The position numbers and the translations under genes are program-made. From the NCBI RefSeq assembly GCF_947241125.1, contig NZ_OX365700.1, positions 1,426,001 to 1,490,000 of the forward strand: 64,000 bases of DNA. The letters are read 5' to 3'. This DNA comes from Nitrospira tepida (lineage in GTDB: Bacteria > Nitrospirota > Nitrospiria > Nitrospirales > Nitrospiraceae). Under the pieces are notes generated by a model. It was given only the letters and a program-made list of their open reading frames with translations. It was not told the origin of the DNA and did not search any database. This document shows positions 1-64,000 of this stretch, piece after piece (the first letter of the stretch is position 1; the number at the start of each line of letters is the position of its first letter).

Positions 1-552
1 CGGTGCGCGCTCGCCTTGTTTCACGGACCGGTAGTCGCGGGGGCGGCCCTCGAGGACGTGGCGGCGATCGGCACGCACCTCGACGTCACGACCGACCCGA
101 AAGGCGGAGTCCGGGCCCACGCCGTCCTTGATCTGCCGGCTTCGCTGGCCGCCGTGCAGGCCCTGTTCACCGATTACGAACACTGGCCGGAGCTGTTCGA
201 CGTGTCCATGCGGGTCGGAAGAGTCGAGCGGATGCCCGATCGCACGATTACCGAAGTCTTCATTGCGCATCCCATTTTGCCCGGCGAATCGAGGTTGCTT
301 GGGGAAAACCGCGTGTTGCCGGACGGGGGCTTGACGACCACCATGATCGGCGGAGACTTCAAGCGCTATGCGCGCACATGGAAACTGTCTTCAAACGGGT
401 CTCCCGCCCACACCAAGGCGGAGTTCGACCTCCTGGTCGAGCCCAAGACGATGGCGCCGGACTGGCTCGTGGCTCTCGAGGTCAAACGCGAGCTTGAGGC
501 GCATTTCAAATTGGTGCGGGCAAAACTGGCCAAGCTGGACAAGAGTCATTAG
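1..552 (+). CDS. SRPBCC/START-like secreted protein (5' end outside window)
   Basis: The reading frame is open to the left edge, so the gene probably starts upstream. The first in-window start is a TTG at 16, and the residues around it (RCALALFHGPVVAGA) look like the end of a signal peptide rather than a true N-terminus. The body shows a polyketide-cyclase/START-type pattern: a beta strand, then a segment around VQALFTDYEHWPELF typical of the first helices of SRPBCC proteins, then beta strands and a long C-terminal helix rich in Lys and Glu. Such proteins bind hydrophobic ligands, and the ligand here is unknown. It converges on thiI with a 4-base overlap of the two stop ends. The family assignment is by pattern only. 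Confidence 0.7.
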   Translation, partial: RCALALFHGPVVAGAALEDVAAIGTHLDVTTDPKGGVRAHAVLDLPASLAAVQALFTDYEHWPELFDVSMRVGRVERMPDRTITEVFIAHPILPGESRLLGENRVLPDGGLTTTMIGGDFKRYARTWKLSSNGSPAHTKAEFDLLVEPKTMAPDWLVALEVKRELEAHFKLVRAKLAKLDKSH

Positions 553-1727
553 CGGGGAAATGCAAAATCGACGGACTCGGCGGCCTCCAGGCCCTGTTTG
601 GTCAGGGCGCCGATATCGAGGTGTCGTTCGATCCTGCGGATGTGGTCGAGATCAGTTTTGGTGCTGGGATGGGGCGGGACGAACAGGCGACAGCAGTCCT
701 GGTCCGGCTCGATCGAGGTCTCGAAGGTGCCGATGGCTTGCGCCTCGCCGGTGATCTCAATCTTGTCCATGCCGATGAGCGGGCGCAGGAGAGGAAGGGT
801 GGCCGCTTCCTCGACCACGCTCAAATTCTGGGGCGTCTGCGACGCCACTTGCCCCAGGCTGTCTCCGGTCACCATGGCCCAACAGTGCTCCCGCCTGGCG
901 AGTTCCTCCGCAATCCGGATCATCATGCGGCGGTAGAGGACCACGCGGAACGCGGCCGGGGCGCCGAGCACGATCTGTCGTTGGATCTCGCCGAACGGAA
1001 CGAGATACAGGCGAGAGACGAGTTGGTAGGGCGTGAGGATCTTGACCAGATCGCGGGCCTTCTCCTCCGACGCGCGGCTCACGAACGGCCTGCCATGGAA
1101 ATGAACAAACATGGCCCGGCAGCCGCGCTTCATCATGCGGTAAGAAGCGACGGGGGAATCGATCCCCCCCGAGAACAGGCAAGCCACCTTGCCGCTGACT
1201 CCGATTGGTAAGCCACCCGGTCCCGCATGTCGCTCGACCGCCACATAGGCTTCCTTCGATGCCAGCTCGATATAGATCGTCAGGTCCGGCGCTTTCAGCT
1301 TCACCTTCTTGCCCGTCGTCGCGCAGACGTGCTCGCCGACCGCCCGTTCGATGTCCATCGAGGTCCAGGGGAAGCGCTTGTCGGCCCGCTTGGCGCTGAC
1401 GCGGAAAGTGGTGAAGGCTTGGCGGCCGGTCAGGACCGCGGCCGCGGTCCTGACCGGTTCCAAGTCCGGTTGTGCGACGTCCATGGGGACGGCGTGGGCC
1501 AGGAAGAAGTGCGTACACCCGAAGGCCTGCGCCAGGCGACCCCGGACGACATCCCAATCGGTCTCCGCCGCCAGCTCGACCCGGATGCGACCGTGGAGCG
1601 CCTGGACCTGCCGCAGGCCAAGGTCCTTGAGCGCGCCGCGCAGGTGCTCGACCAGCCGCTGCTCGAAAAATGGACGGTTGCGTCCCTTGAGAGCCAACTC
1701 GTGGTAATGGACGATGGCCACCCGCAT
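549..1727 (-). CDS. thiI: tRNA 4-thiouridine synthase ThiI (no rhodanese domain)
   Basis: ThiI adenylates U8 of tRNA and accepts sulfur to form 4-thiouridine; in some bacteria it also serves thiazole synthesis. The 392-residue protein has an N-terminal ferredoxin-like/THUMP region (about 1-165) and a PP-loop ATPase with SGGIDS at residues 186-191. A Cys pair (345-346) lies in the segment DCCRLFVPPHP, near the position of the catalytic Cys of the AANH domain. It ends there, so it lacks the C-terminal rhodanese domain of the E. coli enzyme and matches the short Bacillus/archaeal form, which takes sulfur from a partner cysteine desulfurase. Its ATG overlaps the TGA of trxB by one base (TGATG), which indicates translational coupling. 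Confidence 0.93.
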   Translation of the reverse strand: MRVAIVHYHELALKGRNRPFFEQRLVEHLRGALKDLGLRQVQALHGRIRVELAAETDWDVVRGRLAQAFGCTHFFLAHAVPMDVAQPDLEPVRTAAAVLTGRQAFTTFRVSAKRADKRFPWTSMDIERAVGEHVCATTGKKVKLKAPDLTIYIELASKEAYVAVERHAGPGGLPIGVSGKVACLFSGGIDSPVASYRMMKRGCRAMFVHFHGRPFVSRASEEKARDLVKILTPYQLVSRLYLVPFGEIQRQIVLGAPAAFRVVLYRRMMIRIAEELARREHCWAMVTGDSLGQVASQTPQNLSVVEEAATLPLLRPLIGMDKIEITGEAQAIGTFETSIEPDQDCCRLFVPPHPSTKTDLDHIRRIERHLDIGALTKQGLEAAESVDFAFPR

Positions 1728-2650
1728 CAGGAATCTCCCGCTGCTTCCAGCCAGCGTTCACAGTCGATGGCGGCCATGCAGCCGGAGCCGGCGGCGGTGA
1801 CGGCCTGACGGTAGACCGAGTCTTGCACGTCCCCGGCGGCGAAGACACCGACGACGCTCGTGGCGGTTCCCTTCCGGGTCACGATATAGCCTTTCTCATC
1901 CATCTCAAGTTGACCCTTGAAGAGGTCGGTGTTCGGCCTGTGGCCGATCGCCACAAACACTCCGGCGCAGGGCAGTTCCGATACCTCATTGGTCGTCACC
2001 TGCCGGAGCCGCACGCCGGTCACCTTGCCTGTACCCAGAATGTCCTCGACGACCCTGTTCCAGAGAAAGGAGATTTTGGCGTTCTTCTGCGCGCGCTCCT
2101 GCAGGATCTTGGACGCGCGCAGTTTGTCGCGCCGGTGTACCACGGTGACCTTGGTGGCGAATTTCGTGAGAAAGAGCGCTTCTTCCATGGCACTGTCGCC
2201 GCCGCCCACCACGACCAGCTCCTGACCCCGAAAGAAAAATCCGTCGCAGGTGGCGCAGGTGGAGACTCCGTGGCCGGTCAGGCGCGATTCATTGGGCAAG
2301 CCCAATCGAACGGCCGACGCGCCTGTGGCGATAATGAGGGCTTTGGTTGTCAGGTTCTTCTCCCCATCGACGGTCAGGGTGATCGGCCGATGGCTGAGAT
2401 CCACCGAGGTCACGTCGCCGGTGAGAAACTCCGTGCCGAACCGCTCGGCCTGGGCCCGCATCGCCTTCATCAGGTCAGGCCCCATGATCGCCTGGGCAAA
2501 ACCGGGATAATTTTCCACCTCGGTGGTGGTCGTGAGTTGGCCGCCCGCTTGCCAACCTTCGATCAACAGCGGGGACAGATTGGCTCGCGCCGTGTACAGG
2601 GCGGCCGTGAGGCCGGCGGGGCCGGAGCCGATGATGACGACCTGACGCAT
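1727..2650 (-). CDS. trxB: Thioredoxin reductase
   Basis: This FAD enzyme moves electrons from NADPH to thioredoxin in the cytosol. The 307 residues are the usual length for the low-molecular-weight type. Visible features are the FAD-binding GSGPAG (residues 8-13), the redox-active CATC (132-135), the NADPH-site motif [10 protein letters not shown] shortly after, an HRRD segment for NADPH selectivity, and the C-terminal FAAGDVQD motif. It is the middle gene of coaE-trxB-thiI on the minus strand. The link to ThiI is sensible because sulfur-transfer chemistry needs thiol reduction, although co-transcription is inferred from spacing only. Confidence 0.96.
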
Positions 2651-2727
2651 GCCGGCACTCTAACACACCAGATCCAACGGCTGCATCGCTCGGGCTCGGG
2701 TGATCGTGCGAGGTCAAGCGCCTCGCG

Positions 2728-3330
2728 CTAGGCCATGGCCGAATAGGTGCGAAACAAGCGGGCAACCTGGCGGCGGAGCTCGGCCAGCGGCCGATCTCCG
2801 TCGATGACGTCGTCTGCGAGCCGGCGCTTTCGGCTCAGGGGCATTTGGGATCGGATGCGCCGCAAGGCTTCGGCGCGGCTGAACCCGTTCCGCCGCCGGA
2901 GGCGGGCGATTTGCGTGTCACGCCGTGCCGTGACCACCGCCAACCGATCCATTCGCTCATGGGCGCCGGCTTCGACCAGCACGGGGGCGTCATAAATGAT
3001 GACCGCATGAGGATGTTTTTCGACGATGGCTCGAACGTGCTTGGCCTGCTCCCTGGCCACGCGCGGGTGAATGATCGCCCCGAGCCGCCTGAGCTTCCGG
3101 TAGTCGGCAAAAACGATTCCGGCGAGAGCCGCCCGATCGATGGTCCGGTCCGGCCTGAGAATGCCGCGTCCAAAGGCCTTGACGACATCGCGCCAGGCCG
3201 GTCGTCCCGGTTCCACCACCTGCCTGGCCAAGAGGTCGGCGTCGATGATAGAAGCGCCGCATTGATGAAACATTCGTGCGACGGTGCTTTTGCCGGTCGC
3301 CACCCCGCCTGTCAGGCCCACGAGGATCAC
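2728..3330 (-). CDS. coaE: Dephospho-CoA kinase
   Basis: CoaE phosphorylates the 3'-hydroxyl of dephospho-CoA, the last step of coenzyme A synthesis. The 200-residue protein begins with a P-loop GGVATGKST at residues 8-16, followed by the family-typical DADxLAR segment (IIDADLLARQVV) that contacts substrate. The length is typical. It is the first gene of the minus-strand group and is followed 77 bases later by trxB. The 89-base gap to the divergent beta-helix gene at 3420 must hold both promoters, but no clear consensus boxes were seen there. Confidence 0.95.
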   Translation of the reverse strand: MILVGLTGGVATGKSTVARMFHQCGASIIDADLLARQVVEPGRPAWRDVVKAFGRGILRPDRTIDRAALAGIVFADYRKLRRLGAIIHPRVAREQAKHVRAIVEKHPHAVIIYDAPVLVEAGAHERMDRLAVVTARRDTQIARLRRRNGFSRAEALRRIRSQMPLSRKRRLADDVIDGDRPLAELRRQVARLFRTYSAMA

Positions 3331-3419
3331 GCGGCGAGAATACCATGCGCCTCCCAGTCCGACAATTCTTGCCAGGGCGCTCGTTGACTTCTCCGGGCGC
3401 GGGCCTGTAAGAGGCTGGT

Positions 3420-4451
3420 ATGACGCCGTGCAGAATCATTATTGCAGTCATCGCCTGGTGGATAAGCACAGCCGGGACGCCGGCCCTTGGGGAGGGGGAG
3501 TTGCCGCAGGAGCAACGCGACCCGCGCACGATCGTCGTAGCCTTGGACGGTAGCGGCGAGTTTCGTTCGATTCAAGCGGCGTTGGACGTCGCCGGCAAGG
3601 GGGATACGATCCGGATCAAAGCCGGCGTCTATCCGGAAGATGTGACCATTCACAGCAAGGAGGATCTCAAGCTCATCGGCGAGGGGATCGATACGGTGAC
3701 GATCCTCGGCAAGGATCGGGTCGGCGTGTTGCACATCGGGAAGTGGCCCTATGGCGCCACCAACATTGAGATCAGCGGCATGACCATCAATGAGCATGGC
3801 GGGCATGCCGTGGGGATCTTCAACGGCAAGGGGCTAGTGCTCCACGATCTCAAGGTCAGAGGCATGCTGTTCGGCCAGCAGGTCCAGGATGTCCGGATCG
3901 AACGCTGCCAGATCGGCGGCAGCGAAACCACCGGCGTGCAGTTTGCCGATTCGCAAGCGCTGCTGATCGGGAACGTGATTCACGACAATGACCACGGGGT
4001 CAACATTGCGGGGAAGAGCGTCGTGCGGTTGGAGCGCAATCTGATCACCCGCCAATTGTTCGAGGCCGTGGTGGTGACGGATCAAGCCCGCGCCGTTGTG
4101 ATCGCCAACACGCTGGTCAAGAACGGAGGCGCAGCCGCCTTCCTCGCCAGGTCGCAGAGCGAGGTGTCGGGGAATATCGTGAGCTTGAACAAAGTCGGAT
4201 TCGTGGTGGCCCTGACCAGCCAGGTGCAGTTCTCTCACAACGCCTTCTCCGAAACCGGTGAGCCCTATGTTCGTCCCGGAACGCCTGCGGTGCCGGCACC
4301 GGAATTGGGCAACGGGTCCGACCTCACAGCCGATCCTGGCTTTCTGGACCCGAGCCGTGACGATTTCCGATTGCGTACCGACAGTCCACTGATCAAGGTC
4401 CACGATTTTGCCTACCTCGGAGCGCTCGCGCCGGTCTCATCTGAGCGTTGA
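3420..4451 (+). CDS. Secreted right-handed parallel beta-helix protein
   Basis: The 343-residue product starts with a signal peptide (hydrophobic IIIAVIAWWISTAGTPALG). It then shows the N-terminal pattern of pectate-lyase-fold proteins: GSGEFRSIQAALDVAGKGDTI followed by IKAGVYPEDVTI, the stretch also found in pectin esterases and NosD-type proteins. Repeated short strands with Asn/His and Gly turns (HDNDHGVNIAGKSVVRLERN and similar) indicate a periplasmic beta-helix of about ten coils. No catalytic Asp pair of a pectin esterase is evident, so a binding or structural role is as likely as catalysis. The start has an AGAGG ribosome site five bases upstream. It appears monocistronic. Confidence 0.8.
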   Translation: MTPCRIIIAVIAWWISTAGTPALGEGELPQEQRDPRTIVVALDGSGEFRSIQAALDVAGKGDTIRIKAGVYPEDVTIHSKEDLKLIGEGIDTVTILGKDRVGVLHIGKWPYGATNIEISGMTINEHGGHAVGIFNGKGLVLHDLKVRGMLFGQQVQDVRIERCQIGGSETTGVQFADSQALLIGNVIHDNDHGVNIAGKSVVRLERNLITRQLFEAVVVTDQARAVVIANTLVKNGGAAAFLARSQSEVSGNIVSLNKVGFVVALTSQVQFSHNAFSETGEPYVRPGTPAVPAPELGNGSDLTADPGFLDPSRDDFRLRTDSPLIKVHDFAYLGALAPVSSER

Positions 4452-4607
4452 TTCATCCGACCCTAAATTTAACTTGAAATCCAGTAGCTTACGCCCCTGG
4501 CACACGATGTGAATTCCCTGTGCTATGCTTAGTCAAGACATCAACCATATGAGAAGCAGGACGGTCCAGCCCGAACCCATCTTGGGACCGTCGCAGGGAG
4601 GCGAAGG

Positions 4608-4793
4608 GTGGCGAGTTACCGATCAGACCTCGAAAAATCCCGCTTTCAGCATATGCCGTCGTTGGATGAACTTGAGGGCGGCAAACTGGTCGGGGCCGTG
4701 GTGCCGATGTCCGAGAAGGCCCAGAACCAGATGCGCGACAGTATCGAAGTCATTGATTACCTGCTCAACCAGGACCAAGTCACCTGGAGCTGA
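4608..4793 (+). CDS. Small hypothetical protein (61 aa)
   Basis: A GTG start is preceded by GGGAGGCGAAGG, a good ribosome site. The acidic, soluble 61-residue product (MASYRSDLEKSRFQHMP at the start, DYLLNQDQVTWS at the end) has no signal peptide, membrane segment or recognised domain. Its amino-acid composition is protein-like and unlike the shifted frames nearby, which is the main reason for calling it. It sits alone between the beta-helix gene and the glycosidase group. Function unknown. Confidence 0.5.
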   Translation: MASYRSDLEKSRFQHMPSLDELEGGKLVGAVVPMSEKAQNQMRDSIEVIDYLLNQDQVTWS

Positions 4794-5004
4794 CCTGCCG
4801 CGCGGAGCGTCCTCTTCTTCCGTGAATCTCTGCTCGCTGCCTTGCCCTTCTGGCGCGTAAGCTTAATCGCTGCCTGCGCCCATTCCGTCTCACGACTCCT
4901 GTCCGATCGAGGATTGTGCGCCCCACCTTGTAAGGCCATCCCATATTTGACGACCAACCGGCATCCGGACCTGTGTTGTTGCGTCAACGGAAGGAGCCGT
5001 CTTC

Positions 5005-5361
5005 ATGCAGGGCGAATCGACGCCGTTGCGCGCGGCGCTTATCGGCGTCTTGGCCGAAGAGGGGTCGCTCGAATTCGACGATCTCATCACCAGGCTTCCC
5101 GGCTGTACCTGGAACCAGCTATTTTCTCTCGTTGACCAATTGAGCCGGATCGGCACCCTGTCCGTTTACCGTCCGACGAGGACATCGTTTGTGGTGAGCG
5201 GTTGCGGCCAACCCCGGCGCGCCCATCGGGCCGCGGCCGGAAACCACCTTGATAGGTGGGCGATGCCTGCCAAGAGGATCTGTATTTTCAAGGCTTGGAA
5301 TGACCGAACCGGAGAGCTTAGAGTAGAGAAATCCACTTCACACCGACGGGGCATCCGATGA
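5005..5361 (+). CDS. Small winged-helix-like protein upstream of glycosidase
   Basis: An ATG preceded by GGAAGGAGC begins a 118-residue frame. Residues 1-67 ([20 protein letters not shown], then [19 protein letters not shown]) look like a winged helix: three helices and a hairpin ending in an Arg-rich wing. The remaining 50 residues are basic and low in order, and may result from a frame disturbance after about residue 68. The stop overlaps the ATG of the next gene (ATGA at 5358-5361), suggesting coupling. A regulatory role for the glycosidase pair is a guess from position. Alternatively, only the first domain is real and the overlap is accidental. Confidence 0.5.
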
Positions 5362-8039
5362 AAAAGACTCGACAAGCTGGTTCCCTGCCTCCACCCGGCC
5401 AGACGGCTGAGGATCTGCGCTTGATGGAAGATGCCAAACGGATCAAACATTGGAAACGGTGGGGTCCTTACCTGAGCGAACGGGCGTGGGGCACGGTCCG
5501 CGAGGACTATAGTCCGAATGGAACGGCGTGGGAGCATTTCCCCCATGATCATGCCCGTTCCCGCGCCTATCGATGGAACGAGGACGGGCTGGCCGGATTC
5601 TGCGATCGCCATCAATGGATCTGTTTCGCCTTGGCCTTATGGAACGGACGCGATCCGATCTTGAAGGAACGGGCGTTCGGCTTAACGGGCAACGAAGGCA
5701 ACCATGGGGAGGACGTCAAGGAATACTACTTCTATCTGGACTCCACGCCCACCCATTCCTACATGAAATGGCTCTATAAGTATCCTCAGGCCGAGTTTCC
5801 CTACGCCCGTCTGGTCGAGGAGAATCGCCGGCGCGGACGCCGCGAGTCGGAATTCGAGTTGCTGGATGCGGGTGTGTTTCAAGGCAACCGGTATTTCGAT
5901 GTGATCGTCGAGTACGCCAAGGTTTCTCCGGAGGATCTTCTTGTGCAGATCGAAGTGGTGAACCGCGGTCCTGAGACTTCGGAAATCACGGTGCTTCCGA
6001 CCCTGTGGTTCAGAAATACCTGGTCATGGGGCTTGGATGTGCGCCGGCCTCGCCTCCGACAGGGGGAGCCGATCCACGATATGAGCGTGGTCGAGCTGAC
6101 CCATGATTACTATGGGTTTCGACGCCTCCTCTGCCAGGGCGAGCCGCCGCTCCTGTTCACCGAAAACGAGACCAATGCCAGACGACTGTGGGGAGATGAC
6201 GACGGCCCGCGGTACGCCAAAGATGGGATCAACGACTATGTGGTGCGGGGATTGAAGGAAGCGGTGAATCCCGATCACGTGGGCTCGAAGGTGGCGGCTC
6301 ATTACACGTTCACGTTGGGGGCCGGTGAAACGAAGACGATCCGCTTGCGGTTCACCGATCAATCGTCCAACGAAACCGTGACCGAGCCATTCTTCACGAC
6401 TATGTTGGCGGAGAGAAAAGCCGAAGCGGACGACTTCTACGCGCAGTTGGCTCCGCCCGGCCTGTCCGATGACGCCAAGCGGGTCCAGCGCCAGGCCTTT
6501 GCCGGCCTCCTCTGGAGCAAGCAGTTTTATCACTATGACCTCGCACGGTGGTTGAAAGGCGACCCTGCCGGCCCGGAGCCGCCCGCGAGCCGCCTGAGGG
6601 GCCGCAACTCGGACTGGACGCATCTCTACAATGCGGACGTGATCTCGATGCCCGATAAATGGGAGTATCCCTGGTATGCCGTCTGGGATCTGGCCTTCCA
6701 CTGTATCCCGCTCGCCTTGGTGGACCCGAAATTTGCGAAGGACCAACTCATCCTGATGTTGCGCGAGTGGTATATGCATCCCAACGGGCAGATTCCCGCG
6801 TACGAGTGGGCGTTCGGCGACGTCAATCCGCCCGTCCATGCCTGGGCGGCTTGGCGCGTCTATAAGATCGAAAAGAAGCGGACGGGAGTGGGGGACCGGA
6901 CGTTTCTGGAGCGTGTGTTCCATAAGCTGCTCTTGAATTTCACCTGGTGGGTGAATCGGAAGGACGCCGAAGGTAAGAATATTTTTCAAGGCGGGTTCCT
7001 CGGGCTGGACAACATCGGCGTGTTCGATCGCAGCGCGCCGCTCCCCACCGGTGGCCACATCGAACAATCCGACGCCACGAGCTGGATGGGCATGTACTGC
7101 CTGAACATGCTCGCGATCGCGCTGGAGCTGGCGCGCGACAACCGGGCCTATGAGGACGTGGCGAGCAAATTCTTCGAGCATTTCGTCTACATCTGCCGGG
7201 CGATGAACCATATCGGCGGCGAGAACATCGAGCTGTGGAACAAGGAAGACGGATTTTTCTACGATGTGCTCCATCTGCCGGACGGACGGACCCTGCCGTT
7301 GAAGGTGCGGTCCATGGTCGGCCTGATCCCGCTCTTTGCCGTCGAGACACTGGATTCCGAACTGATCGACCAATTGCCGCGATTCAAGCATCGCATGCAA
7401 TGGTTCATGGAGAACCGGCCCGACTTCGCCTCGCACGTCGAAACACAGTCCGAGGACGGGGAAGTCCGGCGGTTTCTGTCGTTGGTCAATCGGACCCGTC
7501 TGAAGAAGGTCCTGCGCTACATGTTGGATGAGCAGGAGTTTCTGTCCCCTCACGGCGTGCGGGCGCTGTCGCAGTACCATCGCGCACATCCCTACGTCTT
7601 CTCCATGATGGGCGTGGAACATCGGGTCGATTATGAACCGGCGGAGTCGAGCACGGGCCTGTTCGGGGGGAATTCGAATTGGCGGGGTCCGGTCTGGTTC
7701 CCGGTGAACTATCTGTTGGTCGAGTCCCTTCAGAAATTCCATTATTTCCTCGGCGATCAGTTCAAAGTGGAATGTCCCACAGGATCAGGACGTCTCGTGA
7801 CGTTGTGGGAGGTGGCGGGAGAACTGTCGCGGCGGCTGGTGAGGACCTTCCTGCGGGACGCCAAGGGGCAACGGCCAGTGTACGGCGGCGCGGACCTCTT
7901 CCAAACCGACCCCCATTGGCGCGATCTGATTCTGTTCTATGAATACCTCCACGGGGACAATGGGGCGGGCATCGGAGCTTCTCACCAGACCGGCTGGACG
8001 GGGCTCGTGGCCAAGCTGATCCAGCAATCAGGGGAATGA
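5358..8039 (+). CDS. GH63-like glucosidase (MGH1-like glycoside hydrolase)
   Basis: The 893-residue protein has no signal peptide and is predicted to be cytosolic. It resembles the bacterial GH63/MGH1-like family: an N-terminal beta-sandwich begins with [20 protein letters not shown] and contains the conserved [14 protein letters not shown] segment, and an (alpha/alpha)6 barrel follows from about residue 370, containing [34 protein letters not shown] and the late [18 protein letters not shown]. These are hallmark segments of the family, which cleaves terminal alpha-glucosyl or mannosyl units from compatible solutes such as glucosylglycerate or from short glucans. Substrate cannot be decided from sequence. 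It is followed 68 bases later by a debranching enzyme, which supports an alpha-glucan or glucoside role. Confidence 0.88.
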
Positions 8040-8107
8040 GGAAGCCTCGCACTCAGCATTCATGAAGACATCCTTATTCAGCCTCAGCGCGACGGGAAGG
8101 TGAGCGG

Positions 8108-10156
8108 ATGAAGACCGGGCGAATCGCAGCCGTAGACTGCCAAGACCTCCAACGCGCGCTCAGCCTTGAATGGCTTGAACCGAACGGCCTCGGCGGGTTC
8201 GCCTCCGGAACGGTCGCGGGACCGAATACGAGACGGTACCATGCTCTCCTGTTGACCGCTCGGAGACCGCCGGTCGATCGAGTCGTGCTCGTCAACCATC
8301 TTGAAGAATGGGCGGAGGTTGGTGAGAGCCACCTGCCTCTATCATCCACGCTCTATCCAGGGGCCGTGTATCCCGAGGGGTATCGATTCTGTTCAGGTTT
8401 CATCTCAGATCCCTGGCCGACCTGGACCTATGAGGTCGCCGGGATTCGAATGACCAGGGAAATTGTTGGTATCCGGGGAAGAGATCTGGTCGTGGTCCGT
8501 TGGCGGGTGGCTGAGGGCTCTCGGAACGTCGTTCTCAAGGTGCGCCCGATGCTGTCGGGCCGCGATTACCATGCGACACACCATGCCAATTCGGCGCTGC
8601 AATCGGAGGCGCAGGCGGAGAAAGGACTGGTGTCATGGCGTCCTTATTCGGATCTCCCCGCGGTCCACGCGCACCATGGCGGCGAATATTCCCATCAGCC
8701 GGAGTGGTTTTACCGGGTGCAGTTTCCGGTTGAGCAAACGCGCGGCCTCGACGGGGAGGAGGATTGGTGGTCGCCGGGCGAGTTCCGCTTGGACTTGCGC
8801 GAAACCGGTCAGGCATGGCTGGCGTTCACCACCGAGCCGGTCGGCGCATTGGAGATGCCGGAGTTGCTGGAGGCCGAACGCCGCCGCCGCGAGTTGGTGG
8901 CGAGCGAAGCACCGGCCGGCGATGATTTGGTGAGACGGCTGTGGCGCGCCACGGAGGCCTTCATCTCCGCACGAGGCGAGCAACAGACGGTCATCGCAGG
9001 CTATCCCTGGTTTACCGATTGGGGACGGGACGCCTTCATTTCGTTGCCTGGCCTCTGCTTGGTGACGGGGCGGTATGGCACAGCGCGACAGGTCTTGCAG
9101 GCCTTTGCCGACCATATTTCACAGGGGATGATCCCGAATCGGTTTCCCGACGCCGGCGAGCAGCCGGAGTACAACACGGTCGATGCTTCCCTCTGGTACG
9201 TGCATGCGGCGGACCGCTATCTCTTCTACTCCAAGGACGAGGAGTTCGTCCGGCTCGTGGCCTGGCCGGGGGTCAAGCAGATCATCGACGGCTATCGAAC
9301 CGGGACGAGGTACGGGATCAGAATGGACGCGGATGGACTGATCACCGGAGGGGCGCCGGGAGTCCAGCTCACCTGGATGGATGCGAAGGTGGGCGATTGG
9401 GTCGTGACCCCGCGAAGCGGCAAACCGGTCGAGATCCAGGCCCTCTGGGTCCGGGCGCTTGAAATAGGCGCGTGGTTGGGGACGAAGTTCGACGAGCCGG
9501 AGTTCGCCGCTTGCTGTCGCCGGGACTGTGCGCTGGCGAGCAGATCGTTCCGGTCCAGGTTTTGGTACGAGGAGGGCGGGTATCTCTACGATGTGGTCGA
9601 CGGCGAAGGTGGAGACGACGCCTCGCTGAGACCAAACCAAATTTACGCGGTGGCCTTGACCGGCAAACTCTTGACCAAGGAGCAACAACGGCGCGTCGTG
9701 CGCATCGTCCAGGAGCGTTTGCTGACCCCGGTCGGGCTTCGCACGCTTGCCACGCACCATCCGCAGTATCGCCCCCATTATGAAGGAGGGGTCGTCGAGC
9801 GAGACGGAGCGTACCATCAAGGGACCGTCTGGCCCTTTCTGCTCGGTCCCTTCGTCACCGCCTGGATGAACGTGTATGGTCGGAACGAGGGGACGAGGCG
9901 GCAGGGCCGGAAGCTGCTCCAGGGCTTGGAGCAACATCTGGAGGAATGCTGCCTCGGTCAAGTCTCGGAAATCTTCGATGCAGACCCGCCGCATCTACCT
10001 CGGGGCTGTGTGGCCCAGGCCTGGTCGGTGGCTGAACCATTGCGGGCGCTGCTCGAAGACCTGTCGCCATCCCGGGCGACCAGACCGATCACGCGCAAGC
10101 CAGCCGCGGGCACCGCCCGAGCGCGAACGGCCACCCGGCGGTCCCGCCGATCCTAG
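8108..10156 (+). CDS. Glycogen debranching enzyme (amylo-alpha-1,6-glucosidase, GH133)
   Basis: The 682-residue cytosolic enzyme hydrolyses alpha-1,6 branch residues of glycogen. The N-terminal domain carries the typical EWLEPNGLGGFASGTVAG stretch and an RRYHALL motif. The C-terminal (alpha/alpha)6 barrel has the GH133 hallmark GYPWFTDWGRDAFISLPGL at about 300-318, the conserved YNTVDASLWYVHA, and a late YHQGTVWPFLLGP. Length and domain order are those of the bacterial/archaeal GDE family. The final 30 residues are a basic Arg/Ala/Thr tail of low complexity without a known role. It lies just downstream of the GH63-like gene, probably in one transcription unit. Confidence 0.92.
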   Translation: MKTGRIAAVDCQDLQRALSLEWLEPNGLGGFASGTVAGPNTRRYHALLLTARRPPVDRVVLVNHLEEWAEVGESHLPLSSTLYPGAVYPEGYRFCSGFISDPWPTWTYEVAGIRMTREIVGIRGRDLVVVRWRVAEGSRNVVLKVRPMLSGRDYHATHHANSALQSEAQAEKGLVSWRPYSDLPAVHAHHGGEYSHQPEWFYRVQFPVEQTRGLDGEEDWWSPGEFRLDLRETGQAWLAFTTEPVGALEMPELLEAERRRRELVASEAPAGDDLVRRLWRATEAFISARGEQQTVIAGYPWFTDWGRDAFISLPGLCLVTGRYGTARQVLQAFADHISQGMIPNRFPDAGEQPEYNTVDASLWYVHAADRYLFYSKDEEFVRLVAWPGVKQIIDGYRTGTRYGIRMDADGLITGGAPGVQLTWMDAKVGDWVVTPRSGKPVEIQALWVRALEIGAWLGTKFDEPEFAACCRRDCALASRSFRSRFWYEEGGYLYDVVDGEGGDDASLRPNQIYAVALTGKLLTKEQQRRVVRIVQERLLTPVGLRTLATHHPQYRPHYEGGVVERDGAYHQGTVWPFLLGPFVTAWMNVYGRNEGTRRQGRKLLQGLEQHLEECCLGQVSEIFDADPPHLPRGCVAQAWSVAEPLRALLEDLSPSRATRPITRKPAAGTARARTATRRSRRS

Positions 10157-10302
10157 CTGATCCAGTTCTTACTGCAACCAGGCAATCGTGGTCGTGTGCC
10201 GGCGTCCATGAGGCCGGTCGCCGATAATGGCTCTTGCGCCTGCCGTCAGGATGTGATACTCAGAAAAGCCTCACAAGTTGATCTCAATCCCCAGGCGAGC
10301 TT

Positions 10303-10665
10303 ATGGCACGCAGCAGAATTCCGAAATCGGAATGGTGGTTGGTGTTGGCGCTGTGTTTCTCAGCGGGATGCCAAACTTCCTCGTCCTCTACGCCCGGGCC
10401 CGCGATTGATCCCTCTCAGTTCGATCACCTCTGGAAGGCCTATACGCGTTGCATGACCAGCCGGGATTTGGATACAGCCCGCCGGCAGGCGGATCTGCTC
10501 CACCAGGCGGTGTTGCACGAGTCAGACCGTACGACCTTTCTTCCCTCCACGCTTGATCGGTATGTTGAAAAGCCTCCGACGCGGCTTGCGGCGGATCCCC
10601 GTGAACTGGCGACGGCCTGTCGATCTCATGTTACCAAGATCGAGCATGCTCAGGTGCAGCCGTAG
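10303..10665 (+). CDS. Small lipoprotein, paralogue of the one at 11186
   Basis: A 120-residue lipoprotein precursor: after MARSRIPKSEWW comes a hydrophobic core ending in the lipobox FSAGC. The mature part matches the protein at 11186-11695. LWKAYTRCMTSRDLDTARRQ corresponds to LWHRHQVCRTTQDRDHLRRL, and PPTRLAADPRELATACRSHV to PPVRTAIDPKAVAATCLARA. Two Cys positions are shared between the copies and could form a disulfide. The all-helical mature domain is not recognised. Duplication and divergence within a single locus are evident; the role in the envelope is unknown. Confidence 0.75.
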   Translation: MARSRIPKSEWWLVLALCFSAGCQTSSSSTPGPAIDPSQFDHLWKAYTRCMTSRDLDTARRQADLLHQAVLHESDRTTFLPSTLDRYVEKPPTRLAADPRELATACRSHVTKIEHAQVQP

Positions 10666-10829
10666 GGAACGCCCAGCCCCAGCATCCAATCGGTTGTGTT
10701 GTCCCTGCCCGCACCAGTCTCCGGTCCTGAAGGAATCAGGTGCTCCAGCCTCGCCGGGCGGCGCGATGCCCTCTGTAAGCATTCGGTTGCCGGCGAGACC
10801 AATCGCCATCAGAACCGGAGGAGGTTTCG

Positions 10830-11090
10830 ATGCGTTGTGATCAGTGCCGCCAAGCTATGATCCCAGACCCGCCATTCAACAGTGTTGACGAACACCTCAC
10901 GCTGCGCGTGACCCGGTGGCATTGCGCCGGGTGCGGCGAGGTCGTGGAAGAAATCCTCTGTGAGCCGGCGGGAGAGGCCGACCGTCCTCGGCGGATGCGC
11001 TACCCGGTACGGGAATGGACGGGCTGTGACCGTCCCGTTGCCGGGCGATTACGGACCGGGCGTCGAAAACCGCTCTCCCTTGCCGCGTAG
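10830..11090 (+). CDS. Small zinc-ribbon protein
   Basis: The 86-residue product starts MRCDQCRQAM and has a second pair in WHCAGCGEVVEE, so two CxxC knuckles about 30 residues apart form a probable zinc ribbon of the kind found in small regulatory or scaffold proteins. The tail is Arg-rich. A GGAGG ribosome site lies eight bases before the ATG. The gene sits between the two related lipoproteins but is itself cytosolic. Zn binding follows from the Cys spacing; function is not known. Confidence 0.6.
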   Translation: MRCDQCRQAMIPDPPFNSVDEHLTLRVTRWHCAGCGEVVEEILCEPAGEADRPRRMRYPVREWTGCDRPVAGRLRTGRRKPLSLAA

Positions 11091-11185
11091 TGCCGCCAGC
11101 CGTCTCACTCGCTTCATCTCTTGTCCCTCCCAGCATAGGCTCCTATGACTTTGTAAGAACGTTCCGGCAATTTCGACTCCCCGGC

Positions 11186-11695
11186 ATGAGACTGATGCTG
11201 CTCCTCCTCGGTTTGTCTTGTGCCGGCTGCCAGATCCCGACTGCCACGCCGGACCAGGATCGGGCCATGACCAGCCTGTGGCACCGGCATCAGGTCTGCC
11301 GGACAACCCAGGACCGCGACCATCTGCGCCGGTTGTCCGATGAATTGCATCGCGCGGCCTTGGAAGAGCAGCCGGCTCTCGCGGCCATTCCGTGGCTACT
11401 GCGCTCGCTGGTCGCGGTGCCGCCGGTTCGAACAGCGATCGATCCCAAGGCGGTCGCGGCGACCTGCTTGGCTCGGGCCGGCTCGCTGGCCCACACCGCC
11501 GGTGATAGGCATGAAGTGGAGCGAGTCGTCCGCGTGATTGCCGAGCACTACGCCGAACCGGACTATGCCTTCTATCTCGATCTGGCTCAGGGGCAGGTGA
11601 GAAACCTTAGTGAGGAGGTCGGCTATTCCCCCGTTGGGCCAGCCTCAGTCAGCCGGCCGCGCGTTGCCCATCGAACCCAGGAGCACATGAGATGA
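11186..11695 (+). CDS. Lipoprotein, longer paralogue of the one at 10303
   Basis: I chose the ATG at 11186 because it begins directly with a lipoprotein signal (MRLMLLLLGLSCAGC, lipid-modified Cys at residue 15). Longer in-frame starts would put about 30 non-hydrophobic residues in front. The 169-residue protein shares its first 85 mature residues with the lipoprotein at 10303, then adds a helical C-terminal region (VERVVRVIAEHYAEPDYAFYLD). Its stop overlaps the aquaporin ATG (ATGA), so the two are probably translated together. The domain is not recognised. Confidence 0.75.
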   Translation: MRLMLLLLGLSCAGCQIPTATPDQDRAMTSLWHRHQVCRTTQDRDHLRRLSDELHRAALEEQPALAAIPWLLRSLVAVPPVRTAIDPKAVAATCLARAGSLAHTAGDRHEVERVVRVIAEHYAEPDYAFYLDLAQGQVRNLSEEVGYSPVGPASVSRPRVAHRTQEHMR

Positions 11696-12549
11696 ACGGG
11701 ACGACCGAGGTTGTCCCTGATCTGGCCGTCCGCCCGTCCGGATCAGCCACGGCACCGTCAGTTGGTCGGATGGTGTGCCAACATTGGCCCGAGTACCTCA
11801 TGGAGGCAGCCGGGCTGGGGCTCTTCATGATCTCGGCAGCCGCAGTCACGAGCCTGCTGGAGTATCCCGGCTCGCCGTTTCACCAGGCACTTCCCGATCC
11901 GATCGCCCGCCGCGTCCTGATCGGCCTGGCTATGGGACTGACCGCGATCGGAATCATCTATTCCCCCTGGGGCAAACAGTCCGGCGCCCATTTGAATCCG
12001 GCGGTGACCCTGACGTTCATGAGGCTGGGGAAAGTGCGGCCGACAGACGCGGCCTTCTATATTCTGGCCCAGTTTGTCGGAGGATGGCTGGGTCTTGCGT
12101 TGGCAGCATTGGTCGGTGGGACGTACCTCGCCGATCCGGCGGTGAATTATGTGGTGACGGTTCCCGGCGATTCGGGGCCGATCGTCGCGTTTGCGGCAGA
12201 GACCGTGATCTCCTGTGGATTGATGCTCGCCGTGTTGACCCTCTCCAACCATAAGACCCTGGCCTCTTGGACGGGCGTCTGCGCCGGCTGTCTGGTCGCG
12301 CTGTATATTTCCCTGGAGGCGCCGCTGTCGGGCATGAGCATGAACCCGGCGCGCAGCTTGGCCTCGGCGATGGTCGCCCACCTGTTTTTCTCCCTGTGGG
12401 TCTATTTCGTCGCGCCGTTATCGGGAATGTTGGCGGCTGCCGCGCTGTTCACGTGGGTACATCAAGCAGATGAAGAATTGGCCTGTCCCAAGCTGCACCA
12501 TGCCAACCGCCGGCGCTGCATCTTCTGCGGCAAGCCAGGCGGCGCATAA
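11692..12549 (+). CDS. Aquaporin / MIP-family channel
   Basis: The 285-residue inner-membrane protein has six predicted helices and both pore signatures: HLNPAVTLTF near residue 103 and SMNPARSLAS near residue 219. The second half resembles bacterial MIP proteins in which SxNPARS marks the distal NPA box. Residues 1-35 are a non-membrane extension, and the C-terminal tail carries RRCIFCGKPGG, a CxxC-type knuckle uncommon in aquaporins. Water versus small-neutral-solute selectivity cannot be told without aligning the ar/R filter. Translation is coupled to the preceding lipoprotein by an ATGA overlap. Confidence 0.9.
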   Translation: MNGTTEVVPDLAVRPSGSATAPSVGRMVCQHWPEYLMEAAGLGLFMISAAAVTSLLEYPGSPFHQALPDPIARRVLIGLAMGLTAIGIIYSPWGKQSGAHLNPAVTLTFMRLGKVRPTDAAFYILAQFVGGWLGLALAALVGGTYLADPAVNYVVTVPGDSGPIVAFAAETVISCGLMLAVLTLSNHKTLASWTGVCAGCLVALYISLEAPLSGMSMNPARSLASAMVAHLFFSLWVYFVAPLSGMLAAAALFTWVHQADEELACPKLHHANRRRCIFCGKPGGA

Positions 12550-12599
12550 GGTGCTAACGTGAAGCCGATATGTGTGTCGCGCAGGATCCTCAAAAGGGC

Positions 12600-12702
12600 G
12601 AGGGGACGACAATCGTGATTCGTCAATCGTCAACCGTGACGGTGTTCGAAGCCCGGTATTATGTTTTCCTTGCCCCAGACGACTGACGCTTGACGCATGA
12701 TG
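12600..12702. repeat. Intergenic GTCA-rich imperfect palindromic repeat, copy 1
   Basis: This gap between the convergent aquaporin and molybdoenzyme genes holds ATTCGTCAATCGTCAACC near 12619 and, about 55 bases later, the roughly inverted GACTGACGCTTGACGCATGA. The same kind of arrangement occurs at 17325-17432. The units look like a short dispersed repeat built from CGTCA blocks that can pair as a hairpin. It could act as a terminator or be a REP-like element. No gene was seen in 12550-12752. Confidence 0.4.
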
Positions 12703-12752
12703 AGAGCTTGGGACGCCGCGATCACCCGCCAGACGGGCCTTTCAGCATCCTG

Positions 12753-13523
12753 TCAGATGCCCGCGTACCATTCGTACCCTTGGTCCTCCCAGTAGCCACC
12801 CTTGCCCCCACCGAAGCCGGCCAGGCTGTCGGTCACTTCCAGTCCCATCAGGTACTTCGCGTGCTTGTATCCGAGTTGTCGCTCGAAGCGGAGCCGGAGC
12901 GGCGCGCCATGAGGGACGTCCAAGGGCCGGTCGTTCATCTCATAGGCGAGAATGGTCTGCGGATGGTAGGCGTCTTCCAGCGCCATGCTCTCGTAATAGG
13001 GCACGTTGTCCTCGTCCAGATCGGCGCAATGGAACAGGATATAGCTGGCGGACGGTTGTGGTTGCACCTGTTCCATGATCTCCCGCAAGGGGACGCCCGT
13101 CCATTTGCCGATCGCGCTCCAGCCTTCGACACAGTCGTGTCGCGTGATTTGCGTGCGGGAGGGCAGCGCCCTCAATTCCTCCAGGGAAAAGCTGACAGGC
13201 CTCTCCACCAGCCCGGTCACCATCAGCCTCCAGTCCCTGAAATCATCGGCGGCGAGCGCATCGTAGAGCCGATTGTTGGGGTCGGTGTTGCCGTTGGCGG
13301 GAAAGACGGCCGACAGGTCGGCCTCCCGATATTCCTTGGCCATGGCCTGCTTCGGCGTGAGCGCCCGCTGGATATGGTCCGTCAGCCGTTCCGTCTTGCC
13401 CAGAAACCTGCGCACCCCCTCCTGGCCGGAAAGCCCGTCGCAGCCGGCAAGTGCAAAAACACCGGCTGCCTTGAGGCTGTGGGTGAGAAAGCGCCGCCGA
13501 TCAAGTGGTGTGTCGAAGATCAT
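12753..13523 (-). CDS. Tat-exported sulfite-oxidase-fold molybdoenzyme
   Basis: The 256-residue protein belongs to the YedY/MsrP-SorA superfamily of molybdopterin oxidoreductases. The probable Mo ligand is C131 in RHDCVEGWSAIGKWTGV, a strongly conserved block. The N-terminus has a twin-arginine signal (DRRRFL) followed by a hydrophobic stretch ending in LAGC (Cys 28), so it may be a Tat-exported lipoprotein. Conserved family segments such as YYESMALEDAYHPQTILAYEMN and HGAPLRLRFERQLGYKHAKY are present. Its start overlaps the cytochrome b gene by 23 bases, so the pair likely forms a periplasmic enzyme with a membrane electron partner. Substrate (sulfite, protein methionine sulfoxide or other) is unresolved. 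Confidence 0.85.
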   Translation of the reverse strand: MIFDTPLDRRRFLTHSLKAAGVFALAGCDGLSGQEGVRRFLGKTERLTDHIQRALTPKQAMAKEYREADLSAVFPANGNTDPNNRLYDALAADDFRDWRLMVTGLVERPVSFSLEELRALPSRTQITRHDCVEGWSAIGKWTGVPLREIMEQVQPQPSASYILFHCADLDEDNVPYYESMALEDAYHPQTILAYEMNDRPLDVPHGAPLRLRFERQLGYKHAKYLMGLEVTDSLAGFGGGKGGYWEDQGYEWYAGI

Positions 13524-14427
13524 GGATCTGCTCCTCTTCCGGAAGTCGATACCAGCCGGTGATCATGGAACGGAGATTGTTGACGAGTCCCGTGAGGATG
13601 ACTTGCGAGACGTGGATGACGATGAAGCCGACGAAGGCAAAGCAGGCCAGGAAATGAAGGGTCCGGGCGCTTTGCCTGCCGCCGAAGAGGTCCAGCAACC
13701 AGGGCGCTGCCGCGTCGATTGTGGGCGACATGGTCAGGCCCGTCAGCACGATCAGGGGGCCCAGTCCCAGAATCACCGCCGCGTAGGCCAGCTTCTGAAG
13801 CACGTTGTAGTGCTTCGCGTCCTCGCTGGTCGGATGCTTCAGGCGTAGATGGTCTCGGACCGCGCGCCCGATCATGCGCAGGTCACGGCCCTGCGGGATC
13901 ACGTCGCGGGTGAAGTGCCGGCTGAGCCATCCGTAAGCCCAGAAGATCAGACCGTTGACGACAAAGAGCCAGGCGAAGAACAGGTGCCACTGGCGGCCCA
14001 TGGCGAGCCACTGCGGCCCGGGAATCGTGGCCCAGGCTGGAAAGCCACGCGCCCGGCCTCCCGAATAGCCGAGCAGGCCGGTTGTATCGAATTCATGCCC
14101 GAGAATGGTGGTGATGCCGCGGGGCTCCCCGGAATCGGACCTGACCGCCCGCATGGCCAAAAACGGTTCGTCACGGTCCGAACGATCGCCCCAATACAGG
14201 GCGGGATGCGCGTTGAAAATCTGAAGCCCGCTTCCGATCAAGACGAACAGGCAGGCGACATTCACCCAATGGCTGAGTCGCACCGGCGCTGTGTGGCGAT
14301 AGGTGCGGCTGTCGGGCCGGGCCCGTGGCGTGGCCTGAACGGGGTCAGCCTGAGCCGCCCACTCCGCCGGTTCGATCTTGTCGATGCGAACGATCGTCTC
14401 AGTGTTGGGGTCCCCCGCGGTGGTCAT
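13501..14427 (-). CDS. Membrane cytochrome b (b561-type) partner of the molybdoenzyme
   Basis: The 308-residue protein has four to five membrane helices and candidate haem ligands in RLSHWVN, GRQWHLFFAW and RTLHFLACF/GFIVIHV. This pattern matches the diheme cytochrome b561 family found with Ni/Fe hydrogenases, formate dehydrogenases, thiosulfate reductases and exported molybdoenzymes. It would link the quinone pool to the Tat-exported molybdoenzyme encoded directly downstream with a 23-base overlap. The N-terminal 45 residues are cytoplasmic and acidic. Confidence 0.85.
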   Translation of the reverse strand: MTTAGDPNTETIVRIDKIEPAEWAAQADPVQATPRARPDSRTYRHTAPVRLSHWVNVACLFVLIGSGLQIFNAHPALYWGDRSDRDEPFLAMRAVRSDSGEPRGITTILGHEFDTTGLLGYSGGRARGFPAWATIPGPQWLAMGRQWHLFFAWLFVVNGLIFWAYGWLSRHFTRDVIPQGRDLRMIGRAVRDHLRLKHPTSEDAKHYNVLQKLAYAAVILGLGPLIVLTGLTMSPTIDAAAPWLLDLFGGRQSARTLHFLACFAFVGFIVIHVSQVILTGLVNNLRSMITGWYRLPEEEQIHDLRHTT

Positions 14428-14532
14428 CGCAGGTCCTCCTGCAGATGAGTCGGAGCGGGAGGACGGTTCTTACGGGGCCGGCGAAGGAGGGCTCCAGCAG
14501 AGAGGACGAACGGTCTTTGCGCAAGACAACAG

Positions 14533-14563
14533 GGCCTGCGAAGGCCGGATGCCTCCGCAGGCC
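14533..14563 (-). terminator. Hairpin downstream of the coiled-coil protein gene
   Basis: GGCCTGCG at 14533-14540 pairs with CGCAGGCC at 14556-14563. On the minus strand the hairpin follows the stop of the gene at 14598 and is trailed by a T-containing stretch (CTGTTGTCTT), consistent with an intrinsic terminator, although the T run is weak. Confidence 0.5.
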
Positions 14564-14597
14564 GGTGCATGCCGAACAGGTCTCGGACTGGTTGCGA

Positions 14598-15017
14598 CTA
14601 CTGGACGATCACGGGCAGATCCTGCCTCATCCCCTCGCCCTCGTGCTTGAGTGCCTCGGCCGCTTCCTTGGCGCTGGAGTGGGCCTTCTGCTTCTTGGCT
14701 TTCATATGAGCCTTCATCTGCTTCTGATGGTCCTTGACGCGATCGGCGGCCTTGGCCGCCTTTTTCCTCTCGGCTGTGGCCGCCTCCTTCTTGTGTTTCT
14801 GCTCGGCCTTCATCCGCTCCTTCTTGGACTTGACCTCGCTCTTCATCTGCTCCTTCTGAGCCTGGATATTGTCCTGATGAGCCTTCATCTCGTCGGCCAT
14901 CTGACCCATTTCTGGCGCCATAGGGGTTCCAAGGTCCATGGGCTCATCAGCGAGAGCCAGCGAGCCAAATCCAAACAGACACGACAGTGCCACGACGGGG
15001 ATTGCAACGTGACGCAT
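14598..15017 (-). CDS. Secreted Lys/Glu-rich coiled-coil protein
   Basis: I chose the ATG at 15017 because GAGGAGG lies just upstream and it begins a clean signal peptide (MRHVAIPVVALSCLFGFGSLALADE). The mature protein of about 115 residues is almost entirely charged and helical (long runs of K, E, A, Q and M with heptad-like spacing), suggesting an extended periplasmic coiled coil. It ends EGMRQDLPVIVQ. No family is recognised. Proteins of this sort act as structural spacers or chaperones, but nothing here selects between these. Confidence 0.7.
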   Translation of the reverse strand: MRHVAIPVVALSCLFGFGSLALADEPMDLGTPMAPEMGQMADEMKAHQDNIQAQKEQMKSEVKSKKERMKAEQKHKKEAATAERKKAAKAADRVKDHQKQMKAHMKAKKQKAHSSAKEAAEALKHEGEGMRQDLPVIVQ

Positions 15018-15276
15018 CGACAACCTCCTCCAATGTGAATGGGAACTCGCAGGCGCCGGGAACCGCCGCCTCCAGTACAGATAGCCCAAGGCCGAACCGC
15101 CCACAATGAATTTCATGAATCGTGCGGATGAACGGGGCATCACAGTGCTGGATCTCCAGTGTGGCAACTGTAAGGACGGGGGTGGGCTGCGGACTACAGG
15201 GGCGTCATGGGCGAGTCGGGCACGGAGGTGCAGGGCTCGCGAGACGAACCGACACACTCACACAAGGAGGAGATCC

Positions 15277-15786
15277 ATGCGTAAGGACCGTATCTCGACA
15301 ATGGGTTCCGTGGCGGCCTGTGCAGCCGTCTGTGCCTTCACCTTGATGGGCGCCGTGCCTGCGTTTGCCGCCGACGCGCATACCACCTCGAAATTCGAAG
15401 GGGCCAAGGCCAACAGCGGAACGGCCACGCACGGCCGGCAGGGGAACCAGGACACCTTGACCTGGTCGGAGGACTTCAAGATTCCGGACACGCCGGCTCC
15501 CCACTGGCAGGTCGTGGATTCCAAGGGCAATGTCTATCTGCTCAACCGCCTGAAGATCAAAGGCGGCCTATTGGGCGGCGAGAAGGAGAACCGCACGATC
15601 ACGATTCCACCCTACGTGCATGACGTGGCGAAGGTCCAGATCTGGTGTGCCTGGGCCGAGGCGCTGCTCGGCGAGGCGTCCTTTCCCAAGCCGATCGCGA
15701 TGGCCGGCTTTGAGAACGGCATGCGGGCCGAGGGCGGCATGAAGCATGACAGCATGAAGCACGACGGCATGGCGATGGGACGGTGA
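15277..15786 (+). CDS. Secreted DM13-type electron-transfer-like protein
   Basis: The ATG at 15277 follows AAGGAGGAGATCC and opens a signal peptide ending in AFAAD. After a linker, residues about 65-150 follow the DM13 pattern: a strand with HWQVVDSKGNVYLL, the segment NRTITIPPYVHDVAKVQIW and a Cys in IWCAWAEALLGEASF, the family's conserved Cys position. DM13 domains are predicted to carry redox chemistry through that Cys. The C-terminal tail repeats KHDSMKHDGM, a His/Met-rich stretch that might bind copper or another soft metal. It stands at the head of the HbpS cluster and looks like part of a periplasmic redox set. Confidence 0.75.
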   Translation: MRKDRISTMGSVAACAAVCAFTLMGAVPAFAADAHTTSKFEGAKANSGTATHGRQGNQDTLTWSEDFKIPDTPAPHWQVVDSKGNVYLLNRLKIKGGLLGGEKENRTITIPPYVHDVAKVQIWCAWAEALLGEASFPKPIAMAGFENGMRAEGGMKHDSMKHDGMAMGR

Positions 15787-15798
15787 TACCGCCTTCAA

Positions 15799-15837
15799 CC
15801 GGCTGGGATGGGGGAAAGATCGAACCGTCCCAGCCGG
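15799..15837 (+). terminator. Strong hairpin between DM13 gene and HbpS gene
   Basis: CCGGCTGGGA at 15799-15808 is perfectly complementary to TCCCAGCCGG at 15828-15837, and CC/GG pairs extend the stem inward. It lies 13 bases after the DM13 stop. There is no T run after the stem, so attenuation or mRNA protection is as likely as full termination. Confidence 0.5.
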
Positions 15838-15873
15838 ATCAATGGACGTGATGCTGTGAGAAGGAGAATGGCC

Positions 15874-16368
15874 ATGAAACTGATGCTACAGCTCGTCCTG
15901 GCAAGTACCACGGTCCTCGGTGCGCTCTCGGTGCAGGCGCAGGTGATCGAGAAAAGGACGCTATCGCTTGAGGGAGCCAAGAAGATCGTCGCCGCGGCGG
16001 AGACTCGGGCGAAAGCGGAAGGGGCCAGGGTCGTGATCGCGGTGGTGGATGACGGAGGAAGCCTGTTGCTGCTCGAACGGCTGGACGATACGCAGGTTGC
16101 CAGCGTGAACGTGGGCATCGACAAGGCACGGACCGCCGCCATCTTCCGGCGACCGAGCAAAGTCTTCGAAGATCAGGTGCGCGACGGTCGCGTGGCGGCT
16201 CTGGCCCTGCATGGAGCTGTACCGTTGCAAGGGGGCGTGCCGATCATCGTCGAAGGCAAGGTGATCGGCGCGATCGGAGTTAGCGGCGAAACGCCGCAGC
16301 AGGACGAAGCGATTGCCAAGGCGGGGGCGGCGGTCGCGGGGTCATTTTTGAAATCCGATGATAAATGA
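15874..16368 (+). CDS. Secreted HbpS/GlcG-like heme-binding-type protein
   Basis: Of two ATGs six bases apart I prefer 15874, which places AAGGAG at seven bases. The signal peptide ends near VQAQ. The mature 140 residues form one GlcG/HbpS (PduO C-terminal) domain: LSLEGAKKIVAAAETRAK, then VIAVVDDGGSLLLLERLD, KARTAAIFRRPSKVFE, and VPLQGGVPIIVEGKVIGAIGVSG. HbpS of Streptomyces binds heme outside the cell and senses redox stress, but many homologues have no assigned ligand. It is a tandem paralogue of the N-terminal half of the next gene. Confidence 0.85.
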   Translation: MKLMLQLVLASTTVLGALSVQAQVIEKRTLSLEGAKKIVAAAETRAKAEGARVVIAVVDDGGSLLLLERLDDTQVASVNVGIDKARTAAIFRRPSKVFEDQVRDGRVAALALHGAVPLQGGVPIIVEGKVIGAIGVSGETPQQDEAIAKAGAAVAGSFLKSDDK

Positions 16369-16397
16369 GAAGTGAAAGAGGAGAGAGGAGAGTCGTC

Positions 16398-17318
16398 ATG
16401 AAGTACCTCAACGCGGCAACAGGAGCACTGCTGATGGTCATGGTGGGTTCGACCGCTCATGCCGAATCGGTAGCCGACAGACGAGGGCTGACTCTCGAAG
16501 GGGCCAAAAAAGTCATCGCTGCCGCGAGGGCCGAAGCCAGCCGCCTCAAGGCGCCGGGTGGCTCCATCGCCGTCGTGGATGACGGCGGCAACCTTCTGGC
16601 CTTGGAGCGCTTGGACCAAACCTTTGCGGCGAGCGCGAATATCGCGATCGGCAAGGCGCGGACCGCCGCGCTCTTCAAGAAGCCGACCAAGGCCTTCGAG
16701 GAGGCCATCAAGAGCGGGCGGACGTCGATGGTGACGTTGGGGGGCGATCTTCAGAATTTCACCCCGCTTCAAGGCGGCATTCCGCTCGAATGGGAAGGGA
16801 AGGTAGTCGGCGCGATCGGGGTGAGCGGCGCGGCCAGCGCGCAGCAAGATGAAGACCTCGCGATGGCTGGCGCGCAATCATTGGAATCAATGGACCTCGC
16901 AAGAGACAAGATAGGTGAAACGCAGACTCCGCTGCCCGTCACCTATATCGAAAGCCGGCAGGTCTCCGCCGCGTTTCGAAACGGAGCCGTGCTGGTGGGC
17001 GAGGACGAAACGATGATGCACGCGGCCCGGAACTATATGGTGCATGCCAGCCATCGCGACAGGCCCGGCTTGGTGGAGATCCATGAGCTCGACACGGACA
17101 TCGTCTATGTCCTGGAAGGGACCGCCACGTTGGTGACCGGTGGGGAGCCGGTCGGGACGAAACCGATCGCGCCGCACGAGCTTCGCGGCAGCTCGGTCAC
17201 AGGCGGGGAGACCAGGCGGTTGGTGCCGGGCGACGTGGTCATCATCCCCAACGGGGTCCCTCATTGGTTCAAGGAAGTGTCGGCGCCGTTCAACTATTAC
17301 GTGGTCAAAGTAAGGTAA
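16398..17318 (+). CDS. Secreted HbpS-like domain fused to a cupin domain
   Basis: The 306-residue precursor has a signal peptide (start ATG 16398, cleavage near AHAES). It continues with an HbpS/GlcG domain (about 30-165: LTLEGAKKVIAAARAEASRL, SIAVVDDGGNLLALERLD, GGIPLEWEGKVVGAIGVSG) and then a cupin domain (about 190-306) with HELDTDIVYVLEGTATLVTG and PGDVVIIPNGVPHWFKEV, the two cupin motifs. The first cupin motif has fewer His residues than a classical metal site; H in PHWF and E/D in the first motif remain as candidates. The fusion joins a probable heme or redox ligand domain with a small-molecule-binding fold. Only 29 bases separate it from the preceding paralogue. Confidence 0.85.
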   Translation: MKYLNAATGALLMVMVGSTAHAESVADRRGLTLEGAKKVIAAARAEASRLKAPGGSIAVVDDGGNLLALERLDQTFAASANIAIGKARTAALFKKPTKAFEEAIKSGRTSMVTLGGDLQNFTPLQGGIPLEWEGKVVGAIGVSGAASAQQDEDLAMAGAQSLESMDLARDKIGETQTPLPVTYIESRQVSAAFRNGAVLVGEDETMMHAARNYMVHASHRDRPGLVEIHELDTDIVYVLEGTATLVTGGEPVGTKPIAPHELRGSSVTGGETRRLVPGDVVIIPNGVPHWFKEVSAPFNYYVVKVR

Positions 17319-17324
17319 GGCCGC

Positions 17325-17432
17325 GTCAGTCGTCATTGGTCAGTCGTCAAGCGGGTAGAGTTGGCGTGTCAGCACTCCGTTGTCTGGTGAAAATTCATGC
17401 GGCGGTTGACGAATGGTGCTTGACGAATGACG
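17325..17432. repeat. Intergenic GTCA-rich imperfect palindromic repeat, copy 2
   Basis: The spacer between the HbpS-cupin gene and the SMP-30 gene contains GTCAGTCGTCATTGGTCAGT at its left side and the roughly inverted TTGACGAATGGTGCTTGACG at its right side. The composition and layout match the element at 12600-12702. The right half includes bases just before the next gene's ribosome site. Confidence 0.4.
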
Positions 17433-17447
17433 AGGGCGGAGGAAGCT

Positions 17448-19097
17448 ATGCAAGTTGGGATCGGACTGTTGATCAGTCTTCTATTGATCTTGATGGATGC
17501 GACATCCAGCTCACCGGCCCTGGCCGTCCCGCAGGTGCTGGATCAGAAGCCGGATGCGGTGATCGACCTGATGGCGCAGGAAGGCGTGACGCTGGTGAAG
17601 GGCCGGTGGCGGTACAGCGACACGAAAATCATCGAGGTCGATCATCACAGGGTCGGAGCTGATCTCGGTCCCAGCGGACCGCCGAATCGGACCTACGATC
17701 TGATTCCCCATGCGGGCGTGGCGGACTTCGACGATTCGGGGTGGCAGGAGATCGACGCGCCGGACCTGGAAGCCCGGCGTTCGACGGGCCGGCTCTGCTT
17801 CAATTGGTACCGCATCGCCGTGACCATTCCCGATCGGATCGGGAACTTCGATCCGACCGGTTCGACCATGGTTTTTGAGATCGTGATCGACGATTACGCC
17901 GAAGTCTGGGTGAACGGGACCTTGCCGCTCGTGCTCGGCCAAACCGGAGGACAGGTGATCAAGGGCTTCAACGCGCCGAATCGAGTGGTCGTGACGCGCC
18001 GGGCCAGGCCAGGCGATCGCATTCAGCTTGCGGTGCTGGGCGCCAACGGCCCCCTCTCCAAACCGCCGGGCAACTTCATCTGGGTCCGGTCGGCCTCCCT
18101 CGACTTCTATGCCCAGTCCCGCTTCGAATCGGCGCGCGAGCGCGTGGGCGGCATCGTCCGGGTCGACCCGGCGCTGGACCAGGTGATCTCTTCGACGGCC
18201 GTCGTGGAAAAACTCGCGGGAGGTTTCTCGTTCACGGAGGGGCCGGTATGGGTGCCGGGGAAGGACGGCGTCGAGGGATATCTGCTCTTCAGCGTGCCCA
18301 ATGACAACCTCATTTATCGGATGACGGCCGATGGGGATGTCTCCGTGTTTCGCACCAAGAGCGGGTATGCGGGGTTCGATATCGGCGAATATCACCAGCC
18401 CGGTTCCAACGGGCTCACGCTCGATCGGCAAGGGCGGCTGACGATCAACCAGCATGGCAACCGGCGCGTCATTCGTGTCGAGCCCCACGGCGACATCACG
18501 GTTCTGGCGGATCGCTACCAGGGCAGGCGGCTCAACAGCCCGAACGATCTGGTCTATAAGTCGGACGGGTCGCTCTATTTCACCGATCCGCCGTTCGGGC
18601 TCCCGAAGGTCTTCGACGATCCGCGCAAGGAGTTGCCGTTCAGCGGGGTCTATCGGGTCGCCAACGGCAAGATCGACCTGGTGACCGACGATCTGGATGC
18701 GCCCAACGGCATCGCCTTCTCGACGGACGAACGATTTCTCTATGTCAACAACTGGAACCAGAAGAAGAAGGTCATCATGCGCTACGACGTGCAGCCGGAC
18801 GGCCGGCTGTCGAATGGCCGCGTGTTCTTCGACATGACCACCGCTCCGGGCGAGGATGCACTGGACGGGATGAAAGTCGATATGAAGGGAAACGTCTATT
18901 GCACGGGTCCCGGCGGTCTCTGGATCATCTCGCCGGAAGGACGGCACCTCGGGACCATCACGTTCCCGGAGAATCCCCACAACCTGGCCTGGGGCGACGA
19001 TGACGGAAAGACGCTGTACATCACCGCCGTCTCCGGCATCTACAAGATTCGGACGCATGTCGCCGGCGTACGGCCTGGTCCGCAGGCCGGTTCATGA
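17448..19097 (+). CDS. Secreted two-domain SMP-30/gluconolactonase-like protein
   Basis: The start at 17448 is preceded by GGAGGAAGCT and opens a signal peptide (MQVGIGLLISLLLILMDATS). Residues about 60-225 form a jelly-roll-like carbohydrate-binding or sandwich domain (CFNWYRIAVTIPDRIGNF, VWVNGTLPLVLGQTGG). Residues about 240-545 form a six-bladed SMP-30/Gluconolactonase propeller with the typical FTEGPVWVPG, GSNGLTLDRQGRL, RRLNSPNDLVYKSDGSLYFT and DAPNGIAFSTDE motifs, where E and N/D residues bind the divalent metal. The propeller is paralogous to the protein at 20609. Such proteins hydrolyse lactones or related esters; the natural substrate is not evident. Its stop overlaps the oxyR stop by six bases, tail to tail. 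Confidence 0.88.
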   Translation: MQVGIGLLISLLLILMDATSSSPALAVPQVLDQKPDAVIDLMAQEGVTLVKGRWRYSDTKIIEVDHHRVGADLGPSGPPNRTYDLIPHAGVADFDDSGWQEIDAPDLEARRSTGRLCFNWYRIAVTIPDRIGNFDPTGSTMVFEIVIDDYAEVWVNGTLPLVLGQTGGQVIKGFNAPNRVVVTRRARPGDRIQLAVLGANGPLSKPPGNFIWVRSASLDFYAQSRFESARERVGGIVRVDPALDQVISSTAVVEKLAGGFSFTEGPVWVPGKDGVEGYLLFSVPNDNLIYRMTADGDVSVFRTKSGYAGFDIGEYHQPGSNGLTLDRQGRLTINQHGNRRVIRVEPHGDITVLADRYQGRRLNSPNDLVYKSDGSLYFTDPPFGLPKVFDDPRKELPFSGVYRVANGKIDLVTDDLDAPNGIAFSTDERFLYVNNWNQKKKVIMRYDVQPDGRLSNGRVFFDMTTAPGEDALDGMKVDMKGNVYCTGPGGLWIISPEGRHLGTITFPENPHNLAWGDDDGKTLYITAVSGIYKIRTHVAGVRPGPQAGS

Positions 19098-20003
19098 CGA
19101 TGTGACCGGAGTTAGTCCGGGAATCTTCAGCGATTGCACGGCATCACGGAGCACCTCCAGCGCGGCAGGCCTGGTGAATCCCGTTCGCCAGGCCATCCCG
19201 ATGCGGCGCTGCGGCATCGGTTCGGCGAAACTCACCACGGCCAGGCGTTTGTTCTGGTGCTTCGCCGTGAGTGCGCTGCTGGGCATGACGGTGATGCCCA
19301 GACCGGACACGACCATCTGCCTGATCGTCTCCAACGAATTTCCCTGAATGCCCTCCATGTCCGACCGGCTCAGCTCCGGACAACTGTCCAACACCTGCTG
19401 GCGGAAGCAATGGCCCGCATGAGGCAACAACACCTGCTCGCGTGAGAGCTGCTCCGCATTGATGCGGGTTTTCTTCGCCCAAGGATGGGTGACCGGCACC
19501 ACCGCCTTGAACGGCTCGTCGTAGAGCGGCTGCGTAACGATGGCCGATTCCTCGAACGGCAACGCGATCAGGATGACATCTAGCCTGCCGCTCTTGAGCA
19601 TGCGGGAGAGGTTCGCGGTCAGATTCTCTTCGATCTCCAGCGGCATCTTCGGCGCTCGCTTGTGGAGGGTCGCGACCAGGTCCGGCAGGATGTAGGGGCC
19701 GACGGTCGCGATCACGCCGAGCCGCAACGGCCCGACTAACTGATCCTTCCCCTGCGCGGCGATGATCGTAATCCGCTCCGCCTCCTCCAGGACGCGCTGC
19801 GCCTGTTGCACGATCTGCTCGCCCAACGGGGTGAGCGTCACCTCGTGCTTCTTCCGTTCGAAGATCGCGGTGCCCAATTCCTCCTCCAGCTTCTGAATGG
19901 CCACACTCAGGGCCGGTTGAGTGATGAAACAGCGTTCAGCCGCTCGTCCGAAGTGGCGCTCCTGCGCGACCGCGACGATGTAGCGAAGTTCGGTGAGGGT
20001 CAT
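19092..20003 (-). CDS. oxyR: LysR-family peroxide regulator OxyR
   Basis: A 303-residue LysR-type regulator with N-terminal winged helix (MTLTELRYIVAVAQERHFG, then AERCFITQPALSVAIQKLE). In the effector domain, GHCFRQQVLDSC places cysteines at residues 199 and 208, the same numbers and spacing as the peroxide-sensing pair of E. coli OxyR, which forms a disulfide on oxidation. The start at 20003 was chosen because the helix-turn-helix begins immediately. The neighbouring secreted redox genes make a peroxide-responsive local regulon plausible. Confidence 0.9.
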   Translation of the reverse strand: MTLTELRYIVAVAQERHFGRAAERCFITQPALSVAIQKLEEELGTAIFERKKHEVTLTPLGEQIVQQAQRVLEEAERITIIAAQGKDQLVGPLRLGVIATVGPYILPDLVATLHKRAPKMPLEIEENLTANLSRMLKSGRLDVILIALPFEESAIVTQPLYDEPFKAVVPVTHPWAKKTRINAEQLSREQVLLPHAGHCFRQQVLDSCPELSRSDMEGIQGNSLETIRQMVVSGLGITVMPSSALTAKHQNKRLAVVSFAEPMPQRRIGMAWRTGFTRPAALEVLRDAVQSLKIPGLTPVTSS

Positions 20004-20138
20004 GATCGTGCGATAAGAATAATAAATGATGGATGCATGAACAATCAATTTTACTGATGATATCTCAGGCATTACAGTGAGCACATGGGATAGGGCTCAC
20101 GAAGATCAAGAAGGATAAGGATAAAAAGGAGGGACGAC
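20004..20138 (+). promoter_or_regulatory. Divergent oxyR / secreted protein control region
   Basis: This AT-rich 135-base gap separates oxyR (minus) from the small secreted protein at 20139 (plus). It contains AT-rich half-sites such as GATAAGAATAATAAATGATG close to the oxyR start and TGATATCTCAGGCATTACA further right, where a LysR-type T-N11-A operator could lie. OxyR regulators commonly bind their own divergent promoter. The exact sites are not resolved by eye. AAGGAGGG at about 20126-20133 is the ribosome site of the rightward gene. Confidence 0.45.
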
Positions 20139-20498
20139 ATGAAACAGCACGGGATCATCAATCGCACAATCATCGGCCTGGGGTTGGGCATGGTGCTCTG
20201 CAGCGGCGCCTCAGCTTGGGAGGGGGATTCGAAGAACCTTGGCACCACTCAGCGGTTCAGGGGCGTGGAGCAGGGGCAAAGGGCCGTTCCACAGGTCACC
20301 GCGAAGCAGGCGGCGCCAGGTACCTCCATGCGCTTTGCCGTCATGCCGCGGGCATCCGAAGCCTCCAAGGATGTCGTTGTACCAGCGGGGAGCACGATGC
20401 GGTTTGCCTCCCCCATTTCTGGTGGAGCCGATCACGCTGTGCGGCGCGGCATGGTTGATGCGAAGGAGGATGGAGGGGCGAAGGGCATGTTCAATTGA
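20139..20498 (+). CDS. Small secreted protein with two MRFA repeats
   Basis: The 119-residue precursor has a signal peptide (IIGLGLGMVLCSGASAWEG). The mature protein shows a twofold repeat: GTSMRFAVMP near residue 64 and GSTMRFASPI near residue 87, each after a V-P/Q-rich stretch. There are no Cys residues in the mature part. It is divergent from oxyR and might be a target of it. No known family is recognised. Confidence 0.6.
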   Translation: MKQHGIINRTIIGLGLGMVLCSGASAWEGDSKNLGTTQRFRGVEQGQRAVPQVTAKQAAPGTSMRFAVMPRASEASKDVVVPAGSTMRFASPISGGADHAVRRGMVDAKEDGGAKGMFN

Positions 20499-20608
20499 CG
20501 GTGGGCGATCCGGGCGTCGACGAGGGGATGAATCAGGATGGAGGCTCGAAGTCGCGACCCGTAAGGAAGCGGAGTCCTCGGTGACTGACGGGCAGGGAGG
20601 GTTTCCTG

Positions 20609-21628
20609 ATGTTCTTGTCGGGCGCGTCCTGGTCTCTCTTCGTCACGACCCTTGTCTGCCTGGCGCTCCTGGTTCCTCTGACTGATGCGTCAGAAATCGT
20701 CACGGCTCAGATTCGGTCGCTGGACCCGCGCTTCGACCGGCTCGTTCCACCGGACGCCAAGCTCGAAAGAATTGCCGGCGGGTTCACGTGGGTGGAGGGG
20801 CCGGTGTGGAATAAGGAAGGCGGCTTCTTGCTCTTTTCCGACATTCCGGCCAACAGGGTCTACAAGTGGAAGTCCGGCGAGGGAGTCAGCGTCTATCTTG
20901 AACGCAGCGGCTATAGCGGAGTCGCGCCGTTCACCGGAAAGGAACCGGGTTCCAACGGTCTGACGTTCGACCGAGACGGGCGGCTGGTGCTCTGCCGGCA
21001 CGGCGACCGGCAGATCGCGAGACTCGAACAGGACGGCCGGCTGACGGTGTTGGCCGACCACTATGACGGCCATCGGTTCAACAGCCCGAACGATCTAGTC
21101 TTCAAGTCCAACGGTGCACTCTATTTCACTGATCCGCCGTTTGGCTTGCCCAAGGCCTTTGACGACCCGGTGAAGGCGCCGGTGCAGGGCCTGTATCGCC
21201 TCTCGACGGACGGGGTGGTGACGCTGCTGATCAGCGATATTACTGCGCCAAACGGCCTCGCTTTCTCGCCGGATGAACAGACCCTCTATGTGTCCGACGT
21301 CGATCCCAAACGGGCCGCTTGGTTGGCCTACGATGTTCGCCCGGACGGCACGGTCACGAACGGGCGTGTCTTCTTCGACGCCACCCGTTGGCGAACGGAT
21401 CCGTTCTTCGGGCCGGACGGATTCAAAGTCGATGAACATGGCCATCTCTTTGGCGCGAGGCCGGGAGGGATCAGCGTGATCGCGCCCGACGGCATGTTGC
21501 TCGGCACCATCGAAACCGGTCGACCGACCTCCAACGTGGCCTGGGGCGAGGATGGCCGCACGTTATTCATCACCGGTGCCGATTCCGTCTATCGGATCAG
21601 GCTCACCACCAAAGGCGCCGGGTACTGA
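20609..21628 (+). CDS. Secreted SMP-30/gluconolactonase-like protein
   Basis: The 339-residue precursor begins with a hydrophobic signal (SWSLFVTTLVCLALLVPLTDA) and then a full six-bladed propeller of the SMP-30/Gluconolactonase family: FTWVEGPVWNKEGGFLLFSD, GSNGLTFDRDGRLVLCRHGD, RFNSPNDLVFKSNGALYFTD, APNGLAFSPDEQTLYVSD and GPDGFKVDEHGHLF. The metal-binding E in EGPVW and N in SPND/APNG are retained. It is the single-domain paralogue of the C-terminal part of the protein at 17448. A role in periplasmic lactone or phosphotriester-type hydrolysis is inferred from the family. Confidence 0.87.
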   Translation: MFLSGASWSLFVTTLVCLALLVPLTDASEIVTAQIRSLDPRFDRLVPPDAKLERIAGGFTWVEGPVWNKEGGFLLFSDIPANRVYKWKSGEGVSVYLERSGYSGVAPFTGKEPGSNGLTFDRDGRLVLCRHGDRQIARLEQDGRLTVLADHYDGHRFNSPNDLVFKSNGALYFTDPPFGLPKAFDDPVKAPVQGLYRLSTDGVVTLLISDITAPNGLAFSPDEQTLYVSDVDPKRAAWLAYDVRPDGTVTNGRVFFDATRWRTDPFFGPDGFKVDEHGHLFGARPGGISVIAPDGMLLGTIETGRPTSNVAWGEDGRTLFITGADSVYRIRLTTKGAGY

Positions 21629-21971
21629 CCAGGTGCACCTGTAGAATTTTTCCTCAGACCAGTCGCAATAAGTCCGGTCGTCAGCATCCGCCGACGTATC
21701 GGATTCGATACAGGCGTATCAAAAACACCAAAGGGTGAGACCTGGATCGAAACGGAGAAAAGCTGGCAACAAAGGGAAACTTATGTGAAAGATCAAGCTG
21801 TACGAAGAGACTGATTGGTAGAGGCCAGGCTGGCACTAAGCTTGCTCAATTTAGAGGCACAGGAACCGATAGAGGAGGAGCAACCCGAGAGGAGGGTTCG
21901 GAACGTAGAGAGGGTAGGACGTCAACGGGGAGAGCTGAGCAACAGCAAGACGCTTCCAAGGAGGGTGCACC
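21629..21971. other. Intergenic gap, one small hairpin
   Basis: No convincing gene is seen. A short hairpin (GTATCG/CGATAC, 21696-21711) follows the SMP-30 gene but lacks a T run. The right part is purine-rich (several GGAGGA/GAGAGG runs) and ends with the AAGGAGGG ribosome site of the next small gene. Confidence 0.5.
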
Positions 21972-22226
21972 ATGATGCCGAGCATGATGGAACGCGATGC
22001 CAGCCGGAATTCCGATAAGGTGACAGGAAGGACCTCCCAGCCACCCCGTGCCCTCACCTATGACGAAAGCAAGGCCGCCGAGGCGGCGTTTCGTGGCGAT
22101 CCCTTTAATCCCTCCTGGTCGGCCTCGGCTCAGAAGATTTATGACGGGATCTTGGCGGCGATGGGCAAGCGGGAGTTGGAGCAGGTCCATGAGTCTGAGT
22201 TTCAGGCCGAATGTATCGGCGGGTGA
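21972..22226 (+). CDS. Small hypothetical protein (84 aa)
   Basis: An ATG with AAGGAGGG seven bases upstream opens an 84-residue soluble, slightly acidic protein. The C-terminal half (SASAQKIYDGILAAMGKREL, then HESEFQAEC) looks helical. There is no signal peptide or recognised domain. The strong ribosome site and the protein-like composition support it as a real gene. Function unknown. Confidence 0.5.
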   Translation: MMPSMMERDASRNSDKVTGRTSQPPRALTYDESKAAEAAFRGDPFNPSWSASAQKIYDGILAAMGKRELEQVHESEFQAECIGG

Positions 22227-22366
22227 TTGAGGGCGCAGGAGGGATTCCAATCCGAGGATCCAGTTGATCGTGTGTGCCTCCTGCCGGTCGTCCCTCCGAT
22301 TCCTGCATGGGCCTCACGCCACCTGTCAATGATGTTCCCTGCCGCACTGCCAACCAGAGGTCGTGT

Positions 22367-22481
22367 TTAGCCCGCATTATTCATGACGGTTCGTCGCGGT
22401 GCACCTGTTGCAGATCGACTCATTGATCGTCTGTTGCAATAAGCCTAGGCAGCAGAAGCGTTCATGAATAATGCGGGTTAG
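22367..22481. mobile_element. MITE-like element with 16-bp terminal inverted repeats and TTAG duplication
   Basis: CCCGCATTATTCATGA at 22371-22386 is repeated in perfect inverted form at 22462-22477, enclosing a 107-base element with no coding capacity. Immediately outside, TTAG at 22367-22370 and TTAG at 22478-22481 form a 4-base direct repeat, the mark of transposition. The inner sequence has a second weaker inverted pair around GTTGCAGATC and CTGTTGCAA. A 4-base target duplication suits families such as IS1380, but the parent transposase is not in this window. The right TTAG supplies the TAA stop of the neighbouring kinase gene. Confidence 0.8.
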
Positions 22482-25093
22482 GCCGGCTCCACGGGCATCG
22501 GCGTTTCAACCGCAGTCTGTGGGTCTGGGCGATGAGCCAGAGGAATTGTAAAGTAAAAGCGGCTACCCTGCTCCGGCGCGCTCTCCACCCAAATACGGCC
22601 CTGATGCAACTCCACAAAATGTTTCACGATGGCCAGCCCCAGTCCCGCTCCTCGCGCCTCTCCTCGTGAAGCCGTACCTCGATAGAATTTGTCGAACACA
22701 TGCGGCAGTTCGTCCGGCAGAATGCCGCAACCCGTATCGCTGACGCAGATCTGAGCGAAATCGGCCCCGTCCGCGGTCACGTCCAGGCACACGTCTCCAC
22801 CTGAGGGTGTGAACTTACAGGCATTCTGAATGAGGTTGGTCATGACCTGTGTGAGCTTGTCCGGATCGCCTTGGACCAGGAGGCCCCTGTTCTGCATGGT
22901 TGACCGAAGCCGGAGCGACTTCTCGCGGGCCAGCGGCTGCAGGCTATCCATCAGCGAGTCCACGAGATCCGCGACGGCGATGGTGTTGGATTGGAAGGGC
23001 AGCGTTCCGGCCTCGATCTTGGACAGGTCAAGCAGGTCGTTGATCATGCGGACCAGGCGGCCGATGTTCATATTGATCCGATCGAGAGATCGGCGTTGTT
23101 TCTCTGTGAGCGGTCCACCGATGCCCTCCAATAGGTTATCGACGAAGCCGCCGATTGCAGTCAGCGGGGTCCGCAGGTCGTGGGACACGATCGAGACAAA
23201 CTCCGACTTCCTGAGGCTTGCTTCGCGAAGCTCCGCATTGGCCGCTTCGAGCTTTGCATAGAGGTCTTGCAGTTGAGCGGTCCTCGCTTCCAACTCCCGT
23301 TCCTGGCGATGGATGCGCAACTGGTTCTTGACCCGGGCCACCAGTTCCTCCTCATTGAAGGGCTTGCAGACGTAGTCGTCCGCGCCAGCCTCCAGACTCT
23401 CCACCCGCGCCTCCGTCCCCGCCCTGGCCGTGAGCAGAATGACGGGGATCGTCCGGAGCGCGTCGTCGGCCCGCATCGCCCGCAAGAGATCGTGCCCGCT
23501 CATGACCGGCATCATGATGTCCGCCAGCACCAAGGCTGGTCGAAGCCGCCGGACCTTCTCCAATGCCTCGGCTCCGTCGCAGGCTGGGACCACGTGACAG
23601 TCGTCCGCCAGCAATCGCATGAGGTAGGCTCGCATGTCCGCGTGGTCATCAACCACGAGAATAAGCGGACGGTCCACGGGCGCGGTCTCATCCGCTGACC
23701 GGTCGCGTTGGCCGGCTCGGTCGCCCGCCTCCGGCACCGGCAACTCCAGCATGTCCTCCTCTCCGACCGGCAGGACGTCCTCCGGCCGGACCTCTCCACG
23801 GGGCAGGGTGATGGTAAAGGTCGATCCTTGGCCGAGACTGCTCCGGACGCCGATGTCTCCTCCGTGCAGGGTCACGATCTCCTTTGCCAAAGCCAATCCG
23901 ATCCCGCTTCCTTCAAACCGCCTGGTCGCTTCGCCTTCAACTTGTGTAAATCGGTCGAAAATACGTTCGAACTGGTTCTCGGGAATGCCGATGCCGTTGT
24001 CGCGGATCTCGATCGAAATGCGCTGCTCTTCCGGCGCCAAGCGGATCCAGACCTTGCCCTCCTCCGGGTCGCTGAACTTGAACGCGTTCGCCAGGAGGTT
24101 ATAGATCACTTTAGTCATCTTGCGAACATCGAGGTTGGCCGGAATAAGTTGCGAAGTTCCTTCTATGAAGATCCGCTGCCGCTCCGAGGATTCAAAATTG
24201 GCGGCCACGTTCTTGACCAGCGACACCAGATCCACGCAGACGGTTCTCAGGTTGGCCCGTCCGCTCTCGAACCGGGCCAACTCCAGCAGCTCATTGATCA
24301 GAAACAAGAGGCGTGAAGTGTTCCGCAGCCCGGATTGGACGACCGCAAGGGTTTCCGGGGACAACGACGATTTGGAGAGAGCCCTGAAAGCTCCCAGGCT
24401 GACCGTGAGCGGTGTGCGAAACTCGTGGCTGATATTGGCGAAGAATTGATCTTTCAGCCGATCCAGCTCAAGCAGCTTGCGATGCGAGATCTCGAGTTCC
24501 TCGCGGGCCCGCCGTTCCGAGAGCCGCGCCTGGAATTCGGCGGCTTGCAGCTTCTCGTAGAGAGAGACTGAAAAGAGGCAAGCCACGCAGGTCCAGACCA
24601 GGAAGAAGGAGTTCTGAACGGCGGCGGCCTCCGCTCCGGGCGGGAGGGGGCCCAGAAAATTGATGCCGTAGTAGTAGACCAGGGTCACGATCTGGGCCGA
24701 CAGATGGCTGAGCCACGAGAACGGCACGATCACAGCGGCCGCAAGCAACACGAGGTTCAAGCCGCTGTAATAGGGAGATGGGAAGCCCCCTAAACTCACC
24801 GTCATATGCGCCACGCAGACATTGGCAATGACCACCCAGGCGATGAGAGGCACTCGCGGGTTGACCGCGGTCCGGCGCCGCACGAATAACAGGAACATGC
24901 CGAGCAGACCGGTTTGGAGAAGCACTCGGAGAGTCAGCAGTGTCGGCCAATGATCTCGATAGAACAGGAGATCGGATAACAGGAATACAGGATTGGCCAC
25001 AAGGCCGAGATAGTACAGGGTGCGGAGACGGTCTCTCGCGAAGGTATGACGCCATTCTTCGTATAGGCTGAGATCGTCGGCCTCAGCATGCAT
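22478..25093 (-). CDS. Membrane hybrid sensor with two histidine kinase modules around a receiver
   Basis: About 871 residues from the chosen ATG at 25093. Domains in order: an N-terminal membrane region of about six helices (residues 15-190); a first kinase with H-box NISHEFRTPL near 222 and ATP-binding NAFKFS, DNGIGIP and GSGIGLALAKEI blocks; a receiver domain near 475-590 with phospho-acceptor in LVLADIMMP and a CKPF Lys; and a second complete kinase with VSHDLRTPL near 636 and DTGCGI, GAGLGLAIVKHF. The receiver between two kinases suggests an internal phosphorelay. No DNA-binding output follows, so a partner receiver is needed. The MITE ends right at its stop codon. A longer start would add 45 residues without clear signal. 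Confidence 0.88.
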   Translation of the reverse strand: MHAEADDLSLYEEWRHTFARDRLRTLYYLGLVANPVFLLSDLLFYRDHWPTLLTLRVLLQTGLLGMFLLFVRRRTAVNPRVPLIAWVVIANVCVAHMTVSLGGFPSPYYSGLNLVLLAAAVIVPFSWLSHLSAQIVTLVYYYGINFLGPLPPGAEAAAVQNSFFLVWTCVACLFSVSLYEKLQAAEFQARLSERRAREELEISHRKLLELDRLKDQFFANISHEFRTPLTVSLGAFRALSKSSLSPETLAVVQSGLRNTSRLLFLINELLELARFESGRANLRTVCVDLVSLVKNVAANFESSERQRIFIEGTSQLIPANLDVRKMTKVIYNLLANAFKFSDPEEGKVWIRLAPEEQRISIEIRDNGIGIPENQFERIFDRFTQVEGEATRRFEGSGIGLALAKEIVTLHGGDIGVRSSLGQGSTFTITLPRGEVRPEDVLPVGEEDMLELPVPEAGDRAGQRDRSADETAPVDRPLILVVDDHADMRAYLMRLLADDCHVVPACDGAEALEKVRRLRPALVLADIMMPVMSGHDLLRAMRADDALRTIPVILLTARAGTEARVESLEAGADDYVCKPFNEEELVARVKNQLRIHRQERELEARTAQLQDLYAKLEAANAELREASLRKSEFVSIVSHDLRTPLTAIGGFVDNLLEGIGGPLTEKQRRSLDRINMNIGRLVRMINDLLDLSKIEAGTLPFQSNTIAVADLVDSLMDSLQPLAREKSLRLRSTMQNRGLLVQGDPDKLTQVMTNLIQNACKFTPSGGDVCLDVTADGADFAQICVSDTGCGILPDELPHVFDKFYRGTASRGEARGAGLGLAIVKHFVELHQGRIWVESAPEQGSRFYFTIPLAHRPDPQTAVETPMPVEPA

Positions 25094-25317
25094 GAGCGTG
25101 CTTTCGAAATGGTCCGATGCCGTCCGGTCGAAATGAGAGCCGTGAAGACGACAGAAACGGGACGGACATGGAGTCCCCCCGGTGAGTTGAAGCGCCGCAA
25201 GCGTACCGGGCACCGCCCCGGCTGTCAACAGCCGGTCATGCGAAATACTGGTATTTCAGCCGGAGAGGTTCTTCTTTGCCAAATCCGTCGTTATTTCACT
25301 TTGGTCTTATCCGGCGG

Positions 25318-26175
25318 TCAGTACAGGACCGAAGGGAGAAAGGCCCCCAGCGGTTTCTGGTAGAGGCCTTGGCTCATCAAGGTCATCGGCTGGACCACGC
25401 GCAGGCCTTGCTCAAGGCACCAACGGAACAGCTCGGCGTTCCTGGTGGGAAGTAGGAACCCTGGTCCGAGAAAGGCCGGGGCTGCGCCGATCAGCGCCTT
25501 CAGCTCTTCATTTGTCCGGCCGACCACGTGGCCGAAAAACCCGATAGAGGTGGCATAACCCGTCAGACGACCGTCATGTTCCACGACCATGGCCGTATCT
25601 TGCTTGATCGCGTCGAGCAATTCGCGGGCGCGATCGTGGCCATGGACCTGACGGCAGAGGCGATTACAGGCCTCTAGATCCCCCTCCGTCGCCTTCCGGA
25701 CGACATAGCCCGGCAAAGTCAGCTTCAGCGCAGGACCCTGCATGGTGGAAAGTGGCTCGCGCGCATCGAAGCCCAGCTTGGTGTACATCGAGAGCGAGCG
25801 GTTGTGATAGGCGGCCTGCACCAACCGCACGCCCGCGAACCGTTGTGTATGCGCCCGGTCCAGCACATGCTCCATTAACCGGCGGCCGATCGACCCGTTC
25901 TGGACGGACGGATGGACCGTAATCGGACCGACTCCGGCGATGACAGCATGCTCCCAGAGGAAGTTGCTGCCGACAATGCGACCATCGACCTCCGCGATGA
26001 CCGAATAGACGTCCGCTCGCGACAAGATGGAGTTCAGGAGACCCACCGCGATGTCCGGAGAAGGGAAGTCCGGGGGAAAATTATGCTGCTCGGCGATGGC
26101 CTTGAACGATTCGAAACAGATCAAGCCGCAGGATTGGGCATCCTCGGCTGTTCCCGACCGGAATCTCACCTGCAT
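25318..26175 (-). CDS. GNAT-family acetyltransferase, double-domain
   Basis: The ATG at 26175 has GAGGAGG nine bases upstream. The 285-residue protein starts with a GNAT domain (residues 1-150) with the acetyl-CoA binding pattern GSIGRRLMEHVLDRA, then a second more divergent GNAT-like half (from YVVRKATEGDLEACNRLC, about 155-285). Two-domain GNAT proteins of this layout include acetyltransferases for small amines, but the acceptor is unknown. It stands alone between two sensor genes. Confidence 0.82.
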   Translation of the reverse strand: MQVRFRSGTAEDAQSCGLICFESFKAIAEQHNFPPDFPSPDIAVGLLNSILSRADVYSVIAEVDGRIVGSNFLWEHAVIAGVGPITVHPSVQNGSIGRRLMEHVLDRAHTQRFAGVRLVQAAYHNRSLSMYTKLGFDAREPLSTMQGPALKLTLPGYVVRKATEGDLEACNRLCRQVHGHDRARELLDAIKQDTAMVVEHDGRLTGYATSIGFFGHVVGRTNEELKALIGAAPAFLGPGFLLPTRNAELFRWCLEQGLRVVQPMTLMSQGLYQKPLGAFLPSVLY

Positions 26176-26393
26176 GATCGGCGCCTCCTCGTGAATCGAC
26201 TCCTGTTCGGATGATCCGAATGAACGCGACAGCGACGACAGGCTACGTTTCAGGATGGATGATGTCAACAGGACATCGCGGGCTCCGCGGCCCTCCTTGC
26301 TCTGCCAGGCGGCAAACCGTTAAGGTAGCAGAGAATGAGGCGGCTCATTGCAGTTGGTATGCATTGATGAACGGGAACAACGGAAAGGAAGTC

Positions 26394-26822
26394 ATGATGA
26401 CCTTACACAGACGGACCCTGGCGGTTCTGGGAATGTTGGCGATGCTGGTGCTGGGCGGGCCGGCATGGAGCGCTGAGCAAGGGAATCTTCCGGATCTCGA
26501 CAAGTTTATCCGCGCGCGGATCGACATCGGCGAGATGATGACGAATTATTTCAAAGACCGCGGCGGAATGTCGTTTGGAGAGGGCGGTAGACCGTCGCCG
26601 GAACAAATGCGCGACATGCGGGAAGACATCAATGCCCGCCTGGCGAAGGTGCTTGAACCCTATGGCCTGACGGCGGAGGAATATCGAAGCCGGAGCCGGG
26701 AGGTACTGGGAGATGAAACTGCGGTCCGGGAGTATCTCGACCAACACCCGGATCTCAAGAAGCGCTACGAGGCCTTGCCGATGGACCGAATGGGCCGAAG
26801 CGGAAGCGGGCGCGGGTATTAG
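26394..26822 (+). CDS. Small secreted protein (about 142 aa)
   Basis: Two adjacent ATGs (26394 and 26397) follow AAGGAAG. The signal peptide (LAVLGMLAMLVLGGPAWSAE) is clear. The mature part is charged and helical (IGEMMTNYFKDRGGMSF, then YGLTAEEYRSRSREVLGDET, and a Gly/Arg-rich end). There are no cysteines. The composition resembles small periplasmic helical proteins seen near sensors, but no family is recognised. The 100-base gap after it separates it from the convergent receiver-kinase gene. Confidence 0.65.
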   Translation: MMTLHRRTLAVLGMLAMLVLGGPAWSAEQGNLPDLDKFIRARIDIGEMMTNYFKDRGGMSFGEGGRPSPEQMRDMREDINARLAKVLEPYGLTAEEYRSRSREVLGDETAVREYLDQHPDLKKRYEALPMDRMGRSGSGRGY

Positions 26823-26922
26823 CGGCGGACCGGCGTGAAAACCGGCATGCCATGGTAGGAGCGAGCAGGCCGCTGCGCACAGTGAAACGGTACTGGCTGG
26901 CTGACTTTCGCTCACTTTCCTT

Positions 26923-28041
26923 TCACACGGACCCTGCGGATTTCTCTGAGACGGGCGACAGGTGGATGGGGAGGCGGATGACAAACGTCGTGCCCTTTCC
27001 CTCTTGGCTTTCCACGGAAATCTGCCCTCCGTGAGCATCGACCGCGTCCTTGACGATCTTCGTGCCCAACCCCGTTCCGCCGGCTTTCCGGCTCAGGACG
27101 CGGGTTGTGAACAGACTGTCGCGGATCGCGGGTGGCATGCCCCTGCCTGTATCTTGCACGGTGAGCACGATGGACCTGCCTGCTGTGTCGAGGCTACCGC
27201 GGATCGTGATGGAGCCGCGCGGAGGAACCTCCGGAACAGCATTGTGAACCAGGTTGTAGAGTGCTGAATAGAGCCGCTGCTCGTCGGCCATGATCGGCGG
27301 CAAGTTGTCGAGCCCTTCCATCCGAAGCGCAATCTGCTTCTGATCCAACAGTACCTGCAAGGATGTCGCAACGCTGTCAGCAACCTTCACAAGGTGGCAG
27401 GACTCGAACCTCTGCGGCGCGCGGGTGGCTGCGACATAATCCGCAATCCCCTTCATCCGACCCTGAATGCGCTCGGACGTATTTCGCAACATCTGGATCA
27501 CTTCGTCGCACACCTGGTGACTGGCCTGGGCTCGGACCGCTTCGATCTCGGGCAGTTTCTTGAACAGCTCGTCGAGTTCCCCCGCGAGCAGGTCCGTGCC
27601 CGTGACAAGCGGCATTAGGAGATTCTTGACGTCATGACTGATCTCTCCCAGCAGCCTGGTAATCTCGCTTTTCAATCCATTGCGCTCCAGCGCCTTGGCA
27701 ATGATGGAGTCCAGGTGGCCGGATTCGAACGGCTTGGTGAGGAAATCGGCAGCCCCTTCCTTCATGGCCTCCACGGCCAGCCCGATGGTGCCGTGCGCAG
27801 TCAGGATGATGACCGGCAGGTCCGGCCAGCGCCGCCTGATCTGCTTGAGGGCTTCAATGCCGCTCATGCGCGGCATTTCCATGTCGAGGAAGACGAGGTC
27901 GGCCGGTTGCGACTCCAGCGCGGTCAGGGCGGCTTGCCCATCGTCGGCGGAGGTCACGTCATGCCCCAACCAACTGAGCCGGTCCGAGAGGCTCAAGACA
28001 ATATCCGGCTCATCATCGGCGACAAGGATACGAATGCCCAT
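26923..28041 (-). CDS. Response regulator-histidine kinase hybrid (receiver first)
   Basis: The 372-residue cytosolic protein begins with a receiver domain (residues 1-120; acidic pair D9/D10, phospho-acceptor D53 in LVFLDMEMP, and K in TKPFE). A kinase follows with H-box GEISHDVKNLLMPL near 137-147 and ATP-binding segments NLVHNAV, DTGRGMP and GTGLGTKIVKDAV. There is no membrane segment, so the input is via the receiver, probably from another kinase. The double-kinase sensor at 22478-25093 is the nearest candidate partner. Confidence 0.87.
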   Translation of the reverse strand: MGIRILVADDEPDIVLSLSDRLSWLGHDVTSADDGQAALTALESQPADLVFLDMEMPRMSGIEALKQIRRRWPDLPVIILTAHGTIGLAVEAMKEGAADFLTKPFESGHLDSIIAKALERNGLKSEITRLLGEISHDVKNLLMPLVTGTDLLAGELDELFKKLPEIEAVRAQASHQVCDEVIQMLRNTSERIQGRMKGIADYVAATRAPQRFESCHLVKVADSVATSLQVLLDQKQIALRMEGLDNLPPIMADEQRLYSALYNLVHNAVPEVPPRGSITIRGSLDTAGRSIVLTVQDTGRGMPPAIRDSLFTTRVLSRKAGGTGLGTKIVKDAVDAHGGQISVESQEGKGTTFVIRLPIHLSPVSEKSAGSV

Positions 28042-28310
28042 GGTTCTCCTTCAGGCGAACCCGAAGAAGCCAGCACCGCTCGCCATGTGTCTGCCGCAAG
28101 CGAGAAGGAAGAAGATGACGAAGGAAAACGGAGAGGCCATGCTGAATGCCTCACCCCGTGCAGGACATTCACACCGTGAGAATGGGGGACAGGCTACTCG
28201 TCGGAGACGAAGGAGTCAACGGGATGTTGGGGAAATGCATGTATTTTGAGAGACAGGAGGCCGCGCGCTGCGAGCGGGATGACATCAGCAGCGATTGTAC
28301 ATTGAATCGG

Positions 28311-28943
28311 TCAGGTGTGCTTAAATTTGAATCGGCAGACATGCCCGCCCCGGACAATGCATTCGTCATGCACGACGGGGCGCCCGACGAAGGTCGAGAG
28401 CAGGGCGAGATCAAAATGGCAGATCTCGGGAAAGCGAGCGGCGAGTTGGTGAAAGACACAATTCGTGGCCTCGATCATCGGAAGCTGGCGACCCGATAAC
28501 TCCGTCGCCTTCGCTTCATACCCTAACTCCTGCATGACAGCCGCCAGGTGCTTCACCCGTTCGGTAGGATTCTCCGGTAGACGGTGAGCGGCCTGCATCT
28601 GTGTCCCGACTTGATTGCCCAACCTCTCGAATCGCGCGATCAGCGCGTCCTCTCCTTTCTCGGTCCTGAGCGAATCCAATAACAATTCCGAGAACCACGA
28701 ATATTTGCGCGGAAAGCTCTCGTTGCCGGCGGTGCTCAGGACATACAATTGTTCCGGCCTTCCCCCCGTGGCTTGCGTCGCGCCTTTGATCACGAGGCCT
28801 TCCGCCTCAAGGGAGGTCAGGTGCTGCCGCACGGCATTCCGCGAGACGTGCAGGCGGCCTGCCAGCTCCTCTACAGTGAGGCCTGTTTTCCGTTCCAAGA
28901 GCAACCGTAAGAGCTGCTCCCGGCGAGTGGCTTGAGGGTGCAT
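28311..28943 (-). CDS. SufR-like HTH regulator with C-terminal four-cysteine cluster
   Basis: The 210-residue protein (start ATG 28943) has an N-terminal winged helix (RREQLLRLLLERKTGLTVEE, then LHVSRNAVRQHLTSLEAEGL) of the type in SufR and related regulators. C-terminal cysteines at 162, 175, 195 and 203 lie in NCVFHQLAARFPEICHF and DECIVRGGHVCRF. The C162-x12-C175 pair matches the Fe-S ligand spacing reported for SufR. SufR represses iron-sulfur assembly genes, but no suf genes are seen here. The divergent lipoprotein gene at 29095 is a likely target. Confidence 0.8.
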   Translation of the reverse strand: MHPQATRREQLLRLLLERKTGLTVEELAGRLHVSRNAVRQHLTSLEAEGLVIKGATQATGGRPEQLYVLSTAGNESFPRKYSWFSELLLDSLRTEKGEDALIARFERLGNQVGTQMQAAHRLPENPTERVKHLAAVMQELGYEAKATELSGRQLPMIEATNCVFHQLAARFPEICHFDLALLSTFVGRPVVHDECIVRGGHVCRFKFKHT

Positions 28944-28984
28944 CCAAGAATTTCCTCGTCCGAAATATACAGAAAGGACTGCGC

Positions 28985-29047
28985 AAATGTCTATTACAAC
29001 ACTTATAACATATATTACTTGACAAATGGTGTGTTCGCGACTACTCT
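28985..29047 (+). promoter_or_regulatory. Sigma-70-type promoter in the SufR-like/lipoprotein gap
   Basis: TTGACA at 29019-29024 and TACTCT at 29042-29047 have exact 17-base spacing and point to the lipoprotein gene at 29095. The sequence just upstream (about 28991-29018) is very AT-rich, with repeated TTATAACATATATTAC-type elements. It also lies in front of the minus-strand regulator, so an operator for the SufR-like protein is likely there. The precise operator is inferred. Confidence 0.65.
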
Positions 29048-29094
29048 GCGCATTCTCAAGCATCGAGGTGTCCTTTCAACCCAGGAGGTTTCTC

Positions 29095-29733
29095 ATGACT
29101 CGTGTGATCCGTTCACTGTCTGCACTCGTATTGGTTCTCATGTCGGTGGCCTGTACACACAGCCCCCAGGCGGCCACGCCATCGGCGGCACCCTCGGCCA
29201 AGGTAGCGGATACCAAAGCGGCGCTCCGCGACCTGTGGCTCGGACACATCTTGGCCATACGTAACGTGGCAGTCGCGACGATGGACAAGAATCCCGCGGC
29301 CCGAGAGGTCGCTGAAAAGGGCGTGGTGACTAATGCCGAACAGATCGCCCGGTCGGTGGAGCCGTTCTATGGCAAGCCGGCGTCGGACAAACTCTTCACC
29401 TTGTTGGCCGGTCACTACGGAGCGATTCGCGATCATTTGGACGCGACAGTTGCGGGCAATCCCACCCAGCAAGATGCGGCCATGAAGCAACTCACCGCCA
29501 ATGCCGGTGAAATCGCCACATTCCTGAGCGGAGCCAATCCCTATCTGCCGAAGGATACGGTGCTCGGATTGCTCATGGCCCATGCGGCCCATCACATCAC
29601 GCAATTCCAACAGTTGAAGGCCGGCGAGTATGCGCGGGAAGCCGAGACCTGGAACGGCATGAAGCAACACATCTATGTCGTGGCTGATGCGTTGACCGGC
29701 GCCCTGGCCAAGCAGTTTCCAAACAAGTTCTGA
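29095..29733 (+). CDS. Lipoprotein controlled from the SufR-like regulator gap
   Basis: The start at 29095 follows CAGGAGGTTTCTC. The signal ends in a lipobox (LMSVAC, Cys 20). The 190-residue mature protein is mainly helical. It has a conserved-looking core with LWLGHILAIRNVAVATMDK, several His residues (GHYGAIRDHL, MAHAAHHITQFQQL) and a C-terminal MKQHIYVVADAL. A His-rich helical bundle could bind metal or heme, which would fit an Fe-S-type regulator, but this is inference. The family is not recognised. It is divergent from the regulator and has its own promoter and a strong hairpin after the stop. Confidence 0.75.
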   Translation: MTRVIRSLSALVLVLMSVACTHSPQAATPSAAPSAKVADTKAALRDLWLGHILAIRNVAVATMDKNPAAREVAEKGVVTNAEQIARSVEPFYGKPASDKLFTLLAGHYGAIRDHLDATVAGNPTQQDAAMKQLTANAGEIATFLSGANPYLPKDTVLGLLMAHAAHHITQFQQLKAGEYAREAETWNGMKQHIYVVADALTGALAKQFPNKF

Positions 29734-29760
29734 GGGAGGGCGATCGGACGTCATCGAGGC

Positions 29761-29790
29761 GCGCCTTCCCTCTTCAAGAGGGAGGGCGCC
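29761..29790 (+). terminator. Near-perfect palindromic hairpin after the lipoprotein gene
   Basis: GCGCCTTCCCTCTT at 29761-29774 is complementary (one G-T wobble) to AAGAGGGAGGGCGC at 29776-29789. The stem is long and GC-rich, 28 bases past the stop. No T run follows. Confidence 0.55.
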
Positions 29791-30115
29791 GCCGAAGCGG
29801 TGTTCGGTCGAATAATACGGCACAAGAGGACGAGATGCCGATTTCGTGATGCGTGGACAATCAGTCTATCTGGTTCGTGCCGCCATAAGAGGGTGACGCC
29901 TGCCGGCTCCTCCGTGCGTCCCAAAACGGGGCCGACGCATTTCTTGTCCGGTCGATGTATCATTGCAGCGGCCGAGACTCAATCTTCCAAACTATCGATA
30001 GAAGGGACGGGCACAGGGTGACACCTGGATGATGAATGAGCAGATTGTGGAAAAGATGAGGAGCGGCGAGGAGAACCAATCAGGTGAAGTGGACCTCTTG
30101 CACATGAGGTGATCT
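29791..30115. other. Intergenic gap without recognised gene
   Basis: About 325 bases between the lipoprotein hairpin and the small membrane protein. No frame looks like a real protein, and no strong repeat was found. Its last bases hold GAGGTGATCT, the ribosome site of the next gene. Confidence 0.5.
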
Positions 30116-30400
30116 ATGCTGCCTGGAAGAAAACGGACTCTTGTCGCCCGTCTGATGGCAGGAGCCGGCTGCATCTGTGGCATAGCGGGCTTCTTGATGC
30201 CTCCGACCGCTCAGATGGCTGGGCCGGCAGACTTTGATTGGTTTGCTGCCGGAACCGTGCTGATGGTGTTCGCCGTCTATTTGTTGGTGGACGGTGCGGT
30301 AGCATTCCAAAAAGCTCGCGCTGAAAATGACCTAGAACCGGGAATCAGAAGAGACTCTTCCTTTGGCCGTAGTACTCACCCGAAACCGGTCGGCCCCTAG
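30116..30400 (+). CDS. Small membrane protein with two helices
   Basis: The 94-residue product has two predicted membrane segments (LMAGAGCICGIAGFLMPP and FAAGTVLMVFAVYLLVDGAV) joined by a short loop, a basic N-terminus and a polar C-terminus. The ATG follows a GAGGTGATCT ribosome site. Two-helix small membrane proteins of this size are common in envelopes; no family is recognised. Confidence 0.6.
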   Translation: MLPGRKRTLVARLMAGAGCICGIAGFLMPPTAQMAGPADFDWFAAGTVLMVFAVYLLVDGAVAFQKARAENDLEPGIRRDSSFGRSTHPKPVGP

Positions 30401-30617
30401 GTAATGGAACTCTTGCGGGTAATGTGGGGTTCCTTCGGTGGAGCACATTTCCAACGTTCCTGGGAAAAAGGCGAAGGCGCGGAAAGCCCATGCGTAGGAA
30501 GTTGTCGAATGCACCGGAAAGGAAGATGGAACCATGGCACCGTGCGCGCCGCGGTCTCCTTCCTAGAATGCGGCGCTTCACGCAGTAACCCGGTTCCCGC
30601 TTTTGTCGTTTGCAGGC

Positions 30618-31862
30618 TTAAGGGCTCAGGAGAAAGTTCTGTGTCGCATCAGCAGCAGAAATATCCACATTGACGGCCGTCTGAGTGGCATATCCGATCG
30701 CGGAGGCCTCCATCGTATACTTTCCTGCCACTGCGGACTGCGCCGCTGCATTCAGTGTAATGGGCAGGGTGGGGCTGTATTGGCCAAGCGATGGCGCGCC
30801 GCTGGGCAGCATGAGGGCGTACTCAGAGTCGCCGGGTGGATTACCGGCTACAAGGGTGGCGGGTTGCGATTTCACGGTGACGACGGGACCGCCGTTGAGC
30901 GATTGCTTTGCCGCAACAAAGACTGTTGGGTCGTCGGTTGACGGGTTCAAGGTCACCGTGCCGCTAATGCTCCTGGCGGTGGAGGCCTGCAACAGGATTG
31001 GCGCAGCTTGAGTGCTAATGATGGTCGTGCTGGTGTCGCTTGTGACCGGCACCCCGGCGATGACCGCGGTCGCATGGTTGTCCGCCGTGATGACGACGTC
31101 GTACTGTGCCGGGTCAAGCCGGGCGAGGAAGAATTTGCCGGTCAGCGAGTTCGGCACCGTCGCGCGAACGATCGCACCGTTCATTTGGGCCGAGACGACG
31201 ACATTGGTCAGAGACTGATCAAGAAAGCCTTCGATGCCGTTCAACGCAAAAGGAATGGCTTTGATCACGGGTTTGAGCGCGTATGTATTGTTACTGCGTT
31301 TCACGACCGACTGGCAGGCGTCAAAGTCCAGCAGCAGATCGACCCGTTGTCCGGGATCCACGGTGAACTGATGGATCAATTTAATTCCGGTTTGGACTCC
31401 ACTGGGCGTATCCAACGCAAGTTCACTAGGTTGGCCGGACAGCACAACCGAATTGGCCAAGCGCTGACCGGGGCTGTTGGGGACCAACACCAGGCGCAAT
31501 TGCGTGTAATGGCCTGCCGCCAGCGGGGCCTCGCCGAGATGTTCAAGCGCAAAATTTGGTTGCGTGGGATCGTTAAGATCGAGCAGATTGATTTTGCGCG
31601 GTGGGTCTAACGTGATATCGGCCCAGCCGCTGCTGTTGTCACTCGCGTTGTCGCTTTGATGCACCCGCACTTTGCCGACGGTGACATTCACCTCATCAAA
31701 GCCGCAGGCCGGCGCATCGGTTAGCGACACGCTCAGGACACCAGGCTGCGTACTATCCCCACCATTGCTGCCGCATCCGGCTATCAGAGCAGTGAGCAGT
31801 ACTCCCATGAGCCCTATGATGAGCGGTGTGGAATGGTTCTCGGTTGTGTTCATGTGTGTCAC
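30618..31862 (-). CDS. DUF4382-containing lipoprotein
   Basis: The 414-residue precursor has a lipobox (ALIAGC, with C30 lipid-modified) and then a DUF4382 domain from about residue 40: LSVSLTDAPACGFDEVNVTV, KVRVHQSD, INLLDLND and GHYTQLRLVLVPN. This pattern is typical of the family of secreted beta-sandwich proteins. The C-terminal half (about 210-414) has repeated Thr/Val-rich beta strands resembling carboxypeptidase-regulatory or transthyretin-type folds. It is an envelope protein of unknown ligand and forms the left neighbour of the AT-richer island. Confidence 0.82.
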   Translation of the reverse strand: MTHMNTTENHSTPLIIGLMGVLLTALIAGCGSNGGDSTQPGVLSVSLTDAPACGFDEVNVTVGKVRVHQSDNASDNSSGWADITLDPPRKINLLDLNDPTQPNFALEHLGEAPLAAGHYTQLRLVLVPNSPGQRLANSVVLSGQPSELALDTPSGVQTGIKLIHQFTVDPGQRVDLLLDFDACQSVVKRSNNTYALKPVIKAIPFALNGIEGFLDQSLTNVVVSAQMNGAIVRATVPNSLTGKFFLARLDPAQYDVVITADNHATAVIAGVPVTSDTSTTIISTQAAPILLQASTARSISGTVTLNPSTDDPTVFVAAKQSLNGGPVVTVKSQPATLVAGNPPGDSEYALMLPSGAPSLGQYSPTLPITLNAAAQSAVAGKYTMEASAIGYATQTAVNVDISAADATQNFLLSP

Positions 31863-32323
31863 CTGTTCTTAAATGTCTAACGTAGTCAGCAGAGAGACGA
31901 GACGCGTAGCGTTCATATATGAGAGTGGCGTGCTGGTGCGTCAGCGATCGAAGCCGCTCCTCCCTGAGGCAAATGTCATGCTATGCAGTTGTATTCTGAA
32001 AAACCGTGTAAACCGCCGTCTTCCACAGTCGGTAATAGCCTCCATCTGTGTACAAAATGATCCAGAAGCCAAGCGGCTCTGCTTACAAGCCGGACCGTCA
32101 CATCAAATACGGTCCCAATACTCTCGCCCCGCGCCGCTGTTGCGCAATGCTACTTTAGTAGTTTGACTGCAGGTGACCGGTATTCTGATACAGATCGCTT
32201 GGTTAGCTAAGCCGCTAGTAGTGGCCTGAAGTGCAAAAGGTAAGCGGGTGATTTAAGGTGGTTATAGAACTTGATGAAAAGTGATCTGACAGCTGCGCGG
32301 TGTATCGTCTGTGTCAGCCGTGC
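31863..32323. other. AT-richer gap at the left of the accessory island
   Basis: No gene can be supported in this stretch. Base composition falls clearly below the GC-rich neighbours here and stays low to about 34.6 kb. Short frames exist but are low in order and lack ribosome sites. No integrase or attachment site was seen. Confidence 0.5.
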
Positions 32324-32494
32324 TCAGATGGCGAGCTTTAGGCTGTCCTGCAAGTCAAGGAACGCGACGGCGCTGTACTCAGATCCACTTCCGGCAGTAC
32401 CTGGAGTGGGGAATCCAAGTCTATCCCGATAAAACCTCAGCGATCGTTCAAGGTCGTCAACCTACAGAGTAATAACTGTGATCCGAGACTTCAC
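32324..32494 (-). pseudogene. VOC/glyoxalase-family pseudogene with two in-frame stops
   Basis: On the minus strand a GTG at 32494 begins a frame reading MKSRITVITL, then a TAG at 32464-32462, then VDDLERSLRFYRDRLGF and VAFLDLQDSLKLAI, then a TGA at 32326-32324. The motif order is that of VOC proteins. In this family a Trp often stands between ITL and VDDLERS, and another after LKLA(L/I), so both stops appear to have replaced Trp codons. The frame decays after the second stop. It is a broken gene in the AT-richer island, unrelated in frame to its neighbours. Confidence 0.7.
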
Positions 32495-32549
32495 AGTCTT
32501 ACCTTACCTAACTTGTAGGATGAGGATCTGATGCACGCTGTGAAATGGG

Positions 32550-33131
32550 CTAGTCCCTTGCACTGTGAAAAATAGTCCGAATAAACTCTTCAAGAGGAAG
32601 GAATGAAGCACATTTCCGCAGTCGTTCCAAATTTGCCTCTGCTGCGATCAACTCATTATGAATAGTGTTGATGTAACGTTTTCTCTTGCCTGAAGAAATA
32701 TAGACCAACTCTTCTAGCTTAGATTTTGGATCGAAAAGGGCTTCTGGATTGGGAATTGAATTGGGCGGTGAGGGGAGATTAAAAACTTTCTGGATTGCGA
32801 TTGCGTCCGACAAAAGCCAGGACTCAATCATTTGAACTGGAACAACAATCGCGTGTCTTGAGATCGGTGAAGGATTCAGAGCTTCCCGCAGTTCATTTTC
32901 AAGATCTGTCGCCGACTTGTTATCTAAGTCATGGACAACTACCAATGAGGTGCATCCTCGTGAACGAAGGTTTATGGCCCACTGCCTGCACTTTCCTCTT
33001 ATCTTGCCGCATCCATGTCCGACGAATGGTTTTACCTTACAGTGGCGACCACCAGTGATTCTTGGTATGAGCGCTCTAATTACTTTGACGTCGCTATGAT
33101 CTTCTGCGATTAAGCCAAGGCTTCTAGACAT
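32550..33131 (-). CDS. DUF4276-type TOPRIM-like protein, partner of the ATPase
   Basis: The 193-residue protein (ATG at 33131, overlapping the ATPase stop by eight bases) begins LGLIAEDHSDVKVIRALIPR, with an acidic EDHSD in the position of the TOPRIM glutamate. It continues with CTSLVVVHDLDNKSATDL, giving the D-x-D of a TOPRIM active site, and later has VQMIESWLLSD, a segment typical of DUF4276 proteins. TOPRIM folds of this sort act as nucleases or toxins when coupled to ATPases. The gene is AT-richer than its surroundings. A longer start at 33161 is possible. A nuclease or effector role is inferred from pattern and partner. Confidence 0.75.
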   Translation of the reverse strand: MSRSLGLIAEDHSDVKVIRALIPRITGGRHCKVKPFVGHGCGKIRGKCRQWAINLRSRGCTSLVVVHDLDNKSATDLENELREALNPSPISRHAIVVPVQMIESWLLSDAIAIQKVFNLPSPPNSIPNPEALFDPKSKLEELVYISSGKRKRYINTIHNELIAAEANLERLRKCASFLPLEEFIRTIFHSARD

Positions 33132-34374
33132 CCTCAAAACCCGCGTGTCGCCAGAATTCACCTAGGTTTCCGGATGTTCTCAGATACTCTTTCAATGCCC
33201 TGAAACCTCTGGCAGAAAGTCCTTCCGGAAGAGTAACAGCGACCGTGCCGGACGATCGCGAATTGCTAACAAGGAACACATTTTCGGGAGCCAATTGATC
33301 TAGCACAAAATCAGAATGTGTCGACAGGACAATCTGCTTTTGCTTTGAATAAGACTTGATCAGTTCAATGAGGCTGGATAGCAATCCATGATGAATGCAC
33401 ACTTCAGGCTCTTCTAAGAGAAGTAACTCGCTTACGTCTGTACTGAGATACAGAAGTACGGCAAGAGTTTTGAATGTCCCCTCTGATAGCTGACTAGGGG
33501 ATAATTTGGTGCTATGGATGACGAAGTGAGGGACGACTAGTACTCGTTTGATTTCCTTTTTAACAATGCGCCCCCCCGTGCGGACTTCGACCTCACTTGA
33601 GGGCACTCGAACAGGATGAAATTCGATCTTATCTACAAGCCTTAAGCCTTGCTTCCCAACAATAGATTGATATTCTTGAAAGCTATCCGGGCTCTTCTCT
33701 TTGAATAGGTAAAGATCATGAAGAAACTTGGCATGGCGACCATAGTTCCTATGCCGGAGATAGTCATCCTCCTCCAAGGTAATGTACGCGGGGCATTCAG
33801 ATGGATTCGTGTATTGAGAAGCACTGTAGTAGCTGATCTTTGAAATGAACCCCTGGATGGTTTGCAGAATGGGCAAAATGGGTTCTTCCATAAATGCTTG
33901 AGGGAGATCACCAGGCGTAATTTCCGCCCCTCGCGAAAGCGCCGTTCGCTTCCATTCCATAATAAATTGGGGGAGAAGATACTTCGGCTCCTCTCGGCGA
34001 ACTCTAAACAGAAATGAGGGAAAGGAAACCCACTGATCTTCGCCAGTCACTGCTCGAAGATTCCATTTCTCGGCCGCACTTATCACTTCCTCGGTATTTC
34101 TTTCTGTAGTGGTGTAGTCAATTACCGCTTCATACTCTACAGTCCTTCCATCAACTTCAAAGTCTATGCGCAATGTACATTGACTAGCAGCTTTCTCGGA
34201 AGAACGCCCCCAAGGGCGCCAGCCAATTACCTTTCTGAGCAAGAGCAAGGCACTAAGTATATTTGTCTTCCCAGACCCATTGATGCCTATAAGTGCAGAG
34301 AGTTCAGGATGCAATATGGCCGAAGTCTCACGGCAAGAACGGTAATTTCTTATTGTAAAGCCCGCGATTCGCAT
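33124..34374 (-). CDS. SMC/RecF-like AAA ATPase of a two-gene defence-like module
   Basis: The 416-residue protein opens with FTIRNYRSCRETSAILHPEL and a Walker A of GINGSGKT (residues 30-37). It carries an ABC-type signature LSEGTFKTLAVLLYL, a Walker B LLLLEEPEVCIHH with the conserved Glu, and an H-loop VLSTHSDFVLDQL. This is the AAA_21/AAA_15 arrangement found in OLD, Gabija, PARIS and related ATPases that sense phage or damaged DNA. The middle region (about 110-270) is specific and may be the sensor. The DUF4276 gene follows with an eight-base overlap. Low GC and isolation from housekeeping genes suggest horizontal gain. Confidence 0.85.
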   Translation of the reverse strand: MRIAGFTIRNYRSCRETSAILHPELSALIGINGSGKTNILSALLLLRKVIGWRPWGRSSEKAASQCTLRIDFEVDGRTVEYEAVIDYTTTERNTEEVISAAEKWNLRAVTGEDQWVSFPSFLFRVRREEPKYLLPQFIMEWKRTALSRGAEITPGDLPQAFMEEPILPILQTIQGFISKISYYSASQYTNPSECPAYITLEEDDYLRHRNYGRHAKFLHDLYLFKEKSPDSFQEYQSIVGKQGLRLVDKIEFHPVRVPSSEVEVRTGGRIVKKEIKRVLVVPHFVIHSTKLSPSQLSEGTFKTLAVLLYLSTDVSELLLLEEPEVCIHHGLLSSLIELIKSYSKQKQIVLSTHSDFVLDQLAPENVFLVSNSRSSGTVAVTLPEGLSARGFRALKEYLRTSGNLGEFWRHAGFEDV

Positions 34375-35034
34375 CAGAATTAGTTTAGGGATACTAGAGC
34401 ATTGGCTTGACGTCAGGATAGCGACCCCGAAGATACAGATCGCTACCCGCGACTTTCTAAAGAAGATGGGTTTATTGCTCTCTACTATGTCCCGTGAGAT
34501 CGATAATGATGAAACAGGCTACTTTCTGTTCGTAGAGGTGTCAATTGATACTTATCTGTTGGACCCAAAATAGTTGCCTTTATTGCTCCCTCCAAGCTTG
34601 CTCGTCTATTTCTCTCTCCAGTCCTAGGAAGGATGGAGGGGGGCCGCTCTGCGACTTGCGAGGAGTCGCATGACCTTGGGTGCGGTCGCCGCGGGTGACA
34701 CCACCCACTGTATATGTTCCTTCCGAGATTGCTGAATACGCTTCTTCGGCCTTGGAACGAGGCCCTATCCTATATTGAATGCTCCTGCCCAGCTTGCCTA
34801 TTCTTTCCTCACCGGAAGGTGGCCTGATTGATCTGCCACTGCGCGCGTCCAACGAGCACCGCCCGCAATGTGAGAATCTAGAAGATCTTGTGTGCGCGTT
34901 GCGCGAGCACAGGAGATCATCAGGTCACACTTCCGCTCTTCCTATTGTGTGGCCTCTGCGGGCATGGGCGGCAACCTGGCTGGTCCCGCCACCTTTTCTT
35001 TGTAAGGCCGCAACCTTCTTGCCGACTACACTCC
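34375..35034. other. Gene-poor right part of the accessory island, with a possible gene remnant
   Basis: No intact gene is supported over these 660 bases. Near 34420-34490 one plus-strand frame reads DRYPRLSKEDGFIALYYVP before a stop, which looks like a protein fragment of unknown origin. A minus-strand frame (about 34580-34852) has a partly protein-like composition, but no ribosome site or family match. GC content rises again toward 34.8 kb. The GMC gene begins at 35035 without a strong ribosome site. Confidence 0.4.
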
Positions 35035-36582
35035 ATGTCCACCTCCACCCACTACGACATCATCATCATCGGTACCGGGGCCGGCGGCGGTACGCTGGCC
35101 TACAAGCTGGCTCCGTCCGGCAAGGAGATCCTGCTGCTGGAACGGGGCGGGTACCTTCCGAGGGAAAAGGACAATTGGAGTTCACGGGCAGTGTTCGTGG
35201 AGAGCAAGTACAAGGCCAAGGTCGGGTGGAAGGACAAGAACGGCAACAGCTTTCACCCGGGCATCCATTATTATGTGGGCGGGAACACGAAGGTCTACGG
35301 GGCCGCGCTGTTGAGATTCCGCCGGCAGGATTTCGAAGAGATCAAGCATCACGGCGGCATCTCACCGGCCTGGCCGATCCGCTACGAGGATCTGGAACCG
35401 TACTACACGCAGGCCGAGCACCTGTACCACGTCCACGGCACCAGGGGGGAAGATTCGACCGAGCCGCCGGCCGGCGCGCCGTACAAGTATCCCGCCCTCC
35501 CGCACGAGCCGCGCATTCAGGAATTGCATGAGGATTGGCAGAAGCTGGGCTATCGGCCATTTCATTTGCCGGTCGGCGTCATGCGTGATGAAGAGCGGCC
35601 GGAACGGGGCGCCTGCATCCGGTGCGGGACCTGCGATGGCTTTCCCTGCCTGGTCAATGCCAAGGCGGATGCGCAGGTGGTCTGCGTGGACCCGGCGCTG
35701 AAGTACCCCAATGTGTCGATGGTCACCGGCGCATTGGTCAGCCGGATCGAAACGAATCCGTCAGGGCGAGCGGTGACAGGAGTAGTGGTGGAGCGGAATG
35801 GCCAGGTGGAAACGTACAAGGCCGATATTGTCGTCGTGTCCTGCGGGGCGATCAACTCCGCGGCGTTGCTCTTACGGTCGGCGAACGATCGGCATCCCAA
35901 CGGTCTGGCCAATTCCTCCGATGTCGTCGGCCGCCATTATATGTGCCACAACAATTCAGTGATGCTCGCGATTTCGAAGAAGCCCAATCCGACGGTGTTT
36001 CAGAAGACGATCGGCTTGAACGATTTTTATTCCGGCTCTGACGACTGGGACTATCCGCTGGGTCACATCTCGATGGTGGGAAAGCAGGATCTGGAATCCC
36101 TGCGCGCCGGGGCGCCTCCGTTTGCGCCGGGGTTGGCGCTCGATGTCATCGCACGCCATTCCTTGGATTTCTGGATGACCTCGGAGGATTTGCCGGACCC
36201 GCACAATCGCGTGTTGGTGGATCGGGACGGCACGATCTCGTTGCACTACACCGAGAACAATCTGGAAGGGCACCGGCGGCTGGCCGCCAAGCTGAAAGGC
36301 ATGCTGGAACACATCGGCTGCGAACGCCATTTGGTGCCGCATCACCTGTACTTGGGAAAAAAGATTCCCATTGCCGGCACGGCGCACCAATGCGGCACGG
36401 TGCGGTTCGGACGCGACCCGAAAACCTCGGCGTTGGACGTGAACTGTAAGGCGCACGATCTGGATAACTTGTATGTCGTGGATGCGAGTTTCTTTGTCTC
36501 CAGCACCGCGGTGAATCCGTCGTTGACGATCATTGCGAACGCCTTGAGAGTGGGGGACCATCTGCTGGAGCGAATGCAATGA
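35035..36582 (+). CDS. GMC-family FAD oxidoreductase
   Basis: The 515-residue protein begins with an FAD dinucleotide fold (YDIIIIGTGAGGGTLAYKLA) and has the GMC N-terminal pattern GGNTKVYGAALLRFR. The Cys cluster CIRCGTCDGFPC around residue 195 occurs in several bacterial GMC dehydrogenases. The C-terminal GMC domain contains the AGTAHQCGTVRFG and VNPSLTIIANALRVGD blocks. These enzymes oxidise alcohols or sugars, and the electron acceptor here is unknown. There is no signal peptide. I chose the ATG at 35035 because the FAD motif follows closely. Its stop overlaps the next ATG (ATGA). Confidence 0.9.
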   Translation: MSTSTHYDIIIIGTGAGGGTLAYKLAPSGKEILLLERGGYLPREKDNWSSRAVFVESKYKAKVGWKDKNGNSFHPGIHYYVGGNTKVYGAALLRFRRQDFEEIKHHGGISPAWPIRYEDLEPYYTQAEHLYHVHGTRGEDSTEPPAGAPYKYPALPHEPRIQELHEDWQKLGYRPFHLPVGVMRDEERPERGACIRCGTCDGFPCLVNAKADAQVVCVDPALKYPNVSMVTGALVSRIETNPSGRAVTGVVVERNGQVETYKADIVVVSCGAINSAALLLRSANDRHPNGLANSSDVVGRHYMCHNNSVMLAISKKPNPTVFQKTIGLNDFYSGSDDWDYPLGHISMVGKQDLESLRAGAPPFAPGLALDVIARHSLDFWMTSEDLPDPHNRVLVDRDGTISLHYTENNLEGHRRLAAKLKGMLEHIGCERHLVPHHLYLGKKIPIAGTAHQCGTVRFGRDPKTSALDVNCKAHDLDNLYVVDASFFVSSTAVNPSLTIIANALRVGDHLLERMQ

Positions 36583-37592
36583 GGCCACACCTAGGTGCGA
36601 TCTGGCTTCTGATTGTGTTCCTTCTCCCTCGTGCGGAAGGATGGGCAGGGCCGCTGGTACAGGCTGTGGACTCCATCGGCATGACCGTCTCTGATATGGA
36701 CCGGTCTATTCGGTTCTACAGGGATGTGCTCACTTTCAAACCGGTCAGCGACGTGGAGGTGGACGGGCCCGAATATGACCGGTTCTGGGGCGTCTTCGGC
36801 GCGCGGGTTCGTCTTGTCAGGATGCAACTGGGCGAGCAGGCGTTGGAGCTGATGCAATTCCTGTCGCCGCCGGATGCCAGGCCGATCCCGGCGCCCTCGT
36901 ACAGCAACGACCTCTGGTTCCAACACGTCGCGATCGTGGTGCGTGATATGGATGAAGCCTGGGCGCGCCTCCGGAAGCATCACGTCCGGCAGATCTCGCC
37001 CCGGCCTCAGACGATTCCCGCCTCCAATGTGGCTGCCGCCGGCATCAGAGCGATCAAGTTCCGTGATCCCGACGGGCACAATCTTGAACTGCTCTGGTTC
37101 CCTCAAGGCAAAGGCAACGCGCGGTGGCATCAACCGGGGACGGATCTGTTTCTGGGCATCGACCACACAGCCATCACGGTGCGGAACACGGACAAGAGTC
37201 TCCAGTTCTACCGCGATCTGCTCGGTCTGATGATGGCCGGCGGCAGTTTGAACGTCGGTATGGAACAGGAGCACTTGGACAGCCTGCCGGGCGCGAGGGT
37301 GAGGGTCACCGGTCTGAAGACCGAAACAGGACCGCCCGGAGTGGAATTTCTGGAATATGAGCTGCCGGCCGCTGGCCGGCCGATGCCGTCGGACACCAGT
37401 CCGACGGACCTATGGCATTGGCACGTCACGGTCGTCGTCCCCGACGCAGTGGCTGCGATGACGATCCTATGCGCCCGCGTGTTCTGCGTTTCAAATAGTG
37501 GGGGGCCGATGCACGATCGCGCGCTGGGGTTTGCGCAGGGATTCCTCGTGCGCGATCCCGACGGGCACACGCTGCAACTGGTGTCCCGATGA
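36579..37592 (+). CDS. Secreted protein with two VOC (glyoxalase-fold) domains
   Basis: The 337-residue precursor has a signal peptide (LGAIWLLIVFLLPRAEGWAG). Two VOC domains follow: residues 26-175 (VDSIGMTVSDMDRSIRFYRD, then FRDPDGHNLELLWFP) and 185-337 (GIDHTAITVRNTDKSLQFYR, then VRDPDGHTLQLVSR). His and Glu at the usual metal positions (IDHTAIT, HNLELLW) are visible in part. VOC proteins bind a divalent metal and act on diverse small molecules; a secreted double-VOC protein is unusual. Translation is coupled to the GMC gene before and the TVP38 gene after (ATGA in both). Confidence 0.85.
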   Translation: MRPHLGAIWLLIVFLLPRAEGWAGPLVQAVDSIGMTVSDMDRSIRFYRDVLTFKPVSDVEVDGPEYDRFWGVFGARVRLVRMQLGEQALELMQFLSPPDARPIPAPSYSNDLWFQHVAIVVRDMDEAWARLRKHHVRQISPRPQTIPASNVAAAGIRAIKFRDPDGHNLELLWFPQGKGNARWHQPGTDLFLGIDHTAITVRNTDKSLQFYRDLLGLMMAGGSLNVGMEQEHLDSLPGARVRVTGLKTETGPPGVEFLEYELPAAGRPMPSDTSPTDLWHWHVTVVVPDAVAAMTILCARVFCVSNSGGPMHDRALGFAQGFLVRDPDGHTLQLVSR

Positions 37593-38398
37593 CGGCCGGA
37601 ATGTTGGCCGTGACCGGTTTGCCGCGGACCGTTGGAAAGTGGATCAGGATCGGGTGTCTGGCCCTGACCGTCGCGGCCTGCTGGTGGCTGTTGTCCGTTG
37701 TGGACTACGGGCGGTACCTTACCCCTACCGTAATCGTGCGATGGTTGGAGGATGCCGGCCCCCTCGCGCCGCTCCTGCTGATTGTCAGCATGGCAGGGGC
37801 GGTCGTGATCCCGCCGATTCCGAGCTTACCGTTGGACCTTGCCGCGGGAGCCGCGTTTGGACCGTTCTTCGGCACCCTCTACGCGGTGCTGGGAGCGGAA
37901 GTGGGGGCCATCGGAGCGTTTTTCATCGCCCGTGCCGTCGGGCGAGAGGCCCTGTCTCGCTATCTCAAGGCCGACGCAGTGTTTTGCCAACTGTGCACGG
38001 ATCATCAACTGATGGGACTCATGTTTTTCGCGCGGCTGATCCCGGTCTTCTCCTTTGATGTCGTGAGCTATGGCGCTGGCCTCACTAATATTTCGCTGAG
38101 AACCTTTGCGCTGGCAACGCTATTCGGGATGATTCCGCCGACCTTCGCCTTTACCTATCTGGGCAGCAGCGTGGTCTCGGCCCAATGGCCGTTGATCGTC
38201 GCAGGCAGCCTGATGGTCTTGTTCTTTCTGTTCATGCCGAAGCTGCTCGCACGGCATCGTGCCAGTGGCTTCGCTCGGTTGTTCTTGGGGCCTCCTCCAG
38301 CGGCTGGACCCGACTCCCTACGTGACGCGTCGGCACGATCCGGACGAGCGCTTCCGCTCTCCTGCGCCGGCTGCGGCGTGCCTCTCAGCGAGAGGTGA
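37589..38398 (+). CDS. TVP38/TMEM64-family (DedA-like) membrane protein
   Basis: The 269-residue inner-membrane protein has about five helices and the SNARE-associated domain pattern: LDLAAGAAFGPFFGTLYAVL followed by GAEVGAIGAFFIARAVGREAL, and later RLIPVFSFDVVSYGAGLTN. DedA/TVP38 proteins are thought to scramble or flip lipids, including undecaprenyl phosphate carriers. The last 40 residues are Cys/Arg-rich and disordered (CAGCGVPL), which is not typical of the family. It completes a three-gene ATGA-coupled operon. Confidence 0.88.
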   Translation: MTAGMLAVTGLPRTVGKWIRIGCLALTVAACWWLLSVVDYGRYLTPTVIVRWLEDAGPLAPLLLIVSMAGAVVIPPIPSLPLDLAAGAAFGPFFGTLYAVLGAEVGAIGAFFIARAVGREALSRYLKADAVFCQLCTDHQLMGLMFFARLIPVFSFDVVSYGAGLTNISLRTFALATLFGMIPPTFAFTYLGSSVVSAQWPLIVAGSLMVLFFLFMPKLLARHRASGFARLFLGPPPAAGPDSLRDASARSGRALPLSCAGCGVPLSER

Positions 38399-38559
38399 TC
38401 CTCAAAGACCTGTCCTCGGACGTTCCAACTTCAAATCGTTCATCCCCCTCCCAAGAGAGTGTCTCCGGCTCGCCAATTCCCTCTTGACGCGAGCCCCGCC
38501 CGCTGCTACTATTCGGCAACCTAAATAATAAATGCGGTCGGCTTGTAAGGGAGGCCCGC

Positions 38560-39171
38560 ATGGCGCGGCAAGAATATATTGTGGCGACGCTCTACAGCGA
38601 TCCCAATTGTCCGTTTTGTTATGCCATCGGGGAGCGGCTGCTGACCCTCGGTGTTGAGCGTCAGGTCGAATGGCGCGGCGTTCAGCACGCGCCGCACCTG
38701 CCGATTCCACGGGACGAGCGCAACGCCCGGTTGAATGCCGCGATTGGCCGCGAAGTGCTCTTGGTCGGCCAACTGGCCCCGGAGGTGCCGATTCGGATAC
38801 TGAGCGGAAAGCCGAATACGGGACCGGCCATCCGAGCGATTGCAGCAGCGCTCCACATTGATCCCGCCCTGGGGCATGTGTTCAAGCGACGGCTGTATCG
38901 GAGCCTCTGGCAGTCGGATGCGGACATCTCCGATGAGCGAGTCCTGGCGACCTGCGCTCGCGGGCTGGGTTTGTCCGGCCTGACAATCCGGCCTGAGATC
39001 AACGCGCTGGTGGCTCAATGGCAGCAGGATTGGGAAGAGGTGGGGGTGAACAGCGTGCCCATGCTGGTCCGCCGGGACGGCGAGGTGCTCAGCGGACTGG
39101 CGGCAACGGAGCAGTTGGCCGGCTTTCTGGGCCTGCACCAAATCAGGAAGACGGAAACGGTTGTGAGTTGA
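38560..39171 (+). CDS. DsbA-family thioredoxin-fold protein
   Basis: The 203-residue protein has a thioredoxin fold with active site CPFC in LYSDPNCPFCYAIGERL (residues 18-21) and a cis-Pro segment VNSVPMLVRRDG near the end, with a helical insertion in between as in FrnE/DsbA-like DSBA domain proteins. There is no signal peptide, so it probably acts in the cytosol as a thiol oxidoreductase or isomerase. It is followed 53 bases later by a secreted globin. The ATG follows GGGAGGCCCGC. Confidence 0.85.
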   Translation: MARQEYIVATLYSDPNCPFCYAIGERLLTLGVERQVEWRGVQHAPHLPIPRDERNARLNAAIGREVLLVGQLAPEVPIRILSGKPNTGPAIRAIAAALHIDPALGHVFKRRLYRSLWQSDADISDERVLATCARGLGLSGLTIRPEINALVAQWQQDWEEVGVNSVPMLVRRDGEVLSGLAATEQLAGFLGLHQIRKTETVVS

Positions 39172-39224
39172 GCGGAAGGGCAGTCGTTCTGGTACTTCAC
39201 CATAATGCACAGCAAGGAGGAAGG

Positions 39225-39677
39225 ATGATGAGGCAGTCATATCGGGCCGCGTCGTGGGTCTTGATGGGCGTAATGGGCCTTGCGGGTTTGGCCGGTTGCG
39301 CAGAAACGCAGATGGCGTCCAAGCCGAGCCTGTATCAACGGTTGGGGGGAAAAGAGGCGATCACGGCAGTGGTGGATACGTTCGTGGCCAAGGTGGCTGC
39401 GGACAACCGCATCAACAAGTTCTTTGCGAGTACGGATATTCCCAACCTGAAAATGCATCTGGTCAATCAGGTCTGCGAAGCGACCGGCGGTCCCTGCAAG
39501 TATACGGGGCGGACGATGAAGGCGACTCATGCCGGCATGGGCTTGACCAATGCGGATTTCGATGCCCTGGTACAGGATCTAGTCGGAGCGCTGGATTCGC
39601 ACAGAGTGCCGAAAGCCGAGAAGGACGAGTTACTTGCGGCACTCGGCCCGATGAGGAGCGATATCGTCGAGCGGTAA
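39225..39677 (+). CDS. Lipoprotein group 1 truncated hemoglobin
   Basis: The 150-residue precursor has a lipobox LAGC (Cys 25) after a hydrophobic signal. The mature domain is a trHbN-type globin: SLYQRLGGKEAITAVVDTF, RINKFFASTDIPNLKMHLV, CEATGGPCKYTGRTMKATHA and AHAGMG-like proximal segment with H102 as the probable heme ligand. The GGP and YTGR signatures are strong. Truncated globins of this class handle NO or O2. Membrane anchoring outside the cytosol is uncommon and implies periplasmic NO/O2 chemistry. The ATG follows AAGGAGGAAGG. Confidence 0.88.
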   Translation: MMRQSYRAASWVLMGVMGLAGLAGCAETQMASKPSLYQRLGGKEAITAVVDTFVAKVAADNRINKFFASTDIPNLKMHLVNQVCEATGGPCKYTGRTMKATHAGMGLTNADFDALVQDLVGALDSHRVPKAEKDELLAALGPMRSDIVER

Positions 39678-39729
39678 CCGCCTTGCCGGCTGTTGTCTCC
39701 TCTCCTGAATGGGGAGTTCAAGAACGATG

Positions 39730-39761
39730 GCCGGGACGCCCGTTCAGAGGGGCGTCCCGGC
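39730..39761. terminator. Perfect 12-bp stem hairpin between convergent genes
   Basis: GCCGGGACGCCC at 39730-39741 pairs perfectly with GGGCGTCCCGGC at 39750-39761. It lies between the globin stop and the stop of the minus-strand gene at 39820, so it can serve as a bidirectional terminator. No long T run is present on either side. Confidence 0.7.
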
Positions 39762-39819
39762 GCCATTCGGGTCAGGGAATCTCGGATAGGATCAACGAGC
39801 CCCGACAACCAGCCATATC

Positions 39820-40800
39820 TCACATCAACAGTTCAGCAAGGCCATAGAGAGGGAAGGTCCGGCCCCCGTACGACAGCTCGCCTCGAACGATACCCATGGC
39901 GAACCCGCCGATGACCCATCCCGCGATGGTCTTCCGATCCGAAAGGGTCAAGGTCATGGAAGCCGCACCGTGGCGGCCGGTCCAGGACACTCGCCAGGCG
40001 GTTGGCCAGCGATAAAAGCCCCAGGCAAAGGCCCGTTCCAACACCTCGACTTGAAGCTGCCCCATCACTGCCGGCTCACCATCCAGCACGGCAAACCCGG
40101 CCAGGGTGCCAACGAGTGCCGCGATCCGCTCGCTCTGTTGGCGATGAAGGTAGAGGTCGCCGCTCGGCTCGGCCAATACAGAGAGACCTTGGAAGTCCTT
40201 CCAGAACCCCCAGTAGGTGCGCGTCAGGCGGTTGAAGTTCGGCATCGTCAGGTATTCGTAAATCACGCGCCCGACAATCGTGCGATTACGCCAGGTCAGG
40301 ACGGCCGGGGCCGAGCCCATCCGGACGATGGCCTGTTCGTGGGTACGACTGGTCCGAATCGGCAGAGGATCGATTCGGAGTGTGAGCTGATTGACCGCGC
40401 TGGTAATGGTGAGACCTGCTTCCGGCGTGCCTTCAAATTGGAACGATGCTGAGTCAGGAATCCTCGCTAATTCATGCCGTTTGTTCTCATAGGCTCCGTT
40501 GCCATCGAGTTTCACCCATCCCTCCCGCTCGTCGTGCAGGACGACAAAGTGCTCGGCCTGATAGGTCTCGCCGTCGCGCCCTCGATTGTTGTCCAACGCC
40601 AAGGCGACATAGCCCTGGCTGTCGCGGCCGACGAACGAGAAATAGTCCGAGACATAGATGAGGGGAATATCCTCGATCACCGGAGCTGTCGCGTCAGGCA
40701 GGTTGTCCGAATCAGCCTGCACCGCAACCGGCACCAGCGAGAGAAGGCCAGCGAGCACGAAGCTCAGGGAGCGTCCGATGGTGAACAGGAAAATCGTCAT
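39820..40800 (-). CDS. Secreted protein of unknown function (about 326 aa)
   Basis: The start at 40800 begins a signal peptide (IFLFTIGRSLSFVLAGLLSLVPVAVQADS). The mature 300 residues are rich in beta strands with conserved-looking aromatic segments (YVSDYFSFVGRDSQGYVALA, HFVVLHDEREGWVKLDGNG, TYWGFWKDFQGLSVLAEP). The layout resembles lipocalin-like two-barrel proteins of the AttH/CrtC type, but the match is too weak to claim. There are no cysteines in the mature part. It appears monocistronic. Confidence 0.7.
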   Translation of the reverse strand: MTIFLFTIGRSLSFVLAGLLSLVPVAVQADSDNLPDATAPVIEDIPLIYVSDYFSFVGRDSQGYVALALDNNRGRDGETYQAEHFVVLHDEREGWVKLDGNGAYENKRHELARIPDSASFQFEGTPEAGLTITSAVNQLTLRIDPLPIRTSRTHEQAIVRMGSAPAVLTWRNRTIVGRVIYEYLTMPNFNRLTRTYWGFWKDFQGLSVLAEPSGDLYLHRQQSERIAALVGTLAGFAVLDGEPAVMGQLQVEVLERAFAWGFYRWPTAWRVSWTGRHGAASMTLTLSDRKTIAGWVIGGFAMGIVRGELSYGGRTFPLYGLAELLM

Positions 40801-41006
40801 GGCGGGACCTATGGTACCGCCCGGGCGGCAGAGATGCACCAAGATCTCCTCGAGGCCTGTTCCACTCTCTATCTGACCATGACAAGGCGCTCGAACTGGA
40901 CCTGCGAGCCGTGTATGCTGGCGGTTCCGGCAAGTTGAATAACAAATTGAACGCTTGTCATCCTTTGGGAACATCCTTCAGGGCGCTAGCGACGCGAGTC
41001 TGAACA

Positions 41007-42377
41007 GTGCCTCCCACGCCCGAGCCATTCTCCATCGTCGAGGCACCGGGAAAACGGTGGTTTCTCGGTCACGTGCTGGAGTTCAAGCGCAATCCCCTTG
41101 AGACCATGACGTCATGGCGGGAGCGCTGCGGCGACTTTGTGCGTTTCTCACTAGGACCGAAAGAGCTGTACCTGTTGAGCCATCCGGCCTTAGCAGAAGA
41201 GGTGTTGGTCAAGCAAGCCGACATTTTTCAGAAAGTCTATGATCCGAACAGGCCGACCGGATTGGCGCTGGTGCTCGGCAACGGCTTGTTGACCAGCGGG
41301 GGAGAGCTGTGGCGCCGGCAACGGAAGTTGATCCAGCCCATGTTTCAGCGGGCAAGGGTGGCGCGCCTGTCCGCGCAGATGGTCGAAGCCGGCGAGCAGA
41401 TGCTGGCGCGATGGGCGGAACGGCGCCCGGGCGAGCCATGCGACGTGGCCGCCGAGATGATGCAGTTGGCGCTGGAGGTGGTGACCCGCACCATGTTCAG
41501 CACCAGCGTCCTGAAGGACGTGGCTTCCTTGGGGCCGGCGTTGCTGGTGTTGATCCGCTATGCCTTTCGAGCCTTTCACAATCCATTTCGGTTGCCGTTA
41601 TGGGTGCCGACCGCCGAGAACCGTGAGTTCCTCCGGGCCAAGCGGCTGGTTGATCGGATGATCTATGGATTGATCGAGGAGCGGCAGCAATCCGGCGTGA
41701 AACCAGACGACCTGCTGGACCTCTTGCTCTCGGCCGTCGATGCGGAAACCGGTACAGGGATGAGCCGGGAGCAGCAGCGGGATGAACTGCTCACGATCGC
41801 GGCGGCTGGCCATGAAACCACCGCAAACGCCTTGACCTGGACCTGGTATTTGCTCGCGACCCATCCGGCGGCGGCGACCAAGTTGAGGGAGGAACTCTCC
41901 AATGTGCTCGGCGGGCGGGCGCCGACGATCGATGATCTGCCCAGGCTCCCGTTCACGCGGTCGGTCTTCGAGGAGGCCTTGCGCCTCTATCCGCCGGCGC
42001 CGGCGGTGCAGCGGCGGACCATCAAGGACACGACGGTCGGAGGCAGATTACTGCCGGCCGGCTCGCTTGTGGTCATAAGCCTGTGGAACATCCATCGCCA
42101 CCCTGGATTTTGGGAACAGCCGGAGCGGTTCGATCCGGATCGGTTCGCTGCCGACCGTACGGCCAACGATCACCATTTGGCTTTTCTTCCCTTTGGGGCC
42201 GGACCACGGACCTGCATCGGGAACCACTTCGCCATGGTGGAAGGCGTGCTCCTGCTGGCATTGATCGCGCAGCGCTATGACCTCACCTTAGTCCCTGGGC
42301 AGAAGGTGGAGATCGAACTGGCCGTGACCTTACGGCCGAGGCACGGGCTTCCCATGATCCTCAAGCCGAGGGGCTGA
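41007..42377 (+). CDS. Cytochrome P450
   Basis: The 456-residue soluble monooxygenase has all P450 signatures: the I-helix AAGHETTANA near residue 267, the ExxR motif EALRLYPPAP near 323, and the heme loop FGAGPRTCIG with the thiolate Cys near residue 404. The N-terminus lacks a membrane anchor and reads like bacterial CYPs (PFSIVEAPGKRWFLGHVLEF). The start is a GTG without a clear ribosome site. No ferredoxin or reductase gene lies next to it, so electron partners must be elsewhere. Substrate unknown. Confidence 0.93.
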   Translation: MPPTPEPFSIVEAPGKRWFLGHVLEFKRNPLETMTSWRERCGDFVRFSLGPKELYLLSHPALAEEVLVKQADIFQKVYDPNRPTGLALVLGNGLLTSGGELWRRQRKLIQPMFQRARVARLSAQMVEAGEQMLARWAERRPGEPCDVAAEMMQLALEVVTRTMFSTSVLKDVASLGPALLVLIRYAFRAFHNPFRLPLWVPTAENREFLRAKRLVDRMIYGLIEERQQSGVKPDDLLDLLLSAVDAETGTGMSREQQRDELLTIAAAGHETTANALTWTWYLLATHPAAATKLREELSNVLGGRAPTIDDLPRLPFTRSVFEEALRLYPPAPAVQRRTIKDTTVGGRLLPAGSLVVISLWNIHRHPGFWEQPERFDPDRFAADRTANDHHLAFLPFGAGPRTCIGNHFAMVEGVLLLALIAQRYDLTLVPGQKVEIELAVTLRPRHGLPMILKPRG

Positions 42378-42446
42378 TCAGCGCGGCAGGCGGGTCGTTC
42401 TGATCGCCTGATCCGCGACTGTACGAATGTCGGCCACGAATGGGAT

Positions 42447-43352
42447 TCAATTGGAGGACAGTCGGTCTTTGAAGGTCAGTTCCGCCACCGCAGACTTGTC
42501 CAACTCGCCCTTGCCAAGCGCGACCAGCCGCCGATACTGCTCATAGGTTGCTTTGGCCAGGGGAAGCTCTAAGTCCACCGTCTCGGCCAAGCTTACGGCG
42601 ATGCCGGAATCCTTCGCCGCGTGGGCCGCGGAGAAATAACAGTCATGCGCCCGCTGCTGCATGTCCTCGCCGTCCGTTTCGAGCACGCGCGAATGGGCGC
42701 CCGTTTGGGCAAAGACCTCCCGCAGCATGGTCAGGTCGAGCCCGAGTGCCGCGCCCAAGCCCAATCCTTCGGCCAACGCCGCCGTGTTGCAGTTCATTAC
42801 CATATTGACGAGCGCCTTGACCTTGGCGGCTTCCCCGGCCGGACCGATATAGCGCAGCCGTTCGCTCAGGACCTCCAACAGCGGCTTAGCCCGCTCGAAC
42901 GTGTCTCTCCCGCCGCCGCACATCAGATAGAGGCGGCCCTCTCTGGCCTGCGTGATGCTGCTCGCCATGCAGGCTTCCAGGCTCCGGCCGCCCCTCTGTT
43001 CCACGAGCCGTTCCACTTCCACATGCACCGACGGCGAGAGGGTGGCGCAGTTGATAAACAGCCGATCCTTGGCATGGGCGAGCAGACTTTCCGGGGCGGC
43101 GGGGTTGAAAAGCTGCCGCATGGCGGCATCGTCCGTCACGACCGTCAGTACCGTGTCCGCCCGTTCGGCTACTCGGCCCGGCGACGAGACCGACTCGCAG
43201 CCGAGTTCGCGTGCGAGCGAATTGGTTTTCGCCTGATCGATGTCATAGACTGCCGTGAGAGAAAACCGCCGGTCCTTCAAGCGGCGGGCCATATTGGCCC
43301 CCATGCGTCCGACTCCGACGAATCCGATATGGAAGCTGGATGATGGCGTCAT
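42447..43352 (-). CDS. NAD(P)-dependent beta-hydroxyacid dehydrogenase family protein
   Basis: The 301-residue protein (ATG at 43352) has a Rossmann fold GFVGVGRMGANMARRLKD and the second-domain helix with KALVNMVMNCNTAALAEGL, where the catalytic Lys lies in the AAKVKALVNM segment. This is the 3-hydroxyisobutyrate dehydrogenase/GLYR family, which includes succinic-semialdehyde and glyoxylate reductases. The second residue block after the Rossmann fold is usual for the family. Substrate not inferred. Confidence 0.88.
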   Translation of the reverse strand: MTPSSSFHIGFVGVGRMGANMARRLKDRRFSLTAVYDIDQAKTNSLARELGCESVSSPGRVAERADTVLTVVTDDAAMRQLFNPAAPESLLAHAKDRLFINCATLSPSVHVEVERLVEQRGGRSLEACMASSITQAREGRLYLMCGGGRDTFERAKPLLEVLSERLRYIGPAGEAAKVKALVNMVMNCNTAALAEGLGLGAALGLDLTMLREVFAQTGAHSRVLETDGEDMQQRAHDCYFSAAHAAKDSGIAVSLAETVDLELPLAKATYEQYRRLVALGKGELDKSAVAELTFKDRLSSN

Positions 43353-43473
43353 GGGATGATCCTTATAGTGATGGGCAAGCATGATCTTGTGAGAACGATG
43401 CGGCGAACGTGCGGCAGTCTAGCACATTCGCTATGTCGGCTCAGTTGAGCTTCAGTTCGAAAGGAACGGCAAC

Positions 43474-43665
43474 GTGAATCAGCCGATCGTGGGGTATCAT
43501 CTCGACGAGTACCAAGATTGGGTGGCCGACCTCGCCTGCGGCCATGGGCAGCATGTGCGCCATCAGCCGCCGATGACGAGCCGGCCGTGGGTCTTGACCG
43601 AGGAGGGACGTCGGGCCCATCTCGGGACAATCCTGAACTGTAAGAAATGTGATGGAGAAGGGTAG
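43474..43665 (+). CDS. DUF3565 small protein
   Basis: A GTG start with AAGGAAC upstream encodes 63 residues matching the DUF3565 pattern: VGYHLDEYQDWVADLACGHG, HVRHQPPMTSRPWVLTEEGR and a C-terminal CKKC. Two His and three Cys residues could form a metal site. These proteins are widespread in aerobic proteobacteria and nitrite oxidisers, with no known function. It is divergent from the dehydrogenase gene. Confidence 0.85.
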   Translation: MNQPIVGYHLDEYQDWVADLACGHGQHVRHQPPMTSRPWVLTEEGRRAHLGTILNCKKCDGEG

Positions 43666-43672
43666 CGGATAA

Positions 43673-43686
43673 GACAGCCGGCTGTC
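43673..43686. terminator. Palindromic hairpin between DUF3565 gene and convergent epimerase gene
   Basis: GACAGCCGGCTGTC is a perfect palindrome eight bases after the DUF3565 stop and 15 bases before the end of the minus-strand epimerase. It probably ends both transcripts, but the stem is short and a T run is absent. Confidence 0.4.
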
Positions 43687-43700
43687 CGATCAGGCGAAGC

Positions 43701-44807
43701 CTATTCAATGACGGTGGCTTGCGGCGAGGGATCGACAACCATATCCAGGCCGGCACCCTGCCAGGGGTGGAGCCGTGGACCCTCGTACCGGTACCCGCCC
43801 CGCACGGGATCTAGGGCCAGGAGCAGCGGCGTGTCGAGATCCAACACATCGAACCCGCTGAAGCCGAGGACCAGGCTGAAGGAGCAGCCCATGGCGATCC
43901 GCGCTTCAACCATGCCGCCGATCATCAGACGCAGGCCCGAAGTCAGCGCGAACGAGGCGATTTCCAGTGCCGCCGCCACCCCGGTTTTCATGATCTTGAT
44001 ATTGATATAGTCCGCTGCCTGTTTGGACAGGACGGTTTTGGCGTCTTCCAGCGACCGGACCGATTCGTCGGCGGCAACAGGAATGCCGGTGAGATGGCGT
44101 AGGGCTGCAAGGCCGTCCAGGTCCTCCCGCGCGACCGGCTGCTCGAGCAGCACCAGGTAACCGCCGAATTGTTTCACTCCGCTCACGAAAGCCAAACAGG
44201 CCTCCCGTGAATAGCCTTGATTTGCATCCCCGATAAAGGCGATCCCCGGCAACCGTCGATGCACCGCCTCCAGCCGCCGGACATCTCCCTCCACGTCCTG
44301 GCCGATCTTCATCTTGAACAGCCGAAACCCTCGCTCATACCAATGGCGGGCCAGCCTGACCGTGTTGTCGAGATCGACGATGGGAATGGTGATGTCTGTT
44401 TCGCGCACTCGGACGTCTGCGCCGCCCCAAAACGCCCAGAGCGGCTGTCCCGTCGCATGGCAATAGGCATCGATGAGGGCGGTTTCGAGCCCACAGCGGG
44501 CCGAGGGCTGCGAAGCGGCCTGCGCGTACAGGCGATAGCCCAAGGTTCGATAATCCGCCGCCGATTGTCCGATCAGCGTCGTGGCCAGTTCAGTCGCCGC
44601 GGCCACACAGGCCTCCCTGGTTTCTCCGCCCACTTCGGGAAAGGGGGCGGCTTCCCCATAGCCCTGTGCGCCGCCGGCGAGGGTGACGCGGATGAAGACG
44701 TTTTCGGCCAGGGTCCGGGCCCCGGTCGCGACCACGAACGGGTCTGTGATGGGAATATCGACCGGCCAGAGTTCAATACGGGTGACGGTGAGAGAAGGGT
44801 CGTTCAT
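43701..44807 (-). CDS. Enolase-superfamily epimerase (dipeptide epimerase-like)
   Basis: The 368-residue protein is of the muconate-lactonizing subgroup: an N-terminal capping domain, then a barrel with KMKIG (first Lys pair), metal ligands in IGDANQGYS, LLEQPV and AADES, and the second Lys in INIKIMKTG. A late DLDTP has the DxD pattern seen in dipeptide epimerases, which bind the amino group of substrates such as L-Ala-D/L-Glu from peptidoglycan recycling. A dipeptide epimerase is the best guess; o-succinylbenzoate synthase is the alternative. Confidence 0.87.
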   Translation of the reverse strand: MNDPSLTVTRIELWPVDIPITDPFVVATGARTLAENVFIRVTLAGGAQGYGEAAPFPEVGGETREACVAAATELATTLIGQSAADYRTLGYRLYAQAASQPSARCGLETALIDAYCHATGQPLWAFWGGADVRVRETDITIPIVDLDNTVRLARHWYERGFRLFKMKIGQDVEGDVRRLEAVHRRLPGIAFIGDANQGYSREACLAFVSGVKQFGGYLVLLEQPVAREDLDGLAALRHLTGIPVAADESVRSLEDAKTVLSKQAADYINIKIMKTGVAAALEIASFALTSGLRLMIGGMVEARIAMGCSFSLVLGFSGFDVLDLDTPLLLALDPVRGGYRYEGPRLHPWQGAGLDMVVDPSPQATVIE

Positions 44808-44991
44808 CAGAGGTCGGGCGTCACATCCGGTGATGCTCTCGGTTCCCGCGTGCCTAGATATCGTGTTCCTCCGATCGGCGCAAGGGGGTAAGAGGGAAAG
44901 AGAGTAAGCGGTGCCGGTCGCCGGGCTGTCGCGTGTGACCGACCACGCGAAACCGGGGCCAAAATGCTCGGGTATCCAGGCCCGTTCCTTC

Positions 44992-45011
44992 CTTTGCCTG
45001 TGTAGGCAAAG
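44992..45011. other. Short perfect hairpin upstream of OmpA-family gene
   Basis: CTTTGCCT at 44992-44999 pairs with AGGCAAAG at 45004-45011 across a GTGT loop. It lies 86 bases before the OmpA-like start. It could be an operator or a terminator for leftward reading; no further sequence decides this. The 289-base gap 44808-45096 holds no recognised gene. Confidence 0.35.
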
Positions 45012-45096
45012 CGCGAAATTGACGGCCTAGCTCAAAGTGTTGTAGTTTTCAGCACAAAACTCCCTGTTCAGCGTTCGTCCCTCCGGAGCTATATCC

Positions 45097-45999
45097 GTGC
45101 GGTTTGCCCGAGACCCGCTCTCTCAGCATTCTTCTTCGTCCGGCCTAGTCATGACGCGGACCAAGGTGGTCGCGCTCGGGCTCGCGGCCTTGTTCATGCT
45201 CGCATTCCTGTGCGCGCAGCGGACGGCGATGACCTCGACGGCCGGCACCACGCGTGGGGCGGAGGCGAGCAAACTGTCCCTGTCGGTGGAAGACGGCAAG
45301 ATTGTGCTCCGCGGGGCGGTCCCTGATTCGGTGAAACAACTGCTCGTCGCCAAGGCCTACCAGGCGTTCGGGGCCGGATACGTAGCCAATCACCTGACGG
45401 TGGTGCCGGGCGCCACGGCGGAGGATTGGTCGCTGAAGGCGGCCGAGTCGATCCAAAAACTCAATTCCTGGGGCAGTGGCGGTCTCTCGTTTGATGGACG
45501 ACACGTGATCGTCAAGGGGGAGGCCAAGAATGAAGCCGAGAAGGCCAAGCGGACGGAGGAACTGGCCGGTGTTTTCGGCGCTTTGCTGAAGGTCGAAAAT
45601 CAGATGGAGCTTCCGGCGCAAGCGGCGCAGCCCAAGGCCTCGCCGGCTGTGGCGAAGATTCATGAGGCGCTGGCCGGCAAGACGATCGAGTTCGAGGTCA
45701 GCTCCGCCACCTTGACGCCGAGGGGGATGAAGGTCTTGGACGAGTTGGTCCCCATCATTCAATCGGACAAAGACCTGAAGCTGGAAATCGGCGGCCACAC
45801 AGACAATTACGGCGATCCGAAGTTCAACCAGTTGATCAGCCACGCGCGCGCAGTCGCGGTGGCGCAATATCTGGCGTCAAAGGGGGTCGATGGGCGTCGC
45901 CTGGTCTCGAAAGGCTACGGCGAATCGAAACCCATCGCCAGCAACAAAACCAAGGATGGGCGCAAGCAAAACCGGCGCGTCACGTTCGAGGCGCTGTAA
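45097..45999 (+). CDS. OmpA-family protein with BON-like N-terminal region
   Basis: The 300-residue protein starts with a short cytosolic part and a membrane or signal segment (VVALGLAALFMLAFLCAQ). Residues 55-190 contain two BON-like repeats (LSVEDGKIVLRGAVPDSVKQ and LSFDGRHVIVKGEAKNEAEK). The C-terminal 110 residues form an OmpA peptidoglycan-binding domain with LEIGGHTDNYGDPKFNQLIS, the family signature. The GTG at 45097 has a GGAG eight bases upstream; an ATG at 45151 is an alternative. It would connect membrane lipids to the cell wall. It precedes a coiled-coil gene by 35 bases. Confidence 0.85.
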   Translation: MRFARDPLSQHSSSSGLVMTRTKVVALGLAALFMLAFLCAQRTAMTSTAGTTRGAEASKLSLSVEDGKIVLRGAVPDSVKQLLVAKAYQAFGAGYVANHLTVVPGATAEDWSLKAAESIQKLNSWGSGGLSFDGRHVIVKGEAKNEAEKAKRTEELAGVFGALLKVENQMELPAQAAQPKASPAVAKIHEALAGKTIEFEVSSATLTPRGMKVLDELVPIIQSDKDLKLEIGGHTDNYGDPKFNQLISHARAVAVAQYLASKGVDGRRLVSKGYGESKPIASNKTKDGRKQNRRVTFEAL

Positions 46000-46034
46000 G
46001 CGGGACCGGTTCCGGTCTCCGTAGGACATTTTCC

Positions 46035-47360
46035 ATGGGACCCGTCATTCAAGAGTTGCTGCTGTGTCTGTTGCCCGCCGCGGCGATCGGGACCGTCGTC
46101 GGCTGGATGCTCAAGAAACTCTCGCTGGAAGACCAACAAATCGGCGTGACGCGTTTTGAGCTGGAAGTGAAACTCACCGCCGCCGAGCGGAAAGTGCAGG
46201 CCCTGCAGCGAGATCTGGAGGCCGCGCAACAATCGGCGGCTGACAAGGTCGGACTGATCGCGCAGGCCGAGGAGGCCGCCGCGCAACTGCGGGGCCAGGT
46301 GGCGGATCGGGACGAGGCCATCCAGGGTTTGCGCGCGCGACTGGCCTCGCTCGAATCGCTGCCGGCTAAGCTTACGATGCAGGAGGCGACGCTGGCTGAC
46401 CTGCGGGCCAGACTGGTCGCGATGGAAGAGTTGCCGGCGCAACTGGCTCAGCGGGACACCGAAGTGGCCGCCTTGCAGGCCCAACTGGGTGAAATGGTCG
46501 CGCGGGGCAGCGTGGAGGATTTGCGGATGCGGCTCCAGGCCGAGATTCACGAACTGCGCGAGCAATTGGCGTCCGCCCGGGCGACGGCCGAACAGGAAGA
46601 TGCCTGGGCGCGGCAATTGCTCGACGAGCGAGACGCCACGATCCGCAGCCTGCATGAGGAGCTGTCGCGTTTTCAGACGCAGGAGCGGGAACTGCATGTG
46701 CTCACGCACATCGTGGCGGAACGGGAACGGGAGATCGACAAGCTCGCGGCGTCGGTCGAGCGGTTGGAGCAGGTGGAGCAGGATCGGGACCGTTTGCGGA
46801 GTCTGGCCGAGCATTGGGAGCAGGAACTGGCGGCGTTGAAACAACGGCTCTCACAAGCTGATCATCAGGCGCAGGAGCTGCGCGAGCAGGCCGCCGGCCG
46901 CGAAGCCGCGCTGCGGGAAAACGAGCGTTGGCGGGTCGAGGCCGAGCGGCAGCGCCTGGCCCTTGCGGTGCGTGACGAAGAGATTCGAGAATTGCGCACT
47001 CGGTTGGAAGGGAGCGCTCCGCTGGTGAAGTTGGAAAAAGTCCGGACCAAGACCAAGGCGCTCAAGTCGCACGCGGTCGCTCCCAAAGCGAACAACTCAG
47101 CCCTGCCCAAATGGGGTGCCCACCTGCCGGACGGAGGCGCGCAGGACGATCTCACGTGCATCGCCGGGATTGGGCCGACGCTTGAAAAGCTGCTGCACCG
47201 CAACGGGGTGTTCTACTTCCGGCAGATCGCCTCCTGGACCAAAGACGACATCGACATGATTGACGCCAAGCTGGATACGTTCAAGGGCCGAATCCTGCGC
47301 GACAACTGGATCAAAGGCGCCAAGCAGGAGCATTTCAAAAAATACGGCGAACGATTGTAG
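46035..47360 (+). CDS. Membrane-anchored coiled-coil protein with C-terminal helix-hairpin-helix domain
   Basis: The 441-residue protein has one N-terminal membrane helix (IQELLLCLLPAAAIGTVVGWM), then about 320 residues of charged coiled coil (many Glu, Gln, Leu, Arg in heptads), and a C-terminal domain with LTCIAGIGPTLEKLLHRNGV and FRQIASWTKDDIDMIDAKL. The last is the helix-hairpin-helix 'predicted flap endonuclease-like' module also found fused to NADH dehydrogenase or ribosomal proteins. It could be an envelope scaffold. It probably shares a transcript with the OmpA gene. Confidence 0.8.
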   Translation: MGPVIQELLLCLLPAAAIGTVVGWMLKKLSLEDQQIGVTRFELEVKLTAAERKVQALQRDLEAAQQSAADKVGLIAQAEEAAAQLRGQVADRDEAIQGLRARLASLESLPAKLTMQEATLADLRARLVAMEELPAQLAQRDTEVAALQAQLGEMVARGSVEDLRMRLQAEIHELREQLASARATAEQEDAWARQLLDERDATIRSLHEELSRFQTQERELHVLTHIVAEREREIDKLAASVERLEQVEQDRDRLRSLAEHWEQELAALKQRLSQADHQAQELREQAAGREAALRENERWRVEAERQRLALAVRDEEIRELRTRLEGSAPLVKLEKVRTKTKALKSHAVAPKANNSALPKWGAHLPDGGAQDDLTCIAGIGPTLEKLLHRNGVFYFRQIASWTKDDIDMIDAKLDTFKGRILRDNWIKGAKQEHFKKYGERL

Positions 47361-47827
47361 TCTCAGCCATTCGTCTACACCATCCCTCGCACGACCTGTT
47401 TCTCGACCACGCTGGCCAGCCGCTCTCCCGCGATCGTGCTGATCAAACGCTCCTCGTCGCTCTGTTTCCTCACGGCCTTTCCTTCAGTTTTCCTCTGACC
47501 AAGAACTGAGTGATCCACTTCGAGGCGACTCCCGGTGAGTCGACCTCGCACGGTCCCTCATTCGGGGAAGCACCATTGGAGGGCACGTGGTCCCTTCCTC
47601 CTAGGTATGTGCAGGGTGGTCGACCCTCGCTACCTTTAGCGCATGCGTTGCTGCGGTCAGGGAAGCGCAGGACTGTCGCGCACGTCTCGGGGAAGGAGAC
47701 GGCGGTGACAATAATTGTCCGTTGTTCTCTTTCTGCACTGGTTTGGTATCGAAGCCTCCCATTGGCCTGGGCTGATCCTGTCTCCGCGCACTCCAATTCT
47801 GAACGCCGGGACAAGCATAGGTAGGGC
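47361..47827. other. Gap before GT2 gene; one possible 32-aa minus-strand ORF
   Basis: No well-supported gene. A minus-strand GTG frame at 47473-47375 (starting MRKQSDEERL, ending EKQVVRGMV) has AAGGAAAGG upstream and a protein-like charge pattern, but is too short to assign. The rest of the 467 bases has no convincing frame, riboswitch or repeat. Confidence 0.35.
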
Positions 47828-49729
47828 ATGGCCATTCTCGATGCCTTTTACGGCGATCCCTTTTCGATCCTCTTCACGATCGCTCTTCTGGGCGTGGTCG
47901 CCACCTTGAGTTGGCTGGGAAAGGGGCGGAAGGCGATTCTGTTCCTCACGCTGCTTCTCTACATCCGCTACATGGTCTGGCGTGCCGTCTATACGTTGAA
48001 CACCGAAGACTGGATGACCACCCTGGCCGGTCTGGCGGTGTACTTCGCGGAAATCTACGCACTCTGCCAGGTGACCTTGTTTGTCTATCATGCCTGGTCT
48101 CCGCTCGATCGGCGTTCCGTGCCGACGAAACGCGGCCCGACGGTCGATGTCTTCGTGACGATCGTCAACGAACCGTTGGATATTCTTCGCCGCACGCTCA
48201 TCGGGTGTGTGAGCCAGCAATATCCGCAGGACAAATACACCGTCTATGTACTGGACGATGGCCAGCGGGACGATGTCAAGACGTTGGCCGCCTCATTCGG
48301 TTGCCAGTATATCCGGCGGCAGGATCGGCAGGGCGCCAAGGCCGGGAACCTCAATCACGCCTTACAGAGAACCACCGGTGAACTCATTGCCGTCTTTGAT
48401 GTGGATCATGTGCCGACACGGGTGTTTCTCAAGGAAACAGTCGGGCTTTTTGATGATCCACGAGTGGCCTTTGTCCAGACGCCCCATCACTTCTACAACC
48501 CGGACATTTTCCAGCGGAATCTCCGAATGGAACGGGTCCTCCGCAATGAACAAGCGCTGTTTTATCGCGTGCTCCAAGCCGGACGTGATGCCCATAACAG
48601 CGCATTTTTTGCCGGGAGCTGCGGGCTCTTTCGGCGACAACCGTTACTGGAGATCGGGGGATTCAAGACCGAGACCGTCACGGAAGACATCCATACCAGC
48701 ATGCTGATCCACGCAAGGGGCTATAAGTCTTGCTACCTCAACAAGGTGCTGGCCGTCGGGCTGATGCCTGAATCCTTCGACGCCTACATCAAGCAGCGGA
48801 CCCGCTGGGCGATCGGGCACGTGCAGATGTTTTTCAAGGATAATCCTTTGACCCTGCGCGGCCTGACGATCCCGCAGCGACTGGGATATCTGGCTTCCAT
48901 CCATTATTTTCTCCATGGACTGCCCCGAGTGATCTGCCTGACGGCTCCCCTCTTGGCCCTGTTGATGGGAATCATTCCTGTCACAGCCAGTGTGGCCTCA
49001 TTGGTGCACTATTTTGGGGCCTACTATATCGCGACGCTCGTGATGCTCCGGACGGTGAGTCACGGCACACGCAATGCATTTTGGTCGGAAGTTTACGAAA
49101 CGGCCATGTGCTTCCCGTTGCTCTGGGCGAATGTGAAAACCCTATTGAACCCCTGGAAGAAACGACCCTTCGTTGTGACTCCAAAGGGACGGCAACAGGA
49201 TAAGCCGAAGTGGAGTCACCTCACCCGTCTGGCGCCTCATCTGATCTGTTTGGGATTGCTCGTCGCCGGACTGTTCAACGGCATTCGCTTGTGGATGAGT
49301 CAGGAGCCCTATCCAGGATTGGAAGTCAGCCTGTTCTGGGGTGCCGTGAACGGCCTTTTCCTGAGCGTTGCTATCCTGGCGGCGACCGACCGGCCCGAGT
49401 GGAGAAAGACGTTGCGGGTCGGGTGCCGGCAACGGTGCGAAGTGCTCGCTGAGGGGCAGAGAAGCGAAGGCGTCACCAAGGAATTAGATGAACGCGGAGC
49501 TCTCGTGCGTCTCAAGAATCCAATTCTAGCGACCGGGGAAGACTGTTGGTTCCGCGTTCGGAACGAGCACGGTGGCCACCAACCTCGCGATCTCCGTGCA
49601 ACAGGCAAGGCCACGGGAATCCGTGGCGCTCGTGGACCTCGACGTCCATGGCGGGGATCTGGGTTTGTTCTTGGACCTGCGTGCCGCTCAAGGACTCAAG
49701 CACCTTTCAGAAGATGTCTCGCGGCTTGA
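47828..49729 (+). CDS. Cellulose-synthase-like GT2 with truncated PilZ region
   Basis: The protein is a processive membrane glycosyltransferase of the BcsA type: two N-terminal helices, then the GT2 core with VYVLDDGQRDD, FDVDHVPTR, TVTEDIHTS and QRTRWAIGH (the D, DxD, TED and QxxRW elements), then four to five more helices. From about residue 540 it enters a PilZ-like c-di-GMP region (RCEVLAEGQRSEGVTKELDE). That region is cut off near residue 570; the last 60 residues are out-of-frame translation of the CpaE-like gene that begins inside this frame. So the true C-terminus is missing or fused. No BcsB or BcsZ genes follow. The start ATG is at 47828. Confidence 0.85.
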   Translation: MAILDAFYGDPFSILFTIALLGVVATLSWLGKGRKAILFLTLLLYIRYMVWRAVYTLNTEDWMTTLAGLAVYFAEIYALCQVTLFVYHAWSPLDRRSVPTKRGPTVDVFVTIVNEPLDILRRTLIGCVSQQYPQDKYTVYVLDDGQRDDVKTLAASFGCQYIRRQDRQGAKAGNLNHALQRTTGELIAVFDVDHVPTRVFLKETVGLFDDPRVAFVQTPHHFYNPDIFQRNLRMERVLRNEQALFYRVLQAGRDAHNSAFFAGSCGLFRRQPLLEIGGFKTETVTEDIHTSMLIHARGYKSCYLNKVLAVGLMPESFDAYIKQRTRWAIGHVQMFFKDNPLTLRGLTIPQRLGYLASIHYFLHGLPRVICLTAPLLALLMGIIPVTASVASLVHYFGAYYIATLVMLRTVSHGTRNAFWSEVYETAMCFPLLWANVKTLLNPWKKRPFVVTPKGRQQDKPKWSHLTRLAPHLICLGLLVAGLFNGIRLWMSQEPYPGLEVSLFWGAVNGLFLSVAILAATDRPEWRKTLRVGCRQRCEVLAEGQRSEGVTKELDERGALVRLKNPILATGEDCWFRVRNEHGGHQPRDLRATGKATGIRGARGPRRPWRGSGFVLGPACRSRTQAPFRRCLAA

Positions 49730-50363
49730 TGAAACCATCATCAGGAGCACGATGTTGAGGCATGCGTCGGGACTCTACCTTCTGGCCTCCGGGTATGAGG
49801 GATTCGAAGATGTCGAGCCGAGGCCCGGCAGCGCCATGCGGGTGATCGGTCTCCTTCGATCCCTGCACCGGCATGTGGTGGTCGATTGCGGGCATGTCCT
49901 GGAGCCGGCCGTCAAAGAGGCTTGGGAAAGTTCAGATCAGGTCGTGGTTGTGACCACGCTCTCCTTGCCCGTCATTCGCCGAACCAGGCGGCTGCTGGAA
50001 GCCTTGAAAGTTGCGCACTTTCCGGGAAGCAAGATCGCGGTGGTCGTCAATCGCTATGGGAATGACCAGAAGGACTTGCTGGTCGAAACCGAGAATATGT
50101 TGGGTGTCCAAGCGGCCGGGCTGATTCCGAACGATTATGGGACGGCCAACGAGGCCGTCAATCATGGGAAGCCCCTGACGATGATGGCGCCGAGAACCTC
50201 GCTTGGGCGGTGGTTTGTGCAGGGAGCCGATCGGCTGATCGGCGACAGAACCGCCGCCAGCGGAGCGGCATCCGAACGGGGGCAGGATAAGAAGGGGTCG
50301 CTGCTCGGACGCTGTTTTGCGAGTCTCGGGCTCGAAGCCAAGGGCAAGCCGTCCATTGTCTGA
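49572..50363 (+). CDS. cpaE: CpaE/TadZ-like ATPase, 5'-truncated and lacking the Walker A lysine
   Basis: The frame reads from GTG 49572 as a MinD/CpaE-type ATPase: ATNLAISVQQ, VALVDLDVHGGDLGLFLDL (Walker A' region), VVVDCGHVLEPAVKEAW, VVTTLSLPVIRRTRRLLEA and VVVNRYGND. In the same frame upstream, RPGKTVGSAFGTSTV can be read back to a TAG at 49527. A CpaE normally has KGG(V)GT(S/T)T here, so the KGG of Walker A is missing, as if nine bases were deleted, and the entire N-terminal 100-130 residues are absent. It may be a remnant or a non-ATP-binding scaffold. It overlaps the end of the GT2 frame by 158 bases. CpaE localises Tad pilus machinery at the cell pole. Confidence 0.7.
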   Translation: MATNLAISVQQARPRESVALVDLDVHGGDLGLFLDLRAAQGLKHLSEDVSRLDETIIRSTMLRHASGLYLLASGYEGFEDVEPRPGSAMRVIGLLRSLHRHVVVDCGHVLEPAVKEAWESSDQVVVVTTLSLPVIRRTRRLLEALKVAHFPGSKIAVVVNRYGNDQKDLLVETENMLGVQAAGLIPNDYGTANEAVNHGKPLTMMAPRTSLGRWFVQGADRLIGDRTAASGAASERGQDKKGSLLGRCFASLGLEAKGKPSIV

Positions 50364-50417
50364 GCGCACCGGTTGCGTATGTGACGAGTCGATCGGAAAG
50401 GGGGACAGAACGCCGCC

Positions 50418-51731
50418 ATGCTGACCATGAAACAGATGAACGGGGCCGAGGCCTCCTCGCACTATCAAGCGCTGAAAGACCGGCTCCACCAACGTGTGAT
50501 CGAGTTGCTCGATCTGAATGCCGTGAGCGCGATGCCGCAAGAAGCCGTCACGGCCCAGTTGACCAAGTTGATCGAGCAACTCCTGCAGCAGGAATCGGTT
50601 CCGCTCAATCAACGGGAACGGGCTCAAATTACGCAAGATATTCTTCATGAGGTATTGGGGTTGGGACCGTTGGAGCCCTTGCTGGCCGATCCATCCGTGG
50701 CCGATATCCTCGTCAATGGGCACAAGCAGGTCTTTGTCGAGCGGTACGGGCGTCTCGAACTCACGCCGGTCCGATTCAAGGATGATGCACACCTGAAAAA
50801 AATCATTGAGAAGATCGTGTCACGTGTGGGGCGTCGCATCGATGAATCCGTGCCGATGGTGGATGCCCGGCTCGCGGACGGGTCCCGGGTCAACGCCATC
50901 ATTCCTCCGCTCGCGATCGACGGCCCGTCCCTCTCGATCAGAAAATTCAGCAAGGATCCGTTGCAGTTGTACCATTTGATCGAGAAACGCTCCCTGACTC
51001 CGGAAATCGGCGAATTGTTGAAGGCGATCGTGCAGGCGAGGTTGAACGTGCTGATCTCGGGCGGAACGGGATCGGGGAAAACCACCCTGTTGAACGTGTT
51101 GTCAGGATTCATCCCGAACAATGAACGGATCGTCACGATTGAGGACGCCGCCGAACTCCAACTCCGGCAGGACCATGTCGTCCGACTGGAAACACGTCCG
51201 GCCAATATCGAGGGGAAGGGCGAAATCGCGCAGCGGGAGCTAGTGAAAAACGCCCTCCGTATGAGGCCGGATCGGATCATTTTAGGCGAGGTCCGCGGGG
51301 CGGAGAGCCTCGACATGTTGCAGGCGATGAACACCGGACACGATGGATCATTGACGACGGTCCACGCCAACTCGCCTCGGGACGCCTTAACCAGGATCGA
51401 GACCTTGGTGTCGATGGCGGGGCTCAACCTGGCGACGAAGGCCATGCGGCATTACGTGTCATCCGCGTTGGATGTCATCATTCAGATTGCGCGATTGTCG
51501 GACGGCACGAGGAAACTGATCAGCCTGCAAGAGGTCGTCGGGATGGAAGGCGATCTCATCACGCTGCAGGAACTCTTCGTCTTCCAGCAGACCGGTCTGG
51601 ACGAAAATCGGAAGGTTAAAGGACGGTTCAAGGCCACCGGCGTACGGCCCAAGTTTACCGAACGGTTGACGGCCAAGGGCGTGGCCCTGCCTGCAGATCT
51701 GTTCGACCCGTTGAAGGTGTACGAATGCTGA
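50418..51731 (+). CDS. cpaF: Tad pilus assembly ATPase CpaF/TadA
   Basis: The 437-residue cytosolic ATPase powers Flp pilus assembly. It shows the CpaF layout: an N-terminal helical part, [20 protein letters not shown], the Walker [13 protein letters not shown] (about residue 214), an Asp box [10 protein letters not shown], a His box [15 protein letters not shown] and the Walker B region [12 protein letters not shown]. The start is probably ATG 50418; ATG 50427 is an alternative. It is followed by tadB with a seven-base overlap, as in intact Tad loci. Confidence 0.93.
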
Positions 51732-52690
51732 CCGTCCTGATCGCCTTGGGGATCTTCGTCACGATCCTGTTGTTTCTGCAAGGCTGTGCGGCCGTGCATC
51801 GAGCCATGGTTCCGCGCGGGATGGATCGCGCCATCGAGCGGATCCAGAAATGGTCGGCCCCGGAAGCGGCTGCTCAATTGGACATTGTCCGCAAGGAGTC
51901 GTTGAGCGACATTCCTTGGTTGAACGCTCTCTTGCTCCAGGCTCGTCGCATCCAACCTCTCCGCACGCTCCATCGGCAGGCGGACTGTCGGACTCCCTTG
52001 GGCCTGTTCGTGCTGGCCATGCCTCTCTTAGGATTGGCGGGACTCATGACGGCCCTGTCACTGCACGTCCCCCTTGCGCCGGCGGTCCTCCTGGCGGCGT
52101 CGGCGGGCTCCCTGCCGGCCTGCTACCTCTATTGGCTCAAGCGTCAACGGATGGCGATGTTTGAACGTCAGTTGCCGGAGGCGCTGGAACTCGTCTCGCG
52201 AGCCCTCCGGGCCGGGCATGCGTTCTCAGTGGGGTTGAAGCTGGTTGGAGAGGAGGCGGCCGATCCCATCGGCATGGAGTTTCGGCGGGTCTTTGAAGAG
52301 GTGGCAATGGGAGTCGCCCTTCCGCAGGCGCTCCAGAACATGACCAACCGGATTGATTGCGTGGATTTGCGGTTCTTCGTGACGTCGGTGCTGGTCCAGC
52401 GGGAGACCGGCGGCAACCTCGCGGAGATCATCGATTCGTTGGCCGGACTCATCCGCGAACGGTTCGAGTTGCAGCTCAGAGTGCGGGCCTTGTCTGCAGA
52501 AGGGCGGATGTCGGCAATTGTGTTGTTCGGCCTTCCGCTATTTGTGGGGGGGCTCCTCTTTAAAATGAATCCTGAGTACATGGGGCTCTTGTTCACGGAT
52601 CCCTGGGGTCAGAATCTCGCGACCGTCGGCAGCCTGTTGATGGTGATCGGCGCGGCGGTGATGAAACGGATGGTGGCGATTAAGGTCTGA
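51725..52690 (+). CDS. tadB: Tad inner-membrane platform protein TadB
   Basis: The 321-residue protein is of the GspF/TadB type: an N-terminal membrane helix, a pair of helices near 85-120, the cytoplasmic T2SSF domain with [20 protein letters not shown] and [20 protein letters not shown], and two C-terminal helices. With TadC it forms the inner-membrane platform on which the CpaF ATPase acts. Its ATG lies inside the end of cpaF. Confidence 0.9.
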
Positions 52691-52700
52691 GGAGCCAACC

Positions 52701-53657
52701 ATGGATGTCCCATTGATCGGTGCGGTCGTCACATTTCTAGCTGTTCTGCTGGCGAGTTCAGCTGGGATTCTCTATCTCAATTCAAGAGAGGCGCTGAAAG
52801 TCTGGCGCCGACGGGCGGATGGCGACCGAGCCGTCGCGGAGGCTGATGAGGTTTCTCCCGGAGTCGTCGAGCAGGTCAAAGTGCAAGTGTATGCCCTGCT
52901 CGAATGGTTGGGTAAGCTGAATCAGCCGTCCAACTCGGAGGAGGTGCGCGCGACGCGGGGCAAGTTGGTCTGCGCCGGTTACCGTAGCGGGAAAGCGTCC
53001 TTGTTCTACGTCGGCGCCAAGCTGTTGCTGGCGGTGATCGCCGTCTGTCTGATAGCCCTGATTCCAGCCAAGGTCCTTGGGTTCCCCAGCACTACGCAAT
53101 TGATTTTTTACTATGTCTTGGCCGCAGCCTGCGGGTATTATGCTCCATCGTTGTGGCTGCGCAGGGCGATTGCGAGCCGCCAGGATGCGCTCCAGCGGGC
53201 GATCCCGGATGCATTGGACCTGATGGTGGTCTGTGTGGAGGCCGGGCTCGGATTGGATCAGGCCATCGGGCGGGTCGGCGAAGAGGTCAAGCGCGCCCAT
53301 CCGGCTTTGGGCGATGAGCTGAACCTCCTGGCCCTTGAATTACGAACGGGCGTCACGCGGCAGGAGGCGCTGAGAAATTTGGCGCACCGCACGGATTTGG
53401 AGGAAGTGAGAAATCTGGTTGCGATTCTGGTTCAGACAGACCGATTCGGGACCAGTATCGGCCAGGCCCTTCGCGTCCATGCGGATTCCATGCGAACGAC
53501 GCGCCGGCTCAAGGCGGAAGAGCTGGCAGCCAAGTTACCGGTCAAGCTCCTGTTGCCCCTCATCTTCTTCATTTTCCCCAGCATGTTCATCGTCACGATC
53601 GGGCCGGCTTGCATCCGCATGGTGAGAGTGCTCTTTCCCGCGCTGCTCGGTCAATAA
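52701..53657 (+). CDS. tadC: Tad inner-membrane platform protein TadC
   Basis: The 318-residue protein is the second T2SSF platform subunit. Helices at the N-terminus and near 110-150 precede the domain with AIPDALDLMVVCVEAGLGLD and VAILVQTDRFGTSIGQALRV. The C-terminal helix KLLLPLIFFIFPSMFIVTIG is followed by the end of the protein. It follows tadB by ten bases. The Tad locus stops here: there is no tadD, tadE/F or prepilin peptidase gene after it. Confidence 0.9.
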   Translation: MDVPLIGAVVTFLAVLLASSAGILYLNSREALKVWRRRADGDRAVAEADEVSPGVVEQVKVQVYALLEWLGKLNQPSNSEEVRATRGKLVCAGYRSGKASLFYVGAKLLLAVIAVCLIALIPAKVLGFPSTTQLIFYYVLAAACGYYAPSLWLRRAIASRQDALQRAIPDALDLMVVCVEAGLGLDQAIGRVGEEVKRAHPALGDELNLLALELRTGVTRQEALRNLAHRTDLEEVRNLVAILVQTDRFGTSIGQALRVHADSMRTTRRLKAEELAAKLPVKLLLPLIFFIFPSMFIVTIGPACIRMVRVLFPALLGQ

Positions 53658-53669
53658 TTCGGAGCGGAC

Positions 53670-54554
53670 TTGTCTCGCTCGTCCCTCACCCAGATCGTGG
53701 AAACGGCCCTCGCCTCTCGGCTGCTGGCCGATGGGGGGCTGGCCGACCTGCCCGGTGGTCGGTTCCGGGTCGATGCGACCGCCTGGGGAATTCTTGCCCT
53801 CCGTGCATCCGGGGCACGACAGGAATCGCTCGGACCGCTCAGGGGGCGTCTGGCCCAGGAACAAGGAGCGGATGGCCGAGTCTGGATGGATCGAAACCAT
53901 CCCGATGCCTATTGGCCGACCGCGCTCGCCATCCTCGCCTGGCAGGATTCTCCGGCAAACCGCCTCGCTCAGAGCCGTGCGATCCATTTTCTCCTTGATG
54001 CCAGCGGTGTGCACTATCATCGGCGCCCCGATGATCCTGTGGCGCACAATACATTCTTGAAAGGATGGCCTTGGGTCGCAGGCACTCATTCCTGGATTGA
54101 GCCCACCGCACTGAGTGTGATGGCATTACGGGTAACGGGGTTTGGCCAACATGAACGTGTTCGTGAGGCCATCCTGATGATGCTGGACCGGCAGTTGCCT
54201 CATGGAGGATGGAATTACGGGAATACGCTCGTGTTCGGGCAGGAACTGCATCCGATGCCGGAAAGTACGGGAGCCGCGTTGGCCGGATTGGCCGGGCAGG
54301 TTTCTCAGGACAAGGTGGCACGCAGCCTCGAATATATGCTCGGAGAGGTGGGTCGTCTACGGACGCCCCTCTCGTTGGGATGGGCTTTGCTCGGGCTTGC
54401 CGCTTGGGGTCGGACGCCAGCCAACAGCGATGCTCTGGTCGAACTGTGTCTGGCCAACCAATCCCGCTATGGCCCCTACGACACGTCCGCGCTTAGTCTC
54501 CTATTCCTGGCTGCCTCGGGCAGCGGGCTCGTAGCGACGAGCCATACATCATAA
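53670..54554 (+). CDS. Alpha/alpha-toroid protein (prenyltransferase/squalene-cyclase-like repeat)
   Basis: The TTG start at 53670 has GGAG four bases upstream. The 294-residue protein has repeated helices of the prenyltransferase/squalene-oxidase repeat type (VDATAWGILALRASGARQ, YWPTALAILAWQDSP, WIEPTALSVMALRVTGFGQ, GGWNYGNT, LSLGWALLGLAAWG, YDTSALSLLFLAAS). These give an alpha/alpha toroid, as in terpene cyclases and complement-like proteins. No DxDD cyclase motif was seen, so it may be a binding toroid. It has no signal. It is 12 bases after tadC and nine bases before the DUF362 gene, and so is part of one operon. Confidence 0.75.
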   Translation: MSRSSLTQIVETALASRLLADGGLADLPGGRFRVDATAWGILALRASGARQESLGPLRGRLAQEQGADGRVWMDRNHPDAYWPTALAILAWQDSPANRLAQSRAIHFLLDASGVHYHRRPDDPVAHNTFLKGWPWVAGTHSWIEPTALSVMALRVTGFGQHERVREAILMMLDRQLPHGGWNYGNTLVFGQELHPMPESTGAALAGLAGQVSQDKVARSLEYMLGEVGRLRTPLSLGWALLGLAAWGRTPANSDALVELCLANQSRYGPYDTSALSLLFLAASGSGLVATSHTS

Positions 54555-54562
54555 GGAGCATT

Positions 54563-55588
54563 GTGTCGAATCAGAGGGAATCGAAACTTGGACAAGGCCT
54601 GACTCGTCGCGATCTGCTCTTTGCAGGGGCGGCAGGGGTGGTCATTGGAACCGGATGGTTGCTGCTCCCCAAGCGGTATCTTCGGCTGCCGCAACAGGCT
54701 CAAACCTTTGTCGCGAAGGCGGCTCGGTACGAGTTGGATATCGCCGATGCGATTTCACGTGGCCTGCGCGAGCTGGGAGTGACGGCTGAGGAAGTGAAGG
54801 GCAAACGGATTCTGCTCAAGCCGAATCTTGTGGAGACCAGTTCCAGGGCGCCCCACATCAATACCCATCCGCTGGTCCTGCGTGGGGCGATTGAAGCATT
54901 CCTCGGACTTGGGGCGGGGTCCGTCATGGTCGCCGAAGGACCTGGTCATCGGAGAGATACGCTGGCGGTCTATGAAGAATCCGGCCTGGCGGATGTGCTG
55001 ACGGAAGATCGCATCACGTTTCACGACCTGAATTACATCACGGGCTATGAGATGGCGAATGTCGGGAGGCAGACCTCCTTACCGACGCTGACGTTTCCCG
55101 CCCTGTTCAAGGAAGTCGATTGGATTGTTTCCGTGGCCAAAATGAAGACGCACCATTGGGCTGGCGCGACGTTGTCGATGAAAAACCTGTTCGGCGTGAT
55201 GCCCGGCATCTATTATGGCTGGCCGAAGAACGTGTTGCACCATGCGGGGATCGAAAATTCGATCCTGGATATCAACGCGACGTTGAAGCCGCAGTTTGCG
55301 ATTGTGGACGGCATCGTCGGCATGGAAGGCGATGGCCCGATCATGGGCGATCCCAAGCAGGTGGGGGTGCTCGTGATGGGGCGCAATCTTCCGGCGGTGG
55401 ATGCGACTTGTTGCCGGATCATGGGGATTGATCCGTACAGGCTGTCGTATTTGGCTCGGGCCGATCGCTGGCTGGGACCGATCGATGACTCCTGTATCGA
55501 GCAGCGGGGCGAAACGATCGCGTCCGTGCGCACCGACTTTCGGTTGATCGAGAAGATTCCCGCGCAGCAAGGAATTCGTCTCGCTTGA
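54563..55588 (+). CDS. Tat-exported DUF362-domain protein
   Basis: The GTG start follows AAGGAGCATT. The N-terminus has a twin-arginine signal (TRRDLLFAGAAGVVIGTGW). The mature domain is DUF362: RILLKPNLVETSS, NTHPLVLRGAIEAFLGLGAG, VAEGPGHRRDTL, MKTHHWAGATLSMKNLFGVM and later VDGIVGMEGDGP. These blocks are typical of DUF362 proteins, some of which carry Fe-S clusters in longer versions; this one has no ferredoxin part. The function of the family is unknown. The location after a toroid gene in a Tad operon is unexpected. Confidence 0.85.
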   Translation: MSNQRESKLGQGLTRRDLLFAGAAGVVIGTGWLLLPKRYLRLPQQAQTFVAKAARYELDIADAISRGLRELGVTAEEVKGKRILLKPNLVETSSRAPHINTHPLVLRGAIEAFLGLGAGSVMVAEGPGHRRDTLAVYEESGLADVLTEDRITFHDLNYITGYEMANVGRQTSLPTLTFPALFKEVDWIVSVAKMKTHHWAGATLSMKNLFGVMPGIYYGWPKNVLHHAGIENSILDINATLKPQFAIVDGIVGMEGDGPIMGDPKQVGVLVMGRNLPAVDATCCRIMGIDPYRLSYLARADRWLGPIDDSCIEQRGETIASVRTDFRLIEKIPAQQGIRLA

Positions 55589-55601
55589 GAGGATTGGCAC
55601 C

Positions 55602-55946
55602 ATGAACAGATGGTCGTTAGTGAGGGCGATTGGTGTGGGCATCTTTCTCGTTGCAGGCCTGGCGACGGCGGAACCGGGGGCGGAGCCCGAGCCAGTGTCA
55701 CCCCAGCCGGATTTGTACGATCATTATCGCGGGCTTCAACAGATGCAGCAGTCCCTGCTACGCCGCTCTCCGGAGGAGCAGGCGCGCCTGCAGCCGCAGG
55801 TGCAACGGGCTGAGCAGGAAGCCTGTCGGCAATTGGCGCGAGAACGGCGGACCAACGTGTCGTCCGGACGGTATTGGCAGCAAGGCGGGGACGAATTTGT
55901 TGCCTTTGTCCTGCAGTTTGAACAATACTGCCAGACATTGGAATGA
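55602..55946 (+). CDS. Small secreted protein, glutamine/arginine-rich helix
   Basis: The 114-residue precursor has a signal peptide (AIGVGIFLVAGLATAEP). A Pro-rich linker is followed by a helical part with LQQMQQSLLRRSPEEQARLQ and a Cys pair in EACRQLARERR and FEQYCQTLE. It has no recognised family. It is 13 bases after the DUF362 gene, in the same direction. Confidence 0.6.
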   Translation: MNRWSLVRAIGVGIFLVAGLATAEPGAEPEPVSPQPDLYDHYRGLQQMQQSLLRRSPEEQARLQPQVQRAEQEACRQLARERRTNVSSGRYWQQGGDEFVAFVLQFEQYCQTLE

Positions 55947-55996
55947 CGATCGCAGTAGAGGGATGTGACCTGAGGATGGCTCCGTCGGGAGAGACC

Positions 55997-56371
55997 ATGT
56001 CCATTCGCCGACCGGAAGACATGCATGCGGTATTCAATGAGCGGTTCAACGAAGGGGATTTGGACGGGTTGCTCGCGCTCTATGAACCGAACGCGAAGCT
56101 GGCGCCACAGCCGGGTCAGGAGGTACAAGGACGAGAGGCCATTCGGACCGCCCTGCAGGGCTTTCTAGCCCTGAAGCCTCGCATGGACCTGACGACCCGC
56201 TATGTCCTGGAGGCTGGCGACATGGCCGTCCTCAGCGGACAGTGGAAGCTGACTGGAACAGGACCTGACGGGTCGGCCGTGGAAATGGGTGGCAAGAGCG
56301 TTGAAGTACTCCGCCGGCAACCGGACGGGACCTGGCTGTATGTGCTGGATCTGCCTTTCGGCGCGGACTGA
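55997..56371 (+). CDS. SnoaL/NTF2-like protein
   Basis: The ATG at 55997 has GGGAGAG six bases upstream and begins directly with the NTF2-like pattern (RRPEDMHAVFNERFNEGDL, then LALYEPNAKLAPQPGQEVQG, and a C-terminal KSVEVLRRQPDGTWLYVLD). The 124 residues are the usual size for the DUF4440/SnoaL-like cone fold, which binds small hydrophobic molecules. A longer reading from 55943 that overlaps the previous stop is possible but less likely. Confidence 0.75.
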   Translation: MSIRRPEDMHAVFNERFNEGDLDGLLALYEPNAKLAPQPGQEVQGREAIRTALQGFLALKPRMDLTTRYVLEAGDMAVLSGQWKLTGTGPDGSAVEMGGKSVEVLRRQPDGTWLYVLDLPFGAD

Positions 56372-56457
56372 GCTCGGTTTCGCTCTGATCCCATCTTCGA
56401 CAAATCCGTATCCAATTCACCAAGACCAGTTGACTCGGCCGCCGATCTCCTCTACTG

Positions 56458-59355
56458 GTGCATGCTCCGCCCCTTTCACAAGGCGGCTGTTGGGACTCCG
56501 TGCTGACGCGACTCGCCAAAATTCTCGCCGGCTTGCTGCTGATCATCTTGGGGTTGACGTTCCTGCTCTATGGCATCCTGCCGGACCTGGCGTCCCGGCT
56601 GTTGACCCGCCTCCTGATCCAGCGTGGATTTGACCAGGTCGTCGTGCAGGTGGACCGACCGGGCCTGATCTCCCTGCGCATCCCGCGCCTGTCGGTTCAA
56701 AAAGACCTGGGTCCTGAGCACCTGCGCCTCCAACTGGAGGATGTCCAGGTGGAGTACGACCTGCGAGAACTGCTCGGGGGACGAGTCAATACGGTGGTTG
56801 TCCCCCGTGCCTCGATCATGCTTCAAGATGAGCAGCGAGGGCCTGAGCCCACCGGCGAAGCGGAATTATCGAAGCAGGCGGCGCTGTCGTTGGGAGCCCT
56901 GTTCCAGCCGATTCCGCGGTTGCCTCTCGACCAACTGTTTCTGGATCAAGTGACGGTGCATCGGGATCGTGCCAGCGGGCCCTTTCGCGACATGACGATT
57001 TCCGGAACCGTCCAGGAACGCGAGCAGGTGCTCACGGGGGCCCTGACCTTCAAGGGCCTGGAGGGGAGCGCCTACCAATTGCGATGGATGGGCCGACATG
57101 CCGGCTCGATGACGGCGGAGTTGCATCGGATCGGACGGCAGGGTTCCCCGGTCGTTGCCTTTCGTACAGAGGAAGTGCCGGCCGAATCGGACCTCCGCCT
57201 GCGCGGGACCTTTCAGACGGAATTTCAGGAACTGGCGCCCCTGTTGGCCTTGATGGTTCCGCTCGGCCCGCAGATCGAGCAGATCTCCGGCACCGTGATG
57301 GCCGAATGGTCGGTAACGGCGTCGCGGTCGGCGGCGGTGCAGTCCCTCTGGCTCGATCCGGAGACCAAGGTCGAAGGGCAGGTGCGGCTCCGGTTGGCGC
57401 TCCCCGAATGGCCGGGGCGGGCACAGACCATGGCTCTCTTGCTCAGCGGGCGGGTGTCCGGCAATGGCCATCGTCTCGACTGGACGCTGAACGAAGACAG
57501 CCTCTTCGGAGCCAATGTTTCGCTTGCGGCGGTGAAGCTGCCGGCTTGGCTGATGGATCCGCTTGCCAAGGGCTTCTCTCCCTTGACGATCGATGTGCCG
57601 TCCGGCACGCATGGCCATCTGATCCCCTCGACCGAATCGCCATCGTGGGCCATGGAGGGTCCGGTCCGCATTCGGTACGGGAATGCCACGAGGCCGATCC
57701 GTGCCGAACTGATCGCTACGAGCCTGGCCCAGTCACCAGTTCAGGAGCTGTCAGGGCGAGGGACGGTTCATGTGGAGGGCAAGCTTGGCCCGATCGCACA
57801 AGACCTTATTCAGGTGGCTGAGGCGACGTGGAATGTAGATGGGGAGGTGACGGTCGAGGCGACCAGGGCTGAGGTCCTGGTCGATCGCGCCTCGGTGGTA
57901 AAGACATCGAGAGTGCGCATGGACCAGTTCCGGGCGTCGAATGTGAGCCTGGCCGTCGCGGAGCCGGTTCGCCTGCTGGTCGATCTGCCGAGCCAACATT
58001 GGGTGATGAATCGCGGCCTGGTTCGACTGCGCGCGCCCAGTTTCGTTATGAAGGAGACCAGGGTCACGCTCGATCGAGCGGATCTTGGGATCAAGCGCTT
58101 GGAGCCGGTCGAGAACGGCTGGAATGCGGATCTGACGCTCGCGCTTTCCCGGTTGGCGCCCAGCATGACCACGCCGACCCTGCCTCCGTCGAACTGGCAG
58201 GCCCATGCTGTAACGGACCAGTCGATGATCACGGTCGAGGTGGAGGGGACGACGCCCGAAAACTTCCTATCAGTGACCGGCACCGGCACCCATCACTGGT
58301 CCGAGAAACAGGGCTCGGCGCGTCTGCGTGTGGGGCCGGTCCGGTTCGAGCCGCCGCAAGCCCTGCTCAGCACGTTGGCGACCCCCTGGCCCTATCCGTT
58401 CGATATCGTTCGGGGCGAGGTCTCGTCGGATATCACGGTGAGTTGGAAGGGGGACCCAAGACAGGCCGAGGAGCGACCGACGATTCAACAGGGCACCGTG
58501 ACGGTGTCGTTGAGCGGACTCGACGGACGGTATCACACGTATGACATCCGTGGCCTGTCGACGAATGTCGTGGTGGAGGTCCAGGGCATGGACGTTCTCA
58601 GCATGCCGGAACCGGCCAAGGTGACCGTGGCGTCCGTTCAGGGACCGGTCGAGGTCACCAAGGTGTCCTGCGAGGTGCAGGTCGGGAAAGTCGAGTGGAC
58701 CGATCCCTCGACCATCGCCTGGGTCGATCTTCGGCGCCTGCGCGCCGGCCTGTTCGGCGGCCAGGTTGTCAGCGAGGGGCTCCGATACGATCCGGCTCAG
58801 CCGGTTCACCGGCTCACGCTCCAGCTTCAAAACTTCGAGGTCCAGAAGCTCCTGAACCTGGAGCAACAGAAGGGTCTGGAGGGCACCGGTCTCTTGGACG
58901 GCACGTTGCCCCTGGTCATCAGCGGCAGGGCGGTCATGGTCGAGGAGGGGCTGGTGGAAGCCCGCCCGCCGGGCGGCGTGATTCGATACCGGCCGCCGCC
59001 GGCCGCCGGCCAGGCGGTCGCGTCGACAAATCCGCACATGGAAATGGTTTTGCAAGCGCTTTCCGATTTTCACTACAATGTGCTCGCGATGTCCGTGCAG
59101 TATCAAGAGGACGGGACCCTGCTGCTGAATACGCGTCTCGAGGGGCGCAATCCCGGGTGGCAGAACGGGCGGCCGGTGCACTTCAACCTGAACGTACAGG
59201 AGAATATCCCGGCGCTGTTAAAGACGCTGGAGACGGTGACGAAGGTACAGGATGCCCTCACCGAGCGATTGGACAGGCAGGGCGGCAGTGGCGGCGAGCC
59301 CGAGGGCGGCGACAAAGACGCTCCGGAGCGTGAAGAGAGGAGAGGAGATCGGTGA
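56458..59355 (+). CDS. ydbH: YdbH-type AsmA-like intermembrane protein
   Basis: The 965-residue protein has an N-terminal membrane anchor (LLLIILGLTFLLYGILPDLA) and then a long beta-rich periplasmic body of AsmA/YdbH type, with repeated pairs of strands of the pattern hydrophobic/polar alternation (VVVQVDRPGLISLRIPRLSV, VTVSLSGLDGRYHTYDIRGL). The C-terminal section (EEGLVEARPPGGVIRYRPPP and LLLNTRLEGRNPGWQNGRPV) matches the YdbH C-terminus seen in proteobacteria. YdbH, TamB and YhdP form phospholipid bridges between inner and outer membranes. The next two genes are YnbE and YdbL, the known partners, in the same order as in E. coli. The initiation codon is GTG, 56458 or 56500. Confidence 0.88.
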   Translation: MHAPPLSQGGCWDSVLTRLAKILAGLLLIILGLTFLLYGILPDLASRLLTRLLIQRGFDQVVVQVDRPGLISLRIPRLSVQKDLGPEHLRLQLEDVQVEYDLRELLGGRVNTVVVPRASIMLQDEQRGPEPTGEAELSKQAALSLGALFQPIPRLPLDQLFLDQVTVHRDRASGPFRDMTISGTVQEREQVLTGALTFKGLEGSAYQLRWMGRHAGSMTAELHRIGRQGSPVVAFRTEEVPAESDLRLRGTFQTEFQELAPLLALMVPLGPQIEQISGTVMAEWSVTASRSAAVQSLWLDPETKVEGQVRLRLALPEWPGRAQTMALLLSGRVSGNGHRLDWTLNEDSLFGANVSLAAVKLPAWLMDPLAKGFSPLTIDVPSGTHGHLIPSTESPSWAMEGPVRIRYGNATRPIRAELIATSLAQSPVQELSGRGTVHVEGKLGPIAQDLIQVAEATWNVDGEVTVEATRAEVLVDRASVVKTSRVRMDQFRASNVSLAVAEPVRLLVDLPSQHWVMNRGLVRLRAPSFVMKETRVTLDRADLGIKRLEPVENGWNADLTLALSRLAPSMTTPTLPPSNWQAHAVTDQSMITVEVEGTTPENFLSVTGTGTHHWSEKQGSARLRVGPVRFEPPQALLSTLATPWPYPFDIVRGEVSSDITVSWKGDPRQAEERPTIQQGTVTVSLSGLDGRYHTYDIRGLSTNVVVEVQGMDVLSMPEPAKVTVASVQGPVEVTKVSCEVQVGKVEWTDPSTIAWVDLRRLRAGLFGGQVVSEGLRYDPAQPVHRLTLQLQNFEVQKLLNLEQQKGLEGTGLLDGTLPLVISGRAVMVEEGLVEARPPGGVIRYRPPPAAGQAVASTNPHMEMVLQALSDFHYNVLAMSVQYQEDGTLLLNTRLEGRNPGWQNGRPVHFNLNVQENIPALLKTLETVTKVQDALTERLDRQGGSGGEPEGGDKDAPEREERRGDR

Positions 59356-59558
59356 ATAGGCGGAGGCGCCTCGTTGTCGCGGGCCTTGCGATGGTTGCAA
59401 CCGGAACCGGCCTCGTCGGGTGCACGCCCCGGGTGGAAGTCGCGCCGCCGGATAAGCCCATCACGATCAATCTCAACGTCAAGATCGACCACGAGATCCG
59501 GGTCAAGGTTGATAAGGAATTGGATCAGGTGCTCTCGGATAAGAGCGGCCTCTTCTGA
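59352..59558 (+). CDS. ynbE: YnbE-type lipoprotein
   Basis: The 68-residue lipoprotein has a lipobox (TGLVGC, Cys 25) and the short mature sequence APPDKPITINLNVKIDHEIR, the conserved YnbE motif. In E. coli YnbE is an outer-membrane lipoprotein that stacks as a beta sheet onto YdbH and completes the bridge. The GTG start overlaps the ydbH stop (GTGA), so translation is coupled. Confidence 0.9.
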   Translation: MNRRRRLVVAGLAMVATGTGLVGCTPRVEVAPPDKPITINLNVKIDHEIRVKVDKELDQVLSDKSGLF

Positions 59559-59581
59559 TCGTATCGGCAAGGAGAAAGATC

Positions 59582-59920
59582 ATGCACCGGTGGAATCAAG
59601 CCGTCCTGGTTGGTGCGCTCGTCGTGATGGGTTTCGTGTGGGGCATCCCGGCCTGGGCCCTGTCGTTGGATGAAGCCAAGGCCAAGGGGCTGGTCGGAGA
59701 GAAGCCGAGCGGGTACCTGGGGGTCGTCTCCGGCGGAGGGGAGGTGCAGGCCCTGGTGAATGACATCAATCAGAAGCGCCGTCAGGCCTATGAGGACATT
59801 GCAAGCCGCAACAAGACGAATATCAAAGATGTCGAATCCCTGGCAGGCGAAAAGGCGATTCAAAACACCAAGCCCGGGCATTTCGTTCAGTCGCCTTCCG
59901 GGCAGTGGATAAAGAAATAG
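59582..59920 (+). CDS. ydbL: YdbL-family periplasmic protein (DUF1318)
   Basis: The 112-residue precursor has a signal peptide (VVMGFVWGIPAWALS) and the DUF1318 body: LDEAKAKGLVGEKPSGYLGV, INQKRRQAYEDIASRNKTN and a C-terminal KPGHFVQSPSGQW. YdbL is reported as a periplasmic factor that keeps YnbE from over-assembling with YdbH. The AAGGAGAAAG ribosome site lies six bases upstream. It is the last gene of the ydbH-ynbE-ydbL group. Confidence 0.9.
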   Translation: MHRWNQAVLVGALVVMGFVWGIPAWALSLDEAKAKGLVGEKPSGYLGVVSGGGEVQALVNDINQKRRQAYEDIASRNKTNIKDVESLAGEKAIQNTKPGHFVQSPSGQWIKK

Positions 59921-60192
59921 CGACCTGTTCCGAGAGGCTTCCGCCACCTCATCCCAAGCTTCCGATCCCCCCTCGTATACGTTCCGATACACCGGTTGAA
60001 GAAACAGATACAGCGCAGCCGGCAGCAGGTTGCGCCGGACCTCCCGTCTGATTCCCTCCGTCCCAATCCTTCCTTCTAATCCCTCGAGAAATCGCAACGA
60101 TTACTGATCGAAGATCGAGAGAACGCCAATCTTTTCGCTCGGCAAGCTCGTGGTCCGGAAGTTGCTCTTCCTGATGGCGTGAGAGGTCTTCG

Positions 60193-60327
60193 ATGATGCG
60201 GCTCCTTCTACATAAGCTCGGACACCTGATCATCTTCGGCGCCAGAACAATGGTCCAAATTGGGATGACCCTGTTCCTGACGAAGCAGTTGATCCTGCGC
60301 GACTGGTTCGAGAAGGCGATCTCGTGA
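60193..60327 (+). CDS. Possible 44-aa small hydrophobic protein
   Basis: An ATG with GAGAGG six bases upstream opens a 44-residue frame (MMRLLLHKLGHLIIFGA at the start, LRDWFEKAIS at the end). It is amphipathic and basic. It is too short for certainty, but the ribosome site and lack of rival frames make it a candidate. It lies in the mostly empty stretch after ydbL. Confidence 0.3.
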   Translation: MMRLLLHKLGHLIIFGARTMVQIGMTLFLTKQLILRDWFEKAIS

Positions 60328-60613
60328 GAGGAGGTGACCATTCCAAGAGGCTTCTTAAAGAGACTCTCATGGTCCGCTGACGAAGGATGGGATGGACAGC
60401 TCAGGCTACGTCAAGATGCGTCGATGTCTTCAAGCCCTTCCGACACTGACCATTGGCCGCTGCTTCTCTGAGGCGTTTGCCCATACGAGGGACCATGCCG
60501 TCACCCCGGCACTTGGGTGCTTCTGAAGGTCTCAAGAGAGGAGGTATCTGTTGGCGTATCTATTATAAAAGTACACACGTAATGTGTGTAACTATCCTGC
60601 CCGAGGTTCTACA
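60328..60613. other. Gene-free stretch with a perfect 7-bp operator-like palindrome
   Basis: No gene is supported. TACACAC at 60572-60578 and GTGTGTA at 60584-60590 form a palindrome around GTAAT. Just upstream is TATTATAAAA, a good minus-10-like sequence. This is the only markedly AT-rich spot nearby and could be a promoter with an operator, but no gene is positioned to use it on the plus strand. Confidence 0.35.
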
Positions 60614-60688
60614 TCAACCGTACCAGTCGTGCTTCCACGGCAAGGCGCTATTCGAATAGCCGCGGACTCCCCAGAAGCTCTTCTCGTC
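60614..60688 (-). pseudogene. 3'-end remnant of a sulfite-oxidase-like gene
   Basis: On the minus strand this stretch reads [24 protein letters not shown] then a stop. The intact gene at 62344 ends [24 protein letters not shown], so 64 of 75 bases agree by hand count. It is the tail of a second copy of that gene. It lies 15 bases after the TPR stop, while the intact gene lies on the other side of the TPR gene. The rest of the copy is absent. Confidence 0.85.
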
Positions 60689-60703
60689 CAAACCTTGAAG
60701 GGA

Positions 60704-62167
60704 TTACCGTCGCTGGGTGCGTTCCGTGAGCAGGGCGCTGGCGAGGGCGCGCTTGGCCTCCTCGTTGGCGGGATCGAATCGCAGGGTCATGCCCAACTGC
60801 TCGATGGCCTGGCTCAGCTCGCCTTTTTCGAGCAAGGTCAGACCCAACACGCGATGCGCGTCGCCCAGCGAATGTTTGATGCGCGGATCGTCCGGCTTGA
60901 CACGCGCCAACGCCTGATAGGTCTCGATCGCGTCGCGCCAGGCGCCCTGGTGCGCCAGGGCCTTGCCGAGTTGATGATAGACTTCGGCCAGGTTGGGATC
61001 ATGCGGCCGGAGCCTGATGGCCTCACGATAGGCTGCGATCTCGCCCGCCACATCTCCCTTCTGCCCGAGCGCAATGCCCAGCTTGAAATGGGCGAAGGCG
61101 TCGGCGGGATCGACCCGGATGCGGGCTTGCCAGGCGGCAATCGCCCGCTCCAGGCTCCCCTGCGCGGTGCGGGCGAGGCCCAAGCGTTTGCGTTCCGATC
61201 CTGCGGTCGGGTTCAGGCGGATCGCTTTCCGCCAGGCCGCAATCGCCTCCTCCACCTCGCCTTTCTGCGCGAGGGCGTAGGCGAGGTCAAAATAGGCCTC
61301 GGCGAAGTCCGGGTCGTTGGGTTTGAGACGGATGGCCTCGCGGTAGGCGGCGATCTCTCCGTCGAGATCACCCTTCTGTCCCAGCGCCACGCCCAGGTTG
61401 AGCTGCGCGAGGGCGTCGTTCTCGTTCAAACGGACGCTGTGCCGCCAGGCGGCAATCGCGCCATCCAGATCGCCCTTTTCAGTCAGGGTGGTCGCCAGCC
61501 CGGCATAGGCCAACGATTCGCCCGGTTGCAAGCGAATCGCTTCCTGCCAGGCCACGACCACTCGATCCAGATCGCCTCGCTTTCGCAACGCGAGTTGCAG
61601 GTTTGCGCTGGCTTCCGTATCGCCGGGATGGAGACGGACCACCTCTTTCCAAGCGGCAATCGCGCCGTCCAGGTCGCCTTTCTGGCCGAGGGCATGGGCG
61701 AGGTTCGCGTAGACATCGGCATAGGCGGGGTCGTGGGGCCGCAAATGGACCGCTTCCGCATAGGCGGCGATAGCGCCATCGAGGTCTCCCTGCCGGCCCA
61801 GCGCATAGCCCAAGTTGTAGTAGGCTTCGGCATGGTCCGGTTGGAGCCTGATCGCCGCGCGAAATTCGGCGATGGCCTCTGCGACGTCGCCTCGATTGAG
61901 GAAGGCCTTTCCTTCCGCGAGATGGGTTTGGGAAAGGTTAGGGAAATAGCTGGCCGCCAGCGAGATGGTCGCGTTCAGTCCGGCGAATGCCGCGACCGCG
62001 AATGTGATCACGAGGCTCGCGACCAGAAAACAGAAAGCTCGCCGCCGCTGGTCAGAGTGTTGTCTTGCACGAACCGATCGAGCGTGAGTGACACAGGAAA
62101 GTTTCCCGGATTCCGACCGCCGTCGGAAAAGGAAGCCTTGCGGCAGGGCAGGCAAGGGAGCGACCAT
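60704..62167 (-). CDS. Membrane-anchored TPR-repeat protein
   Basis: The 487-residue protein has an N-terminal cytosolic part, one membrane helix (FCFLVASLVITFAVAAFAGL), and then about eleven 34-residue TPR repeats with the typical pattern AEAYYNLGYALGRQGDLDGA and AIAAYREAIRLRP. TPRs are scaffolds for protein assembly. The start ATG at 62167 has GGGAGGACGG upstream. It is flanked by the remnant and the intact copy of the sulfite-oxidase-like gene. Confidence 0.88.
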   Translation of the reverse strand: MVAPLPALPQGFLFRRRSESGKLSCVTHARSVRARQHSDQRRRAFCFLVASLVITFAVAAFAGLNATISLAASYFPNLSQTHLAEGKAFLNRGDVAEAIAEFRAAIRLQPDHAEAYYNLGYALGRQGDLDGAIAAYAEAVHLRPHDPAYADVYANLAHALGQKGDLDGAIAAWKEVVRLHPGDTEASANLQLALRKRGDLDRVVVAWQEAIRLQPGESLAYAGLATTLTEKGDLDGAIAAWRHSVRLNENDALAQLNLGVALGQKGDLDGEIAAYREAIRLKPNDPDFAEAYFDLAYALAQKGEVEEAIAAWRKAIRLNPTAGSERKRLGLARTAQGSLERAIAAWQARIRVDPADAFAHFKLGIALGQKGDVAGEIAAYREAIRLRPHDPNLAEVYHQLGKALAHQGAWRDAIETYQALARVKPDDPRIKHSLGDAHRVLGLTLLEKGELSQAIEQLGMTLRFDPANEEAKRALASALLTERTQRR

Positions 62168-62343
62168 GGTCCGTCCTCCCGTGGAGCAGTTGCGCGGCCA
62201 TTATACTCCCCCTCATCACCGGAAACTCAAGTGGGGTCCTTGGCGGCCTTGGCGCCTGGCGGTGGAGAGAGGGATCTACGGCCCTGGATCGCCAGCCCCG
62301 TCGAGATTTGAAGAAATCCCGATCGGCTCTTTTCATCCTCCGG

Positions 62344-62994
62344 TCAACTGTACCGGTCGTTCTTCCAGGGGAAGGCGGAATTCGAGTAGCCGCGGACTTC
62401 CCAGAACCCCTTCTCGTCGCGATCCGAGAACGTGATCTCCTTCACCCACTTGGCGCCCTTCCAGGCGTAGCGTTTGGGAACGATCATCCGCACCGGCCCC
62501 CCGTGCTCCTTCGTCAGCGGCTTCCCGTTCCAAGAATGGCAGAGCAGGACGTCATCGTCGTCGCAAGCCTCGAGCGGGAGATTGGTCGTATAGTCGTCGT
62601 AGGACTTGAACAGGACGAACTTCGCCAGGCTCAGCGGCTTCACCAGGCCAATCAGGTGCTTGAAGCTCACGCCTTCCCATTCGTTGTCGAAGGTGCTCCA
62701 GGTCGTGACGCAGTGAAAGTCCGAGACGGAGCGGAACGGCGGCTGCGCCAGAAACTCCTGCCAGGTCCAGGTTAGCGGTTGGGCTACGAAGCCGCCGACG
62801 GTGAGTCGCCACTCCTCAAGCGGGATCTCCGGCTTATAGCCCAGGTCGAGCACCGGCCAGTTGTTGACGAGGTGCTGCCCGGGCGGCAGCCGATCCGGCT
62901 CCGGCGCCTCGTCCTCGACCTCCCGCCCGCCGAGTCCGCGTTTCTCCCGCGCCCAGGCTTGTTTCTTTTGAATCAGACGGTCGTTGCTGTCCAT
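62344..62994 (-). CDS. Sulfite-oxidase-fold molybdopterin protein (cytosolic type)
   Basis: The 216-residue protein is of the short sulfite-oxidase-like family with no signal peptide. Probable Mo ligand is C95 in SVSDFHCVTTWSTFDN. Other conserved blocks are GLVKPLSLAKFVLFKSYDDY, LLCHSWNGKPLTKEHGGPVR and VRGYSNSAFPWKNDRYS. It differs from the Tat-exported relative at 12753. The AGAAGGAA ribosome site precedes the ATG. The substrate is unknown. Confidence 0.88.
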   Translation of the reverse strand: MDSNDRLIQKKQAWAREKRGLGGREVEDEAPEPDRLPPGQHLVNNWPVLDLGYKPEIPLEEWRLTVGGFVAQPLTWTWQEFLAQPPFRSVSDFHCVTTWSTFDNEWEGVSFKHLIGLVKPLSLAKFVLFKSYDDYTTNLPLEACDDDDVLLCHSWNGKPLTKEHGGPVRMIVPKRYAWKGAKWVKEITFSDRDEKGFWEVRGYSNSAFPWKNDRYS

Positions 62995-63174
62995 GAGCTT
63001 GATTCCTTCTCTGGATGGGTCGCAGTGCTCTGGCGCATCTTACAGCAAGCCGGCGCGAAGCCGAAACTCCGTTTGTACCGAAGCGCGGACAGATTCGGCC
63101 GGGACGGTCGGACGGATTCCCAGGAGTTGAGGCCAGTGCTGAATGGTGCCATAATCCCTCGTCTTTTCGGCCTT

Positions 63175-64000
63175 ATGTCGTCACCCACTCGACGAGTCTG
63201 CGACATGCCGTCGGTACCGTCGCCCGAAGCCCAGGACCAGGAAGGTCACTCATCACCAGCCCCCAAACAGGCCGAACCCATCCTCATCCGATCTCACGAG
63301 CAATTGGAGCAGGAACTCCTCAAACGCAATGAGGAGCTGATGAAAACCAGCGCCGTCCTTCGTGAGATCGTCGAGGGGGTGGAGTCGGAGGTCGGCGAGC
63401 CCTTCTTCTCCTCGCTGGTCCAACGGCTGGCGACGGCGTTGGAAGTCGACTACGCCTATCTTTCCCATATCAGCGACGACGGCAGGACCTTTCGCTCGCG
63501 GGCCGGTTGGGGCAAGGGCCGACCCCTGCCGCCGTTCGAGGTGCCGGCGCGCGGCCCCTGCGAAACCGTGCTCACGCGCAAAGTCGTCCACCATCCGGAA
63601 GGCCTGCGGGCCCTCTATCCCCAGGTGCAACTCATCCAGGACATCGGCGTGGAGAGTTACTGCGGCCTGCCGATCGTGGATACATCGGATCGGGTCGTAG
63701 GACACTTGGCCATCATGGATTCCCGGCCGATGCCCGATCCGGTGCGCGCCACCTCGATCCTCGGCATCTTTGCGACGAGGGCCGCGGCGGAGTTCGAACG
63801 GTTGGCGATCGAGGCGCGGGCTCGGAAGGGCGACCTCCTGTTGCGCCGCATCGACGAGGGCACGGCGGCGGTGGTCGGGGAGCAGTTTTTCCAATCGCTG
63901 ACGCAGAATCTGGCGGCGGCGCTCGGCGTGCGCTATGCGTTCGTCTCGGAGATGACGGAGCCCGCGCGCCGAGTGCGCACGCTGGCCTTTTGGACAGGGG
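63175..64000 (+). CDS. GAF-domain sensor protein (3' end outside window)
   Basis: The frame is open to the right edge. It starts at ATG 63175 or 63205 without a clear ribosome site. After a Pro-rich start and a helix (LEQELLKRNEELMKTSAVLR), a GAF domain (about 60-195) has FFSSLVQRLATALEVDYAYL, VESYCGLPIVDTSDRVVGHL and ILGIFATRAAAEFERL. A second GAF begins at about residue 215 (FFQSLTQNLAAALGVRYAFV). Tandem GAFs in such proteins usually precede a histidine kinase or GGDEF/EAL output, which would lie beyond the window. Confidence 0.82.
   Translation, partial: MSSPTRRVCDMPSVPSPEAQDQEGHSSPAPKQAEPILIRSHEQLEQELLKRNEELMKTSAVLREIVEGVESEVGEPFFSSLVQRLATALEVDYAYLSHISDDGRTFRSRAGWGKGRPLPPFEVPARGPCETVLTRKVVHHPEGLRALYPQVQLIQDIGVESYCGLPIVDTSDRVVGHLAIMDSRPMPDPVRATSILGIFATRAAAEFERLAIEARARKGDLLLRRIDEGTAAVVGEQFFQSLTQNLAAALGVRYAFVSEMTEPARRVRTLAFWTG

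Follow-up and report, generated by a model that had tools for sequence, protein, structure and literature searches.

A probable chromosomal deletion joins a GT2 glycosyltransferase gene to the middle of cpaE in a Tad/Flp pilus locus of Nitrospira tepida

Introduction

In the model of the Caulobacter Tad machine, CpaC, CpaB, the CpaF motor, the platform proteins and CpaE make up one complex (PMC13170226). The CpaE homologue TadZ has an atypical receiver domain and a deviant Walker A motif that binds ATP for dimerisation (PMC13170226). Among Nitrospira relatives, the Tad/Flp (type IVc) pilus locus reads flp-tadV-cpaB-cpaC-tadE-tadG-cpaE-cpaF-tadB-tadC; our literature search found no paper describing this locus in Nitrospira. 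Here we analysed 64,000 nucleotides of the Nitrospira tepida chromosome (the window; NZ_OX365700.1, positions 1,426,001-1,490,000). The C-terminal part of cpaE, cpaF, tadB, tadC and the next two genes occur there in the identical order and encode proteins 58-93% identical to those of the relatives, whereas flp through the N-terminal domain of cpaE is missing. A neighboring gene resembles BcsA/CelA-type cellulose synthase-like GT2 glycosyltransferases with PilZ: it shares their catalytic and membrane portions and, of the first PilZ domain, the initial two thirds, but has lost the C-terminal part.

Results

GT2 and CpaE homologies meet at a single junction

At the left edge of the retained Tad genes, a GT2 open reading frame and the cpaE remnant share 158 bases, read in different frames. 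Comparison with related genomes, chiefly G185 and G017, resolved the region as follows.

47828-49729, plus strand: GT2 open reading frame, 633 aa (634 codons)
47828..49561, plus strand: BcsA/CelA-like GT2 glycosyltransferase, 578 GT2-like codons, 65% identical to the G185 GT2 (codons 1-567)
49560..49564, no strand: putative deletion junction, from codon-level comparison with GT2 and cpaE of G185 and G017
49562..49729, plus strand: out-of-frame tail of the GT2 open reading frame, 55 codons of cpaE DNA in the wrong frame (the cpaE frame is 65-68% identical to CpaE)
49560..50363, plus strand: cpaE remnant, the C-terminal 267 codons of a ParA/MinD-like ATPase, 68% identical to G017 CpaE residues 141-406
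49572-50363, plus strand: cpaE-frame open reading frame overlapping the GT2 one in a different frame, 263 aa

The junction is really present in the sequence. GT2 likeness of the gene starting at 47828 extends to about codon 578 (49561), and its frame, GALVRLKNPILATGEDCWFRVRN, tracks the G185 homologue, GALIRVNKQFLKGDGPILCIVKN, to about 49564. CpaE-like sequence begins at 49560 with the last Gly of Walker A, in a frame other than that of GT2. The two homologies overlap by a few bases: 49560..49564 match both parents, and the position of the breakpoint is uncertain to that extent.

Read upstream, the cpaE frame continues as RPGKTVGSAFGTSTV... until a TAG at 49527-49529, as an earlier note on this DNA had reported. 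Close cpaE homologues in related genomes (up to 68% identical) show GRVVSVIGARGGVG[TAV]STVATNLA (GARGGVG[TAV]STVATNLA) or a near variant, of which the window cpaE has only G-T-S-T-V-A onward, from 49560. The bases before 49560 are the PilZ region of GT2, where the GT2 frame ...GEDCWFRVRN aligned with ...GPILCIVKN of the G185 GT2; the apparent "GSA" and the TAG are therefore GT2 DNA in the wrong frame. "RPGKTVGSAF" was likewise ruled out as cpaE sequence, being GT2 DNA in the wrong frame. The earlier note had counted three codons missing from cpaE. That count was wrong: a three-codon deletion within Walker A is ruled out since GT2 DNA precedes GTSTV, and nothing of cpaE is left ahead of the final Gly of Walker A. 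Comparison with homologues did confirm its observations that cpaE lacks the N-terminal domain as well as the KGG of Walker A, and the GT2 frame does stop being protein-like at the same place, where its tail is cpaE DNA in the wrong frame.

Both joined genes are incomplete

The GT2 catalytic domain is present (PF13641, E 2e-25; TIGR03030, E 8e-164). The TIGR03030 CelA score fell under the curated cut-off in the window gene and likewise in its intact G185 relative, so we call the protein cellulose-synthase-like rather than cellulose synthase. The G185 GT2 is 756 aa long with two PilZ stretches. In the window, the PilZ domain is cut after about two thirds, and the remaining C-terminus, with the second PilZ-like repeat, is missing. 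No complete PilZ domain remains: in the window gene, the Pfam PilZ (PF07238) match spans profile positions 3-68 of 102 and includes some out-of-frame sequence, versus 3-96 in the G185 gene. In all 34 GT2 homologues with at least 50% identity and near-complete coverage of the query, the open frame is 749-962 codons long, versus 634 in the window; three partial matches were shorter. The predicted GT2 would have kept its catalytic part, lost its PilZ end and gained 55 unrelated residues, leaving it probably inactive or uncontrolled.

The cpaE remnant lacks the receiver-like N-terminal domain, which was found neither at this locus nor elsewhere in the genome, and Walker A up to its last Gly. It enters the MinD profile TIGR01968 at position 14. 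The deviant Walker A motif [KR]GGxGxS is absent, only the final G-T-S-T being cpaE-derived. A start-codon scan placed the first usable start at GTG 49572, without a Shine-Dalgarno sequence. By comparison, the open frames of all 15 close cpaE homologues (58-68% identical) span 413-446 codons, and every homologue that was read has a full Walker A. Across the family, cpaE matched at E<=1e-10 in only 32 of 175 genomes. Some family members encode naturally short CpaE proteins (G029, locus L043, and G014, locus L046; open frames of 296 and 324 codons) in which the N-terminal domain is absent and GAKGGVGTST is intact. Because such short proteins keep Walker A, a missing N-terminus alone is no proof of damage; on sequence grounds, it is the loss of Walker A together with the join to GT2 DNA that proves cpaE damaged. 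The remnant is predicted to be incapable of normal ATP binding and is probably translated poorly. In its C-terminal part, 8 of 90 positions invariant in relatives have changed, versus 0-8 in controls, which does not indicate clearly relaxed constraint.

Relatives carry the intervening genes intact

The genes flanking the junction on either side are as follows.

43701..44807, minus strand: enolase-superfamily-like gene (family named by eye), left flank, 70% identical and in the same order and strand in G185
50418..51731, plus strand: cpaF, pilus motor ATPase, intact, 89% identical to G017 and 91% to G185 CpaF
51725..52690, plus strand: tadB, inner-membrane platform protein, intact, 65-81% identical to relatives
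52701..53657, plus strand: tadC, inner-membrane platform protein, intact, 68-79% identical to relatives
53670..54554, plus strand: prenyltransferase/squalene-cyclase-like gene (cyclase match weak), right flank, 59-69% identical, after tadC in relatives too
54563..55588, plus strand: Npun_F2552-like gene (NF052623, NCBIfam, below cut-off), right flank, 75-83% identical, same order in relatives

The motor CpaF and the platform proteins TadB and TadC that a Tad/Flp system requires are thus present, intact and conserved. Few positions invariant in relatives have changed in cpaF (3/303), tadB (1/134) or tadC (1/140), and the decay of the remaining Tad genes that might have served as a sign of age was not seen.

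The earlier note had proposed aligning related genomes in search of an intact cpaE with GT2 or flp/cpaB/cpaC. We found the ancestral arrangement intact and in the same order in four relatives (G185, G152, G187 and G150) belonging to two genera other than that of the window: a full-length GT2 with its PilZ end intact, then a BcsS-like gene (not detected in G152), an NtrC-type regulator, a 100-aa gene and a TPR gene, followed by flp, tadV and cpaB onward. In G152, G187 and G150 this order was read as far as the contigs reach. The full G185 order, left to right, is mmsB-like, enolase-superfamily-like, GT2 (756 aa), BcsS-like, NtrC-type activator, 100-aa gene, TPR gene (opposite strand), flp, tadV, cpaB, two cpaC-like genes, lipoprotein, tadE, tadG, cpaE, cpaF, tadB, tadC and then the same pair of genes as in the window. 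The mmsB-like and enolase-superfamily-like genes also lie to the left of GT2 in the window, so that both outer flanks are found in G185, where 10,551 bases separate the homologous breakpoints. This before-state is taken from other genera at about 65% protein identity, the N. tepida genome being the sole representative of its genus in the comparison set, and several of the relatives are fragmented MAGs.

Some local differences accompany this shared order. Between the enolase-like gene and GT2, the window has an OmpA/BON-domain gene and a coiled-coil gene (45097-47360, the latter at 46035-47360), and G185 has DsbA-like and molybdopterin-oxidoreductase-like genes (named by eye). In G152 (L112, G152:C103, 8322-12805), flp and the TPR gene are about 4.5 kb apart, a much wider spacing than in G185, and GT2 has no BcsS-like match beside it. 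The CpaC gene of G185 (L070, 10770-12020) has an apparent frameshift near residue 385 relative to G017 CpaC, leaving two pieces in different frames.

Missing parts are not found elsewhere in the genome

We searched the genome, a single contig of 4.73 Mb given as 100% complete, for the missing parts. Full-length G185 CpaE and GT2 queries returned only the 3' and 5' parts, respectively, at the junction, besides weak matches to general relatives; no second CpaE N-terminus or GT2 C-terminus was found. The CpaC query matched three distant secretins only (25-39% identical over part of the protein). A concatenated query of CpaB, TadV, TadE and TadG, less sensitive than separate searches, gave nothing credible. 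The RcpC/CpaB model PF16976 had no match in the genome, nor did the Flp_Fap model PF04964 at E<=1, although the latter recognises the G185 pilin. Within the concatenated query, which covered the TadV type of prepilin peptidase, G185 TadV had no match in the genome. The secretin CpaC and assembly protein CpaB required by a Tad/Flp system are therefore lacking, as are the required Flp pilin and TadV. Since the tested missing parts were found nowhere else in the genome, these data point to loss rather than relocation.

Losses in the same locus occur in other genomes

In G114 (L114, G114:C57, around 9170), a different, independent deletion has joined the BcsS-like gene to the middle of the Npun_F2552-like gene (residue ~164); NtrC, the entire Tad cluster and also the cyclase-like gene are missing at the join. 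G164 has the GT2 and BcsS-like genes and no Tad genes in the stretch read. Judging from these arrangements, loss in this locus is not unique to the window genome.

Discussion

These data argue strongly that one chromosomal deletion, about 10.6 kb long relative to G185, joined GT2 to the middle of cpaE and removed most of the Tad/Flp genes. The suggestion in the earlier note that a deletion had joined two genes is borne out, in that relatives hold the intervening ~10.6 kb intact and in the same order and the tested parts are absent elsewhere. The deletion would span from about codon 579 of the BcsA-like GT2-PilZ gene to about codon 142 of cpaE. It would have taken, on the left, the GT2 C-terminus from the last part of the first PilZ domain onward, the BcsS-like outer-membrane gene and the NtrC-type regulator; in the middle, two small or accessory genes, the Flp pilin, the prepilin peptidase TadV, CpaB and the CpaC pair; and on the right, the lipoprotein, TadE, TadG and both the receiver-like domain and Walker A of CpaE. 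A GT2 without its PilZ control end, the cpaE remnant and an intact but stranded CpaF-TadB-TadC inner-membrane motor would be left over. We found no repeat spanning the junction in the window and no long direct repeat at the breakpoints; because the G185 breakpoint regions share only a word of up to 8 bases, at chance level, illegitimate recombination with very short or no homology is probably the cause (the true parental sequence may differ from G185). As a deletion scar, the junction is biologically ordinary. Since cpaF, tadB and tadC are undecayed, either the deletion is recent on the time scale of the genus's divergence or the remnants are still of use; we consider that the deletion looks recent.

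The same lack of decay would fit an assembly artefact, with a complete cluster in the organism and 10.6 kb left out by the assembler. We regard this explanation as improbable, and less likely than a deletion: the assembly is one contig given as complete, it contains the tested missing parts nowhere, and there is no long repeat to mislead an assembler, at most 8 bases being shared at the G185 breakpoints and none spanning the junction in the window. A deletion carried by only part of the source population, for example under selection in planktonic laboratory culture, with the majority form assembled, is a sub-case of the deletion; undecayed neighbors mean that the event could be very recent, but we think a mixed culture rather unlikely. 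An inversion or translocation that moved the missing half elsewhere in the chromosome would produce a breakpoint of the same local appearance. The own-genome searches, which returned only the GT2 5' part and the cpaE 3' part and none of the tested intervening genes, ruled out translocation of the missing half and make any such rearrangement the least credible reading of all.

The overlap of the two open reading frames could also suggest a functional GT2-CpaE fusion or a dual-frame gene under selection. Against this, the join is out of frame, Walker A is destroyed, the first cpaE start codon has no Shine-Dalgarno sequence and no homologue that we saw carries the join; a conserved fusion is ruled out, with no second case among the 175 family genomes. 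Such a functional fusion is unlikely, and markedly so. It is also quite doubtful, if slightly less far-fetched, that the Tad locus beside the BcsA-like GT2 has been repeatedly lost in Nitrospira by separate deletions, with the PilZ-less GT2 and pilus-less CpaF-TadB-TadC kept here for a function of their own.

With a single deletion as the preferred explanation, what is left here is the remnant of a Tad/Flp system rather than a working one. As CpaE is broken and the pilin, peptidase, secretin and CpaB have been lost, this locus is not expected to make a Tad/Flp pilus. The GT2 is probably inactive or free of PilZ control. The 633-aa GT2 and short CpaE of the window are not natural proteins, and automatic annotation could falsely suggest a Tad pilus here. 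In a family of nitrite oxidisers for which biofilm growth matters, an attachment system appears to have been lost recently, and N. tepida is possibly a natural Tad-minus strain.

A parallel is known among Nitrospira genomes: a table note in PMC7522533 describes two nxrB genes of N. moscoviensis as fused following a deletion in the genome. There, too, two genes were joined by deletion; in the window, by contrast, the join is out of frame and lies between unrelated genes.
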